Assembly: GCA_903642255.1 (NCBI GenBank)
Contig: CAHJWP010000002.1
Span: 1 to 51,151, forward strand
DNA: 51,151 nt
Reading direction: 5' to 3'
Source of the DNA: Sphingomonadaceae bacterium
GTDB lineage: Bacteria > Pseudomonadota > Alphaproteobacteria > Sphingomonadales > Sphingomonadaceae
Shown here piece after piece: positions 1 to 51,151 of this stretch. The notes below the pieces were generated by a model that ran no database searches, was not told where the DNA came from, and saw only the letters and a list, made by a program, of their open reading frames with translations. The translations under genes and the position numbers were made by a program. The number at the start of each line of letters is the position of its first letter. Position 1 is the first letter of the stretch.

Positions 1-567
1 GGTCGCGGCATGCCTCCCCAGGTCGTCGGCGAAGGCACCGGTGTCGTCAAATTCTTCAACGGCCAGAAGGGTTTCGGCTTCGTCGTCCGCGATGACGGCG
101 GCGAGGACGTGTTCATCCACATCTCCGCGGTCGAGCAGGCCGGCCTGACCGGTCTGGCCGAGGGTCAGCCGCTCGGCTTCACGCTCGTCGATCGTGGCGG
201 CCGCATCTCGGCGACCGACCTCAAGATCGATGGCGAGCCGATGCCCGTCACCGACCGCGGTCCGCCGCGCGAGCGCGATGCGGCGGCACCCGGTGGCGCG
301 CGTGGTGGCGGCGGCGCTCCTGCAGGCGGCGGCGCGCAGCGCCAGCTGACCGGCGAGAAGGCGACGGGGACGGTCAAGTTCTTCAACGCGATGAAGGGCT
401 TCGGCTTTATCCAGCGCGACGACGGACAGCCCGATGCGTTCGTCCACATCTCCGCCGTCGAGCGCGCTGGCATGTCGACGCTGAACGAAGGCGACAAGCT
501 GGAATTCGAACTCGAGGTCGATCGTCGCGGCAAATATGCCGCGGTGAACCTGCAGGCGGCAGGCTGA
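1..567 (+). CDS. Two-domain cold-shock protein, 5' end cut by window edge
   Basis: Nucleic-acid-binding protein of the CspA family, expected to melt RNA structure in the cytoplasm. Two cold-shock domains are visible, each with the RNA-binding motifs: KGFGF followed by VFIHIS in the first, and KGFGF followed by FVHIS in the second. A Gly/Pro/Ala-rich linker joins them. The first ATG in the window is at base 10, but the reading frame is open back to base 1 (Gly-Arg-Gly before the Met). Sphingomonad homologues carry a Gly/Arg-rich N-terminal tail, so the true start is probably outside the window. Family assignment is secure; the start is not. Confidence 0.93.
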   Translation, partial: GRGMPPQVVGEGTGVVKFFNGQKGFGFVVRDDGGEDVFIHISAVEQAGLTGLAEGQPLGFTLVDRGGRISATDLKIDGEPMPVTDRGPPRERDAAAPGGARGGGGAPAGGGAQRQLTGEKATGTVKFFNAMKGFGFIQRDDGQPDAFVHISAVERAGMSTLNEGDKLEFELEVDRRGKYAAVNLQAAG

Positions 568-572
568 TCGAT

Positions 573-1427
573 ATGCGGCCGCCCCGGCGGTCGGCAGTGA
601 CGGACAGGCCCGGCTCGCGGCGACGCGGGTCGGGCCTCGTCATGTCCGCCGTCCTGATCCTGTCGCTCGCCGGCATCGCGCCGGCCGCTACGCCCCAGAC
701 CGCATCGGCACCCGGCGCGACGCTGATCCACGGCACGCCGATGCAGAACGCGACCATCGTCGCCCGCTACCCGCACGACCGCGCCGCGTTCACCGAAGGG
801 CTCTTCTGGTCGGAGGGGTTCCTTTACGAAAGCACGGGGATGGAGGGTCAGTCCGACATCCGCCGCGTCCGCCTGACCGACGGCAAGGTGCTGGCGCGCA
901 CCGTCCTGCCGCCGTCGCTGTTCGGCGAAGGCATCGCGCCCTGGCATGGCGAGATCGTCAGCATGACCTGGCGAACGGGCATAGGCTTCCGCTGGACCCG
1001 CGCCACGCTGAAGAAGACCGGCAGCTTCCGCTACCCCGGCGAGGGCTGGGGCCTGGCGGAGACGCCCGAGGGCTTCGTGCAATCCGACGGCAGCGCGGTG
1101 CTGCGCTTCCGCGACCCCGCGAGCTTCGCGGAGAAGCGGACGATCACGGCGACGCTGGCGGACGGCACGCCGGTCGTGAACCTGAACGAGGTCGAATGGG
1201 TGAAGGGCGAGATCCTGGCGAACATCTGGGAAACCGCGACGATCGCCCGGATCGACCCGGCCACCGGCCACATCAAGGCGCTGATCGACCTGCGCCCGCT
1301 ACGCGACGCGGTCGGCGCGAGCGGCAGGGACGCGGTGCTGAACGGCATCGCCTACGACGCGAAGGGCGACCGGCTGTTCGTGACGGGGAAGAACTGGAAG
1401 ACGCTGTTCCAGGTGCGGTTGCGGTAG
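573..1427 (+). CDS. Glutaminyl-peptide cyclotransferase (glutamine cyclotransferase), exported
   Basis: Member of the plant/bacterial-type glutamine cyclotransferase family (beta-propeller), which converts N-terminal Gln of peptides to pyroglutamate. The N-terminus has an Arg-rich stretch and then a hydrophobic segment ending in an Ala-rich cleavage region, so periplasmic export is likely. Diagnostic stretches are YESTGMEGQSDIRRV, LNEVEWVKGEILANIWET and LNGIAYDAKGDRLFVTGKNW near the C-terminus. Length (284 residues) suits the family. A second in-frame ATG at 642 would leave a shorter leader; the earlier start was kept because it supplies the positively charged n-region. It follows the cold-shock gene by 5 bases and may be cotranscribed. 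Confidence 0.88.
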   Translation: MRPPRRSAVTDRPGSRRRGSGLVMSAVLILSLAGIAPAATPQTASAPGATLIHGTPMQNATIVARYPHDRAAFTEGLFWSEGFLYESTGMEGQSDIRRVRLTDGKVLARTVLPPSLFGEGIAPWHGEIVSMTWRTGIGFRWTRATLKKTGSFRYPGEGWGLAETPEGFVQSDGSAVLRFRDPASFAEKRTITATLADGTPVVNLNEVEWVKGEILANIWETATIARIDPATGHIKALIDLRPLRDAVGASGRDAVLNGIAYDAKGDRLFVTGKNWKTLFQVRLR

Positions 1428-1456
1428 GTGTCGTAACAGTAGCCCGGCGATCCGGT

Positions 1457-1484
1457 TATAACTGGGCGTATATAACTGGGCGTA
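1457..1484. repeat. Perfect 14-bp tandem duplication
   Basis: TATAACTGGGCGTA occurs twice head to tail (1457-1470 and 1471-1484) in the gap between two convergent genes. No function is evident; it looks like a simple slippage duplication. Confidence 0.9.
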
Positions 1485-1522
1485 CGTGGGAACCGATGTC
1501 GGCGTCGTCGCTCGTGCTTCTC

Positions 1523-2344
1523 TTATTGCATTTCCTTTACCCTTGAGTCGTTACGCTTCTCGCCCAGATGAACGCGTCCGTCGGGCGTCAGCGGCGATAT
1601 GATCCGCAACGTATAGTGGCCATGGTCTGCAGGGTCGGGTGTAATGCCGATCACGCCGCCGCCAACCGAGAATAATCGTTCGGCTGGCTGGCTGCCGCGG
1701 CCAATGTCGCCGAAGATGTAGCCCCATTGGTTTACTACTTGATCGCCAATCCAAACCTGCCCCTTGATCCGCGCGATCTTGCCGAGATTCTGTACGTAAT
1801 AGCGCACGTGCACGGGTGCCCCGAGATCAAACGGCGCGGGCACGATCTCTCCGCCGCCATACGGGTCTCGATCGAGGAAATTGACGCCTGTCGTCAACAG
1901 GCTGTCATATCCGCCGAAGCCCAACCCTTCGTTGAACAAGCAAACCGACCCCAGTTTAGCGGAGCCTGCTTTATGCGTGACCGCACACCAGACGAGTTCC
2001 CTCGGAAATATCTCGACCTTGCCGGACATCCTGTTGCTTTCGGACCCTTGCATCGGCACGCCGTAGGCAGGGCTGCCCGCCGGCGCGACGATATCGCTGC
2101 CGCGCTGGATTGGCGTAACGACACGCCCCGTGTAGCCATAAGCGATCTCGCCATCGAGGAACGGCTGATCGCGACCGAATGTGGTGCGGATTGTTGGTGG
2201 ATGCGCGAAGGTGAAGGGCTCGCGGCCCGGCTCGATCGCGGTCGGCTTCGCACCAGGCGTGAGCACAACCTTTGCCCATACGGGTGCCAATGTCGCCGCT
2301 ATCAACCCTATCGTTAATACGAGTCTTGCCGAATCGCGTCGCAT
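1523..2344 (-). CDS. Exported protein of unknown function
   Basis: Not recognised. The protein starts with a clear signal peptide (MRRDSARLVLTIGLIAATLAPVWA) and is otherwise soluble-looking, about 273 residues, with many Gly and Pro residues and two Cys (in WCAV and VCLF). It should therefore reside in the periplasm or outside the cell. It stands alone on the minus strand, convergent with the cyclotransferase gene. GC content and codon use look like those of the neighbouring core genes, though the coding strand is slightly richer in AT than the ligase that follows. Confidence 0.75.
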   Translation of the reverse strand: MRRDSARLVLTIGLIAATLAPVWAKVVLTPGAKPTAIEPGREPFTFAHPPTIRTTFGRDQPFLDGEIAYGYTGRVVTPIQRGSDIVAPAGSPAYGVPMQGSESNRMSGKVEIFPRELVWCAVTHKAGSAKLGSVCLFNEGLGFGGYDSLLTTGVNFLDRDPYGGGEIVPAPFDLGAPVHVRYYVQNLGKIARIKGQVWIGDQVVNQWGYIFGDIGRGSQPAERLFSVGGGVIGITPDPADHGHYTLRIISPLTPDGRVHLGEKRNDSRVKEMQ

Positions 2345-2466
2345 AATATGCCCCCCAGCGCTCTAAATGCCGCCTTCGATTGATGTCTGCAACCGCGACG
2401 CCTCGTGCTGTCCGCGGAATGTTTGATGGTCGGCATGAACCACGTTGCCGACGCTCCGACCGCCCC

Positions 2467-4053
2467 TCAAGTCGCCATCCGCCGCAGCGTATCGATCAGG
2501 TCCGCCTCCGCCGCGGGCTTGTCGGTCCGGATCCGCGCAATCCGCGGGAAGCGCATCGCGACGCCGGATTTGTGCCGCTTCGACGCATGGATCGAGTCGA
2601 ACGCGATCTCCAGCACCAGCGTCTTCTCGACCTCGCGCACCGGGCCGAAGCGCGCGGTGGTGTGGTTGCGCACGAACGAATCGAGCATCTTCAGCTCTTC
2701 GTCGGTGATCCCCGAATACGCCTTGCCGACCGGCAGCAGCTCGCCGCCGTCCTCGGGCGGCGCGGTCCAGCAGCCGAAGCTGTAATCGCTGTACCAGCTC
2801 GACCGGCGGCCGTTGCCGCGTTGCGCGTACATCATGACGCAGTCGGCGGTCAGCGGATCGCGTTTCCATTTGTACCACAGCCCGGCGCGCCGACCGGTGA
2901 CATAGGCCGAGTCGCGGCGTTTGAGCATCACCCCCTCGATCGCGGCATCGCGCGCGCCGGCGCGGATCGCCTCGAGGTCGCTGAAATCCGCCGCCTCGAT
3001 CACCTGGCTGAGATCGAACCGATCGGGATCGAGCGCATCCGCAAACGCCTCCAGCCGCCCGCGCCGCTCGTTCCAGGGCAGCGCGCGGCAATCCTCCTGC
3101 CCATCGAACAGGATGTCGTACAAGCGGACGAAGGCGGGATACGCCGCGAGCATCTTCGCCGATACGGTCTTGCGACCCAGCCGCTGCTGCAGCGCGTTGA
3201 AGCTTGCCGCCTCCCCGCGCTGGAACTCGCCCTTCACCAGCAATTCGCCGTCGACCACGCCTGGCGTCGCAAACGCCGCGGCGACGTCGGGAAAACTGCC
3301 CGTCACGTCGTCGCCGGTCCGGCTGTAGAGCCGCGTGACGCCCGCGACATGGACGATCTGGACGCGAATGCCGTCCCATTTCCATTCGGCGGCATAGTCG
3401 GCGAGATCGACGCGCAGGTCCTCCAGCGGGTGCGCGAGCATGAAGGGGCGGAACACCGGCACGTCGGCCGCGGTCGGCTGCGCGCTTCGCCCCTCCGCCC
3501 AGGCGAAGAGCGAGGTGTAGGGCGGGGTCAACCCGTGCCAGACCTCCTCGACCGCATCGACCGCGATCCCGAACGCACTCGCCAGCGCGGTCTTGGCGAG
3601 GCGCGCGGAGACGCCGATCCGCAAGCCGCCCGTCGCCATCTTCAGCAGCGCGTAGCGCTCCTCCGCATCGCACCGGTCGAGCATCGCCGCGAGCGCGCCC
3701 GGCGCGTCGGATCGCGACAGGGTCATCAGCCGGTCGACGACCGCGGCGACCGACAGCGGTTCCGGATCGAGCGGCACGGGTGGTGCCGGCCATAGCAGCG
3801 CGACCGTCTCCGCGGTGTCGCCGACATAGTCGCGGCTCATGCGGAACAGCACGGGGTCGGTGCGCGCTTCGATCAGTGCGCGAATCGCGGCCGGCTTGAC
3901 GCCGGGCAAGTCGAGATCGCCGGTCAGCGCCGCCATCGCCCAGCCGCGATCCGGATCGGGCGTCGCGATCAGGTAATCGCCGATCAGCTTCAGCTTCGCG
4001 TTTCGCGACCGCGTGTAGACCAGCGAATCGATCAGCGCGGCAAAGGCGTGCAT
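2467..4053 (-). CDS. ATP-dependent DNA ligase
   Basis: Seals nicks in duplex DNA using ATP; this bacterial family accompanies the main NAD-dependent ligase and is usually assigned to repair. The adenylation motif is WKWDGIR with Lys225 as the predicted AMP-accepting residue. Later nucleotidyltransferase motifs are present (VDGELLVKG, EGVMLKRRDSAY, WYKWKRD), followed by the OB-fold with its Arg-rich C-terminal region. The N-terminal 200 residues match the DNA-binding domain of this family. Length is 528 residues. In many alphaproteobacteria this ligase sits with an exonuclease, a helicase and a metallophosphoesterase; none of those is next to it here. Confidence 0.95.
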   Translation of the reverse strand: MHAFAALIDSLVYTRSRNAKLKLIGDYLIATPDPDRGWAMAALTGDLDLPGVKPAAIRALIEARTDPVLFRMSRDYVGDTAETVALLWPAPPVPLDPEPLSVAAVVDRLMTLSRSDAPGALAAMLDRCDAEERYALLKMATGGLRIGVSARLAKTALASAFGIAVDAVEEVWHGLTPPYTSLFAWAEGRSAQPTAADVPVFRPFMLAHPLEDLRVDLADYAAEWKWDGIRVQIVHVAGVTRLYSRTGDDVTGSFPDVAAAFATPGVVDGELLVKGEFQRGEAASFNALQQRLGRKTVSAKMLAAYPAFVRLYDILFDGQEDCRALPWNERRGRLEAFADALDPDRFDLSQVIEAADFSDLEAIRAGARDAAIEGVMLKRRDSAYVTGRRAGLWYKWKRDPLTADCVMMYAQRGNGRRSSWYSDYSFGCWTAPPEDGGELLPVGKAYSGITDEELKMLDSFVRNHTTARFGPVREVEKTLVLEIAFDSIHASKRHKSGVAMRFPRIARIRTDKPAAEADLIDTLRRMAT

Positions 4054-4120
4054 TGCCGTATGGCTCCCGTCCGACGAAGATTTCGCCCACCGCCAACGTA
4101 CAAGCGGACGCGCCGGTTCG

Positions 4121-4687
4121 CTATAGCAGCCCCACCGCCGTCAGGCCGATCGCCGCGCCGGCCGGCAGGAACAGCGCACCCGCGCCCACGCGCACCCATC
4201 GCCACGGCACGCGCGCCCAAGCCGCCTCGCCGAGGATCGCCGCCGGCACGACGACCGCGAGCGATCCGATCGTCGCACCGATGGCGGCGAGAACGGGAAA
4301 CGGGGTCCGTGCGGCAAGCGTCACGACGATGAACTGCACGCCGTCGCCGAATGCGAGGATGAAGAGCCCGACAAGCGTCGTCGGCACCGCCCCCAGCCGC
4401 CACCCTGACAGCCGCTCGGGCATCTTCACCGGAAAGAACGCGCCCCCGCCTTGCAGCACCAGCGCCATCCCGAGAAACAATTGCTTCGCCTCCGGCGTGA
4501 TCCGCGGCGCGATGAACGCCCCGCCCGCCGCCGCGATACCGCTCGCCGCGAGGAGCGCGACCGCGGCGGCGGCGATGACGCGACCGGGCGCGCGGTAGCG
4601 ATCGGCGAGGATCGCGACGAGCCACGCGGTCTTGTCGCCGAGCTGCCCGAGCGCCGCGGCAACGATCGCCGCCATCAGCGCGTCCAT
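4121..4687 (-). CDS. GDT1/TMEM165-like membrane protein
   Basis: Small polytopic inner-membrane protein with about six hydrophobic segments in two halves, fitting the UPF0016/GDT1 family of divalent cation (Mn/Ca) transporters. Each half of that family carries an E-x-G-D-[KR]-[ST] motif. The first half here reads GQLGDKTAW and the second AFGDGVQFIV, so the acidic Glu is Gln in the first repeat and the second repeat is also altered. Transport may be changed or lost. It starts 7 bases after the preceding small gene on the same strand, so the two are probably one operon. Confidence 0.72.
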   Translation of the reverse strand: MDALMAAIVAAALGQLGDKTAWLVAILADRYRAPGRVIAAAAVALLAASGIAAAGGAFIAPRITPEAKQLFLGMALVLQGGGAFFPVKMPERLSGWRLGAVPTTLVGLFILAFGDGVQFIVVTLAARTPFPVLAAIGATIGSLAVVVPAAILGEAAWARVPWRWVRVGAGALFLPAGAAIGLTAVGLL

Positions 4688-4694
4688 GCGACCG

Positions 4695-5027
4695 TCAGCC
4701 GGCGAGCCGGACCGAGCAGGCGGCGGCGAAGATATCGCACGCCGTCAGATCCTGCCGGTCGCTGCGTACCGCGTCGCTCAGCATCGACAGCCAGCCATGG
4801 ACCAGTGCGCCATGCTCGCCGCGCGACAGCGCCGAATCGAGGAAATGCGCGACGGTGACCGCGGGGTGGAGGCCGTTGCGGTGCGCGATGACGCGGATGG
4901 CGTCGACATCGGGGGCCAGTTCGCACGCCCGGGCATAGGGCGCGCGGACATCGATCGCGGCGATCCGCGCGGCGAGTTCGGCCTTGATCGCGGCGATGTC
5001 GCCGCCGGACCCCATCATCGACGCCAT
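4695..5027 (-). CDS. Small cytosolic protein of unknown function
   Basis: Not recognised. The predicted 110-residue protein is mainly helical with no signal peptide or membrane segment. The frame is open further upstream to 5123, but the Arg-rich extension looks non-coding, so the ATG at 5027 (protein starting MASMMGSGGD) was chosen; ATGs at 5018 and 5015 are alternatives. It lies immediately upstream of the GDT1-like gene and probably shares its transcript. Confidence 0.6.
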   Translation of the reverse strand: MASMMGSGGDIAAIKAELAARIAAIDVRAPYARACELAPDVDAIRVIAHRNGLHPAVTVAHFLDSALSRGEHGALVHGWLSMLSDAVRSDRQDLTACDIFAAACSVRLAG

Positions 5028-5199
5028 GTTCCGCGCTCCCCCCTTCACCATCGCTCGCACGCTGCGCTCGCAGCGGTAAAGATCGCGTGAACCTATCGCT
5101 GCGGTTGACTTGGGGGGCGTCATGCGTCATGCGCCGCGGCTGATCGGGCGGCGGCCGTCGTCGCATGCCCTTAGCTTTTACCCGCAGGATTTTGGGCTC

Positions 5200-5367
5200 A
5201 TGGCCAAGCCGACCACCGTCAAGATCAAGCTCGTCTCGACCGCCGATACCGGTTTCTTCTACGTTACCAAGAAGAACCCGCGGACGAAGACGGAGAAGCT
5301 GTCGTTCAGCAAATATGACCCCGTCGTGCGCAAGCATGTCGAGTTCAAGGAAGCCAAGATCAAGTGA
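5200..5367 (+). CDS. rpmG: 50S ribosomal protein L33
   Basis: Structural protein of the large ribosomal subunit. The 55-residue product starts [13 protein letters not shown] and contains the family core [13 protein letters not shown] and [14 protein letters not shown]. It is the zinc-free type, lacking the Cys pairs of the other L33 paralogue group. The ATG at 5200 has an AGGA-type ribosome-binding site 11 bases upstream. The frame is open further upstream but the extension is not L33-like. Confidence 0.98.
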
Positions 5368-5467
5368 GCGGACGGGCGGCGTAAGCTGCCCTTGGATCAT
5401 CCCGGTGCCGGCCGGGAATCGGGCCGCAGGCGGTAACGCTTGCGGCGTTTTCGTCGTGGAGCCGGTC

Positions 5468-5549
5468 GTCATGCCGGGCTCGTCCCGGCATCCAGAGCCC
5501 CGCGGGAGGTCCTCTCGGCCCTGGACCCCGGCACGAGGCCGGGGTGACG
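5468..5549. repeat. Interspersed palindromic repeat, type I, copy 1
   Basis: About 82 bases beginning GTCATGCCGGGCTCGTCCCG and ending with GCCGGGGTGACG. The outer arms are near-inverted copies of each other. A second copy at 7393-7474 shares the first 28 bases exactly and has a similar right arm. It lies between convergent genes rpmG and the DivK-like gene, where it could also act as a terminator. It resembles the REP-type elements common in sphingomonad genomes. Confidence 0.85.
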
Positions 5550-5553
5550 AAGG

Positions 5554-5916
5554 TTACACCAACGCCCCGACAGCGTCCATGAACCGCACCAGGCTGATCG
5601 GCTTCGATACATACGCGTCCGCCCCCGCCGCGCGGATCCGGTCCTCGTCGTCGCGGCCAGCATAGGCGGTCACCGCCATGACCGGGATGGTCGCCAGCGC
5701 TTCGTCCGCCTTCATCTCCAGGATCAGGTCGTAGCCGGTCACATGCGGCATCTGGATATCCATGATGACGAGATCGGGCAGGAAGTCGCGCGCGCGCGCC
5801 ACCGCCTCGCGACCGTCGCGGACCGGCTCCACCGCGAACTCGTGCGCACGCAGGAGATCGCAGAACAGCTTCAGGTTCAGTTCGTTGTCCTCGACAACGA
5901 GCACCCTTTTTGCCAC
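5554..5916 (-). CDS. divK: DivK-like single-domain response regulator
   Basis: Receiver-only response regulator; in Caulobacter DivK controls the PleC/DivJ/DivL cell-cycle phosphorelay, and the same role is likely here. All phosphorylation-site residues are present: Asp10 in VVEDNELN, Asp53 in VIMDIQMP, Thr83 in AVTAYAG and Lys105 in YVSKPIS. The start is a GTG at 5916, with GAGGGA about 10 bases before it; no in-frame ATG fits. The product is 120 residues, normal for DivK. It is divergent from the DUF3572 gene, 45 bases away. Confidence 0.92.
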   Translation of the reverse strand: MAKRVLVVEDNELNLKLFCDLLRAHEFAVEPVRDGREAVARARDFLPDLVIMDIQMPHVTGYDLILEMKADEALATIPVMAVTAYAGRDDEDRIRAAGADAYVSKPISLVRFMDAVGALV

Positions 5917-5961
5917 GCGCAACGCATCCCTCGATCCCAACCGGAGGCCCGACGATAGGCA

Positions 5962-6249
5962 ATGGACGCGCGCGACACAAATGAAGAGCGATCGGGCGAA
6001 GAGGACGCGACTGCGCTCGGCCTGCGTGCGCTGGTCTGGACGTTGGTCGTCCCCGATCGGGCGATGCGGCTGCTGGCGGTGACGGGGCTGGAACCCCATG
6101 ACCTGCGGGCGCGTGCCGGCGACCCCGCGGTCATCGCCGCCGCGCTCGGTTTCCTGGAGGCGCATGAGCCCGACCTCATCGAATGCGCCGCCGAACTTGG
6201 CGTGAAACCCGCCGCGCTGGTGGCGGCACGCGCGAGGCTGGAGGCATGA
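5962..6249 (+). CDS. DUF3572 family protein
   Basis: Small alphaproteobacterial protein of unknown function, 95 residues, matching DUF3572 by the pattern LRALVWTLVVPDRAMRLLAVTGLEP and the C-terminal helix with HEPDLIECAAELGVKP. It is divergent from the DivK-like gene, a common arrangement in this class. Its stop overlaps the start of the next gene (ATGA), so the two are translationally coupled. Confidence 0.88.
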   Translation: MDARDTNEERSGEEDATALGLRALVWTLVVPDRAMRLLAVTGLEPHDLRARAGDPAVIAAALGFLEAHEPDLIECAAELGVKPAALVAARARLEA

Positions 6250-6875
6250 GCCGGCCGTTGCTCATCACCGATTGCGACGAGGTGCTGCTTCACATGGCCC
6301 GCCATTTCGGCAACTGGCTGGGCGAGGCGAAGGACATCGATTTCGCGGTGGCGACCGGCGATTTCGCGAACGCGATGACGAGGCGCGACGGCGGGCCGCG
6401 GCCGACCCAGGCGGAGATGTGGGGGATGCTCGGCGAGTTCTTCCCGGCCGAGATGAGCCGCCAGACGCTGGTGCCGCATGCGCGCGAGGCGCTCGGTCGC
6501 CTCGCCGAGATCGCCGACATCGTCGTTCTCACCAATCTGCAGGACGAATGCCGGCAGCCGCGGATCGAACAGCTCGCCGCATTCGGGATCGACCACCGGG
6601 TCGATTGCAACCAGGGCGGCAAGGGTGATCCGGTGGCGAGGCTGGTCGCCGAACATGGCGATCCGGTGACCGTGTTCGTCGACGATCTGGCGGTGCATCA
6701 CGCATCGGTCGCGAAGGCCGCGCCGGGGGTGCACCGGCTTCACATGATCGCCGAACCGGCGCTCGCCGCCACGATGCCGCCGGCCCCCGCAGCGCATGCG
6801 CGGATCGACGATTGGCAGGATGCGGAACATTGGATCGCGGCACGCTTCGCCGCGGGTATGCCCGCCGACGCTTGA
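6246..6875 (+). CDS. HAD-family hydrolase
   Basis: Predicted haloacid-dehalogenase-type phosphatase, 209 residues. The N-terminus LLITDCDEVLLHM carries the D-x-D nucleophile motif, VVLTNLQDE supplies the conserved Thr of motif II, and PVTVFVDDLAVHH gives the acidic motif IV, with Lys in GGKGDP as motif III. The substrate cannot be told. The ATG at 6246 overlaps the DUF3572 stop codon, so the genes are one operon; the RidA gene follows 29 bases later. Confidence 0.88.
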   Translation: MSRPLLITDCDEVLLHMARHFGNWLGEAKDIDFAVATGDFANAMTRRDGGPRPTQAEMWGMLGEFFPAEMSRQTLVPHAREALGRLAEIADIVVLTNLQDECRQPRIEQLAAFGIDHRVDCNQGGKGDPVARLVAEHGDPVTVFVDDLAVHHASVAKAAPGVHRLHMIAEPALAATMPPAPAAHARIDDWQDAEHWIAARFAAGMPADA

Positions 6876-6904
6876 CGAGAACCCGACATGATGAGGACCA
6901 CACC

Positions 6905-7381
6905 ATGACCGACCGAATCGACCGCAAGCTCGCCGAACTGGGCCTCTCGCTTCCCAAGGCGGCCGCGCCCGTCGCCGCCTATGTCCCCGTGGTCGAGGCG
7001 GGCGGGTTGCTCCATCTGTCGGGGCAGTTGCCGTTCGTCGACGGTACGCTCGTCACCGGGCGGCTGGGCGACGGCGTATCGCTGGAGGACGGACAGGCGG
7101 CGGCGCGGGCGTGCGGGCTGATGATCGTCGCGCAGCTGAAGAAATATCTCGGCGACCTGGCACGCGTCGAACGGATCGTGAAGCTCGGCGTGTTCGTGAA
7201 CTCCGCCGCCGATTTCACCGATCAGCCAAGGGTCGCGAACGGCGCGTCGGACCTGATGGTCGCGTTGTTCGGCGATGTCGGCAAGCATGCGCGCTCCGCG
7301 GTCGGCGTGCCGACCTTGCCGCTGGGTGCCGCGGTGGAGATCGATGCGATCGTACAGGTTTCGGCGTCCGCGCTGGGTTGA
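6905..7381 (+). CDS. RidA family protein (YjgF-like)
   Basis: Member of the RidA/YjgF superfamily, in which RidA hydrolyses reactive enamine/imine intermediates released by PLP enzymes. The 158-residue length and the pattern EAGGLLHLSGQLPFVDG followed by AARACGLMIVAQLKKYLGDL match the larger YjgF subgroup (about 150 residues) rather than the 130-residue archetype, so its substrate may differ. The start ATG is at 6905, 29 bases after the HAD gene on the same strand. Confidence 0.88.
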   Translation: MTDRIDRKLAELGLSLPKAAAPVAAYVPVVEAGGLLHLSGQLPFVDGTLVTGRLGDGVSLEDGQAAARACGLMIVAQLKKYLGDLARVERIVKLGVFVNSAADFTDQPRVANGASDLMVALFGDVGKHARSAVGVPTLPLGAAVEIDAIVQVSASALG

Positions 7382-7392
7382 GCCCCTATTCC

Positions 7393-7474
7393 GTCATGCC
7401 GGGCTCGTCCCGGCATCCAGGGCAAAGAGCGACGCCCTCGCGGCTCTGGACCCCGGGACAAGCCCGGGGTGACG
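7393..7474. repeat. Interspersed palindromic repeat, type I, copy 2
   Basis: Starts GTCATGCCGGGCTCGTCCCG like the copy at 5468 and ends AAGCCCGGGGTGACG. The middle third differs between copies. It lies in the 162-base gap between two same-strand genes. Confidence 0.85.
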
Positions 7475-7543
7475 GGGTAGCGATCCGCAAAGTCTCGCCC
7501 TTCATCTTGAGCCTCCCCCCGCCCACGCCCATCTAGGCACAGC

Positions 7544-8680
7544 ATGACCACGCCCGTCACCGCCCGCCTCGCCGACGGCGTATCGCAGCTTTCGGCGGCG
7601 GACTGGGATGCGTGCGCCGGGACGGCCAACCCGTTCGTCGGCCACGCCTTCCTCACCGCGTTGGAGGAATCGGGTAGCGTCGGCGGCCGGTCGGGCTGGC
7701 AGCCGCTGCCGATAGTCATCGACGCTGCGGACGGCACGCCGGCCGCGATCGCCCCGGCTTATGCCAAGAGCCACAGCCAGGGCGAATATGTCTTCGATCA
7801 CGCCTGGGCAGATGCATGGGAACGCGCAGGGGGGCGCTATTACCCGAAGCTGCAGATCGCCGCGCCCTTCTCCCCCGTCCCCGGCCCCCGCCTGCTGCTG
7901 CGCGACGCGCATCTCGCGCCCGCGCTGATCGGCGCGATCGAGGCGGTAACGGATCGAAGCGAATTGTCGTCCGCGCACGCGACCTTCGTCACGCCCGGCC
8001 AAGTCCCGCTGTTCGAGGCGGCGGGCTGGCTGATCCGGCAGGGGACGCAGTTCCACTGGCGCAACCAGGGCTATGCCGGGTTCGACGATTTTCTGGCCGT
8101 CCTGTCCAGCCGCAAGCGGAAAGCGATCCGCAAGGAACGCGCCGCCGCGGTCGAGGGGCTGACGATCCGCCACGTCACCGGACCCGCGATTACCGCGGCG
8201 GACTGGGCGGCGTTCTGGACCTTCTACCAGGACACCGGCGCGCGCAAATGGGGACAGCCCTATCTCACCCGCCCCTTCTTCCTGCGGATCGGCGAGACGA
8301 TGGCGGACCGGATCCTGCTGATCTTGGCGGAGCGCGACGGCAAGGCCATCGCGGGTGCGCTGAACGTCATCGGCGACGATACGCTGTACGGCCGCTATTG
8401 GGGCACGACCGAGGAGGTGCCGTTCCTCCATTTCGAACTCTGCTATTACCAGGCGATCGACGCCGCCATCGCGCGCGGGCTGACGACCGTCGAGGCGGGC
8501 GCGCAGGGCGAACACAAGCTGGCGCGCGGTTATTCGCCGGTGCCGACCTGGTCGGCGCATTATATCCCGGACAAGGGCTTCCGCCGGGCGATCGCGGATT
8601 TCCTGGTCCGCGAGCGCGAGGCGGTGGCGGCGGACCGCGATTATCTGGAGGGGCTGACCCCGTTCAAGCGCGGCGGCTGA
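7544..8680 (+). CDS. FemAB-like acyltransferase (DUF482 / GNAT superfamily)
   Basis: 378-residue cytoplasmic protein of the FemAB-related GNAT group (PF04339). Members are annotated as peptidoglycan- or amino-acyl-transfer enzymes but few have been tested. Typical stretches are AGTANPFVGHAFLTALEESG at the N-terminus, FHWRNQGYAGFDDFLAVLSS in the middle, and EHKLARGYSPVPTWSAHYI near the C-terminus. The last 40 bases overlap the 3' end of the convergent membrane-protein gene. Confidence 0.88.
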   Translation: MTTPVTARLADGVSQLSAADWDACAGTANPFVGHAFLTALEESGSVGGRSGWQPLPIVIDAADGTPAAIAPAYAKSHSQGEYVFDHAWADAWERAGGRYYPKLQIAAPFSPVPGPRLLLRDAHLAPALIGAIEAVTDRSELSSAHATFVTPGQVPLFEAAGWLIRQGTQFHWRNQGYAGFDDFLAVLSSRKRKAIRKERAAAVEGLTIRHVTGPAITAADWAAFWTFYQDTGARKWGQPYLTRPFFLRIGETMADRILLILAERDGKAIAGALNVIGDDTLYGRYWGTTEEVPFLHFELCYYQAIDAAIARGLTTVEAGAQGEHKLARGYSPVPTWSAHYIPDKGFRRAIADFLVREREAVAADRDYLEGLTPFKRGG

Positions 8681-10230
8681 ACCCCGTGGTCGATGCGGTA
8701 GAGGATGCTTTCTCGATTGGCCCAGACCGGCACCATGCCCCAGGCCAGACGCGGATCGTACCGCGGCGGCTCGATCATCCAGACATAGTCGAATGCCGGG
8801 CGCGGAAAAAGGGTCAGCGCCTTGTCGACCGGCCGCCACCATTCGCCGTGACATTTGCGGTCGGTCACCACTTGCGACGGATCATGCGCGAACCGGCCGG
8901 CGGCGGCGTAGCGCGTCGTCAGCAATTGCGCGCCGGGCATCGACCATTGGTCGTTGGTGAACGCCAGCCGCCGCTCCAGCGCGATCGCGGGGACATGCTC
9001 CAGCCGGGTATAGGCCCAGTCGTCGCGGCACCGCCGCCCGACGAACGACACGAGCCGCGCGCCCCGGGGGACATGATCGAGCGCGGCGAGCGTCCGGTCG
9101 TAACTGCGCGAATAGATCATATAGCTGATGGTGGTGCCGCCCAGCCGCACGAGGAAGAACGCCAGTCCGACCACCGCGAGTATCTTCGCGCCGCGGATCG
9201 ACACGCCCGGCCGCGGCCGAAGCGCCACGATCGCAATTCCGATCGCGAACGGGGCAAGCCGCATATCGGCATAAGCCGAACCGAACACGACGCGCGGCAG
9301 CAGGAAGAACACCGCGAACAGGCAAAGCGCCGACAGCGCCAGATTGCGGGAATATCCGATCGTCCGGTCGCGAAGCCCGCGCACGAGGATGAGGTACAGG
9401 ATCATCGCCGACGCGAAATCGAACGCCAGCCAGCGGTCGCGCAGGACCATCGCGAGCCAGCCGAATTTCAAACGCCAGTCGAACCAGTCCCCCGTGACCC
9501 CGGTGACATGATCGCCCGAGCGCCAGAAGATCATCAGCGCCAGCGGCAGCGCGAGCGGCAGGCAACCGACCCCGGCGCGGACCCATGCCATGATCCAATG
9601 CTGCACCCCGCGCCCGGGCATCCGGTCGTGGCACCGGATCAGCTCCGCAGAAAAGGCGAGCACGCCCAGCACGCCCCAGCCGAAGGTATGGCAGAGCCAT
9701 AACAGGCACGACAGCGGCACGAACAAGCCCGCGCGAAAACCGGTGCGCCCGAGCCGCCCGAGCCGAAGCCACAGCGCGAACAGGTTGAGCGCCAGCCCCA
9801 TCGCCAGTGCGAAATTCACGAAACCGAACTGGACCGGGTAGCAATATGCGATCGGCAGCGCGAACAACGCGGTCGCCGGGATGCGGCCATGCACCTCGCG
9901 CGCGATCCACAGGAACCCGGTCACGATCAGCACGGGAATCGCGATCACGATCAGCTTGACCGCGAATTCGAGCCCGAAGACGCCGGCGAGCGGAATGACG
10001 AGCAGATCGATCCCCAGATTGCCGATCAGCGACCAGTGGAAATCATACCAGGTCGCGATCCAGGGATATTGCGTTCCGTCCAGTTGCACGCGGTAACGGC
10101 CGATATGCCCAGGCAGATCGACCAGCGGCGGGATCGTCGGCCACAGCAGCGGGATCGTCGAGACAAGCGCCGCCAGCGCGACGAACAGGCGCGTCTGCCA
10201 CCATCTCGGGCTGGAAGGGGTCGGCGGCAT
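8641..10230 (-). CDS. Polytopic membrane protein, unknown function
   Basis: 529-residue inner-membrane protein with about ten hydrophobic segments in the first 360 residues, followed by a soluble C-terminal part with Cys, Arg and Trp-rich stretches. An acidic residue in the first periplasmic loop (PPLVDLPGHIGRY) is reminiscent of GT-C glycosyltransferases, but the family is not certain. It has a neighbour of similar layout immediately upstream on the same strand, 68 bases away. The 3' end overlaps the FemAB-like gene by 40 bases. Confidence 0.75.
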   Translation of the reverse strand: MPPTPSSPRWWQTRLFVALAALVSTIPLLWPTIPPLVDLPGHIGRYRVQLDGTQYPWIATWYDFHWSLIGNLGIDLLVIPLAGVFGLEFAVKLIVIAIPVLIVTGFLWIAREVHGRIPATALFALPIAYCYPVQFGFVNFALAMGLALNLFALWLRLGRLGRTGFRAGLFVPLSCLLWLCHTFGWGVLGVLAFSAELIRCHDRMPGRGVQHWIMAWVRAGVGCLPLALPLALMIFWRSGDHVTGVTGDWFDWRLKFGWLAMVLRDRWLAFDFASAMILYLILVRGLRDRTIGYSRNLALSALCLFAVFFLLPRVVFGSAYADMRLAPFAIGIAIVALRPRPGVSIRGAKILAVVGLAFFLVRLGGTTISYMIYSRSYDRTLAALDHVPRGARLVSFVGRRCRDDWAYTRLEHVPAIALERRLAFTNDQWSMPGAQLLTTRYAAAGRFAHDPSQVVTDRKCHGEWWRPVDKALTLFPRPAFDYVWMIEPPRYDPRLAWGMVPVWANRESILYRIDHGVQPPRLNGVSPSR

Positions 10231-10298
10231 CGCCTTTGCCTAGCGCGCGCGGGCCGCGCCGGGCAAGCGGCACGTCGCACGCGGCGCTCGGTTCGTCG

Positions 10299-11975
10299 CT
10301 AACGCACGCGCAGCAGACGCGCGCCATCGGGCAAAGCAGCGATGGTCGCAACGCCCGGGACCGGCCCGTGGGCGATCGCGGAGGCCATCGCACCGGCGGG
10401 CATGTCCGCGCAGGCGACGACATAGTCGACGTGCCAATGTCGGGCGATCGCCATCGCCCGCACCGGGCCGCCGCCGTAGAAGGCGAACATCGCCAGATTG
10501 CCCGGACCGTTCCGGTGATAGGGTGCGGCGATCAGCCGGTGCCGTGTCGCGCCGATCGCATAGGCACCCGCGTCGATCGGTGCCATCACGGTACCAGGCG
10601 GCAGCGCGGCGAGCCGCGACAGCAACGCCGCGCTCGCACAATCGCCACGTGGTGCGGCGCGCGGCGGGACGGCGCGGCGGACCGGGAGGGCCTGCGCGGC
10701 GATCGGGTAGAGCATCCCCGCCGAAACCAGCCACGCCGCCGCCAGCCGCAATCCGCCCGCGCGGCGCGCCGCCGCGATCGTCACCGCCAGCGAGGGCGCG
10801 GCCAGCATCGCGCCGGCATAGGCACCGCGCAATTGAACCGTCGTAATCGCGAACGCGGCGATCTGGACGACCAGCAGCGCGGTCCATCCCGGTGCCTTCG
10901 TACGCACCTGCGACAGCGTCGCGGCGATCCCCGTCACCGACAGCCCGACATAACCGATCGCGACGCCCGGATCGGCGGCGAACAGCGACTGCGCCTCCGC
11001 GACATGCGCGAGCCAGATCCGTGCGAGCGCCGGATCGACCGCGCCATAGGGCGACAGGCACCGCGGCACGACGACGATCGCCGCGAGCACGGTCGCGCCG
11101 CCGACGAGTCCGGCTGCGACCAACCGCGTCGGGATCGCGGCGCGTGGCAGGCCCGCCAGGACCAGCATCCCGGCACTGCCGATCATGCCCGCGCGCCAGG
11201 CATCGAGCGTGAAACCGTCGCAGGCCGGATAGGCGAACGCGTCGCTGGCGAACACACCGCGCGCCGCGCACAGCCCGGCACCGGCACCGATCGCCAGCCC
11301 GATCAGCCGGTTACGCGCCCCGGGCGCGTCGGCGATCCACGCCGCCACCACGACCCCGCCGATCGCGAGGAACAGCGGCGCGGTCTCCAGCCCGACCGCC
11401 ATGCTCGCCGCCGCCGCCAGCCCTATCGCCGCGCCCCGCGCGCGCGTCGGGCTGCCGAGCAGCGCCAGTACCGCGCCGAGCAGGAACACGACCTGCAATC
11501 CATGGTGATCGATCCGCCCCGGCAGGAAGACCGTCGTCGTCGGATACGCGATCGCGGCGACCAGCGTCGCGGTGGATGCGGGTGCGGTCAGCGCCCGCGC
11601 GATCCGTGCGACCAGCGACAATGCGGCGGCGAACAGCAGCAGCGGCCAGACGATCACCGTCGCCAGTTCCGCCGCATGCCGGCCGAACAACGGTGTCAGT
11701 CCGACGATCCCCGCCGCCGGCACCAGATCGGCAAGCCGCGACCAGTGCATCTCCAGGCCCGTGCCGAGCCGGTGCTGCGCGACATCGCGAAACGCCTGTC
11801 CGTCGATCCAGTCGCGGACCTGCTGCAAGCGCATGACGTCGTCGGTATCGGGCAGGTGCAACATGGACAGCGCCGGCCACCCCCGCAGGGTCCAGACCGC
11901 GCCCAGCGCCCCCGCCAGCAGCGCGGCGACGCCTGCGTCCTTCGCCACCGTAGATCGTGCATCCTCACTCATCAC
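10299..11975 (-). CDS. Polytopic membrane protein, GT-C glycosyltransferase-like
   Basis: 558-residue inner-membrane protein with a dozen or so hydrophobic segments. The first loop reads LPDTDDVMRLQQVRDWIDG, with the paired acidic residues typical of the GT-C superfamily (lipid-linked sugar donors, catalysis at the periplasmic face). A distal soluble domain begins near residue 430 and includes CADMPAGAMAS. The substrate is not predictable. It probably forms an operon with the membrane protein downstream. The start at 11975 is doubled (ATGATG), with the second Met equally possible. Confidence 0.78.
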   Translation of the reverse strand: MMSEDARSTVAKDAGVAALLAGALGAVWTLRGWPALSMLHLPDTDDVMRLQQVRDWIDGQAFRDVAQHRLGTGLEMHWSRLADLVPAAGIVGLTPLFGRHAAELATVIVWPLLLFAAALSLVARIARALTAPASTATLVAAIAYPTTTVFLPGRIDHHGLQVVFLLGAVLALLGSPTRARGAAIGLAAAASMAVGLETAPLFLAIGGVVVAAWIADAPGARNRLIGLAIGAGAGLCAARGVFASDAFAYPACDGFTLDAWRAGMIGSAGMLVLAGLPRAAIPTRLVAAGLVGGATVLAAIVVVPRCLSPYGAVDPALARIWLAHVAEAQSLFAADPGVAIGYVGLSVTGIAATLSQVRTKAPGWTALLVVQIAAFAITTVQLRGAYAGAMLAAPSLAVTIAAARRAGGLRLAAAWLVSAGMLYPIAAQALPVRRAVPPRAAPRGDCASAALLSRLAALPPGTVMAPIDAGAYAIGATRHRLIAAPYHRNGPGNLAMFAFYGGGPVRAMAIARHWHVDYVVACADMPAGAMASAIAHGPVPGVATIAALPDGARLLRVR

Positions 11976-12039
11976 GCGGCAATAGCCGTTCCGCGGTTAA
12001 GGTCGGGTATGAGAGGAGCAGAAGAACGCCTCGCCTTTA

Positions 12040-12145
12040 CCCCTCCCCGGCGAAGGCCGGGGCCCGGCAGCGCGCTTTACGCGACGGCGGGCGCTCTCTG
12101 GCGCATCGACCCCGGCAACTGGGCCCCGCCTTCGCCGGGGAGGGG
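12040..12145. repeat. Interspersed repeat, type II, with 18-bp inverted arms
   Basis: CCCCTCCCCGGCGAAGGC at 12040-12057 is repeated exactly as its reverse complement at 12128-12145. The structure sits between the core membrane-protein gene and the Tn7-like element, so it probably marks the last chromosomal sequence before the element. This repeat type is common in sphingomonad intergenic regions. Confidence 0.85.
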
Positions 12146-12164
12146 TTGGAAGGGTGTAAGATCA

Positions 12165-12204
12165 CTCCGGCACGATAACATTGTCACAACTTTTCGTGCC
12201 GGAG
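12165..12204. repeat. 11-bp inverted repeat, possible element end or TnsB site
   Basis: CTCCGGCACGA (12165-12175) and TCGTGCCGGAG (12194-12204) are perfect inverted copies separated by 18 bases that contain the small palindrome TTGTCACAA. It lies just beyond the 3' end of the tniQ-like gene, where the left end of the element is expected. A TGT at 12155 could be the terminal triplet. The alternative is a tniQ terminator, but the loop is long and there is no T-run. Confidence 0.6.
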
Positions 12205-12210
12205 AAATCC

Positions 12211-12247
12211 CCCGGGATATCCCCTTCGAGCTACATCTCGATCAGCG
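12211..12247. repeat. 37-bp partial copy of a tniQ-internal segment
   Basis: 29 of 37 bases match 12750-12786, which lies inside the tniQ-like gene and there encodes LTENRIEGDIPGN. In one minus-strand frame the outer copy reads LIEM, a stop, then LEGDIPGD. It may be a remnant of a second tniQ end or a repeated protein-binding sequence. Confidence 0.6.
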
Positions 12248-14158
12248 CGAAAGCAGCAAGTGCACACCCTTCCTGTCGACCGCGGCGCGGCACCAGCCGC
12301 CATGCAGGCGCGGTACGCCTGCAGCCCCCAGTATGTGATCCCATCGCCGACCACTCGTCGTGGAGAGAAGTGCTAGCTCCTTCGTGAAGATGATCTGCGT
12401 CGATAGCTTCCGCAGGCTGATGCGATCTACGCCCTTGCCCCGTCGGGTTTTCATGACCGGCAAGCCTGCGGAAACCGCCGCTGCGTTTCCCTCCTGGGCA
12501 TCGCAGCCGAGAACATCCGAAGTGTCGCGTAGGGCGATGAGATCGGTATTGAGTGGATCTGCCTTCAGGTCGGTCGGGGGTTCGCCCCAGGCGGCGAGCG
12601 AAAGCGGATCGACATGGATGGTCCGGCCGGTAGGAACAGGACCCTTCACCCGAAATGGAATCTCGCCATCACTGAGCGCATGGATGACGCGTCCCCACGG
12701 TTTCTCTCCCTGGAATTGCGCCATGGCTCGCCGTAGGGGCATCCAGTTTCCCGGGATATCACCTTCGATACGGTTCTCGGTCAGCGACCTCGCCAGTCTG
12801 TCCGCGCTCGCCTTGCCGACTTGAGGGCCCCGCAGGATGATCACGCCGGGATCGTCGATGACATCGAGCACGCCGCGGATGGCTAGCTGACCTACCGCGT
12901 AGACCGGAATGTCGAATCGGACGGCGATCGTTCCGTCGGCATCGCAATCTGCGAGCCTCGCTCGCAAACGGTCTACGTCATCGGCATCGTACCGAGCGCG
13001 TGTCCGTTGACCACTTGGAATCTCGTCGAACCCGATGACCTTGCCGTCGCGCAACGCCTTCAGCTTCGCACCGCAGGTCCACAATATGTCGTTCACGCTC
13101 TTCGCCAGATAGTAACGCTGACCCGTGGAAAGTGCATCTGCGATGCCCGAGTTCAATTTGGGAAACGCTGTCGCGATCACGTTCCTGCCCTCTTCGTCCG
13201 ACGAGGCGCCCGCGGCCACCCAGCGGACATCTGCGATCAGTTGCTGATACGCCTTCCGTTCGCCAGCGATCTCCGTCTCGCGAGCTTCCACATAGGCTCG
13301 CAGGCCGTTCGGCCAATCGGACAGCATTTCCATCCCGCGGCATACGACGTCCGTTATCGTCGTCGAGTCGTGTTCGAACAGGCCGTTCTTGCCGCCGTTA
13401 TAAATCCAGACATCCCGGCACCTCATGCCGATGCGCAACGCCATACCGACGAGTGTGGATCGCGAAAACCCGCGGAGAGCGTCGGGCAGTCCCGAGACGA
13501 CTTGTCGTGCGGTGACGCCATTCGACGATACGAGTCGTGCGAAGTCGCGATAGGGCTCCACCATCCGTGCCGGGAGCATTGGTTCCGGGGACGGTGGCAC
13601 CGGCCTTCCGCATTTGTCGCAGTTCATCATGCCCCGCGCGTACATCCATCCGAGCGGACCGCATATCGGACAGGATTGCACGAGCAGTTCGAGGCTTTCG
13701 GGGCAGTATGGGAGCATGCGGTTAAGCCAGGCGCCTCGGTGATAGTCGTGGCTGGCTAGGGAGCGGGGACCGATCCTGCGGACCGTGAGATCGATGGCGC
13801 CGCGGGAGACCACGAGGTCGCCCAGGAGGATCTTGTTATGGCGGTCCGGGTGCGCACGGTATCCGACCGTCGCCACCGCTGTAGCGCTGCACCGCATGAC
13901 GCGGGCCATTGTCGCGAATTGTCGGTCGTCGCCGATCTGGAGGTTGCCGATGTACCTGGTCGGGAGATCGGCGCCCTTGGCGGCGACATCGAGGTGCGTG
14001 ACGCCACTTGCGTCGCAGGCTTCCGCGAATGCACCGATCGCGCTGCCGCCCGCGACCGGGACGTAGGAGAGCCGCAGACGCTTAATACCGGAACGGCCCA
14101 TCTCCTCACCATCGGCTTCTGCGATGGACATAGATTCCGGGACCGGGTGTCCGGTCAT
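12242..14158 (-). CDS. tniQ: TniQ/TnsD-like target-selection protein
   Basis: Predicted target-site selector of a Tn7-like transposon, expected to bind DNA and recruit the TnsC ATPase. A zinc-binding cluster typical of TniQ lies at about residues 152-183 (YCPESL, CPICG, CDKCG). The long C-terminal half (to residue 638) resembles the DNA-binding extension of TnsD-type proteins. The ATG at 14158 overlaps the tnsC stop (ATGA); an upstream in-frame ATG at 14197 would bury it further in tnsC. It is the last gene of a four- or five-gene leftward operon. Assignment rests on the zinc cluster and the gene order more than on overall sequence. Confidence 0.8.
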   Translation of the reverse strand: MTGHPVPESMSIAEADGEEMGRSGIKRLRLSYVPVAGGSAIGAFAEACDASGVTHLDVAAKGADLPTRYIGNLQIGDDRQFATMARVMRCSATAVATVGYRAHPDRHNKILLGDLVVSRGAIDLTVRRIGPRSLASHDYHRGAWLNRMLPYCPESLELLVQSCPICGPLGWMYARGMMNCDKCGRPVPPSPEPMLPARMVEPYRDFARLVSSNGVTARQVVSGLPDALRGFSRSTLVGMALRIGMRCRDVWIYNGGKNGLFEHDSTTITDVVCRGMEMLSDWPNGLRAYVEARETEIAGERKAYQQLIADVRWVAAGASSDEEGRNVIATAFPKLNSGIADALSTGQRYYLAKSVNDILWTCGAKLKALRDGKVIGFDEIPSGQRTRARYDADDVDRLRARLADCDADGTIAVRFDIPVYAVGQLAIRGVLDVIDDPGVIILRGPQVGKASADRLARSLTENRIEGDIPGNWMPLRRAMAQFQGEKPWGRVIHALSDGEIPFRVKGPVPTGRTIHVDPLSLAAWGEPPTDLKADPLNTDLIALRDTSDVLGCDAQEGNAAAVSAGLPVMKTRRGKGVDRISLRKLSTQIIFTKELALLSTTSGRRWDHILGAAGVPRLHGGWCRAAVDRKGVHLLLSR

Positions 14159-15171
14159 GGCGTTCCCCTTCTCGAGAAGGGATCCCGGTGGATCCATTTC
14201 AGTCCAATCGCGAACTCGCGCGTTGCGACGCTCAGATCATGCGCCTCGACTACGGGGGATCCGCGCAGGATTGCATTGCGGGCTGCCTCTTCCACGACGC
14301 GGCAGACCCGCCCGACGTGTCCTCCGCTCACATGCGCCAGGGGCGTCCGCAGTCCTCGCTTGCCCAGACCGCTCGGGCGATCGAGCAAGCCTGCATTGAC
14401 GAGATCGGCGTCAAGTTGAACGCAAAATTTCATCAGTATCTTCGCGTCCGCTATGCTCCCGGCGTAGTCGAGAGGCTTGAGCTTCAGCGGGGTGCTGAGC
14501 CGCGTCGCGAACTTATCGTTCTTATCGAACAATTTATCGGCATCTTCGTCGCCCACGAGTATCAATGGCAAGATCCCTCGGTTGAGGAACGTTTTGAAAC
14601 GGTCAGTGACTTCCTTTGCATCGGTGGTCTTGCGATCAAGGTGCTGCACCTCATCGCATATGATACCTTTTACGTTGAGCGCTTTTCCTAGTTTGTTGAT
14701 CCGCTCTTCAAGATCGTCCAATGTTTCCCTCTTGTCGTTCCAGTGGTCATCACCCATCAAGCGAAGAATTTGCCGGAAAAAAGCGTAAACCGTCGTCGTC
14801 TTGTCGAGTTCGACGCAGAGCAGTTCGTACGGATTTGGAGCCAACCCCTGCTCGGCACGCAGCTTCCTCATTACTTCGAGCAGCCGTTCGATCATGCGCG
14901 ACTTGCCGGCGTTGCTGTATTCGGATAGGCGGCGGCCGTTCATGCTCCTGCCCCGCAGCTTCTGAACTCCGTTTAAGTAGCTTACGAGCTGTTTGACAAG
15001 TTTCTCCTGCGGCTCGTGTTCGATCCAGTTCGTCTTGAAGAACTCTTCGAGCCGTTCTGCGCGTGCGAGCCGGTCTTGGTTCGACCAGTCCGGCACGGCA
15101 TCTCCCAATATGTGCTTCGGTTGCACACCGTAGGGGTCGAGCGGCTCGGAAGGCGTTGTTTCATTCGGCAT
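14155..15171 (-). CDS. tniB: TnsC/TniB-like AAA+ ATPase
   Basis: ATP-dependent regulator that links target selection to the transposase. Walker A is the TniB-type variant SNAGKSRM (Lys90, Ser91) and Walker B is GIICDEVQHL (Asp173, Glu174); a sensor-1-like stretch is LPLILVGDEDA. The chosen start, ATG at 15171, lies inside the last codons of tnsB and has GAAGGCG upstream; 15177 is an alternative. The frame is open to 15366, but that part only overlaps tnsB. The product is 338 residues, normal for the family. The stop overlaps the tniQ start. Confidence 0.92.
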   Translation of the reverse strand: MPNETTPSEPLDPYGVQPKHILGDAVPDWSNQDRLARAERLEEFFKTNWIEHEPQEKLVKQLVSYLNGVQKLRGRSMNGRRLSEYSNAGKSRMIERLLEVMRKLRAEQGLAPNPYELLCVELDKTTTVYAFFRQILRLMGDDHWNDKRETLDDLEERINKLGKALNVKGIICDEVQHLDRKTTDAKEVTDRFKTFLNRGILPLILVGDEDADKLFDKNDKFATRLSTPLKLKPLDYAGSIADAKILMKFCVQLDADLVNAGLLDRPSGLGKRGLRTPLAHVSGGHVGRVCRVVEEAARNAILRGSPVVEAHDLSVATREFAIGLKWIHRDPFSRRGTP

Positions 15172-17389
15172 CGTCATCGCCTTCTTCACCCCAGTCGATG
15201 CCATCGTCCGCATCGTCTGCTTCCTCCGAGCCGGAATGACCCGCCCCCGATCCATGTTCGTCTTCGGGTTCGTGCGCGCCCGATACGACCTGCGGATGCT
15301 GACCCGTCCAGTCTCCGATAGGGGTGATGGGCCCGCGAACCACTTTGTCGACGTCCTTCTCAGCATGCGATTGCAGCGGACCTTTGGGGATGCCGTCGCG
15401 ATCTCGTCCCTGGCTCACCACCGCCTCCTCGATCCTGAAAGCGGCGAAGTCGGTCATGTCGGAAGTTTCTCGGACATGTCCTCCACGCACGCGGATGCGT
15501 CCGGCCTCGATGACGGCCGCCGCCTTCTTCGCGATTTGGAATGGTTTGTTGTGCAGGTCCTCCCATGCGCGTTGCAGTCGAGTGCCTCGGACAAGGGCGT
15601 TCTCCTCGTCCGTCGGTGCGCCCGTGGCGCCGGCGCGCTGGGCCTGCACGTGGAAGTTGTGTTCGTATCGCGTAAGATGTGTCGTATAGTCCGGATCGGT
15701 GGACCACATCGGGACGAAGTCGTTGTTCGCCTCATCCAGGATCTCGATCATGTCGAGGTTCCAGTCGTAAACCTTCATCCAGACATCGCAACGGGCGGTG
15801 CCGGTCAGGCGCTTCGTGAACGCCTGGGCTGCCAGGTTCTCTGAAAGCGTGTTCGTGACGCCCGTGCGATTCCAACGATATCGGATCCCGTCGAAGAAGG
15901 CGCCGTCGGTGGTGAGCACGCCTCTCACGGTGCGCGCCAGGTTTCGGCGTACCTCTTTCGGATCGTTGAACCGGATCCGATTGATGGCTGCATGTTCCAG
16001 CATCACGTCATTGGGTGTGCGTCCGCCGAGGGCGTCATGACCGGTATCGTTCCATTCCAGACGGAGCTGCTCGTACCTCCAGGAGATGCTGTCCCGGGAC
16101 ATCGTCGCTTCGGTCATAGGATCGCGCCTGAACGAACGGCGCCGGCTACGAGGCGATAGCACCGTCCCTGGTTCTCCTTCCATCCTGCCCTTCACCCACC
16201 CGAAATAGGCCTCGACGTCCGACTTCTCGTTCGGGCCATACTTCTTCGCCAACTCCACCTTGCCAATGACCGTAGTCAGGTTGCTGATCGCAGTTGGCGG
16301 AAGGATGGCTTTTTCGTTGTCCCCGCGGAGGCGTCCTATCCGGCCCGAACACATAACGAGCGCGGGGTTGGACTTGAGTGTCTCGTCGTCGAGTAACGGC
16401 GGCGTCAGCGCGTTCATGAGTGCCAGCATGCCCATTTCGCTTCTATACGGACCGGCGAATGGCGGGGCTGGGAACGCGAAGAGCGAGAAGGAATCGATCA
16501 GCTGCACCACCTTCATCTTGGCGCAGACGATTTCTGCATCATCCGAGAACCGGCATACCTGGCGGAATTCCGTGCCGTCGATGAAGACCAGGTCGAAAGG
16601 GCGTCGCCCTCTGCTCATCTCGCCCGATCCGACGAAATGACGATCCGCCTGCTCCTTGCCGAACTTCGTTTCCCACGTCTGCTTGCATTCGTTCGCGTTG
16701 ATCCGGTTGATGACGGTCGTCTTGGTCGGCGCCTTGTCGCCGATGTCCTCGACGCCCTGGGCCTTCAGGCCGTGCCATGCCGTCGTGACGAGGGCGTTCG
16801 CGTCCATCTTCTGCAGCGCCTCGACCGACCAGAAGAGCGCCATGGACTGGTGGACGAGCCTGTCGGCGATGCACGGGAGTGGGGAACTCCCGGATTGGCG
16901 GCCGCTGCGATTCCGCATCGCGCCGATCCGGGCCCCATGGTCCTCGAGATTGGACATCCAGCGGATGAGCGAGCGGCCGCAGATCGGACCGAACCCGTCC
17001 GGTATTCGCTCCGCGGCGAATGCTTCGAGCGTCGCGGCGTTGCGCGGCTTGCCAGCGGCGAGTGCGGCGATGGCGAGGTCGTACTTCAGGACCGAGCGGG
17101 GTTCCTGGATCAGGCAAGTGGCCCGGTCCATCTTGAGAAACCGGGCCCGCCATTCGCCAAGCGCCGCCTCGGCGGCGGTTTCCTCGTACACGTCGCCGTT
17201 GGCGAAGTTGCGCGCCAGCCATAGGAATGTGGGCCGGACGCGGACACTGTCGTCCGTCACGAAGTACTCGTCTTGCGTTCCCTCAACGACGAACCTGGCG
17301 ACGAAGTCGTCGATCCATTCGACGAAGACGATCCGCGTCCCGAGATGATTGAAGACCGTCCCGTGCGGGATTACGGGCACCATTTTCAT
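15161..17389 (-). CDS. tnsB: TnsB/TniA-like DDE transposase
   Basis: Retroviral-integrase-type transposase that cuts and joins the 3' ends of the element. The catalytic triad is visible: Asp271 in LVFIDGTEF, Asp357 in LRGDNEKA and Glu393 in SDVEAYFGWVK. N-terminal HTH regions precede the core, and a Mu-type beta-barrel follows (RGVLTTDGAFFDGIRYRW). The C-terminal 60 residues are acidic and probably contact TnsC. At 742 residues it is of normal size for TnsB. ATGA overlap with tnsA upstream and a 10-base overlap with tnsC downstream show tight translational coupling. It appears catalytically intact. Confidence 0.94.
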   Translation of the reverse strand: MKMVPVIPHGTVFNHLGTRIVFVEWIDDFVARFVVEGTQDEYFVTDDSVRVRPTFLWLARNFANGDVYEETAAEAALGEWRARFLKMDRATCLIQEPRSVLKYDLAIAALAAGKPRNAATLEAFAAERIPDGFGPICGRSLIRWMSNLEDHGARIGAMRNRSGRQSGSSPLPCIADRLVHQSMALFWSVEALQKMDANALVTTAWHGLKAQGVEDIGDKAPTKTTVINRINANECKQTWETKFGKEQADRHFVGSGEMSRGRRPFDLVFIDGTEFRQVCRFSDDAEIVCAKMKVVQLIDSFSLFAFPAPPFAGPYRSEMGMLALMNALTPPLLDDETLKSNPALVMCSGRIGRLRGDNEKAILPPTAISNLTTVIGKVELAKKYGPNEKSDVEAYFGWVKGRMEGEPGTVLSPRSRRRSFRRDPMTEATMSRDSISWRYEQLRLEWNDTGHDALGGRTPNDVMLEHAAINRIRFNDPKEVRRNLARTVRGVLTTDGAFFDGIRYRWNRTGVTNTLSENLAAQAFTKRLTGTARCDVWMKVYDWNLDMIEILDEANNDFVPMWSTDPDYTTHLTRYEHNFHVQAQRAGATGAPTDEENALVRGTRLQRAWEDLHNKPFQIAKKAAAVIEAGRIRVRGGHVRETSDMTDFAAFRIEEAVVSQGRDRDGIPKGPLQSHAEKDVDKVVRGPITPIGDWTGQHPQVVSGAHEPEDEHGSGAGHSGSEEADDADDGIDWGEEGDDDAE

Positions 17390-18369
17390 GCGGCGACCTT
17401 TTCGACGAACTTTGAGAGCAATGCTCGCAACGCGAAGGCCTCGGCCGGACGCGGCGCAGTCACGGGCGTGGCGCCGTGGGGCTCTCTCGTTAGGCTGAAG
17501 GACACGACGCGCCGCATCAGCATCGCATAGAGCTTGTCGACAGCGTCGGCCCGTACGGCACCGATTACCGCCACGGCATCAGCGTAGCGCGCACAGCCTC
17601 CCGATGCCGTGATCATGGCGCGCACGGCGGCGGCCTCCGCGGGATTGACCGGCGTCAGGCGCGCATTCATCGCGATCGCATGAGCGGCGAGCGCGTCCTC
17701 CTGGCGGTAGGGCATGCCCTTGATGCGCAATAGGCGCGGGATGCCGATCGAACCCAGGGCAAGATCGATCCGATCAAGGGGACGCTTTATGGCTGGCGCA
17801 TCGAACCAGGTTTCGTCGGACTTTATCTCACCAAAACGGACGCTGTTGTCCTCAAACTCAATGCAGATGTCGGGATATTTGTGAATGAGACGCCCGTCAT
17901 CTCGACGAAACGTCATGTCTATCGGCTGCATCTGGAAGTTGAGACAGGTGGTACTCATTTCCAGCCGGTCGGCGACCGCCGGTTCGTTCGGGCCGTCGAG
18001 GAACTGCGTGCGATGCGTTTTCGCGAAGAACCCCGCGGAGGTACCGAACGACTGACTGTAGTTCATGCTCGTTCTGACGTGGCCGAGATCGTCGGCGGCG
18101 CGGATACTAACCAGCGTCCAGCGCGCTGGATCGATCGACCGATCGATCGACGGATCCTCGAGCAGACGCTTCGGTACGGGCTTAACCGGATGACGCGGGG
18201 GACGGCGCGTCGGATTCCAACCGATGGGCGGACGACGGTCCTTGTCCAATCCATCCGCCAGGTGCGGCACCATCGTTGCGTCAATGGTCACATTTGTGCC
18301 GGCGAACTGTTCGTCACCGGATTCATCGCCGTCATCCGACGCGACGGGTGTCCCGACGTCACGCAGCAT
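17386..18369 (-). CDS. tnsA: TnsA-like heteromeric transposase endonuclease subunit
   Basis: Restriction-enzyme-fold nuclease that cuts the 5' ends of a Tn7-like element, allowing cut-and-paste movement. The core reads HKYPDICIEFEDNSVRFGEIKSD, giving Asp167 in the PD motif and Glu181-x-Lys183, with an upstream Glu in the NEPAVADRLE helix. A further 140 residues match the TnsC-contacting C-terminal domain in position. Length is 327 residues. Its ATG overlaps the stop of the preceding TnsA-like gene (TAATG), and its stop overlaps the tnsB start (ATGA). Confidence 0.85.
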   Translation of the reverse strand: MLRDVGTPVASDDGDESGDEQFAGTNVTIDATMVPHLADGLDKDRRPPIGWNPTRRPPRHPVKPVPKRLLEDPSIDRSIDPARWTLVSIRAADDLGHVRTSMNYSQSFGTSAGFFAKTHRTQFLDGPNEPAVADRLEMSTTCLNFQMQPIDMTFRRDDGRLIHKYPDICIEFEDNSVRFGEIKSDETWFDAPAIKRPLDRIDLALGSIGIPRLLRIKGMPYRQEDALAAHAIAMNARLTPVNPAEAAAVRAMITASGGCARYADAVAVIGAVRADAVDKLYAMLMRRVVSFSLTREPHGATPVTAPRPAEAFALRALLSKFVEKVAA

Positions 18370-18935
18370 TACTGGCTGCCGCCCGCGGTCGGGCGCATCG
18401 TTATGGCGATCCGGCGATCGTCAGGCGCGCGTCTAGGATCGCGAACAAATCCGAGACACTCGGCGACGGTTGACTTCAATTGGTTCGTGACCATGGTCGC
18501 GGCTGCGATACCGACCAACGGGAGCGCTGCGCCGATGTCAGGCGTAGAAACTGTGATGGTGAGATGGGACATGCCAAGGAGGCGTGCCGCGTGGGCGTTC
18601 ATCGCGTAGCGTATGAAATTATCGTCTTCGACGAGATCAACGATGGTGGATTGCCCGCCGCAGACGACGAGACACGTCGGCACGTGCGACCACACGCGAT
18701 CTTCGAGAGGCGTCTGGATTTCAAACCAGCTCGTGTCCACCGCCGTGATGGATGGGGATAGTCTGACGGCCTCGATGAACTGGGACACGAACGCGAGACC
18801 ACAGGCACTTCCATAACCGGCGTGCTTTTGTGTAGCGGTGTCGTACGTTACGATGATGCCCGGTTCAGTCAGCACCATTCGCACAGACCCATCATTAGCG
18901 ACTGCACAGTAGGAGTTCACATTCGCCCCAAACAT
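18369..18935 (-). CDS. TnsA-like protein lacking nuclease residues
   Basis: 188-residue protein whose layout parallels the neighbouring TnsA: a hydrophobic strand, then SWFEIQTPLED, then SHVPTCLVVCGGQSTIVDLV, then a helix and LTITVSTPDI. At the PD position it has Pro-Thr (Thr87), and where TnsA has E-x-K it has Asp100-Leu-Val102. The fold seems kept and the active site lost, so a structural or regulatory subunit is inferred. Start 18935 was chosen for a GGAG 7 bases upstream; ATG 19004 is an alternative and the frame is open to 19262. It heads the tns operon, is coupled to tnsA by TAATG, and is divergent from the TnsB-like gene at 19026. Homology is by eye and moderate. Confidence 0.6.
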   Translation of the reverse strand: MFGANVNSYCAVANDGSVRMVLTEPGIIVTYDTATQKHAGYGSACGLAFVSQFIEAVRLSPSITAVDTSWFEIQTPLEDRVWSHVPTCLVVCGGQSTIVDLVEDDNFIRYAMNAHAARLLGMSHLTITVSTPDIGAALPLVGIAAATMVTNQLKSTVAECLGFVRDPRRAPDDRRIAITMRPTAGGSQ

Positions 18936-19025
18936 CACATTGCTCCATCGTAGCAGCCTAGTTCCGGACGATATGGAAGAATCTTCAGATGAATCAAGTC
19001 GCATGATTCGGCGTGAGCGCGTGTC

Positions 19026-20117
19026 TTGCTGAACGGCATCGATCGAGAGGACGTTCTCGCTCGCGCGTATCCGGGTGGGGTGCCGGCCGCAGAGCGGGCC
19101 CATGTTGACGCACTTCCGTCTGACCAGGCCGCCGTCGTTCTCAGAAGGCTCGACGCTATCCTCCGCACCGGTAGCGGTGAACTCACGCCCGGCGAAGGCG
19201 CGGTCGCCGCGGGCCTCGGCAGGACCGCATTCCATGCGGCTCGGCGTACCTGGAGCGCGCACACCTCGCTATTCGAACTGACGCCGTACGCGATGGTAGA
19301 GCGGCGGGAGGCAATAAACTTAGGCGGATCGGTCGATGCCGTTCCGGTCGCCAAAGCAGTGGTGGCGCAGACCCCCAGCTATGTCTCGGCGCATCATATG
19401 GCGATCGAGACGGTGCGACGAAGCAAGAACGCCGTATCGTACAACACCGCGCTTCGACTTGTGCGTGCCGCCCGGCGCGGGTCGGTCACCGATCCGGAGT
19501 ATCTATTGGAGCATTATGGTACCGGGATCGTAATCGACTTGTGCGCGATCGACCTGCCCCTCACCATTTACGACGGCGATGAACTCGCTGTCGCGGCGCT
19601 GGTAATAGAAAAGTCCGCCGGACTGCTGCTTGGTGTCGCGGCGGGGCCGAAGATGGCCGAACGCGAACTGCAGTGGGAAGCGGTCCGAAGAGCTCGCGAC
19701 ATGCTGCGGGTCGAACGGATCGACACTGCCGCCGACGCGCAGACCGTGCAGGTCGCGTGGGTGAAGGGGAATATATCCGCGCCCGTCGTCCCGGATCCGG
19801 GATCCGCTCGCTGGGAGGTAGTCTCGTCCGGAAGTCGCCGGTTCGGAACAAGAGCCGTTTCGGCGCTGGGCAAACGTCTCGGCCGCATCTCACTGATGCC
19901 ACGCGCAACCAGTTGGCAGGAACCCGTCCCCTGGAGAGTTATGGCTTCGCGTTCTCCGGTCAACCCCGAGGATGCGGATAGTCTGCTGCTGTACGAGGCG
20001 GCAAATCACAATGGTCCGATACTCGAGGCCCTACGAAAAGCCGAGCGACGTGGTCTCCAGCTGAACGAGGAGGGCAGCATCGGAACCGTCCTCGGCCAGC
20101 TGGCTGAGCACATCTAG
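19026..20117 (+). CDS. TnsB-like protein without complete DDE triad, copy 1
   Basis: 363-residue protein. Residues 30-80 look like a helix-turn-helix (LTPGEGAVAAGLGRTAFH). Residues 166-205 form an RNase H-like strand pattern of the transposase core, IVIDLCAIDLPLTIYDG then ALVIEKSAGLLLGVAAGP, with an Asp at the first catalytic position. No D-N/E pair follows where TnsB has them. The block LGKRLGRISLMPR (281-293) matches LGRKPGGIRLKPR in the convergent gene at 20140, so the two are paralogues. The start is TTG at 19026, the only start codon in the open frame. It is divergent from the TnsA-like gene. A DNA-binding or regulatory role is inferred. Confidence 0.6.
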   Translation: MLNGIDREDVLARAYPGGVPAAERAHVDALPSDQAAVVLRRLDAILRTGSGELTPGEGAVAAGLGRTAFHAARRTWSAHTSLFELTPYAMVERREAINLGGSVDAVPVAKAVVAQTPSYVSAHHMAIETVRRSKNAVSYNTALRLVRAARRGSVTDPEYLLEHYGTGIVIDLCAIDLPLTIYDGDELAVAALVIEKSAGLLLGVAAGPKMAERELQWEAVRRARDMLRVERIDTAADAQTVQVAWVKGNISAPVVPDPGSARWEVVSSGSRRFGTRAVSALGKRLGRISLMPRATSWQEPVPWRVMASRSPVNPEDADSLLLYEAANHNGPILEALRKAERRGLQLNEEGSIGTVLGQLAEHI

Positions 20118-20139
20118 GATCAGATCCGGCGTGCGCGAT

Positions 20140-21159
20140 TCATTCCACCGGGAACGCGGCGCGCAGTCTATTGAGGATCGCCTCGGGCACGTCGACCCCC
20201 GCTTCCTCGCCGCTGATCCATCGCTCCCTGAGGAAGGCGGCAGCCTCCTCCCGTAGGACGGGCGTCCCGCCTCTGGGGATGTTGGCGGGTCGCGCGATGA
20301 AAGGGCGTCGCGAGAGCCTGGGCTTTAATCGTATCCCGCCCGGCTTCCGGCCTAGTAGCCGCAGCGTGGCGACGGGCGGCGACGGCTCCTGCGTCCTGTG
20401 GACGACGACGTCGCAACCGGTCGAATGCAGTCTGACCAGCAGCCTATCCCAGTCCGCGCCCTTCAGGAGCTGCGCGTATATCCTGGGCCTTACATTTTCT
20501 TCTCCGGACGATCGCATCCTCGCGATCGCTTCGCCGAGGGCGGCGACGACGCTTGCGACGCTGGGTCGTTCGAGGGACATCTCGATGCCGAGGATCGCGG
20601 GTTCGGCGACGCGGGTCACGATCGTGGCGATTGGCATCATGCCCCGACCTCCGTGGTTCTTGACGACGCCGACGTCAACGACGCTATGCTCTATCACGAG
20701 TACCGCGCCCGCGGCGGGCAGGACATCCGGCAGCCGCCCCGTGGTTCCGATGGCGATGTGCTTGATGACCGCCGCCTGCCCGGGCATGCGCACGGTCAGT
20801 TCGCGTGCGATCTCCATGGCGCGTTCGGCGATCCGTTCCATAATCGCACCGGGCAACTCGTCTATCGCCTGCCGAATGACGGCCGCCTGTTCCGGCGGCA
20901 GGGGCGGATCGGTCTCCTGTGTGGCTCGGCCCGTGAAACGTCGAGGATCGGCGTTCTCCTTCCAAGCCCGAACCAGACGCCGGAAGGACACCGCCGTGAT
21001 GCCGATCTCATCAGCCGCCGTAGAGGCGGGATAGTCCTTGGGGTTGTCGATGTATTTCCTGATAGCGGTGATGCGCAGTATCACCTCTTCACGCCGGTGG
21101 GCGGGCACGGTATCGAGACCCGGAATGGTTGTTCTATCAATCATCGTTTTTCCGTTCAC
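20140..21159 (-). CDS. TnsB-like protein without catalytic triad, copy 2
   Basis: 339-residue paralogue of the 19026 gene. Residues 45-70 give a helix-turn-helix (ASTAADEIGITAVSFRRLV). The core pattern is AVLVIEHSVVDVGVV, then MPIATIVTRVAEPAILGIE and RPSVASVVAALGEAI, which follows the D1 region of Mu/TnsB-type transposases, but the first catalytic Asp is Glu157. The LLGRKPGGIRLKPR block ends the core. GTG at 21159 has AGGAA six bases upstream; ATG at 21144 is an alternative. An SOS box (21154-21168) overlaps the GTG. It ends 22 bases from the end of copy 1, with the two genes facing each other. Confidence 0.6.
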   Translation of the reverse strand: MNGKTMIDRTTIPGLDTVPAHRREEVILRITAIRKYIDNPKDYPASTAADEIGITAVSFRRLVRAWKENADPRRFTGRATQETDPPLPPEQAAVIRQAIDELPGAIMERIAERAMEIARELTVRMPGQAAVIKHIAIGTTGRLPDVLPAAGAVLVIEHSVVDVGVVKNHGGRGMMPIATIVTRVAEPAILGIEMSLERPSVASVVAALGEAIARMRSSGEENVRPRIYAQLLKGADWDRLLVRLHSTGCDVVVHRTQEPSPPVATLRLLGRKPGGIRLKPRLSRRPFIARPANIPRGGTPVLREEAAAFLRERWISGEEAGVDVPEAILNRLRAAFPVE

Positions 21160-21168
21160 TATATGTTC
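21154..21168. promoter_or_regulatory. SOS (LexA) box, GTTC-N7-GTTC
   Basis: GTTCACTATATGTTC matches the alphaproteobacterial LexA consensus exactly. It covers the GTG start and the ribosome-binding site of the TnsB-like copy 2 and lies 111 bases upstream of the AbiTii gene, so it could control either or both. Confidence 0.7.
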
Positions 21169-21278
21169 CTACAAAGAAACTTTCCAATGCCTTTTATGAT
21201 CTGTGCGCACGTCCGGTTTGTTTGCTCCGCGTCGCATCTAGGCGTGGCCCGCGTTCGCATCCGGGATGGATCGAGGTG

Positions 21279-22163
21279 ATGGTTGGATTAGTCGAGCAGC
21301 TTCAGCAGGACGCCATGGACCAGTCCGTGAGTGTCGCAACGCTGCTACGGAAGGTGAAGGTCGCCGCAGTGAAGCTGGCGTTGAGTGACGCGCTGTCTTG
21401 GGTCGAACCAGAACTTAGTGGCTACCCGTCAGGCGACGTACCGGCTTATCGTATCGGTCGCGGAGCTCTTCGGGCCCAAGATCGGTGGGCTAGATGGACG
21501 GACTTTCATATAAGCGATGGCGATTTGTCAGCAACTATGTCGACGGTTTATCTCTTGGAACCCGTTGGAAGCTATGAAAGGCTCTTAATAGGCGATGCTG
21601 GTACCCTAAGCATGCCAATGGCATCTGAGACCGTTCATAAAGTACGCGAGATGTTCAGCTTAGAAATCTACGCAATATCAACGACCATTCCACGAGGTGT
21701 GATCAGCAAGGTTGTCGATCACGTTCGCAACATGGCGCTAGACTGGTCCCTTGAACTCGCACGCGCCGGTATCACCGGCGACGGTCTTTCCTTCACTCCG
21801 AGAGAGAGGGAGCGGGCAAAGGAAGCACATATCACGATCGGCACATTCAACGGCAGCTTCAACACTGGCGACGCCTCCGGCGTAAACGCGCGAATCAATC
21901 AAGGCTCACAGGATAGTTCGACGAATGCGTCCAGGGGCTCGATCTTCGATCAGATCGCTGTCGCGACGCAGGAAGGGGTGAACGACCGGTGCGACCGTGA
22001 CCGCCTACTTCAGGCTAATGAAGCGATGAAGAATGCGACTGAACAGTCTGGCTTTGCGAAGGCATATGCGACGTTCATGGCGATCGCATCCGACCACATC
22101 ACCGTTTATGGGCCGCTGCTCCCACCGCTGGCTGTCTATCTTTCGCAACATTGGACGCCTTGA
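21279..22163 (+). CDS. AbiTii-domain protein (putative abortive infection)
   Basis: 294-residue cytosolic protein. Its N-terminal 70 residues fit the AbiTii domain: LVEQLQQDAMDQSVSVATLL, then KLALSDALSWVEPELSGYP and VPAYRIGRGAL. AbiTii domains occur in phage-defence loci, but the mechanism is not established. The rest contains a Ser/Thr/Asn-rich stretch (GTFNGSFNTGDASG) like those of predicted oligomeric or RNA-binding modules, then a helical end. ATG 21279 was chosen because the domain begins there. Its GC content is lower than that of the core genes, fitting transferred cargo. Confidence 0.75.
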   Translation: MVGLVEQLQQDAMDQSVSVATLLRKVKVAAVKLALSDALSWVEPELSGYPSGDVPAYRIGRGALRAQDRWARWTDFHISDGDLSATMSTVYLLEPVGSYERLLIGDAGTLSMPMASETVHKVREMFSLEIYAISTTIPRGVISKVVDHVRNMALDWSLELARAGITGDGLSFTPRERERAKEAHITIGTFNGSFNTGDASGVNARINQGSQDSSTNASRGSIFDQIAVATQEGVNDRCDRDRLLQANEAMKNATEQSGFAKAYATFMAIASDHITVYGPLLPPLAVYLSQHWTP

Positions 22164-22192
22164 CGGCACGACAATGACGATCTGGCGGCAAA

Positions 22193-22212
22193 TGCTTGCT
22201 CGGAAGCGAGCA
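22193..22212 (+). terminator. Possible terminator after AbiTii gene
   Basis: TGCTTGCT and AGCGAGCA pair over eight positions (one G-T) around a CGGA tetraloop, 30 bases after the AbiTii stop. The T-run that follows is weak. Confidence 0.4.
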
Positions 22213-22335
22213 TAATCTCCTAAAAAATCCCTGTATTTTCCTCCTTATCGCATTCCTTTCGTGTCCGATTTGGAACGAAGCTCAAGCATCAGGCGAAATG
22301 AGGACGTCGCCAGTCATCGTCACCGGCGCAATGGT

Positions 22336-22350
22336 GTTCCCAATATGTTC
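22336..22350. promoter_or_regulatory. SOS (LexA) box upstream of umuD
   Basis: GTTCCCAATATGTTC is an exact GTTC-N7-GTTC match ending 10 bases before the chosen umuD start. Its position helps to decide that start, since longer umuD frames would place the box inside the gene. Confidence 0.82.
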
Positions 22351-22360
22351 TCCTATCGCT

Positions 22361-22816
22361 ATGTCCGACGTCCCTAGCCGGATGGGACCGATGGCACTGA
22401 TTCTCCATGACGTAACGTTCGAGATGGTACCGACCGAGGTTCGCCTCCTGACGGCCATGACACCCGCTGGCTTCCCCTCTCCTGCCCAGGACGACATGGA
22501 GGAGCCAATCGACCTGGCATCCTGGCTGATCGACCACCCCGCCGCGAGCTATGTCATGCGGGTGTCGGGGCATTCCATGGTTGGAGCCGGAGTTGCCGAC
22601 GGCGATATGGTCGTCGTCAGTCGCGCGGTCGAAGCACGGTCCGGCGACATCGTTGTGGCTCTGGTCCATGGCGACCGGACGATGAAGCGGCTTCGTCGTC
22701 GCGGGGATCGGATGTGGTTGGTGCCGGAAGCCGAGGGGTTGCCCGCCATCATCGTCGACGAGGACGTTGAGATATGGGGCGTCGTCGTCGCTCTCGCCCG
22801 CCGCTACCGGACATGA
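22361..22816 (+). CDS. umuD: UmuD-like SOS mutagenesis protein (S24 peptidase)
   Basis: Self-cleaving partner of the translesion polymerase UmuC. The cleavage site Ala36-Gly37 lies in TPAGFPSPAQDD, the catalytic Ser72 in RVSGHSMVGAG and Lys109 in GDRTMKRL. The C-terminus VEIWGVVVALARRYR is typical. The frame is open back to 22196, but the SOS box lies within that stretch, so the ATG at 22361 (or 22382) is preferred; the product is about 151 residues. Its stop overlaps the umuC start (ATGA). It is intact although its partner is broken. Confidence 0.9.
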   Translation: MSDVPSRMGPMALILHDVTFEMVPTEVRLLTAMTPAGFPSPAQDDMEEPIDLASWLIDHPAASYVMRVSGHSMVGAGVADGDMVVVSRAVEARSGDIVVALVHGDRTMKRLRRRGDRMWLVPEAEGLPAIIVDEDVEIWGVVVALARRYRT

Positions 22817-24080
22817 GCGCGATCGCGCTCATCGACTGCAATAATTACTACGTCAGCTGCGAGCGCGCGCGTTCGACGCCAAACTGGTAGGCATCCCCGT
22901 CGTCGTCGCCAGCAACAATGACGGGTGCGCCATCGCCCGGTCGCAGGAAGCCAAGGCGCTCGGCGTGAAGATGGGCGATCCCATTCACCTGATCCGCGAC
23001 CGGTTGGACAGGCACGGCATGCGGGTGATGAGCAGCAACTACACCCTGTATGGCGACATGCAGCGCCGTGTGCTGGCCGCGGTCGAGGACTTTGCGAGCG
23101 AAGTGGAAATCTACAGCATCGACGAGAGCTTCCTAGATCTGACGCCGTTCGCCGATCGCGATCTCGTCGCCCACGCCAACGCAATGTGGGACCAGGTCCG
23201 GCGATGGACGACGATACCGACGCGCGTGGGGATCGGCCCGACGAAGACACTGGCCAAGCTCGCGAACGCGGCAGCTAAGAAGAACCCGTTGTTCGATGGC
23301 GTAGCCGACCTGCGTGAGGATGCGCTGCGGAACTGGGTGCTCGACCGCTTTCCCGTAGGAGATGTGTGGGGCGTGGGACACGCAACGGCCGGGAAGCTGG
23401 CGGCGTTGGGCGTATCGACCGCCGGACAGCTACGCGACATGCCTATGAAGCAGGCCCGCGGTATCGGGACCGTCGTTCTGGAACGTCTGGTTGCCGAACT
23501 TCAGGGTGTGCCGGCGAGCGCCGTCGAGATAGTCGAGCCGCAGCGAAAGGGCATGGCTGTCCCCCGATCGTTCGGCGGCTACGTCAGCGACAAGGAAGCG
23601 ATGATGGGCGCGATGGCCCAATACGCGATGCGCGCCGGTGAGAAGCTACGATCGCATGGACTGGTAGCCGGGCAGCTCACGATCTTCTTCCACACCAACA
23701 AGCACAAGCGGGAGCGACCGCAGTATGGCGCTCAGCGCCGGATCAGGCTGCATCCGATGACCGCGGACTCGCTCGAATTGCTGGCGGCCGCCCGACGCGG
23801 GGGTGAGCCGTCCTGGCGCGACGGATAAGAATTCAGCAAGGCGGGCATCATGCTCGACGACCTGGTCGCGGCCGAGCTTCGACCGCGGACGCTGTTCGAG
23901 GACGATGTCGATCGGCGCGAGCGGTTGATGACGGCGCTCGATGTCGTGAACGACCGGTTTGGGAAGTTCTCAGCGGTGCCAGCGGTCCAAGGATTTCGGC
24001 GGGATTGGAAGGCGCGGTCAGATAGCCGGTCGCCGGCATGGACGACGCGGCTTGCGGAGGTGCCGGTCGTTCGAGCGTGA
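22813..24080 (+). pseudogene. umuC: umuC, broken by a 2-base insertion and a nonsense codon
   Basis: Y-family DNA polymerase V catalytic subunit. From ATG 22813 it reads MSAIALIDCNNYYVSCERA and then loses frame: an extra CG in a GC run near 22870-22871 leads to a stop at codon 26. Two frames over, the protein resumes at FDAKLVGIPVVVASN (from 22872) and stays in frame through YSIDESFLDLT and RVGIGPTKTLAKLA. At 23826 a TAA interrupts RDG-stop-EFSKAG, after which the same frame continues to the normal end, PAWTTRLAEVPVVRA at 24080. Both lesions lie in otherwise well-kept coding sequence, so inactivation is recent, or the dinucleotide change is a sequencing error. Confidence 0.9.
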
Positions 24081-24229
24081 AACCATTGGAACCGTCCGAC
24101 ACGGTATATCCGTCAGCACACCAATGCGCGCGGTTCTTTAAATGCGAGAAACCTGCGGCCGACCGGGTCGCTTGGACGACTCGTGTTTACGCATTCGCGC
24201 GGCTACTGCCTGTTCGAGGGGCAGGATGC

Positions 24230-25318
24230 ATGAGACCACGGCTAAGCGGACGTTTGATTGCGAAACGCCTACGCCGCCGCGTTCGAGAGCGTGAAAAGCG
24301 TCATCGGCGGCGAGGCGGCAGCAGATTTTGGAAGGCAGCGCGAGCCTCTCGCCCCCCGCGATTTGTGCGAATCTATCTCCCACGGGAACTGAACCTTCGA
24401 CATTCCTCCCACAGGCAAGTCACGATAGCGGCTTGTCGTTCTATTCGAGAGACTTTCCTCCGCGACAAACACGATATAATTCTCGACTTCAGCCGGACCA
24501 GAACGATCAAAGCCGAAGGCATGCTTCTCGTAGTTGCGGAACTTGATCGTGCAATTAGGATGGCTCCTTCAAGTCAGGTGGTTCAGTGCCGCTTGCCACC
24601 ACCATTGGATCACGAAACGCGCGTGGTCAGGCAAGTTCTCGAGCAAATCGGACTGCTCCACAGGATCGGTGCATCAAGCCAGGCGCCATCTAAGGGAGAC
24701 GACGAATATGATGAAAGTGTTCGACATTGGCGCTATGCAACTGGCACTCGAGTTGATGAAAAGCCGGGCGATGTATTAGAAGCTCACGAGGGTCGTGTAG
24801 CACCCGCCCTTATGCAGAGCATGCAAGTTGGCCTGGCTGAAGCACTTATCAACAGCGGACATCACGCATACCAAGCGGACAGACAAGACGGCTGCGCGCC
24901 CTTTCGCGAGAAGCGCTGGTGGATGTTCACACACGAGCGAGACGGACTGCTCACGGTTACGGTTTGCGACCTAGGCATTGGTATTCCGCGATCTCTTCCG
25001 CTCACGTGGGATCGAGCTATCTTGAAACGGGTCGGAGCGATCTTTACCGGGGTAGAGCCACAGGTTGCGGCCATTCAGATGGCCCTGGTTCTGGGGCAGT
25101 CGTCCACAGGCCAGACGCATCGCGGGCGAGGATTACCGCAAATATGGAACGCGACTCAGGCGTCAAGCGCTGGAGGCGTTGGAATTAGCAGCGGCAAAGC
25201 CTACGTGGGCTTCGATTCGGCAACGGGCGTGGCCCACGATATGCAGTTTAAGACGGACATCCAAGGGACAATGATTTCATGGACTTTCCAGGTCGAGGCA
25301 GCCGATGGAACGGGATAG
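24230..25318 (+). CDS. GHKL-type ATPase with STAS-like N-terminal region
   Basis: 362-residue protein. Residues 60-145 resemble a STAS-like fold (DIILDFSRTRTIKAEGMLLV). A histidine-kinase-type ATP-binding domain follows: N-box GLAEALINSGHHAY (Glu204, Asn208), G1 CDLGIGI (247-252), G2 HRGRGL (297-302) and G3 QGTMISW. There is no His-phosphorylation domain, so it is closer to stand-alone GHKL ATPases or anti-sigma kinases. The first 50 residues are Arg-rich. ATG 24230 follows AGGGGCAGG; the frame is open to 24038. The DUF4325 gene starts 7 bases after its stop. A regulatory or defence role is inferred from the pairing. Confidence 0.78.
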   Translation: MRPRLSGRLIAKRLRRRVREREKRHRRRGGSRFWKAARASRPPRFVRIYLPRELNLRHSSHRQVTIAACRSIRETFLRDKHDIILDFSRTRTIKAEGMLLVVAELDRAIRMAPSSQVVQCRLPPPLDHETRVVRQVLEQIGLLHRIGASSQAPSKGDDEYDESVRHWRYATGTRVDEKPGDVLEAHEGRVAPALMQSMQVGLAEALINSGHHAYQADRQDGCAPFREKRWWMFTHERDGLLTVTVCDLGIGIPRSLPLTWDRAILKRVGAIFTGVEPQVAAIQMALVLGQSSTGQTHRGRGLPQIWNATQASSAGGVGISSGKAYVGFDSATGVAHDMQFKTDIQGTMISWTFQVEAADGTG

Positions 25319-25325
25319 TCGCGCT

Positions 25326-25616
25326 ATGATCAACGTCGCCAAGCAGTTTTCACGAGCGCCGGCGGGGCGTTATATCAGCGATGGTCCAAACTCTGGAGAG
25401 CGCTTTCGGGATCAGTATCTAGTGCCAGCGCTGAAAACGAACGGCGAGCTGACGCTAGAGTTAGACGGCACTCGTGGCTATGGCTCTTCATTTCTGGAGG
25501 AGGCGTTCGGAGGACTTGTCCGCGTCGGATTTGCGGCTGTGGATTTGGCTAAACGTATTAAGTTTCGCACAAACGATCCCTCCCTCGTAGCTGAAATAGA
25601 AAGTTACTGGCAATAA
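25326..25616 (+). CDS. STAS-like DUF4325 protein
   Basis: 96-residue DUF4325 protein: INVAKQFSRAPAGRYISDGP at the start, then LTLELDGTRGYGSSFLEEAF and GLVRVGF. STAS-like domains of this type regularly follow a GHKL ATPase and probably act as its regulatory partner, by analogy with anti-sigma and anti-anti-sigma pairs. ATG 25326 fits the family N-terminus; ATG 25305 would overlap the previous gene. It is the second gene of a three-gene set. Confidence 0.82.
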   Translation: MINVAKQFSRAPAGRYISDGPNSGERFRDQYLVPALKTNGELTLELDGTRGYGSSFLEEAFGGLVRVGFAAVDLAKRIKFRTNDPSLVAEIESYWQ

Positions 25617-25624
25617 CGTGCGCT

Positions 25625-26155
25625 GTGTCGAGCGCGGCTAGCGGATGGATAGAGTATTCGTTCGCAGTTCCTGTCGTAGCAACTGTTGTCGGTTGGTTCG
25701 TTGTTGCTAAGCAAGCCGACCGACGAGAGTTGCGCAAGGAATTGCGTGAGCAGATAAAGGAATTAAGAACCAGTCTAGACGAAGTTCGAGACCGAGCCTC
25801 TGAATACTGGCTGTCATCGGACACTAGGTCGGCTCCCACTGCTGCGGTCAAACTTAAATCCGAATTAAAGCGCATGGGTCGGTTAGCTCAAGCCGTAGCA
25901 ACTGCGGGACTTAAGGTTGATGTTGCACCCTATGTAGCCGAAGCGAGGTCTCTGGCGACTGGAGGCAATTTCGAAACGATGAATAGAAAGTCGGAGCCAG
26001 CTGACATAGAACGGCTTACCGACTTGACCGGCAGCCTTGAAGACCTTCTGACGGCGGTTGATACTGCGTTTTATTGCTATTTTCAGCCACCAACAAATAA
26101 GAGATGGTGGAGACTATTGCCGTTAGGCACGGCCTTCCTTCTAAGCGGTCGCTGA
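25625..26155 (+). CDS. Single-pass membrane protein with coiled coil, third gene of GHKL/STAS operon
   Basis: Not recognised. The 176-residue protein begins with one membrane segment (SFAVPVVATVVGWFVVAK), followed by a charged coiled coil (about residues 30-65, ELRKELREQIKELRTSLDEV) and a helical domain. A second short hydrophobic stretch closes the protein after KRWWR. GTG at 25625 lies 8 bases after the DUF4325 stop. The layout (membrane anchor plus coiled coil after a two-gene sensor) suggests an effector or membrane anchor for the ATPase/STAS pair; this is inference from position. Confidence 0.68.
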   Translation: MSSAASGWIEYSFAVPVVATVVGWFVVAKQADRRELRKELREQIKELRTSLDEVRDRASEYWLSSDTRSAPTAAVKLKSELKRMGRLAQAVATAGLKVDVAPYVAEARSLATGGNFETMNRKSEPADIERLTDLTGSLEDLLTAVDTAFYCYFQPPTNKRWWRLLPLGTAFLLSGR

Positions 26156-26233
26156 CTGAGCATCTATCGACAGCGCGCCATAGCCGTCGTCAACGCGGAG
26201 AATGGCGTCCGCCATTTGATGGGGCGGCCATGT

Positions 26234-26863
26234 TTATTTTGGCTGCCGTGTCGGAAACACCGGCCCCCGCACAGTCATCGCAGCTGCGTCATACGGCTTC
26301 TGCAATGCCACCACCTCTTCATAGGATCCGCGCAGCCAAGTATCGATGTCGGCCGGGTGCAGGATCGTCAGCATCGCCTTCGGATGGATCAGCGCGACCA
26401 GTTCGTTGGGATCGCAGGTGGCCATCGTGAAACCGTTGCCCGTCTTCGTCCGCTGCCAAAACCCGGCGATGGCGAACTTCGGCTGATCCATAACCGGGAA
26501 CCACATCTCGCCCTTCAGCGGGGGCTTCCCGTCGCCCAGGTCGTGCTTGTCGGGTGTCCATTCGCAGAACTCGGTCAACGGCACCACACAACGCTTCTCT
26601 GGAGTCGTTGCCAGCGCGCGCCATTGCTTCAGTCCTAGATTACGGACGTTGGTCATCGGCCACGGTGCCTGGCCGCACAACACATCCCATTCCATCACGT
26701 CCCAGGCACGCTCGCCGTCCTGCTCGCGGATCACATAGGCCCGGCCCTTCGGTCGTAGTTCCTTGGGGTCGAACCGGTTGTCGCGCGGTCGTTCCGCGAA
26801 CAGCTTCGCCGCCGACCCCCACAACGTCTCCGGCTCGCCGTGGTATCGCGCGCGGTTACACAA
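26234..26863 (-). CDS. SOS response-associated peptidase (SRAP, YedK/HMCES-like)
   Basis: Shields abasic sites in single-stranded DNA by forming a thiazolidine crosslink through its N-terminal Cys. Cys2 follows the initiator, and the motifs TNVRNL (72-77), LTEFCEWTP with the active Glu101, and ALIHPKAM with His160 are all present. The start codon is TTG (26863), which places Cys2 correctly; no ATG does. The first eight bases overlap the stop of the small gene upstream, so the two are coupled. Length is 209 residues. It lies beside umuDC, which fits a DNA-damage role. Confidence 0.92.
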   Translation of the reverse strand: MCNRARYHGEPETLWGSAAKLFAERPRDNRFDPKELRPKGRAYVIREQDGERAWDVMEWDVLCGQAPWPMTNVRNLGLKQWRALATTPEKRCVVPLTEFCEWTPDKHDLGDGKPPLKGEMWFPVMDQPKFAIAGFWQRTKTGNGFTMATCDPNELVALIHPKAMLTILHPADIDTWLRGSYEEVVALQKPYDAAAMTVRGPVFPTRQPK

Positions 26864-27038
26864 GGCCGCGTCGTTTCAGTCGCATGATTCGTGCCTCGGC
26901 CGCCGCCTGCGTTCGACCCAGTTGCGCAGCGGCATCGCGGCGGTGTGTCTTCGCCCGCTCTAGCGCGATCAGCGCGGCGTCGTCCGTGTCGGTCCATGGG
27001 GCGCGGTTGCTGGTCAGCATCGAACAGTTATTCCACAC
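26856..27038 (-). CDS. Small Myb/SANT-like helical protein
   Basis: 60-residue protein with APWTDTDDAALIALERAKTH and QLGRTQAAAEARIMRLKRRG, the pattern of a Myb/SANT-like DNA-binding helix set. The start may be the ATG at 27038 or the Met six residues later. It overlaps the SRAP gene by 8 bases, and the SRAP TTG start probably depends on this coupling. A regulatory role is guessed from the helix pattern only. Confidence 0.62.
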   Translation of the reverse strand: MWNNCSMLTSNRAPWTDTDDAALIALERAKTHRRDAAAQLGRTQAAAEARIMRLKRRGLV

Positions 27039-27182
27039 CGATTGATCTCCGCCAACTGCGCACGCGCAGTAGCAATGCCCAGTGTGTCACCAATCCGCGG
27101 GGGCGGCATGTCGCTGAACGAAGACGGGGGCAGTGGCTCGCGCCACCGCCCCCAATCAGACGCAGTTCTGATAGCCCTGCAA

Positions 27183-27724
27183 TTACATTCCGGACATAGA
27201 TCCGGTGCTGTTGAGCATGTCGATATGGCTTTGGACGACGGGAACGATCTGACCGGCCGTCGCCATGAGCGCGGGCTTGTCGCCACCCTGCGCATAGCTC
27301 TGCTGGACCATCAACGCTGCCTGGTGCGCCGTCGCCTGATCTTTCATGTAAACCGCGTCCCGCGCGGCACCATTGGCTGAACGGATCTCGGTCAGCATCT
27401 GCTGCTGCATGGGCATCAACATCGGTGCAGGAACAGTGACATGGTCCTTGCGGGCCGCGGCCTTAACCATGGCCGTGCTCTTCATGTGATCGGCGATCAT
27501 CTTGTTCGCGAATGCGCGAACCTTAGGGTCTTGCGTCGACTGGAGAACGAGCTTGCTTGATTGTATCTCGAACATGTCGCCCGCGCCCGCATCCTTCACG
27601 TAGTCCGGGGCCATCGTCGGTGCGGTCATAGGGTCGCCCGACATGGCACCCGGCTGTGCCATCTGTGCATTTGCCGAGGTGGCTAAGCAGGTCACTTCTA
27701 CCGCGAGTAAAATTGGTTCATCAT
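27183..27724 (-). pseudogene. DUF4142 exported protein with a frameshift in the signal peptide
   Basis: DUF4142 (ferritin-like helical) family: DYVKDAGAGDMFEIQSSKL, then KMIADHMKSTAMVKAAA and LTEIRSANGAARDAVYM. The good ribosome-binding site (GGAG, 7 bases before ATGATG at 27724) reads MMNQFYSR and stops. One frame over, the signal peptide continues as LLAVEVTCLATSANAQ. Adding one T to the TTTT run after the fourth codon would restore MMNQFLLAV in frame. So either a 1-base deletion has inactivated the gene or the run was misread. A TTG start at 27737 would bypass it, but gives a poor leader. Confidence 0.75.
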
Positions 27725-27830
27725 TATAGTTCTCCAATGGAAAGACACACTTTTACGCCGCGTCGACAACGTGATTGTTGGCGAAAATGGGTTCAGCTGA
27801 TAGACTGTTTTTTTACCAAACTTACCTAGA

Positions 27831-28572
27831 TTAGCCGGATTGGCGCAGTCGTGCGAAGCCAATGACGGGCGTAGAGTTGGAAGACTTCGAGAGCCGACAT
27901 TGCAGGTCTGCGCGGACATCGTCGAGCGCGTCCGCCGCGGCATCTCGTCCTATCCAGTTCAACGATCTGCCCAGGATCAGGGCCAGGGTACCAAGAATGA
28001 CAATGGCAAGCGATACGGTGACGGGTCTGATCCCCGGCACCGTGATCCCCAATACCGCGGAGATTAAGGCCGACGACGCTACTAGCGAGGTCATCGCGGT
28101 AGCGTTGTGACCGAGATTGGCGGCGCCCTTCCCGCTGCCCACTAGCAAAGCGCCGTATCGGCGCAGGGCACGGGCTCGTGCAAGCGCGCCGGAGGAGTGA
28201 CTTCCGCCCAGCTTGCCAGCCATCTGCGTGAACAGCGCCCGCATGATCGCCTGGTCGTCGCCCCATTGCCACGGGTTAAAGTCGAGAATGCGTACGGCGG
28301 GGAAGCGATCGCCGATACACTCGGCAACCATGTTCTTGAGGGAGCTTTTTCCAAACCCCCAGGCGTCGCGGATCGCGATCACGCGGCCATCAGCGGCGTT
28401 TGCTGCGGAAAGTATTTCCGCGATGCGTCCGACCATCTTAGCGTCCGAGTAGATCGTCGGAAGCATGGGCGATGGGTGCGTCTCCGATCACGTGATCTTC
28501 GGCGTCGGCGTCGCTGGCGTTTGCGTTCGCGCTCCTGTCTATCCAGTTTCGGATTCGCGTCAGCGTCGCCAT
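27831..28572 (-). pseudogene. Decayed KAP-family P-loop NTPase
   Basis: KAP NTPases are membrane-associated ATPases often found in defence loci. The N-terminus (MATLTRIRNWIDRS, from 28572) runs to APIAHASDDLLGR and a stop; the sequence resumes two bases out of frame as AKMVGRIAEIL, consistent with loss of two bases near 28445. Walker A is DAWGFGKSSL and the following FNPWQW is a KAP hallmark. Two membrane segments follow. The gene ends at RLSKSSNSTPVIGF without Walker B or the distal half. It is thus both frameshifted and truncated. Nothing else is evident in the 300 bases between it and the DUF2188 gene. Confidence 0.78.
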
Positions 28573-28872
28573 GACGCATCGTATGTCGATCGCGCGGCGA
28601 TGACGAGTGGAGGATCGTATCCGATCGTCACGTTCGTCTTCGTCCCTGTCGGCCATCGTTCGCCGGATAGGGGATCGGCTAGGCGGCGCGATACGCAGGC
28701 GGAACGTTCCCGACCGTGCCCAAGTTTGTTGAGTTCGATCTTGGTTTGTCAGTGCCACAGCACGACACACCGAACAGATTGATCCATATCGGATCAACAT
28801 ATTCCCAAGTCGCTGGCGTGGTCTTGTCCGACATGCAAACATGCGTGTCCTTGAAAAAAGCGGGAGATCGAT

Positions 28873-29091
28873 GTGGCGAAGGTATATGTTGAGGCCCGCC
28901 CGAAAGGCCGTCCGGAAGGCACGCGGATCGATGACTATGTGGTCGAGGATCACGCCGACCACGTGCTGAAGACCACTAACACCCAGAAGGAGGCCATCGA
29001 CTGGGCGAAGGCCCAGGGCCATAGCCCGCACGTCGCGCGCGTTCGGCATCTGAACGATAAGAAGAATCCGGATCATTGGCGTCCCGTTTGA
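28873..29091 (+). CDS. DUF2188 family small protein
   Basis: 72-residue soluble protein matching DUF2188 (YYVVxxxDGWxVK-type): VYVEARPKGRPEG, DYVVEDHADHVLKT, then TQKEAIDWAKAQGH and HLNDKKNPDHWRP. The function is unknown; members are common on mobile elements. GTG at 28873 follows GGGAG at 28862. It is intact, between two unlinked genes. Confidence 0.75.
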   Translation: MAKVYVEARPKGRPEGTRIDDYVVEDHADHVLKTTNTQKEAIDWAKAQGHSPHVARVRHLNDKKNPDHWRPV

Positions 29092-29176
29092 CGCCGCGTC
29101 CTACAAGCCGCTGGAATCAAAGCAGCGTGCATTTGATATACGACGCGTTGTTCAGACACATCGAGCGAGGATCGAG

Positions 29177-29560
29177 ATGGCCAATCTGACGACGATCGAC
29201 GGTTTCCAGTATAGCTTCACGCCCGACTCGGTAAGCCTCGTGTTGGATCACGACCCCAATACCGGACTAGCGGTCACGTGCGTCTTCGGTATCACGGCCG
29301 GTGTCATTCAGATCGCCGAAACCGTTGACGGCTTTCTTGCCCGAATAGGTGTCACGAACCGTTTCGCCGTCCTATCGCGCCCGAACCGCTCCTCGGCCTG
29401 GATCAACTGTGCAGCTGCCAAGTCGGTCAGGGCACCGCTGCCGGACGAGTATGTCGCGGGGGTCCAAGCCGTCATAGCAGTCGGTAGCCTCAATCTCGGG
29501 GTGACGGAAACGCTCGCAGCGACCATAGCGGCGCTCAACGCAAACGGCGGAAATCTTTAG
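29177..29560 (+). CDS. Small protein of unknown function
   Basis: Not recognised. The 127-residue protein has alternating hydrophobic residues suggesting a beta-rich fold, with no signal peptide. A single Cys pair is seen (TCVFG, INCAAA). The ATG at 29177 follows CGAGGATCGAG, a good ribosome-binding site. It is followed by a strong hairpin and then a convergent gene. Confidence 0.65.
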   Translation: MANLTTIDGFQYSFTPDSVSLVLDHDPNTGLAVTCVFGITAGVIQIAETVDGFLARIGVTNRFAVLSRPNRSSAWINCAAAKSVRAPLPDEYVAGVQAVIAVGSLNLGVTETLAATIAALNANGGNL

Positions 29561-29599
29561 CTGGTCCAGATGCCAGCCACTCGGCAGGCTGACAAAGCC

Positions 29600-29630
29600 G
29601 CGCCGACCGGTCATCGAGACCGGTCGGCGC
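29600..29630. terminator. Perfect 13-bp hairpin between convergent genes
   Basis: GCGCCGACCGGTC (29600-29612) pairs fully with GACCGGTCGGCGC (29618-29630) around an ATCGA loop. It lies between two converging genes and is likely a bidirectional terminator, though no T-run follows. Confidence 0.75.
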
Positions 29631-29651
29631 CGCCATTACGAGGTCACGGGA

Positions 29652-30563
29652 TCACGGTGTGACCCATTTCTCGCCCTGATACAGCCGAACCGCGCTGTTC
29701 GTCTCTGTCAGGTCGATCTCCACCGACAGCGAGCGCGCCGCGCTGAACATGGTCGACGTCTCGACGTCCTGTTCGAACCAGACCAGGACCATCTCGATCG
29801 GCGTCAGCGTCGCCTCGCCCTGGACGATGGCGTCCTGGGCCACATAGAGCGGCGTGACCTGGCTCACGCCGTTGAGCGTCGAGATCTGGCTGAGGCCAGG
29901 ATGGATCTGACCATATTGGTCGACCATCGTGACGGCGGTGGAGGGCCCGCCCGTGCTGGGCGAATCCAAGTTACCGCTCGGATCGAGTACGCTCTGCTGC
30001 CCCAGTTCGATAACGACGATGTTCGTCTCCGCTGTTACCTGGACGTCAGCGTCGAATACGTTGCTGCCAAACAAGGCGAACTGCGGCGTCCATGAGAATG
30101 TGGTGCTGTGAAGGTAATTCGTGAGCGACTGCCAGACGACGTTGTAGGAGCCGGGATCCTCGCCTGATCCAACCTTCTTGGCGAAGCACAGCGAATAGTT
30201 GTTCGCCTTCAGCGTCTCCAGGTCCTCCGCATCGATCAGGATCTGGACGTTCTTCGATACGGCATCGAGTGCGGTATAGAAATCCTCGAGGTCCTGCTCG
30301 GTGACGGCCCCACGACGAGCGGGTGCCGAGCCGGTGTCGCTTACTTGGAACGTCGCGACTTTATCGTTGATCGCCGTGCAGTTGCACAGCTTGCCCGTCG
30401 GTGATTGACCCTGGCGGACGTCATAGGTGTGGCCGGCCGAGATTGCCGACGCACCGCTGGTGATCGTCACGGTGAAGAATTCCAGATTGCCGATGGTGCC
30501 GTCGCCGTTGGCGACCTTCGACCAGCGCTTGCCCGTCTTCTTGTAGATATGGAGCTTTGCCAT
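29652..30563 (-). CDS. SOS-boxed protein of unknown function
   Basis: Not recognised. The 303-residue protein lacks a signal peptide and membrane segments and is rich in Ser, Thr and beta-strand patterns, with two Cys close together (KLCNCTAIND). The second half (FSWTPQFALFGSNVFDADVQ, YGQIHPGLSQISTL) reads like a beta-sandwich. ATG 30563 follows AGGAACT; the frame is open to 30662. Its promoter region carries an exact SOS box (30600-30614) and two operator-like inverted repeats next to the S24 repressor gene, so DNA-damage induction is likely. Candidate roles include a toxin, pore or tail-like product; none is shown. Confidence 0.72.
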   Translation of the reverse strand: MAKLHIYKKTGKRWSKVANGDGTIGNLEFFTVTITSGASAISAGHTYDVRQGQSPTGKLCNCTAINDKVATFQVSDTGSAPARRGAVTEQDLEDFYTALDAVSKNVQILIDAEDLETLKANNYSLCFAKKVGSGEDPGSYNVVWQSLTNYLHSTTFSWTPQFALFGSNVFDADVQVTAETNIVVIELGQQSVLDPSGNLDSPSTGGPSTAVTMVDQYGQIHPGLSQISTLNGVSQVTPLYVAQDAIVQGEATLTPIEMVLVWFEQDVETSTMFSAARSLSVEIDLTETNSAVRLYQGEKWVTP

Positions 30564-30599
30564 GATAGTTCCTGTCTCGGTAGTTGCCGCGGGATGCGG

Positions 30600-30614
30600 G
30601 AACAGAAAGGGAAC
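30600..30614. promoter_or_regulatory. SOS (LexA) box upstream of the 303-residue protein
   Basis: GAACAGAAAGGGAAC (GAAC-N7-GAAC, the reverse form of the consensus) lies 36 bases upstream of the ATG at 30563. It is an exact match at all eight fixed positions. Confidence 0.68.
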
Positions 30615-30624
30615 TATGCGAAGA

Positions 30625-30680
30625 ATAGGAAGAAATATCCTATAAAATGGGGAAAGGCTCATTTCGTAGGAAACGTCCTA
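30625..30680. promoter_or_regulatory. Two operator-like inverted repeats
   Basis: ATAGGA...TCCTAT at 30625-30643 and TAGGA-aacg-TCCTA at 30667-30680 have the same half-site (TAGGA) as an inverted repeat at 31356-31371 in front of the S24 repressor gene. They are plausible repressor operators, but the spacers differ (7 and 4 bases). Confidence 0.42.
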
Positions 30681-30681
30681 A

Positions 30682-31332
30682 TCAGGACACCTTGCGGCCC
30701 GTCCAGACGACCCTGCCGATGATCGTGAGATCGGCAGGCCGACAATCAGGCCATAGGGGGTAGGCGGCGTTGTCGCTCTTGACCGTTATGTGGTGCGTCG
30801 CTGGATTGATGGCGACGCGCTTGACCAAGAGCGCATCGTCGCGTCGCAGGACGTAGATGCCGTCGCGTAGGCGGCTGGCGCCGTCACCGATGTTGACCAT
30901 GATCTCGTCGCCATCGACGAGGGTGGGGGACATGGAGTCGCCTTCCACGCGAATGATCGAAAGGTCCTCGGGCCGTGCAGCGCACAAGCGGCGAAGCCAG
31001 GTCTTGTCGAAGCATATTCCTGACGCGACGCGTTCTTCGTCGTGGAGCGCGCCGAACCCGGCCGACGCGCCGACGTCGAGCCGGGGTATGCGGGCGACTT
31101 GGGTGGTGGTGGGCAAAGGAGCGCCGCTTCCGCCGAGCGAGCGCTCATCCACGCCGAAATAATCCGCGAGCAACTTTCGATCTCTCTCCTTCAGTTCCTT
31201 GGGCGAGCCACGCTTTATGAATTGTTGAATGTAGGCGGGATTGCGGCCGATCATTCTGGACAGGCTGGTGTAATCCGCGCCCCGCTCGGTAATAAGACGC
31301 TCCAGCGCCACCCTCTGATCGACCATCGACAT
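30682..31332 (-). CDS. S24 self-cleaving transcriptional repressor (phage CI/LexA-like)
   Basis: 216-residue repressor. A helix-turn-helix lies at about residues 20-45 (TSLSRMIGRNPAYIQQFIKR). Then comes the cleavage region with Ala91-Gly92 (GASAGFGA), the catalytic Ser133 in RVEGDSMSPTLVDGDEI and Lys171 in LLVKRVAI. RecA-stimulated self-cleavage is expected for this family. The start at 31332 was preferred; 31326 is a near alternative and the frame is open to 31365. It is divergent from a small gene at 31416 and lies upstream of the SOS-boxed gene on the same strand. Confidence 0.88.
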   Translation of the reverse strand: MSMVDQRVALERLITERGADYTSLSRMIGRNPAYIQQFIKRGSPKELKERDRKLLADYFGVDERSLGGSGAPLPTTTQVARIPRLDVGASAGFGALHDEERVASGICFDKTWLRRLCAARPEDLSIIRVEGDSMSPTLVDGDEIMVNIGDGASRLRDGIYVLRRDDALLVKRVAINPATHHITVKSDNAAYPLWPDCRPADLTIIGRVVWTGRKVS

Positions 31333-31355
31333 CCCAGATCCTACCATCCTTTTCA

Positions 31356-31371
31356 TCCTAGACAAATAGGA
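31356..31371. promoter_or_regulatory. Inverted repeat in the repressor/31416 divergent promoter
   Basis: TCCTA-gacaaa-TAGGA lies between the divergent S24 repressor gene and the small gene at 31416. It is a likely autoregulatory operator. Confidence 0.45.
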
Positions 31372-31415
31372 AAATGGCGGAGACGATAGGATATCAACGA
31401 ATCGAGGATGACATC

Positions 31416-31622
31416 ATGCTGTTGAATCTGGTCGAGCGACATATGCGCGCAAAGCGAATGTCGCCGTCGCGTTTCGGCATCGAGGCGCTGGGCGATCCCC
31501 AGTTCGTGTTTCAACTGCGTCTCGGACGGGAGCCGCGCAGCAAGACTGTTCAACGGGTAATCGCCTATGTCGAAGCCGATGGCGGGATCGGGGCCGGAGT
31601 CGTTCGGTCGGGGGACCCCTGA
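31416..31622 (+). CDS. Small HTH-like protein
   Basis: 68-residue protein, MLLNLVERHMRAKRMSPSRF then ALGDPQFVFQLRLGREPRS and QRVIAYVE. This matches a small conserved alphaproteobacterial family with a helix-turn-helix-like fold (LxLVExHL...MxxTxFGxxAxGDPxFV). GAGGA lies 7 bases before ATG 31416; the frame is open to 31374. It is divergent from the S24 repressor and probably controlled by it. Confidence 0.72.
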   Translation: MLLNLVERHMRAKRMSPSRFGIEALGDPQFVFQLRLGREPRSKTVQRVIAYVEADGGIGAGVVRSGDP

Positions 31623-31642
31623 AGGATCCGCGCTTCACCTCC

Positions 31643-31843
31643 TCAGACGATCCGCATCTGCTCCACGCTCAGCAGATCGAACCCGTCCCTGACGCCTACG
31701 ACCCGCACCCGGCGGCCGAGATGGCGGCGCATCCGCCATCCCGCGTCGAGTCGCCAGGTTCCACCATCGGCTCGATCGAGCCCGAGCTGACCGTCCTGCT
31801 CCAGCAGGAGGCCGGTCTCGTCGTGATGGGAGCCGCGTGGCAC
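31643..31843 (-). CDS. DUF5818-like small protein
   Basis: 66-residue product: HHDETGLLLEQDGQLGLDRA, GGTWRLDAGWRMRRHLGRRV and GVRDGFDLLSV, the pattern of DUF5818 (an OB-like small beta protein, function unknown). GTG at 31843 lies one base after the stop of the secreted-protein gene upstream, so it is translationally coupled. Confidence 0.7.
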   Translation of the reverse strand: MPRGSHHDETGLLLEQDGQLGLDRADGGTWRLDAGWRMRRHLGRRVRVVGVRDGFDLLSVEQMRIV

Positions 31844-31844
31844 G

Positions 31845-32030
31845 TCAGATCGGCTTGGCGCCGGGCGTGCCGCACTTCGCGAACTTGCCGTTTCTACCCC
31901 TGCAACGTGTGGCCTTCGGTGGCGTCTTGGGGCAGGTGATGAAATGTCCCTTGGCGTCCCGGCACGGGGCGGCAAGCGCCGGTGTTGCGATCGTTAGAGC
32001 GGCGGTCGCGATGATCAGTTGGCGAAGCAT
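31845..32030 (-). CDS. Small secreted Cys-rich protein
   Basis: 61-residue protein with signal peptide MLRQLIIATAALTIATPALA, then a 41-residue mature part that repeats a motif: CRDAKGHFITCP and CRGRNGKFAKCG. Four Cys suggest two disulfides. ATG 32030 follows AAGGAT. The frame is open to 32180, but the extension is not signal-like. Function is unknown. Confidence 0.68.
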   Translation of the reverse strand: MLRQLIIATAALTIATPALAAPCRDAKGHFITCPKTPPKATRCRGRNGKFAKCGTPGAKPI

Positions 32031-32181
32031 TCGGTATCCTTCATGTCGATATCGTGGCGGGCCAGGCCAAGCCCGTCCATCGCGAACTCCAAGCGCCTGT
32101 CCCGGGGTGCGCACTCCGGGAGGGATCAGCGGCACGTGGACCCAACTTCCGTTCTCGAGGAATGCCATCTGGGATGGCATC

Positions 32182-32850
32182 TTACTTGCCCTTCACCACG
32201 GTGGCTGGTGCCGCTCCGGAGGGAACCGGCTCAGGTTTGGGCACGGTGGCGTTGGCCGACACGGTCTCCAGATGCTCCTGTGCCTTGTCGTTGAAGCTGA
32301 CGATCAGCGGCTCCTTCGTCGCGCCCTTCCATTCGCTTCCCTGCGTCGCCGAGGCGCTGTGTCCCTTCACGAAGGCGCTGAAGACGCCGACTGCGACCAG
32401 TGCTCCGACGGTCGCGCCGGTGTTGCCCTGTCCCTCGATCCGGTAGTGCCCGGCTATCGGGATGGTCCGGCCCGGCAACTGGACGTCGACGAGGTCGAAC
32501 TCGAGCTTGCCGCTCTTCCCGAACGCGCCCTTGCCGGTCCGATAGCTGACCTGTCCGTGCGCCGGTGTGCCGCGAGGAAGGACGATGTAGTTGCCGAGCA
32601 TGACGTCGCGTGAGACGGTCATGGCGAAGATGTCGCCCTGCTTCACGATTTTCGAATTCAGTTCATGGTCGAGACTGAGCCAGATCTCGCTGTTGCTCGG
32701 CAGGGCGGAACCGGAGACGACCTCCTGGGGACGCTGGACGACCAGGACGGTCGCGGGCGTCGCCTGCACCGATCCTGCGGACTGCGCCATGGCTGGATGG
32801 GTCGCGCACGCACAGACGATGCCCAGAAGGCCTATACCCCTACCGATCAT
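32182..32850 (-). CDS. Exported protein with a beta-rich domain, unknown function
   Basis: 222 residues. Signal peptide MIGRGIGLLGIVCACATHPA ends near AMAQSAGS. The mature region includes VLVVQRPQEVVSGSALPSNS, then LPRGTPAHGQVSYRTGKGAF, DLVDVQLPGRTIPIAGHYRI and a Gly/Ala-rich hydrophobic stretch (GATVGALVAVGVFSAFVKG) that resembles a glycine-zipper. Such proteins are periplasmic or outer-membrane. ATG 32850 was chosen for GGGGGAG upstream and the leader; the frame is open to 32970. The last residues are Pro/Ala-rich. Confidence 0.75.
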   Translation of the reverse strand: MIGRGIGLLGIVCACATHPAMAQSAGSVQATPATVLVVQRPQEVVSGSALPSNSEIWLSLDHELNSKIVKQGDIFAMTVSRDVMLGNYIVLPRGTPAHGQVSYRTGKGAFGKSGKLEFDLVDVQLPGRTIPIAGHYRIEGQGNTGATVGALVAVGVFSAFVKGHSASATQGSEWKGATKEPLIVSFNDKAQEHLETVSANATVPKPEPVPSGAAPATVVKGK

Positions 32851-33117
32851 TCTCACTCTCCCCCGCGCCGCGATCGCTGCCGCGGACGAGATGATGACGA
32901 TCCGTTCATCCTGGTCAAGCCGACGATGCTGTATGGATCGAAAGTCGACCAGTCTTCCGGCGAATGTCAAAGCCGGGCGACGATGTGCTGCATCTGGTCC
33001 TCGCGCGGGACGCGGTCAGGCTACCTCGACGATCGTTTTGCGGAATGTCCTCAGGCAGTTCGGGACGATCTTGGCGGCTGCGTCGTTCGATACTGGTTAG
33101 TTTTCGACGCAATTTTA

Positions 33118-33855
33118 ATGTCTGCGCTCCATTGGCGTTCGATGGTTGCCACATGCCACGAGATTTTTGAATTCGTCCTCGCTCACGAGTACATGTTGGC
33201 AATCAGCGCCACATTGACGACGCTCTTCTTGGTCCTTGCCGTCTTTCGTTCACTGCGCCGATGGGCGCTGGGCGGTGCCTTGTTGCTCATGGTAGCCGGT
33301 ACGCTGTTTTCCGCCCTTTACGTCGTCGGTTATGAGCAAGGTGACCGTGCAGGAGGGGACGGCGGCTGCAATCATCAGGATCAGTATCCACCGGGGCACT
33401 CTGAGGCGCCGGTCTATAGCCAGCCCGAGAGCGCAGCCAGTGACGGCACTGGCACCGAGGACGGCGGTGCAACGGGCAATCCCACCGAGATCGCCCAGCT
33501 TCGAATCGCCTGCCAGGCCAACGGGATCATGCGTGGTGCGCTGCATGTTCAGATTGCTACCGCCGTCGGTGGCCTCCTGGTGTCGTGCATGGCGCTGGTA
33601 GCGGCGTTCGTCGCGGTGTTCGAATATCTTGATCGGACCGAGAGCGGTGCTTCGCGCCGAGGGGGCTTGGTCTCCCGCCTGGCGGATGAGCGCGGGGACG
33701 TGCCCCGGCCGCGTGTTATCAATGATCGGCATGGTATCGTGTTCTCCTTGTGGACGATGATGGGGTTGGCGACGCTGCTGGCACTTCGCCGAGTGGTCGC
33801 CAGAGGATCGCAAAGTTCCGATCACGCTAGCCATCCAGGGCACACAGACGGCTGA
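33118..33855 (+). CDS. Possible multi-pass membrane protein
   Basis: Not recognised. ATG 33118 opens a 245-residue product with two hydrophobic segments near the start (YMLAISATLTTLFLVLAVF, LGGALLLMVAGTLFSALYVV), an acidic Gly/Ser-rich loop, a third segment (IATAVGGLLVSCMALVAAFV) and a possible fourth near the end. The frame is open upstream to 32665, but that part overlaps a divergent gene. An antisense frame (33250-33843) is also open but has no convincing start or leader. A real gene is likelier than not on the hydrophobic pattern alone. Confidence 0.42.
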   Translation: MSALHWRSMVATCHEIFEFVLAHEYMLAISATLTTLFLVLAVFRSLRRWALGGALLLMVAGTLFSALYVVGYEQGDRAGGDGGCNHQDQYPPGHSEAPVYSQPESAASDGTGTEDGGATGNPTEIAQLRIACQANGIMRGALHVQIATAVGGLLVSCMALVAAFVAVFEYLDRTESGASRRGGLVSRLADERGDVPRPRVINDRHGIVFSLWTMMGLATLLALRRVVARGSQSSDHASHPGHTDG

Positions 33856-34060
33856 GCGCCTGCGGACGTGCTTGCAGTTCGAGACGGTCGGTCGGGTTAA
33901 CGATCATGGCGGTGGCGACGGTCATGACGATGTCGCAGATCCGGCCATCATCCGCTGTCGGTCGTCCCGGCCTTCATATTTTCCACGACATATGCTGGAC
34001 GACGCGGCCCATCCTGAAAAATGGATGCGATCCGTTAACCTCTGCGCTATAGCCTATGAC

Positions 34061-34282
34061 GGTTCGTAGGAAATTGTCCTGCGAACCGGGGCGTCGAAAC
34101 CCTGCACTGAAAGCCGGTCGCAAGACCAAACGCGGTCGCAAGCTCTTTGTGACCGGGTGGCGGACGCGTATGTCCAGGCCACCCGGCTAAAGGCGTCAGC
34201 GCCAGTTTCAGTGCTGGTTTCGAACATCCGGTCTTCAGGGCCGGCACCCCGTGGTTCAACGGGGTGCCGCCGGCTGTCCGGC
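34061..34282 (+). ncRNA. Highly structured leader, candidate structured RNA
   Basis: Several strong stems lie in 220 bases upstream of the subtilase ATG (34308). An 11-pair hairpin is at 34061-34087. A long-range stem of 9+7 pairs joins 34095-34112 (CGAAACC, GCACTGAAA) to 34206-34222. Inside this are a GGTC-gcaa-GACC tetraloop hairpin, GGTCGCAA/TTGTGACC, CCGGGTGGC/GCCACCCGG with GGAC/GTCC, and GGCG-tcag-CGCC. Beyond it are 34243-34268 (10 pairs, GGCACCCCGT/ACGGGGTGCC) and 34269-34282. The multi-branched layout with a GNRA loop suggests an RNA element such as a riboswitch, attenuator or sRNA. It matches no class I recognise. The rest of 33856-34307 shows no gene. Confidence 0.5.
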
Positions 34283-34307
34283 GCGCATCGGCAACGGGGG
34301 TTGTACG

Positions 34308-36776
<2,469 letters not shown>

Positions 36777-36808
36777 CTCTCAACCATCACCAACGAAAGG
36801 AATACGAC

Positions 36809-37012
36809 ATGACCTCGTTCATCGTGATCTGCCTCGGCCTCTACTTCCTGCCCACCGTCGTGGCGCACATTCGCGGCCACCATCAGAAGGTGGCGATCAT
36901 GCTGCTGAACCTGTTCCTCGGCTGGTCGGTGATCGGCTGGGTGGCGGCGCTCGTGTGGGCGGCGATGAAGCCGCAGCCACAACAGCGTGGCGCGATCGAC
37001 CCCCGCGGTTGA
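36809..37012 (+). CDS. Superinfection immunity protein (Imm_superinfect family)
   Basis: 67-residue inner-membrane protein with two hydrophobic segments (IVICLGLYFLPTVVAHIRG and IMLLNLFLGWSVIGWVAALV), the pattern of the T4 Imm-like family. T4 Imm blocks DNA entry of related phage; bacterial homologues are of unclear role. AAAGGA lies 9 bases before ATG 36809. It starts 32 bases after the protease stop and is probably cotranscribed with it. Confidence 0.82.
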   Translation: MTSFIVICLGLYFLPTVVAHIRGHHQKVAIMLLNLFLGWSVIGWVAALVWAAMKPQPQQRGAIDPRG

Positions 37013-37078
37013 TTTCCAGGCCATGTCCGCTTGTGCTGCGAGTCGATTTGCAGATTGGTAGGTTTCGATCGAACGAGC

Positions 37079-37591
37079 CTAATTAGGAAATGCATCTCGC
37101 TCGAACAGGAATCCCGCCGCGATGATGGCATCGGCGGGGCTTGGGAAATAACGCGGTTCGACGACAAGGCTCTTGCCGACCCAACTGGCCTCGGTATCGA
37201 CATACGCGCCGAGCCAAGAGCGGGCGCGGGCGGTGAGCGGCGTGACAAGCGCAAGGCCACCTTCGCGGGTTGCAACAAAGCCGGCCCCCGTTTCGCGAGT
37301 TGCCGTGAATTGCGCGAGCGGGTTCTTTGTGTTCGGCATCATTACGGGCAGGGTAGGCTCAAATCTGGCCGCGATGCAATCTGCTGATGTGGACGCGGCG
37401 CGTCGGCGCATCGGCTGTGATTCCATAAGCTCTGACGCGCAGGCGGCTATCGCCTGCCAGCGGGCGACGCCCTCGATACTTCCTCCCGCCGTCAGCGCGC
37501 GGATGCGGGCGGCGATGAACAACGGCGTCACAGTGTCATGCTGCCTTAGGACTGTAGCTGCCTCCGCTCTGCACGCAGCATTTGCATTCAT
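37079..37591 (-). CDS. DUF6961 family protein with C-terminal extension
   Basis: 170 residues. The N-terminal 55 residues match DUF6961 (TPLFIAARIRALTAGGSIEG, VARWQAIAACASEL), a small sphingomonad family of unknown function. The C-terminal part (LVTPLTARARSWLGAYVDTE, WVGKSLVVEPRYFPSPADAI) resembles another small sphingomonad family, so this may be a fusion. No signal or membrane segment. It is convergent with the superinfection immunity gene. Confidence 0.68.
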   Translation of the reverse strand: MNANAACRAEAATVLRQHDTVTPLFIAARIRALTAGGSIEGVARWQAIAACASELMESQPMRRRAASTSADCIAARFEPTLPVMMPNTKNPLAQFTATRETGAGFVATREGGLALVTPLTARARSWLGAYVDTEASWVGKSLVVEPRYFPSPADAIIAAGFLFERDAFPN

Positions 37592-37672
37592 AATGGATCA
37601 GTCTCTCGCGCCGCGGCACCAGGCGCGTCGCCGTTCATCGGGTTGTAAAGGCACCGGCTGCAAGCCGACGCG

Positions 37673-37921
37673 ATGACTAAGGGCAAAGATCACCCGTCGC
37701 GCGACGATTCGCCAATCGATCGGCTGGCGTTGCTAGCCGTTACCTGTGATCTTGCCAGGCAAGCGGAGCAGCTATGCGACCTTGCCGGATCGGTCGCGGC
37801 CAAGAACCACATGCTGCGTATCCTTCAGCTTCTCGACCGCGACCGCGCCGCATGTGTGGCGATGAACGCAGCGCTCGCCCCTATCGGCGAAAATCCAATG
37901 GCGAGAAGCAGCCGGCATTGA
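37673..37921 (+). CDS. Small helical protein, unknown function
   Basis: Not recognised. 82 residues, mainly one long helix (DRLALLAVTCDLARQAEQLC, KNHMLRILQLLDRDRAACVA). ATG 37673 begins the frame. It lies upstream of the LuxR-type regulator by 58 bases on the same strand and may be part of that transcript. Confidence 0.55.
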   Translation: MTKGKDHPSRDDSPIDRLALLAVTCDLARQAEQLCDLAGSVAAKNHMLRILQLLDRDRAACVAMNAALAPIGENPMARSSRH

Positions 37922-37979
37922 CTGGCCAATTGCGCGAATAAGACTTCGGCTGGCAAATAACCGTCGTTAAAGTAGTGGC

Positions 37980-38447
37980 ATGGTTGAGGATCGTGCCGCC
38001 TTACTGACCAATGAGCAGCGCAGCTATTTGCGCCTGGTGGACGGTGGCCTCACCTCCAAACAAATCGCCCAGACCAACGGCGGCTCGCACCATACCGTCA
38101 ATGTGCGGATTGCCGAAGCGGTGCGGCTGTTGGGGGTGCAGACCCGCGCCGAAGCCGCCGCGATCGTCGCCGCGATTGATGCGCGCGGATCATATGATCG
38201 GTCTTATGATCCGCAGACGATTGTCTCGACCGATCGTCGCTCGGCATTGTCCGGGGCGGGGAACATGCCGGTGCGGGAAACCGGCCTGCCCCTGCCGATA
38301 GCGACCAGTGGGAGGCCGATCAACACGCTCAATTTCTGGCAGCGTTGCGTGTGGATTTTGCTGTTGGCAGCAAGCACCGCGCTGCTGGTGGGTGGATTGG
38401 TCAGCGGCATCATTGCCCAACTCGACGCAGTCGGGCGGCGCTTTTAG
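37980..38447 (+). CDS. LuxR-type HTH regulator with C-terminal membrane anchor
   Basis: 155-residue protein. Residues 10-65 are a LuxR-type helix-turn-helix (LTNEQRSYLRLVDGGLTSKQ, HHTVNVRIAEAVRLLGVQTR). A Ser/Gly-rich linker is followed by a single hydrophobic segment (CVWILLLAASTALLVGGLV) near the end. A membrane-anchored DNA-binding protein of this kind could sense envelope state directly. It heads a four-gene same-strand set that recurs in sphingomonads. Confidence 0.82.
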   Translation: MVEDRAALLTNEQRSYLRLVDGGLTSKQIAQTNGGSHHTVNVRIAEAVRLLGVQTRAEAAAIVAAIDARGSYDRSYDPQTIVSTDRRSALSGAGNMPVRETGLPLPIATSGRPINTLNFWQRCVWILLLAASTALLVGGLVSGIIAQLDAVGRRF

Positions 38448-38511
38448 CGCCAACGCCAACATCGTCGTCATTCATACCGCGTTGTCCCCGGTAACGCGCA
38501 GGGGGTACCTT

Positions 38512-38862
38512 ATGCTCAAGAAACGCATCGCCATCGCTCAGCATGTCGCCGACCGGCTGACCGAGGCCGAACGCAGCAATGATCTGGCCTTGCTCGCCAC
38601 CGCCCGGCTGGCGATCACCATGATTGAAAGCCGCCTTGAATTGAACGCCGCCGCCATGGTCGGGCAGGACGCCTTCGCCGCCGTTGCCGCGACCTTCGAG
38701 CGGCAAAGCGACAGTCGTCAACAATTGGTCAACGCCCATTCTGCGTTACACGATGCCAAGGCGTTGATCGGTCTGCGCGAGTTTGCCGTCGGCGGCGGCG
38801 GCGACAAGCAGGTGCCAAGTGGCAGCGCCGCGTTGGCAATCGTCGCGCGTCAAGCGGCCTGA
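38512..38862 (+). CDS. Helical protein of the LuxR-associated cluster
   Basis: 116 residues, mainly helical: IAIAQHVADRLTEAERSNDL, LALLATARLAITMIESRLEL and a C-terminal Gly-rich loop. No signal or membrane segment. ATG 38512 follows GGGGGTA. It lies 64 bases after the LuxR-type gene. Function unknown; partnership with the regulator is inferred from position. Confidence 0.7.
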   Translation: MLKKRIAIAQHVADRLTEAERSNDLALLATARLAITMIESRLELNAAAMVGQDAFAAVAATFERQSDSRQQLVNAHSALHDAKALIGLREFAVGGGGDKQVPSGSAALAIVARQAA

Positions 38863-38924
38863 ATCGCTACCCGGCCTTGACCGGCAGCCTTGACGGGATC
38901 GTCGCGCAATGATCCGGAAAAGGC

Positions 38925-39350
38925 GTGGGGATCTTTTTGGCGCTCAGAATTCTCTATGGTCTTGCTTTGGCGGCAAGTTGCACGTTCGCTTTCCGCCACG
39001 GCGGGCGCAGCGAACGGCACGGGGCGGCGATTATTCTTGTCGGCTCGCTACTGACGGTGCTGGTCGAGGGCTTGCCCGCGTTCGACTGGCGTTACAGTCG
39101 ACAAGGATTGGTCGCGGTCGATCTCGGGGTTCTGGTGGCTTATTTCGTGCTCGCGCAGCGCAGCAACAGGTTCTGGCCTTTATGGACAACCGCATTTCAG
39201 CTCATAGCGGTGATGACGCATCTGGTCATCATGGTCGAACCGCGTCGGGTGTTGCAGGCCTATGCGATTGCCCAGGGCTTCTGGGCATACCCGATGCTGG
39301 CGAGCATCGTGATCGGCAGCATCGGGAGCCGACGGCTGGCACGGTCCTGA
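38925..39350 (+). CDS. Four-helix membrane protein of the LuxR-associated cluster
   Basis: 141-residue inner-membrane protein with about four hydrophobic segments (GIFLALRILYGLALAASC, HGAAIILVGSLLTVLVEGL, LVAVDLGVLVAYFVL, LWTTAFQLIAVMTHLVIMV). The start is GTG at 38925, close to AAAAGG. Its stop overlaps the first codons of the MarR-like gene, so the two are coupled. Function unknown. Confidence 0.72.
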   Translation: MGIFLALRILYGLALAASCTFAFRHGGRSERHGAAIILVGSLLTVLVEGLPAFDWRYSRQGLVAVDLGVLVAYFVLAQRSNRFWPLWTTAFQLIAVMTHLVIMVEPRRVLQAYAIAQGFWAYPMLASIVIGSIGSRRLARS

Positions 39351-39826
39351 TTGACGACCTCGCCGTCATCGAAGAGGCCGTCGCCCGACTAAGCATCGCC
39401 CTTCGATTGCGCGCCGAACACGTGCAGGCGACGCTGCGGCGACCGTCCTCTACGATCGACAGCTTTAGCGTCGCTGCACAAATCGCTTATGCCAGACACC
39501 TCTACCGGATACGCCGTCAACGTGACGCGGTGTTCGGCAACCTGTCCGGCGAACCGGCTTGGGACATGCTGCTCGACCTGTTCATATCGCATCAGCAGCA
39601 GCGGCCGACCTCGATCAGCAGCCTATGCATTGCCGCCTGCGTTCCATCGACAACGGCCCTGCGCTGGATAACCGCGCTGATCGCAAAGGGCGTTCTGGCG
39701 CGGCAAGACGATCCAGCCGATCGACGCCGCAGCCATATCATGCTGACCTCGGTGAGCTACCGGCAAATGGCGCACTTGCTGCGAGCAATGATGGCCCAGG
39801 ATCCGTTTGTGCGACGAAGCGAATAG
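39347..39826 (+). CDS. MarR-like winged-helix regulator
   Basis: About 159 residues. The second half reads LLDLFISHQQQRPTSISSLC, VPSTTALRWITALIAKGVLA and DDPADRRRSHIMLTSVSYRQ, the recognition helix and wing of MarR-type regulators. The frame has no ATG at its head; homologues start M-IDDLAVIEEAVARLS, which makes CTG 39347 (or ATT 39350) the likely start, overlapping the upstream stop. Last gene of the four-gene cluster. Confidence 0.75.
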   Translation: MIDDLAVIEEAVARLSIALRLRAEHVQATLRRPSSTIDSFSVAAQIAYARHLYRIRRQRDAVFGNLSGEPAWDMLLDLFISHQQQRPTSISSLCIAACVPSTTALRWITALIAKGVLARQDDPADRRRSHIMLTSVSYRQMAHLLRAMMAQDPFVRRSE

Positions 39827-39894
39827 GCTTCGAACGTTAATCGTTACCAAAGACCGTCGATCGGCGACTGCGCGCCTCAAGGCGGTATCACTGT

Positions 39895-40251
39895 TCAACA
39901 GATGGCCATCCTCGCAAGCCGCGGGCGCGCTTCCAGGCCGTGCGTGCGGTGGCATGCTGGATGGCTTGAACGTCCCGCTATACCGCGCGGCGACCCGGTC
40001 GCCATGCGGATGCGCGACGGCCGCGTCTTGTCCCGCAACAGGCCGTCGATACCCTCTTCGGCAAAGCGCTCCTGCCATCGCCACACGCAGGTCTTCGACT
40101 TGCTTGTCCGCCGCATGATCTCGACCGTGCCGGCGCCGGCCATGCTGAGCAGCACGATCTCGGCTTGCCAGACATGCTTCCGGGCGGCGTTCCGGTCGCG
40201 GATCAGGGTCTCGAGCCGGCTTTGGTCCAATGGTGAAACGGTTATCGACAT
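39895..40251 (-). mobile_element. IS630-family transposase fragment
   Basis: The minus strand encodes MSITVSPLDQSRLETLIRDR then AEIVLLSMAGAGTVEIMRRT and WRWQERFAEEGIDGLLRDKT, the N-terminal helix-turn-helix domain of IS630-type transposases. The DDE domain is missing: after KTRPSRI the frame runs into unrelated residues. The insertion sequence is a remnant. Bases 40264-40590 downstream show no coding pattern and may include the IS end. Confidence 0.82.
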
Positions 40252-40590
40252 GCCGGTGCGCATCCTCCCAATGTTGCATGCGGCGTAGCCAACGGGAATC
40301 CCGAACCGGACTCAACCCGTCAGGTTCTATCCACTAGGTCCTGCCCTCAGAGCCAGAACCGCATCGTGTGAAGTCCGGTTCGCGTTAGACTGACAGCACC
40401 GATAGCATTCTCCGACAGCTGGTGACTTGCATCTCGTCGACTCCGCCCCCTCGGAGAAAGAGCGATGAAGGGCTATTTTCAGACAGGTATGCTTTAATTG
40501 GGTAGCCAGCGAACACCTTGAAGTCGACGCTATTTCATTTGCCTCGCGGCCATTTGTCGTTCACAAAAAGCGCAACAACGGAGTCGAGCA

Positions 40591-40896
40591 ATGGGGCATT
40601 TGCAGGTGACCAAACGATCACAGCTCTTCGCGATGATGATTGGCATGGTCATGACGTCCCCGGCGGCAAGTGAAGCCGCCGACGTTTAGGGCGTAATGCC
40701 CAGTCATCTGCCCCTCTTGGAACCCAGTTTTATTGTCGGTTTAGCGAAGCCGACGCAGGACCACTCCGTCGAAGTGAAGTCATGCTCCGGTACGGATGTC
40801 AGCCTTTTCATCGGGCCGATAGACGCGAACATTCTTGCGCATGGCAAAGGGATCAGGATTTCGCCTTAGCGCTTCCTTCCAGTTGACGGTGAATGA
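40591..40896 (+). pseudogene. Interrupted small secreted-protein gene
   Basis: ATG 40591 has GGAG 7 bases upstream and encodes a plausible signal peptide (LFAMMIGMVMTSPAASEA). An in-frame TAG at 40687 follows at once. The same frame then continues with GVMPSHLPLLEPSFIVGLAK and TDVSLFIGPIDANILAHGKG to a second TAG at 40867. It looks like a decayed exported protein. The following bases to 41058 show nothing clear. The call rests on the ribosome-binding site, leader and frame continuity only. Confidence 0.42.
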
Positions 40897-41058
40897 TGCA
40901 CCATCAGCCTGGGATCAAACATCTAGTCAGCGGGAACGTATTCCAAATTTCGATCGAGCATTCGCCGCATAACGCGGACTGCGCGACTACCTGAACGCAT
41001 GCGCTATCGCGGTAACTTGAACGGCATGAGGATGGTTGTTCCGGATCCGCCGACGACG

Positions 41059-41598
41059 TCAGCGACAACACGTTCCGCTTGCCCAGACCACCGGACCCTG
41101 CTGAGGGTAAATGACGAGATTTCCATCGGTTTGAACAATGAGATATGACCCGCCGCTGTTCGGTGTGCCGCTATTCCAAACAGGATTATTATTTACATCA
41201 TAGACGACGAAGTTGCCGTCCGTCTGCATGGCTGCGAGATTGCCAGTGGTGGTACCGGTATACCAAATGGCCGTACTGTTTTGGTCATAGAGAACCAGAT
41301 CGCCGTCAAACTGCATAGTCAATTTAAAACGTGCATCCGCGGATAGTATAGTTTCACCTCTGTGGAGCACTTGGCCGTGGTCGAGAGCCGGGCCTTTGAA
41401 TGGACCACTGGACCTGACGACCGCTCGGTTGGAGGCTGCGTCGAAGGCATATTGGTTTGAAACGCCCGTTCCGCCGGTACCGCGCGCTTCGACATTTATA
41501 ACACGGCCAAGTGCGTCGTATATGAACGTAGTCGTCGTGCTTGCCTGCGCAGTACCCGCCAACGCTACTATTCCAAGAACCGTCAATACCCTGTGCAT
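41059..41598 (-). CDS. Secreted protein: one YD-repeat unit plus B-type lectin domain
   Basis: 179 residues. A signal peptide (MHRVLTVLGIVALAGTAQA) is followed by a single Rhs/YD-repeat unit (FIYDALGRVINVEARG, YAFDAASNRAVVRSSG) and a bulb-type mannose-binding lectin domain with three sugar-site motifs of the Q-x-D-x-N-x-V-x-Y type: MQFDGDLVLYD, MQTDGNFVVYD and VQTDGNLVIYP. It should bind glycans on the cell surface or outside. ATG 41598 follows AAGGA. It starts 27 bases after the second virB2, so it is probably the last gene of the T4SS operon. Confidence 0.85.
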   Translation of the reverse strand: MHRVLTVLGIVALAGTAQASTTTTFIYDALGRVINVEARGTGGTGVSNQYAFDAASNRAVVRSSGPFKGPALDHGQVLHRGETILSADARFKLTMQFDGDLVLYDQNSTAIWYTGTTTGNLAAMQTDGNFVVYDVNNNPVWNSGTPNSGGSYLIVQTDGNLVIYPQQGPVVWASGTCCR

Positions 41599-41625
41599 CT
41601 TGCTGTCCTTCCTTGTTCAGTCAGT

Positions 41626-42045
41626 CTATCGTCTTCTTTCTACCGAAGCGCCCGCATACGGATCATAGGTTCTGGGTGGTGGCGGCGGGGCTGGTGGCAG
41701 AGTTGGTGCGTCAGCCTTTGCCGCAGTCAACGGCGGACGATCATCTACTCGGACGAACATCTGGACGAACGCAGCAGCGATCGACGGCGCACCGAACAGG
41801 ATGAAGCATCCGATGATGGTGGTGGCACCGCGGCGCAGTTCGATCTGGCCTGACAGCGCCAGAAACCCGATCGCCGCGATCGCAAGAATGGCTACCATCG
41901 TAGCGGTTGAGCCGAGCAGCACATGCTGTATCCAAAGGGCGGCATCGACCAGAGGGGCCCCACCGGTCGGATCGGATAGCACCGGTCCGGACGACAGCAG
42001 AGCGGTCTGCAGACCGGATGGATACGGCGTGCCCTGGTCAATCAC
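41626..42045 (-). CDS. virB2: Second VirB2/TrbC-like pilin with Pro-rich tail
   Basis: 139-residue pilin paralogue. Two membrane segments match VirB2: TATMVAILAIAAIGFLALSG and RRGATTIIGCFILFGAPSI. Unlike the first copy it ends in a Pro-rich, charged tail (PTLPPAPPPPPRTYDPY). GTG at 42045 has GGAGGT six bases upstream and is preferred over the far upstream start at 42120, which lies inside virB11. It overlaps the virB11 stop by 8 bases. The family is secure; a role as minor or tip pilin is inference. Confidence 0.84.
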   Translation of the reverse strand: MIDQGTPYPSGLQTALLSSGPVLSDPTGGAPLVDAALWIQHVLLGSTATMVAILAIAAIGFLALSGQIELRRGATTIIGCFILFGAPSIAAAFVQMFVRVDDRPPLTAAKADAPTLPPAPPPPPRTYDPYAGASVERRR

Positions 42046-43018
42046 AGACAACCTCCGATACAAACCGGTGTCCGCCGCGTCGGCCGAGCTGAATGAACAC
42101 CCCGATTGAACGGCGAACATAGTCGCGTACGTCGCCAGCGTTCAGTTGCGTACCGCCTTGAAGTACCAGCAGCACGATCTGCTCGATTGCGCCAGCGGCG
42201 CTATCGGCGTGGACCGTGGTCATCGAGCCCGGATGTCCGGTATTGACCGCACGCAGGAACGCGAACGCCTCTCGCCCGCGCAGTTCGCCGAGGATGATGC
42301 GATCGGGGCGCATGCGCAGCGAGGCGGAGACGAGGTCGTCGGCGCTGACTTGCGCTTCGCCGAGATTGCCACGCACGGCGAGCAGAGCGACCGTGTTGGC
42401 GTGTGGGACGCGCAGTTCGGGCGTGTCCTCGATCGTGATCAGCCGTTCGTCGGCTGGGATCTCACGGATGAGCGCATTCAGGAACGTGGTCTTGCCCGTG
42501 GCCGTACCGCCAGAAACCAGGATGTTGCGCCGAGTGCTTACCGCGGTGCGAAGCGCGCTCTCTATATCGCCGCGTGCAAGCATGTCGACGATGGTCTCAC
42601 CGGGTTCGTCGATGGTCTCGAGCTTGCCGGTGCGCGCACCGTGGAACGCGCCAGCCTTTGCATAGTCGCCGAGAGAGAGATCGGCAGATACATGCTTGCG
42701 GATTGCGATCGCCCAGTCGCCGCGGGTGGCGGCCGGCGCGACCACTTGCACGCGCGAGCCGTCGGGGAGGCTCGCGGAAAGCAGCGGATGTTCCCTGCTG
42801 ATCCCCTGATGCGACAGTGCCGCGATCTGGCGGGCAAGACGGGCCAAGGTCGAAGTGTCGAGCGCGGGTGCATCATAGCGCTCGATCGCGCCGCCTAGCG
42901 TCTCAATCCAGAGCTCGCCGGGGCGGTTGACGTAGATGTCGGTGATGTCCGGGCGAGCGAGTGCCTCGGCAAACGGTGTCAGATAGCTTGTGAGGTAAAT
43001 ACCCGCTGGCGCGTTCAC
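42038..43018 (-). CDS. virB11: VirB11 secretion ATPase
   Basis: Hexameric traffic ATPase at the inner-membrane face of the type IV secretion channel. Walker A is SGGTATGKTTFLN, Walker B RIILGELRGREA, and the His box TGHPGSMTTVHADSA. The 326-residue length is normal. The start is GTG at 43018, overlapping the virB10 stop (GTGA). Confidence 0.95.
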   Translation of the reverse strand: MNAPAGIYLTSYLTPFAEALARPDITDIYVNRPGELWIETLGGAIERYDAPALDTSTLARLARQIAALSHQGISREHPLLSASLPDGSRVQVVAPAATRGDWAIAIRKHVSADLSLGDYAKAGAFHGARTGKLETIDEPGETIVDMLARGDIESALRTAVSTRRNILVSGGTATGKTTFLNALIREIPADERLITIEDTPELRVPHANTVALLAVRGNLGEAQVSADDLVSASLRMRPDRIILGELRGREAFAFLRAVNTGHPGSMTTVHADSAAGAIEQIVLLVLQGGTQLNAGDVRDYVRRSIGVFIQLGRRGGHRFVSEVVCD

Positions 43019-44115
43019 CGGCCGCCATCCGTGTCAGTGAAGTCCAGATCGCGCGCGACGAAAACGCTGACGCTGGTGCCTTGAGCCACCCGCAGGGTCG
43101 GGCGGATATTGGTCGGCGTCTGGATGAGGTTCGCGCCCTGGACCGAGCCGGGCAGCGCGACGATGGTCGGCGATCCGCTGCTGCGGGACGCTAGGTTCAC
43201 GCCCACATCGAGTGTCGACTGAAGGATCGCGCCGGCGAACCGCGCGAAGAAGTGATTGTTGACGTCGGCCTTCACGCCCCCGCGACCAACCGGATCGGCG
43301 ACCGGCGAGCCGATCGCGATGGTGACTCCGTCGGGGCGGATCAACCTGGACCAGGCGATCATCGCGCGGTTCTGGCCCTGCGCAGTGTCGGCGGCGTATT
43401 CGCCGATGAGGCGACTGCCGCGCGGGATCAGCACTTGCGTGCCGTCGAACCCGCGGATGTCGCGCTGGACGAGCGCGCGGGCGAACCCGGGCCGCGTGCT
43501 GTCGAACGCGGTCTCGAGGACAGCCGGGATCAGTGTGCCTTGCGCGACCGTGGTCGACCGGTTGGCGAGGGACCCGGCGCGCACGCGGCTGGTGGAGGTC
43601 GGCGCAGCGAGCGGGTTGTTGTCGTTGCCGTTCCGACCGTTGTTCGTGTCTGCATTGGTCTGAGAGCTGTCCACCACCAGCGCGGCACCGCCACCGTTGC
43701 GCGCGGGCGTTGCAGCTTGGGATTGAGGGGCCGGTGCTGGCGCCTGATAAGCGACCGCAGGCGGGGGCGCTGTAGCTTGCTGGAACCCGAGTGGTCGCGG
43801 CTGTGCAGGCAATGGCGCGATCGGTGCTTGCTGAGCGAAGGACTGAGCGGGCTGTTCGGGCGGCGGTGGAGGCAGGTATAACGGCGGCGGTGCCTGGACA
43901 GCGATATCGCGCGCATGATCCTGCACCGCGGGTGCGCTTGCCGCCTGCCGCCTGGCGTTGAGGACGCTGAACAAAATTAGTGCCAGCACGAGCGCGATGC
44001 CGATGATGGCAAGGTTCGACAGTCCGCCCCGCGGCGTATCGACCACCGGACGGATGTCGCGTTCGCGCATAGCCGGCTCTAGCCGGGGATCGCTGTTCGG
44101 CGGCACGCTGCTCAT
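43015..44115 (-). CDS. virB10: VirB10/TrbI family protein
   Basis: Channel component spanning both membranes. One N-terminal membrane segment (LAIIGIALVLALILFSVLN) is followed by a Pro/Ala/Gln-rich periplasmic region and the TrbI domain (GTLIPAVLETAFDSTRPGFA, VLIPRGSRLIGEYAADTAQG, DPVGRGGVKADVNNHFFARF). 366 residues. The ATG overlaps the virB9 stop (ATGA). Confidence 0.94.
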   Translation of the reverse strand: MSSVPPNSDPRLEPAMRERDIRPVVDTPRGGLSNLAIIGIALVLALILFSVLNARRQAASAPAVQDHARDIAVQAPPPLYLPPPPPEQPAQSFAQQAPIAPLPAQPRPLGFQQATAPPPAVAYQAPAPAPQSQAATPARNGGGAALVVDSSQTNADTNNGRNGNDNNPLAAPTSTSRVRAGSLANRSTTVAQGTLIPAVLETAFDSTRPGFARALVQRDIRGFDGTQVLIPRGSRLIGEYAADTAQGQNRAMIAWSRLIRPDGVTIAIGSPVADPVGRGGVKADVNNHFFARFAGAILQSTLDVGVNLASRSSGSPTIVALPGSVQGANLIQTPTNIRPTLRVAQGTSVSVFVARDLDFTDTDGGR

Positions 44116-44831
44116 CGATGCTTGACCTTTACCAGGCGGCGGTCGGCGGTGGCGACGAGCTTGTCGATCCGGAACACCAGATGGTCCGCGACCGTGTCGA
44201 GGACATAGACGCCGCCGCGCATATTGCCGTCGGCGAGGCTCTCGCGGCCCTCTTGGTCGATGACATAGACCGCAGGCAAGTCTACGCTTGCCGGCCAGTT
44301 GATATAGGTGTGGATGCCGTCGTCGCGGATCGTTGAGGGCCGAAGCGGCCGCTCGCCGCCGATGACGTAGCGAATAACGCGACCCTTCGGAATGACCGGT
44401 TGGACGGGCCGCGGCTGGAACGGGCTTGCGGCCCGCGGATAGTTGAACCGGACCGTATAGGGCATCGACGCCGACAGTCCGGCGAACGGCCCGAGGTTGA
44501 AAGCGTAGGTCCGCACGTTGGTCACTACGGTCATGTTGGTCTCGACCCCCGCCTGGAGCGGCTTCACGAACAGGTGGTTGCCCGCCTTGTTGGCGGTCAC
44601 CTGCCAGCCTGCGCTGTCGCCAAGCACGACGCTCTGGATCTGCTCGTCAGCCGCTAGCTCGATCGATACCTGATAGCCCGGCGAACTGTCGATCTCGACT
44701 ACCTGATCGGCGCGGTAGTCGATCGACTGGATGTGCGGATCGCCGATCCCCGGTAGCGGGCGCACCTGTGCGGTAAGACTGCCCGATATCAGCAGCATGG
44801 TACCGCCCAGCATGGCATGCGCCGACCTCAC
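44112..44831 (-). CDS. virB9: VirB9/TrbG family protein
   Basis: Outer-membrane ring component of the core complex. Signal peptide (AHAMLGGTMLLISGSLTAQV), then VVEIDSSPGYQVSIELAADE, ANKAGNHLFVKPLQAGVETN and the C-terminal domain GERPLRPSTIRDDGIHTYIN. 239 residues, normal for VirB9. It overlaps virB8 and virB10 by four bases at each end. Confidence 0.94.
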   Translation of the reverse strand: MRSAHAMLGGTMLLISGSLTAQVRPLPGIGDPHIQSIDYRADQVVEIDSSPGYQVSIELAADEQIQSVVLGDSAGWQVTANKAGNHLFVKPLQAGVETNMTVVTNVRTYAFNLGPFAGLSASMPYTVRFNYPRAASPFQPRPVQPVIPKGRVIRYVIGGERPLRPSTIRDDGIHTYINWPASVDLPAVYVIDQEGRESLADGNMRGGVYVLDTVADHLVFRIDKLVATADRRLVKVKHR

Positions 44832-45601
44832 CGCGTCACGTTGCCGGGCAGCGGTGCCGCGGGTGCCGTCGGTTGGAGGGATACGGCCGAGGGTGTCTGG
44901 GTGGCCAGGGGTACGGGCGAGGACAGGGCCTCCATGCTGGTCCGGTAGCGTAGCACTTGGAACCCGAGCGGGTTCACGAACCGGTCGGCGACGCTCATCG
45001 GTTGCCCGGAATAGGCATAATGGATGACTGCGACCCAGGATTGACCGGGCTGACCTTGGCCACCAGCATCGACACGCCGCGTCTCGTAGCGAACCATCGC
45101 GACGCTGGGACCGATCGAGGTCACGCTCTTCACCGCCACATCGATCATGGTCGAGCGCGGATAGCGCGCGACCGGGCTGTCGGGGTTGGAAGCCTGCATC
45201 CCCGCGACATAGGCGGCGCGCGCCGGCCCCGTCGACCAGAGCGCGACCTTGCGGTAGTCGCTCTGCAGCGACGCATAATCATACCCTTCGCGCGCGATCA
45301 CATACTGGACCAGGAACGACTGGGTGAGCGCACTGTCGCTCGACACCATCTGCGCATCGAGCGGTTTGAGCGCCTGGACATAGCCGGTCTGACGATCGAC
45401 CATCAGTGTATAGGGTACGACCGTCTTCAGCGGCGCGAGCGCGACCAGCGCGAAGGCCTCGCAGAGCGCGACCAGCACCGCGATGCCGGCGACGATCCAG
45501 GCGATCCGCCGCGAGGTCCGCAGCGCGTCCTGGCGATCATGCGCCCAACTACCGCTCTCGGTATAATAGGCGTCGAGCGCCTCCTTCTCGGGCTTCTTCA
45601 T
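44828..45601 (-). CDS. virB8: VirB8 family protein
   Basis: Inner-membrane assembly factor. One membrane segment (IAWIVAGIAVLVALCEAFAL) followed by the NTF2-like periplasmic domain (VPYTLMVDRQTGYVQALKPL, VIAREGYDYASLQSDYRKVA, RYPRSTMIDVAVKSVTSIGP). 257 residues with a Pro/Ala-rich end. It overlaps virB9 by four bases. Confidence 0.94.
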   Translation of the reverse strand: MKKPEKEALDAYYTESGSWAHDRQDALRTSRRIAWIVAGIAVLVALCEAFALVALAPLKTVVPYTLMVDRQTGYVQALKPLDAQMVSSDSALTQSFLVQYVIAREGYDYASLQSDYRKVALWSTGPARAAYVAGMQASNPDSPVARYPRSTMIDVAVKSVTSIGPSVAMVRYETRRVDAGGQGQPGQSWVAVIHYAYSGQPMSVADRFVNPLGFQVLRYRTSMEALSSPVPLATQTPSAVSLQPTAPAAPLPGNVTR

Positions 45602-46836
45602 GCGCGTGCGTCCCTAGCCCCGGCACTGGCCGACACGCGGCTGCCGGTCCGGCGGCGATAGCTTTGGCCGAGCCGCGGCGGGCCGTCGGTGTTCGGCATG
45701 GTCGGTCTGCTACCAGCTGCAACGCTTGCCGCGGCGCTACCGAGAATGGCGTTGGTTGTGGTCGATTGCTCCTCGCGGCGTTGCGTCGACGCGATGCTGT
45801 CGGCGACCGCCAGCGCGCGCGATCGACCTTCGATGGTGGTGGCGGACGGCGTTGCGGCGCCAAAGGTCGAGGTCGACCGGACCGTATCGCTCGTCCGCAC
45901 GGCCGTTCCACTACGCGCCGACTGGGTCACGCGCCACGGCTGCGACAGCTTGAGCGCAAATCCGATCCGACCCACCATCAACAACAATCCCCCAAGCACG
46001 ATCGCGAACACGCTACTAATCGCGAGCAGGGGCGCGGGCGCTCCCCAGATCGCCTCGCCGCCGGCCCGCCGCGCGATCAGATCGGAAAGCCACGGCTCGA
46101 ACAGCGCCAGCTCGACCCCGAGCAGGATCGCAGTCACGAGCGAACCGAGCGCGGTCGCGATCAGCGCGCGGGCCCAACCCTCGAACAGCCCGCGGGTCGC
46201 GTCGAACAGCAGGAACGCGAGGAACAACGGTCCCAGCGCCAGCAGCAGCCCGGCACCCAGCCGCACCAGCGCAAACCCGCCGATCGCGCTCGCGAGGAAG
46301 ATCGCGCGCGACGTGCCGATTGCGAAGGTGTCGAACCCGGGAAATGGCGGCGGCGCGTAACGGTCGGGCTGAAGCTCGGTCGTGGTTGCGTTCAGCCGGA
46401 CGCCGGGCCCGTAGACCGCGAGCGTCTCGAACGCCCGGTCAACCCCGTCGAGCCTTGCCGGGAGACCGCCGGTCGCCCCCGGCAGGCCAGACGCGCCGCC
46501 GATCTCGGCTGCCAGTTCGGCAGGTGCCCGCAGCACGACTTCGTAGATCAGGACCTGATAGGCCGGCCAACCGGTCGCGAGCGCCAGCACGACGCCGATC
46601 TTGACCACCGACAGCACCGCCTCGCGCAAGGACGGCGTGTCGCCGAACAGCATCCGGTAGCCGATCAGCGCGACGAAGATGGTCAGGAACGCGCTCAGGA
46701 CCAGCGACGCGCTCGACCCTTGCACAGCCAGCGCGCGGTAGCCGCCCATGCCGATATTCTGCGCCTGGCAGTCGAGGAACGCGATCATCCCGCTCGCAAA
46801 AGCATCGGGGTTGGGTACGAGCTGGCACGGTTCCAT
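45598..46836 (-). CDS. virB6: VirB6/TrbL family protein
   Basis: Polytopic inner-membrane component. Several hydrophobic segments (ALVLSAFLTIFVALIGYRM, LSVVKIGVVLALATGWPAYQ, LGAGLLLALGPLFLAFLLF, ISSVFAIVLGGLLLMVGRIG) and a Ser/Thr-rich C-terminal region. ATG 46836 overlaps the virB4 stop (TGATG); a GTG one codon earlier is possible. About 412 residues. No virB5 gene separates it from virB4. Confidence 0.92.
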   Translation of the reverse strand: MEPCQLVPNPDAFASGMIAFLDCQAQNIGMGGYRALAVQGSSASLVLSAFLTIFVALIGYRMLFGDTPSLREAVLSVVKIGVVLALATGWPAYQVLIYEVVLRAPAELAAEIGGASGLPGATGGLPARLDGVDRAFETLAVYGPGVRLNATTTELQPDRYAPPPFPGFDTFAIGTSRAIFLASAIGGFALVRLGAGLLLALGPLFLAFLLFDATRGLFEGWARALIATALGSLVTAILLGVELALFEPWLSDLIARRAGGEAIWGAPAPLLAISSVFAIVLGGLLLMVGRIGFALKLSQPWRVTQSARSGTAVRTSDTVRSTSTFGAATPSATTIEGRSRALAVADSIASTQRREEQSTTTNAILGSAAASVAAGSRPTMPNTDGPPRLGQSYRRRTGSRVSASAGARDARA

Positions 46837-49202
46837 CACGCGCGCTCCAGCAAAGGCTCGAGCCAGGCGCTGGGATCATCGCCGTGCGTCTGGCGTATCT
46901 CGTCGAGCAACCGCACGGTGCGCTCGCGGCCTGACAAGATGGTCAGCAGATCGCGCTCGCCCGACAGGTTGAGCCGCGCGACCACGCTCTCGCTGCCATG
47001 CTTGATGAGGAAGCAATGCGCGCTGTCGGGCAGCGAGCGGATCAGTTCATACTCGTGGCCTGTCAGCCCGAACCCGTCCCTATAATCCTCAGCGCGGGCC
47101 TTGGGGTTCGCCATGAAGATCTGGGTCGCGGCCTGTTCGATGATCGCACTCGCGATCCGGCTTTCCAGTGCATCCTGCGCGCTCTGCGTCGCGAACCCGA
47201 CAATGCCGTTGCGCTTGCGGATCGTCTTCTCCCAGTCCTTGATCCGGCGAACGAACACCTCGTCGTCGAGCGCCTTCCAGCCTTCGTCGACCACGATGAT
47301 CGAAGGGGTCCCATCCAGCCGTTCCTCGACCCGGTGGAACAGGTACATCATCGCCGGCGTGCGAACGGTGGCGTCATCCAGGATCTGGGTCATATCGAAC
47401 CCGACCGCGCGGGCGTCCAGATCGGTCAGGTCGCGTTCGGCATCGAACAGCCACGCGCGCTCGCCGTCGCCCCACCAGGGCCTGAGCCGTGACCATAGAT
47501 CGTCTGCGTGCGGTCGCCGATCGCCGCGGAACAGTTCGGCAAGATGGCGCAAACGGCGGTGTTCGGGTGGCTGCGCGTAGTTGGCATCGATCGCGTCCTT
47601 GATCCGTGCCACGTCTTCGAGGTCGACGGTCCCGGCCAGCAACGTGATCCAGTCGATCAGGAACTGCCGGTTGGCGGGGGTGTCCGGCAGCTGCAGCGGG
47701 TTCAGCCCCGATGATGTGCCGGGCCGCAGTACGTCGTAGCGGCCGCCGATCGCACGTATGAACAGCTCGGCGCCGCGGTCCTTGTCGAAGAAGACGATCC
47801 GCGGATCGAACTTGCGGGCCTGGGCGAGCAGGAAATTGAGCACCACGGTCTTGCCCGAGCCTGACGGCCCGATGACCGTGAAGTTGCCGAGATCGCCCTG
47901 ATGGAAGTTGAAGTGATAGGGACCGGCCGCGGTCGTCTCGAACAGGGTGACCGCGTCGCCCCAATGGTTGCCCACAGCTTGGCCGCTTGCGAAATTGTGG
48001 CCGCTTGCGAGCGCAGCGAAGTTGCCGGTCGAGACGAGGCCGCGCCGCGCGATATATTTGAAGTTGCCCGGGAACTGCGCCCAGAACGCCGGCTCCAGCG
48101 CGATGTCCTCGCGCACGGTGATGACGCCGAGGTCGGCAAGGGTCGCCTGCACCTCGGCAACACCGGCATCGACCGCGGCCGGGCTGTCGCCGCGAATCGC
48201 GATGGTCATGTGATGCTCGCCGAACCCGGCACGACCCGCAGCGACCTCGTCCTTGGCCTGGGCCAAGTTCGCGCGCAGGCTCACCGCCTCGTCCTCGGCC
48301 GAGCGCATCCGCCGGAGCGCCAGGTTCATCCGGCCTAGCGCCGCCTGGCGGTCGACGAACCCGAAGGATTGCGACATCACCAGTTCGAACGGTAGCCGCA
48401 GCAGCTCGTCGAACATGCCGGCGCTGGTCTGGCCGGGATAATCCTTGATCGAGACGATGCCGGTGAAGCTGCGCGGCGTTCTACCGGCGGGAGCCAGTTC
48501 GATCGTCTCCTGGCCGAAGCTGATCCGTCGGTACGGGAGATAGGCTCCAAGGTCCTGCATCGGTAGCAGCACCGGCCGCAGCTCGCCGTTGAACAGGTCG
48601 GACAGGAACGCGAGCGGTTCGGAACACGGCCCCTGCGGCGTGTCGTAGACGCCGAGCAGTCGCGGGCCATAGCTGCCGAGCGCGGCGATCAGCGCGTCGC
48701 GGGCGGTGTCGAGTTGGCGCAAATCCTGAGCGTCCGCGCGCTTTCCGTCGCTGCGCCCGAACAGATCGCGGACACGGTCGAGCACGCCGACCCGGCCTTG
48801 CAAGGGTCGCCGCACGATTGTGAGATAAAGGTCGTTGACGTACAGCGCGCGCGCCGACAGTCGCGCCTGCCAAGCGTCGTCCAACCGCTGCGAGAAGGCG
48901 TCGGGGAAGGTCGCCGCCTGGCCCATGTCGACGCGGCGGCGCACGATATGGTGGTAGATCGCGAAGCGCGACGACCCGATCGCCTGCAGCACCGCATCGC
49001 GGAGCCGCTTGCGATAGTTGAGCTCGTCGGTGTCCGCGGTCTCGAACAACAGCCCGCGTAAGTGGATGGTCTGCATCAGCAGGCCGTCGCGGGTCTCGAT
49101 CGTGTGCGCGTCGACGTGGGCGGCATAGGGTAGGTGCCGACCCGCTGGCACCTCTTTGGCAACGATCCTTGGATCGTCGGTCAGGGCCGGTAGGAGTTGC
49201 AT
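46836..49202 (-). CDS. virB4: VirB4 secretion ATPase
   Basis: Large ATPase that powers pilus assembly and substrate transfer. Walker A is GPSGSGKTVVLNFLLAQ, Walker B PSIIVVDEGWKALDD, and later motifs GFATQSAQDALES and FMANPKARAEDYRDGFGLT are typical. The frame is open to 49286, but the ATG at 49202 (MQLLPALTDDPRIV) fits the family start and overlaps virB3 by 22 bases. The product is about 788 residues. Confidence 0.95.
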   Translation of the reverse strand: MQLLPALTDDPRIVAKEVPAGRHLPYAAHVDAHTIETRDGLLMQTIHLRGLLFETADTDELNYRKRLRDAVLQAIGSSRFAIYHHIVRRRVDMGQAATFPDAFSQRLDDAWQARLSARALYVNDLYLTIVRRPLQGRVGVLDRVRDLFGRSDGKRADAQDLRQLDTARDALIAALGSYGPRLLGVYDTPQGPCSEPLAFLSDLFNGELRPVLLPMQDLGAYLPYRRISFGQETIELAPAGRTPRSFTGIVSIKDYPGQTSAGMFDELLRLPFELVMSQSFGFVDRQAALGRMNLALRRMRSAEDEAVSLRANLAQAKDEVAAGRAGFGEHHMTIAIRGDSPAAVDAGVAEVQATLADLGVITVREDIALEPAFWAQFPGNFKYIARRGLVSTGNFAALASGHNFASGQAVGNHWGDAVTLFETTAAGPYHFNFHQGDLGNFTVIGPSGSGKTVVLNFLLAQARKFDPRIVFFDKDRGAELFIRAIGGRYDVLRPGTSSGLNPLQLPDTPANRQFLIDWITLLAGTVDLEDVARIKDAIDANYAQPPEHRRLRHLAELFRGDRRPHADDLWSRLRPWWGDGERAWLFDAERDLTDLDARAVGFDMTQILDDATVRTPAMMYLFHRVEERLDGTPSIIVVDEGWKALDDEVFVRRIKDWEKTIRKRNGIVGFATQSAQDALESRIASAIIEQAATQIFMANPKARAEDYRDGFGLTGHEYELIRSLPDSAHCFLIKHGSESVVARLNLSGERDLLTILSGRERTVRLLDEIRQTHGDDPSAWLEPLLERA

Positions 49203-49465
49203 CGCCAGATCTTGTGGTTGCGCACCCGCGGGCACTTGCCGACCCGGGTCAGCCACAGGTCGAAGAAGCGTGGCTCGCGCACGCATAGCACCACGCCGGC
49301 GAGGTGGACGATGAGCGCGACGACCACGACCCAGAGCGATTTGAATACCAGGAACAGCTCGGTCGCGATGACCGCGTTGGCGGTGAAATAGCTGTAGGTG
49401 ACCCCCGCGAACATCTGCGGGCGGGTCAAGGCTACGAACACATGATCCCGCTCCACATCGTTCAC
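49181..49465 (-). CDS. virB3: VirB3 family protein
   Basis: Small inner-membrane protein, 94 residues: VFVALTRPQMFAGVTYSYFT, then hydrophobic ELFLVFKSLWVVVVALIVHL and LCVREPRFFDLWLTRVGKCP. The order virB2-virB3-virB4 is standard. It lies 4 bases after the first virB2. Confidence 0.92.
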   Translation of the reverse strand: MNDVERDHVFVALTRPQMFAGVTYSYFTANAVIATELFLVFKSLWVVVVALIVHLAGVVLCVREPRFFDLWLTRVGKCPRVRNHKIWRCNSYRP

Positions 49466-49469
49466 CGGA

Positions 49470-49793
49470 TTAGAAGCCAGCGCCAGCGGTCGACTGGATG
49501 CCGCCGACGATACTGGCCGCGCCGAAGATAATGAAGCAGCCGATAATCACGGTCGCGCCGTAGCGCCAGTTGATCCGCCCGGTCAGCATCAGAAATCCGA
49601 CCGACGCCACCGCGATCACCGCGACGACAGTCGCGATCGTGCCCAGCAAGGTACCTTCCAGCCAGCGGACCGCGGACACGATCGCACCGGAACCGGCAGG
49701 ATCACCAAGGCTGTCCTGCGCCCGGGCAGGAATGCTCGTGATCACCGACGCAATCGCGCCGGTCGTACGTCCCAGGCGCTTCGTAAGCTTCAT
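49470..49793 (-). CDS. virB2: VirB2/TrbC pilin, first copy
   Basis: Major pilin candidate: signal-like leader (MKLTKRLGRTTGAIASVITS) ending near PARAQDSLGD, then two membrane segments (TIATVVAVIAVASVGFLMLT and GATVIIGCFIIFGAASIVGG). 107 residues, no extended tail. It is the first gene of the virB operon, reading leftwards. The second copy at 41626 shares the pattern GATxIIGCFIxFGAxSI. Confidence 0.92.
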   Translation of the reverse strand: MKLTKRLGRTTGAIASVITSIPARAQDSLGDPAGSGAIVSAVRWLEGTLLGTIATVVAVIAVASVGFLMLTGRINWRYGATVIIGCFIIFGAASIVGGIQSTAGAGF

Positions 49794-49944
49794 CGAACAT
49801 TCCCCTTCCCGTCCTCCAAGATAGCGACGCCAGATAATCTGTCATCTACTGTTTGATCCGCTGTCGGAGTCTGGCGGCGATGCGTGAGCAATGCGCGACG
49901 GCACTGACACGAGCAGCGCTGCCGGTATTCGCATCGGCCACGCT

Positions 49945-50727
49945 TCAAGAAGCACTTGAATCGTCATCGCATGCGACCCGCCTGGGAGCATGCAGAGCTC
50001 GCTTCGAGATATGAGCGTGCGAACTGGATCGAGGATGGGTCGCACGAACATAATCCTTCTGCCAGCCGGCACTTAGGGCCTCGGGATCCGCGTTTGCCAA
50101 CCCCTCATTGAACGCCGTCCGCGAGCTGTTCCAGGCATGATAGGCCTTCGCCAGCGCTGCATCGTCATCGAGATCTCGTAGTAGCGGCACAGCGTCGTCG
50201 AGTACGGTATGCAACATCGGCGTCACGAAGCAGAACGCCTCTCCTGCTTCGAACTGGACGGCACCAGGTCGGGTGAACTTCCAGTTCATCGTGAAGGGGA
50301 AGGGCAGCCAATCTGTTTCAACAACACCTTCAAGCGCGATGATACCGTCTTTCACACCGTTCGGGACGCCCCGTGCCCAGGTAGCCCAGCCTTTCGCGGT
50401 CCGGATTAGCCATCCAGTATGAAACGTCACAATCCCATGGCCGAAATGTGAACCCATGAAGGTCTCGATCTCGCCAGGCTTAGCGGACGTCCGAATTTGG
50501 ATCGCGTCTCGCCCTGCTCCGCCATTCCATTCGACCGTGAAGCCAAATGGGCAGGCGAACTCCCACCCGCTGGCATTTGCGATAATGATCGGCGTGCAGC
50601 GATAGGCGAACCGCAAATCCGTTTCGTCCATCCATTGGCGTTTCGTGTTTCCAGGCGAGATAACGGTCGCAGCGGCGTGGAGCTTGAAGAATTCGATCGA
50701 TAATGGATGTAATTCATCTTCTGTCAT
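49945..50727 (-). CDS. DUF6065 family protein
   Basis: 260-residue soluble protein matching DUF6065: FFKLHAAATVISPGNTKRQW, RCTPIIIANASGWEFACPFG, FGHGIVTFHTGWLIRTAKGW and DWLPFPFTMNWKFTRPGAVQ. The function is unknown; Trp- and Phe-rich beta patterns dominate. It precedes virB2 by 151 bases on the same strand and might be cotranscribed. It is divergent from the YD-repeat gene at 50888. Confidence 0.82.
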   Translation of the reverse strand: MTEDELHPLSIEFFKLHAAATVISPGNTKRQWMDETDLRFAYRCTPIIIANASGWEFACPFGFTVEWNGGAGRDAIQIRTSAKPGEIETFMGSHFGHGIVTFHTGWLIRTAKGWATWARGVPNGVKDGIIALEGVVETDWLPFPFTMNWKFTRPGAVQFEAGEAFCFVTPMLHTVLDDAVPLLRDLDDDAALAKAYHAWNSSRTAFNEGLANADPEALSAGWQKDYVRATHPRSSSHAHISKRALHAPRRVACDDDSSAS

Positions 50728-50783
50728 GGCCGGATGCCTTCCCTTGGTAAAAGTCGCGTTTAGTTAATAATTAATATTCTAGA

Positions 50784-50798
50784 TCCTCAGAACTAGGA
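50784..50798. promoter_or_regulatory. Operator-like inverted repeat between divergent genes
   Basis: TCCT-cagaac-TAGGA has the same half-sites and spacing as the site at 31356-31371 before the S24 repressor. It lies between the divergent DUF6065 and YD-repeat genes. Chance occurrence cannot be excluded. Confidence 0.3.
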
Positions 50799-50887
50799 CA
50801 AAGCTCTTTCTGACAGCGCTTACCGATAAATACCCTGCTTGACGCGGGTTCAACGGAAGACCACGATACATCAGATAGAGAGGTGTC

Positions 50888-51151
50888 ATGTCGAAAAAGA
50901 CAGCAATCGCAGGGAGTTGCGCAGCGGGCCTGCTGTTTTCGGCCTCCGCTAATGCCGACTCGGTTGTGTATCAGTACGACGCGTTAGGACGCCTCATTGC
51001 CGCACAGACCACAGGGGGACCTGGCCAACATGCAACGGCCATTACTTACGATGCGGCAGGTAATCGATCAGCTTATCAGGTTTCGGGAACAGCCTCGTCA
51101 CCTCCGCCTCCCCCTCCCCCTCCTCCACCGCCGCCCCCGGATCGCACTTCG
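50888..51151 (+). CDS. Secreted YD-repeat protein, 3' end outside window
   Basis: Partial gene of at least 88 codons. A signal peptide (MSKKTAIAGSCAAGLLFSAS) is followed by one YD-repeat unit (VVYQYDALGRLIAAQTTGG, ITYDAAGNRSAYQVSG) and then a poly-Pro stretch at the window edge. The repeat unit resembles that of the B-lectin protein at 41059, so the two are related; whether a lectin domain follows cannot be seen. It lies upstream of, and divergent from, the virB operon. Confidence 0.8.
   Translation, partial: MSKKTAIAGSCAAGLLFSASANADSVVYQYDALGRLIAAQTTGGPGQHATAITYDAAGNRSAYQVSGTASSPPPPPPPPPPPPPDRTS

Follow-up and report, generated by a model that had tools for sequence, protein, structure and literature searches.

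Tn7-like transposons, which combine TnsA, TnsB and TnsC with TniQ, serve as models of, and tools for, targeted DNA insertion. To our knowledge, the quiescence of these elements and the cohabitation of related ones are poorly understood. A V-K CAST encodes its own repressor, CvkR (PMC9938897), and in Tn6022 an inactivated tyrosine recombinase, TnsF, acts as target selector (PMC10293859). The retention of DDE transposase relatives as accessories of their own element type is unusual, and no description of an inactive transposase-relative pair adjoining tnsA was found in those portions of the literature that our search reached. Such a pair, here called BX1 and BX2, occurs in the window, i.e., the whole analyzed stretch of 51,151 nucleotides from a Sphingomonadaceae bacterium (Table 1). 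Other loci are referred to by L numbers.

Table 1. Features of the Tn7-like locus in the window
Feature	Positions	Strand	Details
tniQ	12242..14197	minus	651 aa, TnsD-size; homologous to TniQ of sister loci
tnsC / tniB AAA+ regulator	14155..15366	minus	Pfam TniB 1.1e-14, AAA_22 5.7e-12 (window protein)
tnsB, DDE transposase	15161..17389	minus	D271, D357, E393
tnsA, PD-(D/E)xK endonuclease	17386..18369	minus	D167, E181, K183
AX, orphan 211-aa frame (earlier called TnsA-like)	18369..19004	minus	codon-position GC 0.57/0.50/0.65
BX2, TnsB/TniA-like, catalytically dead	19026..20117	plus	363 aa; start codon uncertain
BX1, TnsB/TniA-like, catalytically dead	20140..21159	minus	339 aa (334 aa from 21144)

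The Tn7-like core of the window, TnsA/TnsB/TnsC/TniQ, is genuine and looks intact. The first-pass annotation had described an intact leftward operon of tniQ, tnsC, tnsB and tnsA, which is borne out by the frames at 12242 to 18369, and the catalytic residues it had picked are those conserved in the family: the TnsB triad is invariant (complete in 28 of 28 aligned members, the window included), as are D167 and K183 of TnsA, with E181 conserved in ≥90% (n = 28). The TnsB alignment (A8, 28 rows) was made without the divergent L100 and the split TnsBs of L103, L104, and L110, and the TnsA alignment (A7, 28 rows) without L100, L113, and L114. The TnsB family profile matched TnsB in the PDB (3e-79), with 2.8e-78 for I-F3 CAST TnsB (9y7b) and 1.9e-20 for Tn7 TnsB (7pik), and the TnsA family profile matched PseTnsAB (6e-9). 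Pfam domains were recognized in part of the family: of the 28 TnsB members, 14 matched rve and 9 matched Mu-transpos_C, the window TnsB matching neither, and 9 of the 28 TnsA members matched the N-terminal domain of TnsA, the window TnsA not among them. The ATPase is of the TniB type, as had been proposed. Pfam TniQ was passed by three of eight family TniQs scanned (L111, L112, and L108), matched that of L029 under the cutoff and did not match the window protein, whose assignment is via the family only; it is likely the target selector.

BX1 and BX2 had been reported as TnsB-like open frames without a full DDE triad, and this description holds. They are paralogues (hhalign, 3e-29) and, by sequence, are relatives but not active members of the TnsB/TniA family. 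By hhalign, BX1 matched TnsB at 2.5e-9 (2e-10 in a second comparison) and BX2 at 3.2e-4 with 10 rows and 7e-7 with 26 rows. The top PDB match of the BX1 profile was TnsB (4.1e-8), and the PADLOC TnsB profile found BX1 at 2.2e-4; PHROGs, NCBIfam, and Pfam gave no usable matches for BX1, BX2, or AX. The AlphaFold model of BX1 (pLDDT of 84.8) predicts two helix-turn-helix (HTH) units and an RNase H fold, and no β-barrel or C-terminal part was seen in it. Foldseek ranked ShCAST TnsB first (1.3e-10), and the top eleven chains were all TnsB and MuA, which upholds the earlier assignment for BX1; BX2 is tied to BX1 by profile. Whole-chain TM-scores of BX1 were ≤0.34 because domain placement differs. 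VIA-align, as a reexamination of Foldseek's matches alone, gave Z values of 10.7 and 10.4 when BX1 was aligned with transposase chains from Tn7-type complexes, and retroviral integrases reached ∼8 to 9, so that the RNase H part of BX1 is unspecific on its own; its kinship with TnsB is drawn jointly from the Foldseek ranking, the coverage of the HTH units, and the sequence profiles.

None of 23 BX1 and none of 26 BX2 proteins has a complete DDE triad, whereas all 28 TnsBs do. The first catalytic aspartate is kept in every BX2 (D171, 26/26), and none (0/26) has Asp or Glu at the two remaining mapped positions; BX2 was counted via the BX1 mapping, and direct TnsB mapping shifts the second and third positions to P256 and S270 of the window BX2. 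HTH columns are conserved, and BX proteins are about 300 to 390 aa long. The BX1 proteins of L010, L113, and L114 lack the RNase H core and carry the first HTH unit in duplicate, which might fit a DNA-binding regulator. The BX1 alignment (A5, 23 rows, L013 twice) was made without L010, L014, L098, L099, L113, and L114, and the BX2 alignment (A6, 26 rows) without L111. The BX1 gene of L099 is split over two frames, and L014 has a permuted frame.

Of 30 evaluable loci, 27 have both genes adjoining tnsA, and in 26 of those 27 the two are convergent; 18 loci had entered the set through BX1 searches, and L116 and L117, at contig ends, were excluded from the counts. Searches anchored on TnsB found at least one BX gene in seven of eight loci of a first set and in 14 of 15 evaluable loci (TnsB E < 1e-100) of a second, which includes the window and two loci of the first. 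In 296 genomes of the order, with the candidates scored in each genome limited in number, there were at least 20 BX-type loci, each found no more than 10 kb from a tnsB match, in agreement with the linkage that had been assumed. This recurrence excludes chance for the two TnsB-like genes. A pattern scan of genome contigs for close BX1 relatives gave 24 matches, none of them confirmed, and the related elements L017 and L115 have no BX genes. In the window, BX2 is convergent with BX1 and divergent from tnsA; it had been placed at the head of the leftward operon and is actually outside it, on the opposite strand. We consider it very improbable that the pair is a decaying, functionless remnant of earlier transposase copies: catalysis is gone and some copies, such as those of L099 and L014, are broken or rearranged, but frames are mostly open, position and orientation are conserved across >10 genera, and D171 and the HTH columns have been kept.

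The BX genes very likely lie inside the element, although no far end was located: neither inverted repeats nor the repeat spacing in L111, L112, L016, and L029 revealed one. In these four loci, repeats at the tniQ-side end are spaced by 31 to 32 bp; none were recognized in the window. A far-end candidate in L112 was dropped, as it lies within a tyrosine-integrase gene (by eye), and a de novo search for inverted-repeat ends was overwhelmed by repeats in GC-rich coding and intergenic DNA.

Among loci, BX2 and tnsA overlap or are up to 1.35 kb apart; in the window, the gap between them is occupied by the AX frame. Its codon-position GC pattern is coding-like. It had been taken for a nuclease-dead TnsA-like protein, an assignment that found no profile support: comparison with profiles of TnsA and of TnsB gave nothing significant, AX is an orphan (across 247 further genomes of the family, the sole match was one fragment with an E value of 0.0085), and its AlphaFold model (pLDDT of 33.5) is unusable for fold comparison. 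By eye AX aligns to either TnsA or TnsB, and profiles favor neither; the best single pair was with one TnsB core (z of 5.9, 28 tried), and the best TnsA reached a z of 3.5 (28 tried). At or near the place of AX, four other loci (L026, L012, L109, and L114) encode a small protein like the TnsB N-terminal domain. Of the second, dead TnsA and TnsB set postulated earlier, two dead TnsB-like proteins therefore stand, while the dead TnsA is neither proven nor conserved; the original observation is confirmed in part and its interpretation partly supported, and the extra genes may form the regulatory or structural module that it proposed.

Among the 26 loci having all six genes (i.e., without L014, L017, L109, L115, L116, and L117), distances correlate between BX1 and BX2 (r = 0.50) and among core genes (0.62 to 0.72), with values of 0.00 to 0.18 between BX and core genes; TnsB in L103, L104, and L110, TnsA in L113, and BX1 in L010, L099, L113, and L114 are fragment rows. 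In FastTree trees with a support cutoff of 0.95, 9 of 11 BX splits conflict with equally supported core splits; between TnsAB and TnsC+TniQ the figure is 3 of 17. BX1 alone has four well-supported splits, none conflicting with the TnsAB tree and two with that of TnsC+TniQ, and six of eight BX2 splits conflict with TnsAB; the tree conflict is thus carried mainly by BX2 and the joint alignment. L101 and L102, from one genome, share 70% identity in the core and 26% in BX, and L029, L098, and L099 share 41 to 46% in BX and 19 to 24% in the core. Between L111 and L112, DNA aligns upstream of BX1 and again within tnsA, and the stretch of BX1, BX2, and the gap is unalignable. This suggests that BX1 and BX2 are swapped between elements as one cassette, largely independently of the core.

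Such exchange bears on two alternatives in which the pair acts at the transposon ends. BX1 and BX2 might substitute for noncatalytic TnsB protomers in a hetero-oligomeric end complex, possibly asymmetric between ends. Half of the four TnsB protomers in the strand-transfer complex of ShCAST are structurally key without competent active sites (PMC9527255), BX1 has HTH units and an RNase H core in its predicted model, and two distinct paralogues are retained together. Nevertheless, a part packed against TnsB should covary with it, and the pair barely does so (r = 0.17 to 0.18, weak but not nil; P = 0.010 to 0.012); BX1 has no visible β-barrel or C-terminal part, three loci lack its RNase H core, and L017 and L115 lack BX altogether, so we regard this alternative as somewhat unlikely. 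Less probable, in our view decidedly so, are dominant-negative blockers that sit on TnsB end sites and keep transposition low: DNA-binding units and an RNase H fold devoid of catalysis would suit them, but the pair is exchanged across TnsBs only 14 to 17% identical (L098/L099 and L029/L098), for which common end sites are unlikely unless the ends change too.

A third alternative, which we consider unlikely, is that BX1 and BX2 read the insertion site and recruit TniQ or TnsC, as TnsF does in Tn6022. There is precedent for the recruitment of dead enzymes as selectors by Tn7-like elements (PMC10293859), and selectors are modular. L111 and L112, however, are inserted at the same chromosomal site, which is also a tRNA-Arg island hotspot, and their BX proteins are just 22 to 24% identical, with TniQ 57% identical. 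Conversely, L029, L098, and L099 have similar BX but, in the flanking stretches fetched and out to 15 kb from the tns genes, no run of ≥3 proteins in common (the comparison was tabulated for pairs with ≥3 shared flank proteins), and the idea that similar BX mark the same insertion site was unsupported. BX and TniQ distances are uncorrelated (r = 0.00 to 0.05), and a TnsD-size TniQ is already on board.

The exchange pattern favors control over a fixed structural part, and we tentatively prefer to regard BX1-BX2 as an exchangeable, element-specific DNA-binding control module. The pair derives from TnsB/TniA, retaining the HTH DNA-binding units and (mostly) the RNase H-like core and having lost catalysis, the β-barrel, and the C-terminal region through which TnsB contacts TnsC. 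We infer that BX proteins may bind sites in or near the cassette, e.g., between BX2 and tnsA, and when bound may either repress or license the expression of tns genes or the assembly of ends; this would render closely related elements heteroimmune when they share a cell. No operator was found in a comparison of BX2-tnsA gaps (30 shuffles per pair, without L111), which were no more alike in loci with similar BX (Spearman 0.08, P = 0.19). More speculatively, and by analogy, the dead-transposase pair may be a heteroimmunity cassette, swapped together with the tnsA promoter region, such that near-identical elements coreside without cross-control. A recurrent, exchanged inactive pair adjoining tnsA is in any case a concrete candidate for control of this kind.

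The window element resembles other Tn7-like transposons in its tnsA-tnsB-tnsC-tniQ order, DDE TnsB, PD-(D/E)xK TnsA, TniB-type ATPase, and TniQ and by TnsB sequence is nearest to the I-F3 CAST group (Tn6677 and PseTnsAB); it differs in adding two dead TnsB-like genes adjoining tnsA. Among the frames searched, the nearest active relative of BX1 is TniA of TnsA-less TniABQ elements (Chelativorans TniA, 68 bits, versus 17 bits for the best resident TnsB), but that protein is a full transposase whose annotation includes a Mu-type C-terminal domain, in contrast to the shorter BX proteins without a triad. In TnsF of Tn6022, too, a Tn7-like element has co-opted a recombinase that is catalytically dead (PMC10293859). 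Unlike TnsF, which derives from a tyrosine recombinase and selects the target, BX1 and BX2 are paired RNase H/DDE derivatives and do not track the target in the one pair compared (L111/L112, where the tRNA island boundary confounds). CvkR is, as BX1 and BX2 may be, a regulator carried by a Tn7-like element, but it is single, of the MerR type and not transposase derived. In lambdoid phages, immunity regions are regulatory cassettes exchanged among otherwise similar elements, permitting coresidence. The BX cassette, swapped between similar elements, recalls these regions by analogy only and, if our reading is correct, would be their transposon counterpart, made from the transposase itself.

The catalytic residues of TnsB and TnsA in the Tn7-like core are intact, as the first-pass annotation had held: the DDE triad of TnsB (D271, D357, and E393) is invariant across 28 aligned members, and in TnsA (n = 28) D167 and K183 are invariant and E181 is kept in at least 90%. 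Because the window proteins are very divergent, tnsA, tnsB, and tniQ carry no Pfam name there. The TnsB family alignment matches CAST and Tn7 TnsB structures with E values down to 3e-79, and three of eight TniQ proteins scanned, the window copy not among them, pass Pfam TniQ. The genome bearing the window is 71% complete, and the window is an entire 51-kb contig.

Features of the window and of related loci (L) and genomes (G, with contig C)
Feature	Position	Strand	Remark
tniQ	window 12242-14197	minus	assigned via family alignment
tnsC	window 14155-15366	minus	only one of the four window core proteins named by Pfam
tnsB	window 15161-17389	minus	family profile matches CAST and Tn7 TnsB structures
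tnsA	window 17386-18369	minus	family match PseTnsAB, 6e-9
AX	window 18369-19004	minus	codon-position GC gene-like
BX2	window 19026-20117	plus	convergent with BX1
BX1	window 20140-21159	minus	TnsB relative by profile and fold
AbiTii-like gene	window 21129-22163		beyond BX1
S24 peptidase (UmuD-like)	window 22196-22816		beyond BX1
Y-family polymerase gene	window 22965-23828		beyond BX1
TrbI-like conjugation protein	window 43015-44115		
TnsB-N-terminal-domain-like small frame (~120-270 aa)	L026:12138-12659		between BX2 and tnsA, in AX's place
same	L012:4455-5228		between BX2 and tnsA, overlaps BX2
same	L109:3323-3685		between BX2 and tnsA
same	L114:9274-9978		between BX2 and tnsA, overlaps BX2
same	L105:5057-5722		on far side of BX1
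Island	G414:C1:613415-661607		same chromosomal flanks as next; far boundary a tRNA-Arg(tct) gene
Island	G377:C1:147536-206207		same chromosomal flanks as previous; far boundary a tRNA-Arg(tct) gene

In two related loci from two genera, L104 (5964-8392) and L110 (9504-11980), TnsB is encoded by two overlapping frames that break just past the catalytic domain, a possible start of the second (ATG or GTG, respectively) overlapping the stop; TnsB of L103 is split too, at a different point. Directly after tniQ in the window (12160-12209) is a hairpin, perhaps a terminator, with perfect inner arms of 11 bp (CTCCGGCACGA / TCGTGCCGGAG). Repeats like GGAGCAAGCTTGTGCAA, spaced by 31-32 bp, lie ~200 bp or less past tniQ in L111, L016, L112, and L029 (the last partly read by eye); they are likely to be where TnsB binds at the tniQ-side end.

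The two TnsB-like genes beyond tnsA, BX1 and BX2, are, by profile comparison, catalytically dead relatives of TnsB, which bears out the earlier claim that both lack a full triad. Mapped via profiles, the triad is complete in 28/28 TnsB, 0/23 BX1, and 0/26 BX2 proteins; the first catalytic Asp is retained in 9/23 and 26/26 of the latter two. BX1 and BX2 profiles match each other (3e-29, probability 99.8%). Against TnsB profiles, hhalign E values, which apply to one comparison each, were 2.5e-9 for BX1 (2e-10 and 96.9% with a second alignment) and 3.2e-4 for BX2 (38.7%; 7e-7 and 91.9% with more rows). TnsB is the top PDB sequence for both profiles (BX1, 4.1e-8; BX2, 0.0096, marginal by itself). 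The PADLOC TnsB model matches BX1 at 2.2e-4, and tblastn with BX1 found Rhizobium and Agrobacterium transposases (best, ~1e-4).

The structural comparison with TnsB that had been proposed was run on BX1 and agreed. Its AlphaFold model (21 sequences; pLDDT 84.8, pTM 0.71) has helices and strands of two HTH-like units and an RNase H-like core; no beta-barrel was seen in it. The 11 best Foldseek chains are all TnsB or MuA (top, ShCAST TnsB, 1.3e-10), with whole-chain TM-scores of ≤0.34 because the domains differ in placement. VIA-align gave Z 10.7 for the TnsABCD-complex transposase (rmsd 4.4, 168 residues), 10.4 for ShCAST TnsB (rmsd ~20, >200 residues), and 8-9 for retroviral integrases. The C terminus of TnsB touches TnsC, according to PMC9371665; BX1 is without this extension.

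Linkage of BX1 and BX2 to the tns operon, a check that the first-pass annotation had proposed, was evident in other genomes. Loci came from a TnsB search (eight loci from 248 further family genomes), from plasmids of Sphingomonas parapaucimobilis and Novosphingobium, and from BX1 and TnsB alignments against 296 genomes of the order. Among the 32 mapped, L116 and L117 end too early; BX1 and BX2 are both present in 27 of the 30 evaluable loci, a count that includes L099 (BX1 in two frames) and three loci with a coreless BX1; 18 of the mapped loci (L029 and L098-L114) had been chosen for holding BX1. Anchored on TnsB, at least one BX gene is found in 7/8 loci of the family search and in 14/15 evaluable loci of the order search at E <1e-100, the latter set containing the window and two of the eight family loci. 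All 20 BX-type loci found in the 296 order genomes have a tnsB match ≤10 kb away; beyond these there is one more match, a 301-aa frame in G273 adjoining a 698-aa transposase. Among the matches listed for 385 class genomes, BX1 proper was recognized in the window's family only; seven other genomes match BX1, six via 515-660-aa frames that are presumably complete transposases and the seventh via a 207-aa frame. Judging by the named plasmids, this family is probably Sphingomonadaceae.

The first-pass annotation had all three extra genes starting off the leftward operon, but BX2 lies on the opposite strand. BX1 and BX2 are convergent, with BX2 adjoining tnsA, in 26/27 loci, L105 being tandem. In L010 (11269-12075), L113 (6070-7191), and L114 (11046-11756), BX1 is without the RNase H core and its first HTH unit is duplicated. 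The sole BX gene of L014 (1633-2823) is permuted, the RNase H part preceding the HTH part in one open frame; L017 and L115 carry none. In L013 (4850-9115), two BX1 copies alternate with a complete BX2 and a fragment of another, an arrangement suggestive of the insertion of a second cassette. A Chelativorans plasmid (L027:14989-16643) has three TniABQ sets, the transposase of one in two frames.

The description of the orphan frame AX as a dead TnsA was not confirmed. AX has no significant match to TnsA or TnsB profiles, its single-sequence AlphaFold model has a pLDDT of 33.5, and 247 other genomes of the family yielded no match except one fragment (E = 0.0085). In single-pair comparison its best TnsB core (z 5.9, of 28) is slightly above its best TnsA (z 3.5, of 28).

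Comparison of the 26 loci having all six genes indicates that BX1-BX2 is exchanged between elements as a cassette. Pairwise distances correlate at 0.62-0.72 among core genes, at 0.50 between BX1 and BX2 (Mantel p 0.002), and at just 0.00-0.18 when BX is set against individual core genes (p 0.010-0.478); the BX-TnsB signal is small yet detectable (p 0.010-0.012). The weakness is beyond mere noise because TnsA, short like BX1, still tracks TnsB (0.69). FastTree splits in common number 1/23 for BX (BX1+BX2) versus core, 13/23 for TnsAB versus TnsC+TniQ, and 7/23 for BX1 versus BX2. At support ≥0.95, 9/11 BX splits clash with equally supported core splits, versus 3/17 in the control (TnsAB versus TnsC+TniQ). 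BX1 alone has four such splits (0/4 clash with TnsAB, 2/4 with TnsC+TniQ) and BX2 eight (6/8 clash with TnsAB).

Individual pairs illustrate the exchange. L101 and L102 reside together on a single contig of one genome, yet are 64-79% identical in core proteins and 25-27% in BX. For L111 and L112 the values are 57-74% and 22-24%; L104 and L110 are intermediate (54-74% and 39-40%). Conversely, L029, L098, and L099 share 37-53% in BX and 14-29% in the core. In DNA, likeness between L101 and L102, comparable only from BX1 on since the L101 contig starts there, begins at the tnsA start. L111 and L112 have two short alignable stretches upstream of BX1 and align again from inside tnsA, BX1-BX2 and the gap before tnsA being unalignable.

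BX probably does not choose the target, at least in one pair: L111 and L112 occupy one chromosomal site although their BX differs. Their tniQ-side flanks are syntenic, and five of the six congeners compared (G238, G352, G834, G840, and G850, but not G846) have an empty site, with 2.4-3.1 kb in place of the 48-kb and 59-kb islands. On the far side both islands border on a tRNA-Arg gene, which weakens the argument: the transposon may be carried by a larger integrative island. Nor is BX an obvious fixed structural subunit, as it hardly tracks TnsB and three loci have the coreless BX1. The first-pass annotation had offered a regulatory or structural module; the exchange pattern favors control over a fixed structural part, and we tentatively lean toward BX1-BX2 as a control cassette, by a mechanism that we infer. 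Such a cassette would be self-contained and DNA binding, would move together with its own sites, and would thereby confer regulation specific to each element. The control reading fits because BX is present in most elements, adjoins tnsA, is exchanged jointly, and is divergent between co-resident elements. A search for operator-like DNA common to the loci found none.

As for neighborhoods, L029 (19396-20000 and on) and L011 (G187:C6, ~133 kb) have a common chromosomal flank on the tniQ side, opening with a NUDIX-domain gene 243 bp past tniQ in L029 and 4.7 kb past it in L011. The right part of the window contig, given its TrbI-like protein, may derive from a conjugative element.

The annotation's view that this composition is without a described counterpart stands for titles and abstract openings, none of which mentions inactive paralogues of TnsB in a Tn7-like element, the search reaching neither supplements nor the majority of subscription papers; the accessible parts of PMC8649781 and PMC11406308 contained no dead TnsB. 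The BX pair is a real and recurrent supplement to one clade of Tn7-like elements and, as far as searchable, is undescribed; its modular evolution is surprising. Among known systems, ShCAST TnsB complexes have two structural protomers (PMC9527255, PMC9371665), and TnsF is a dead tyrosine recombinase serving as target selector (PMC10293859).
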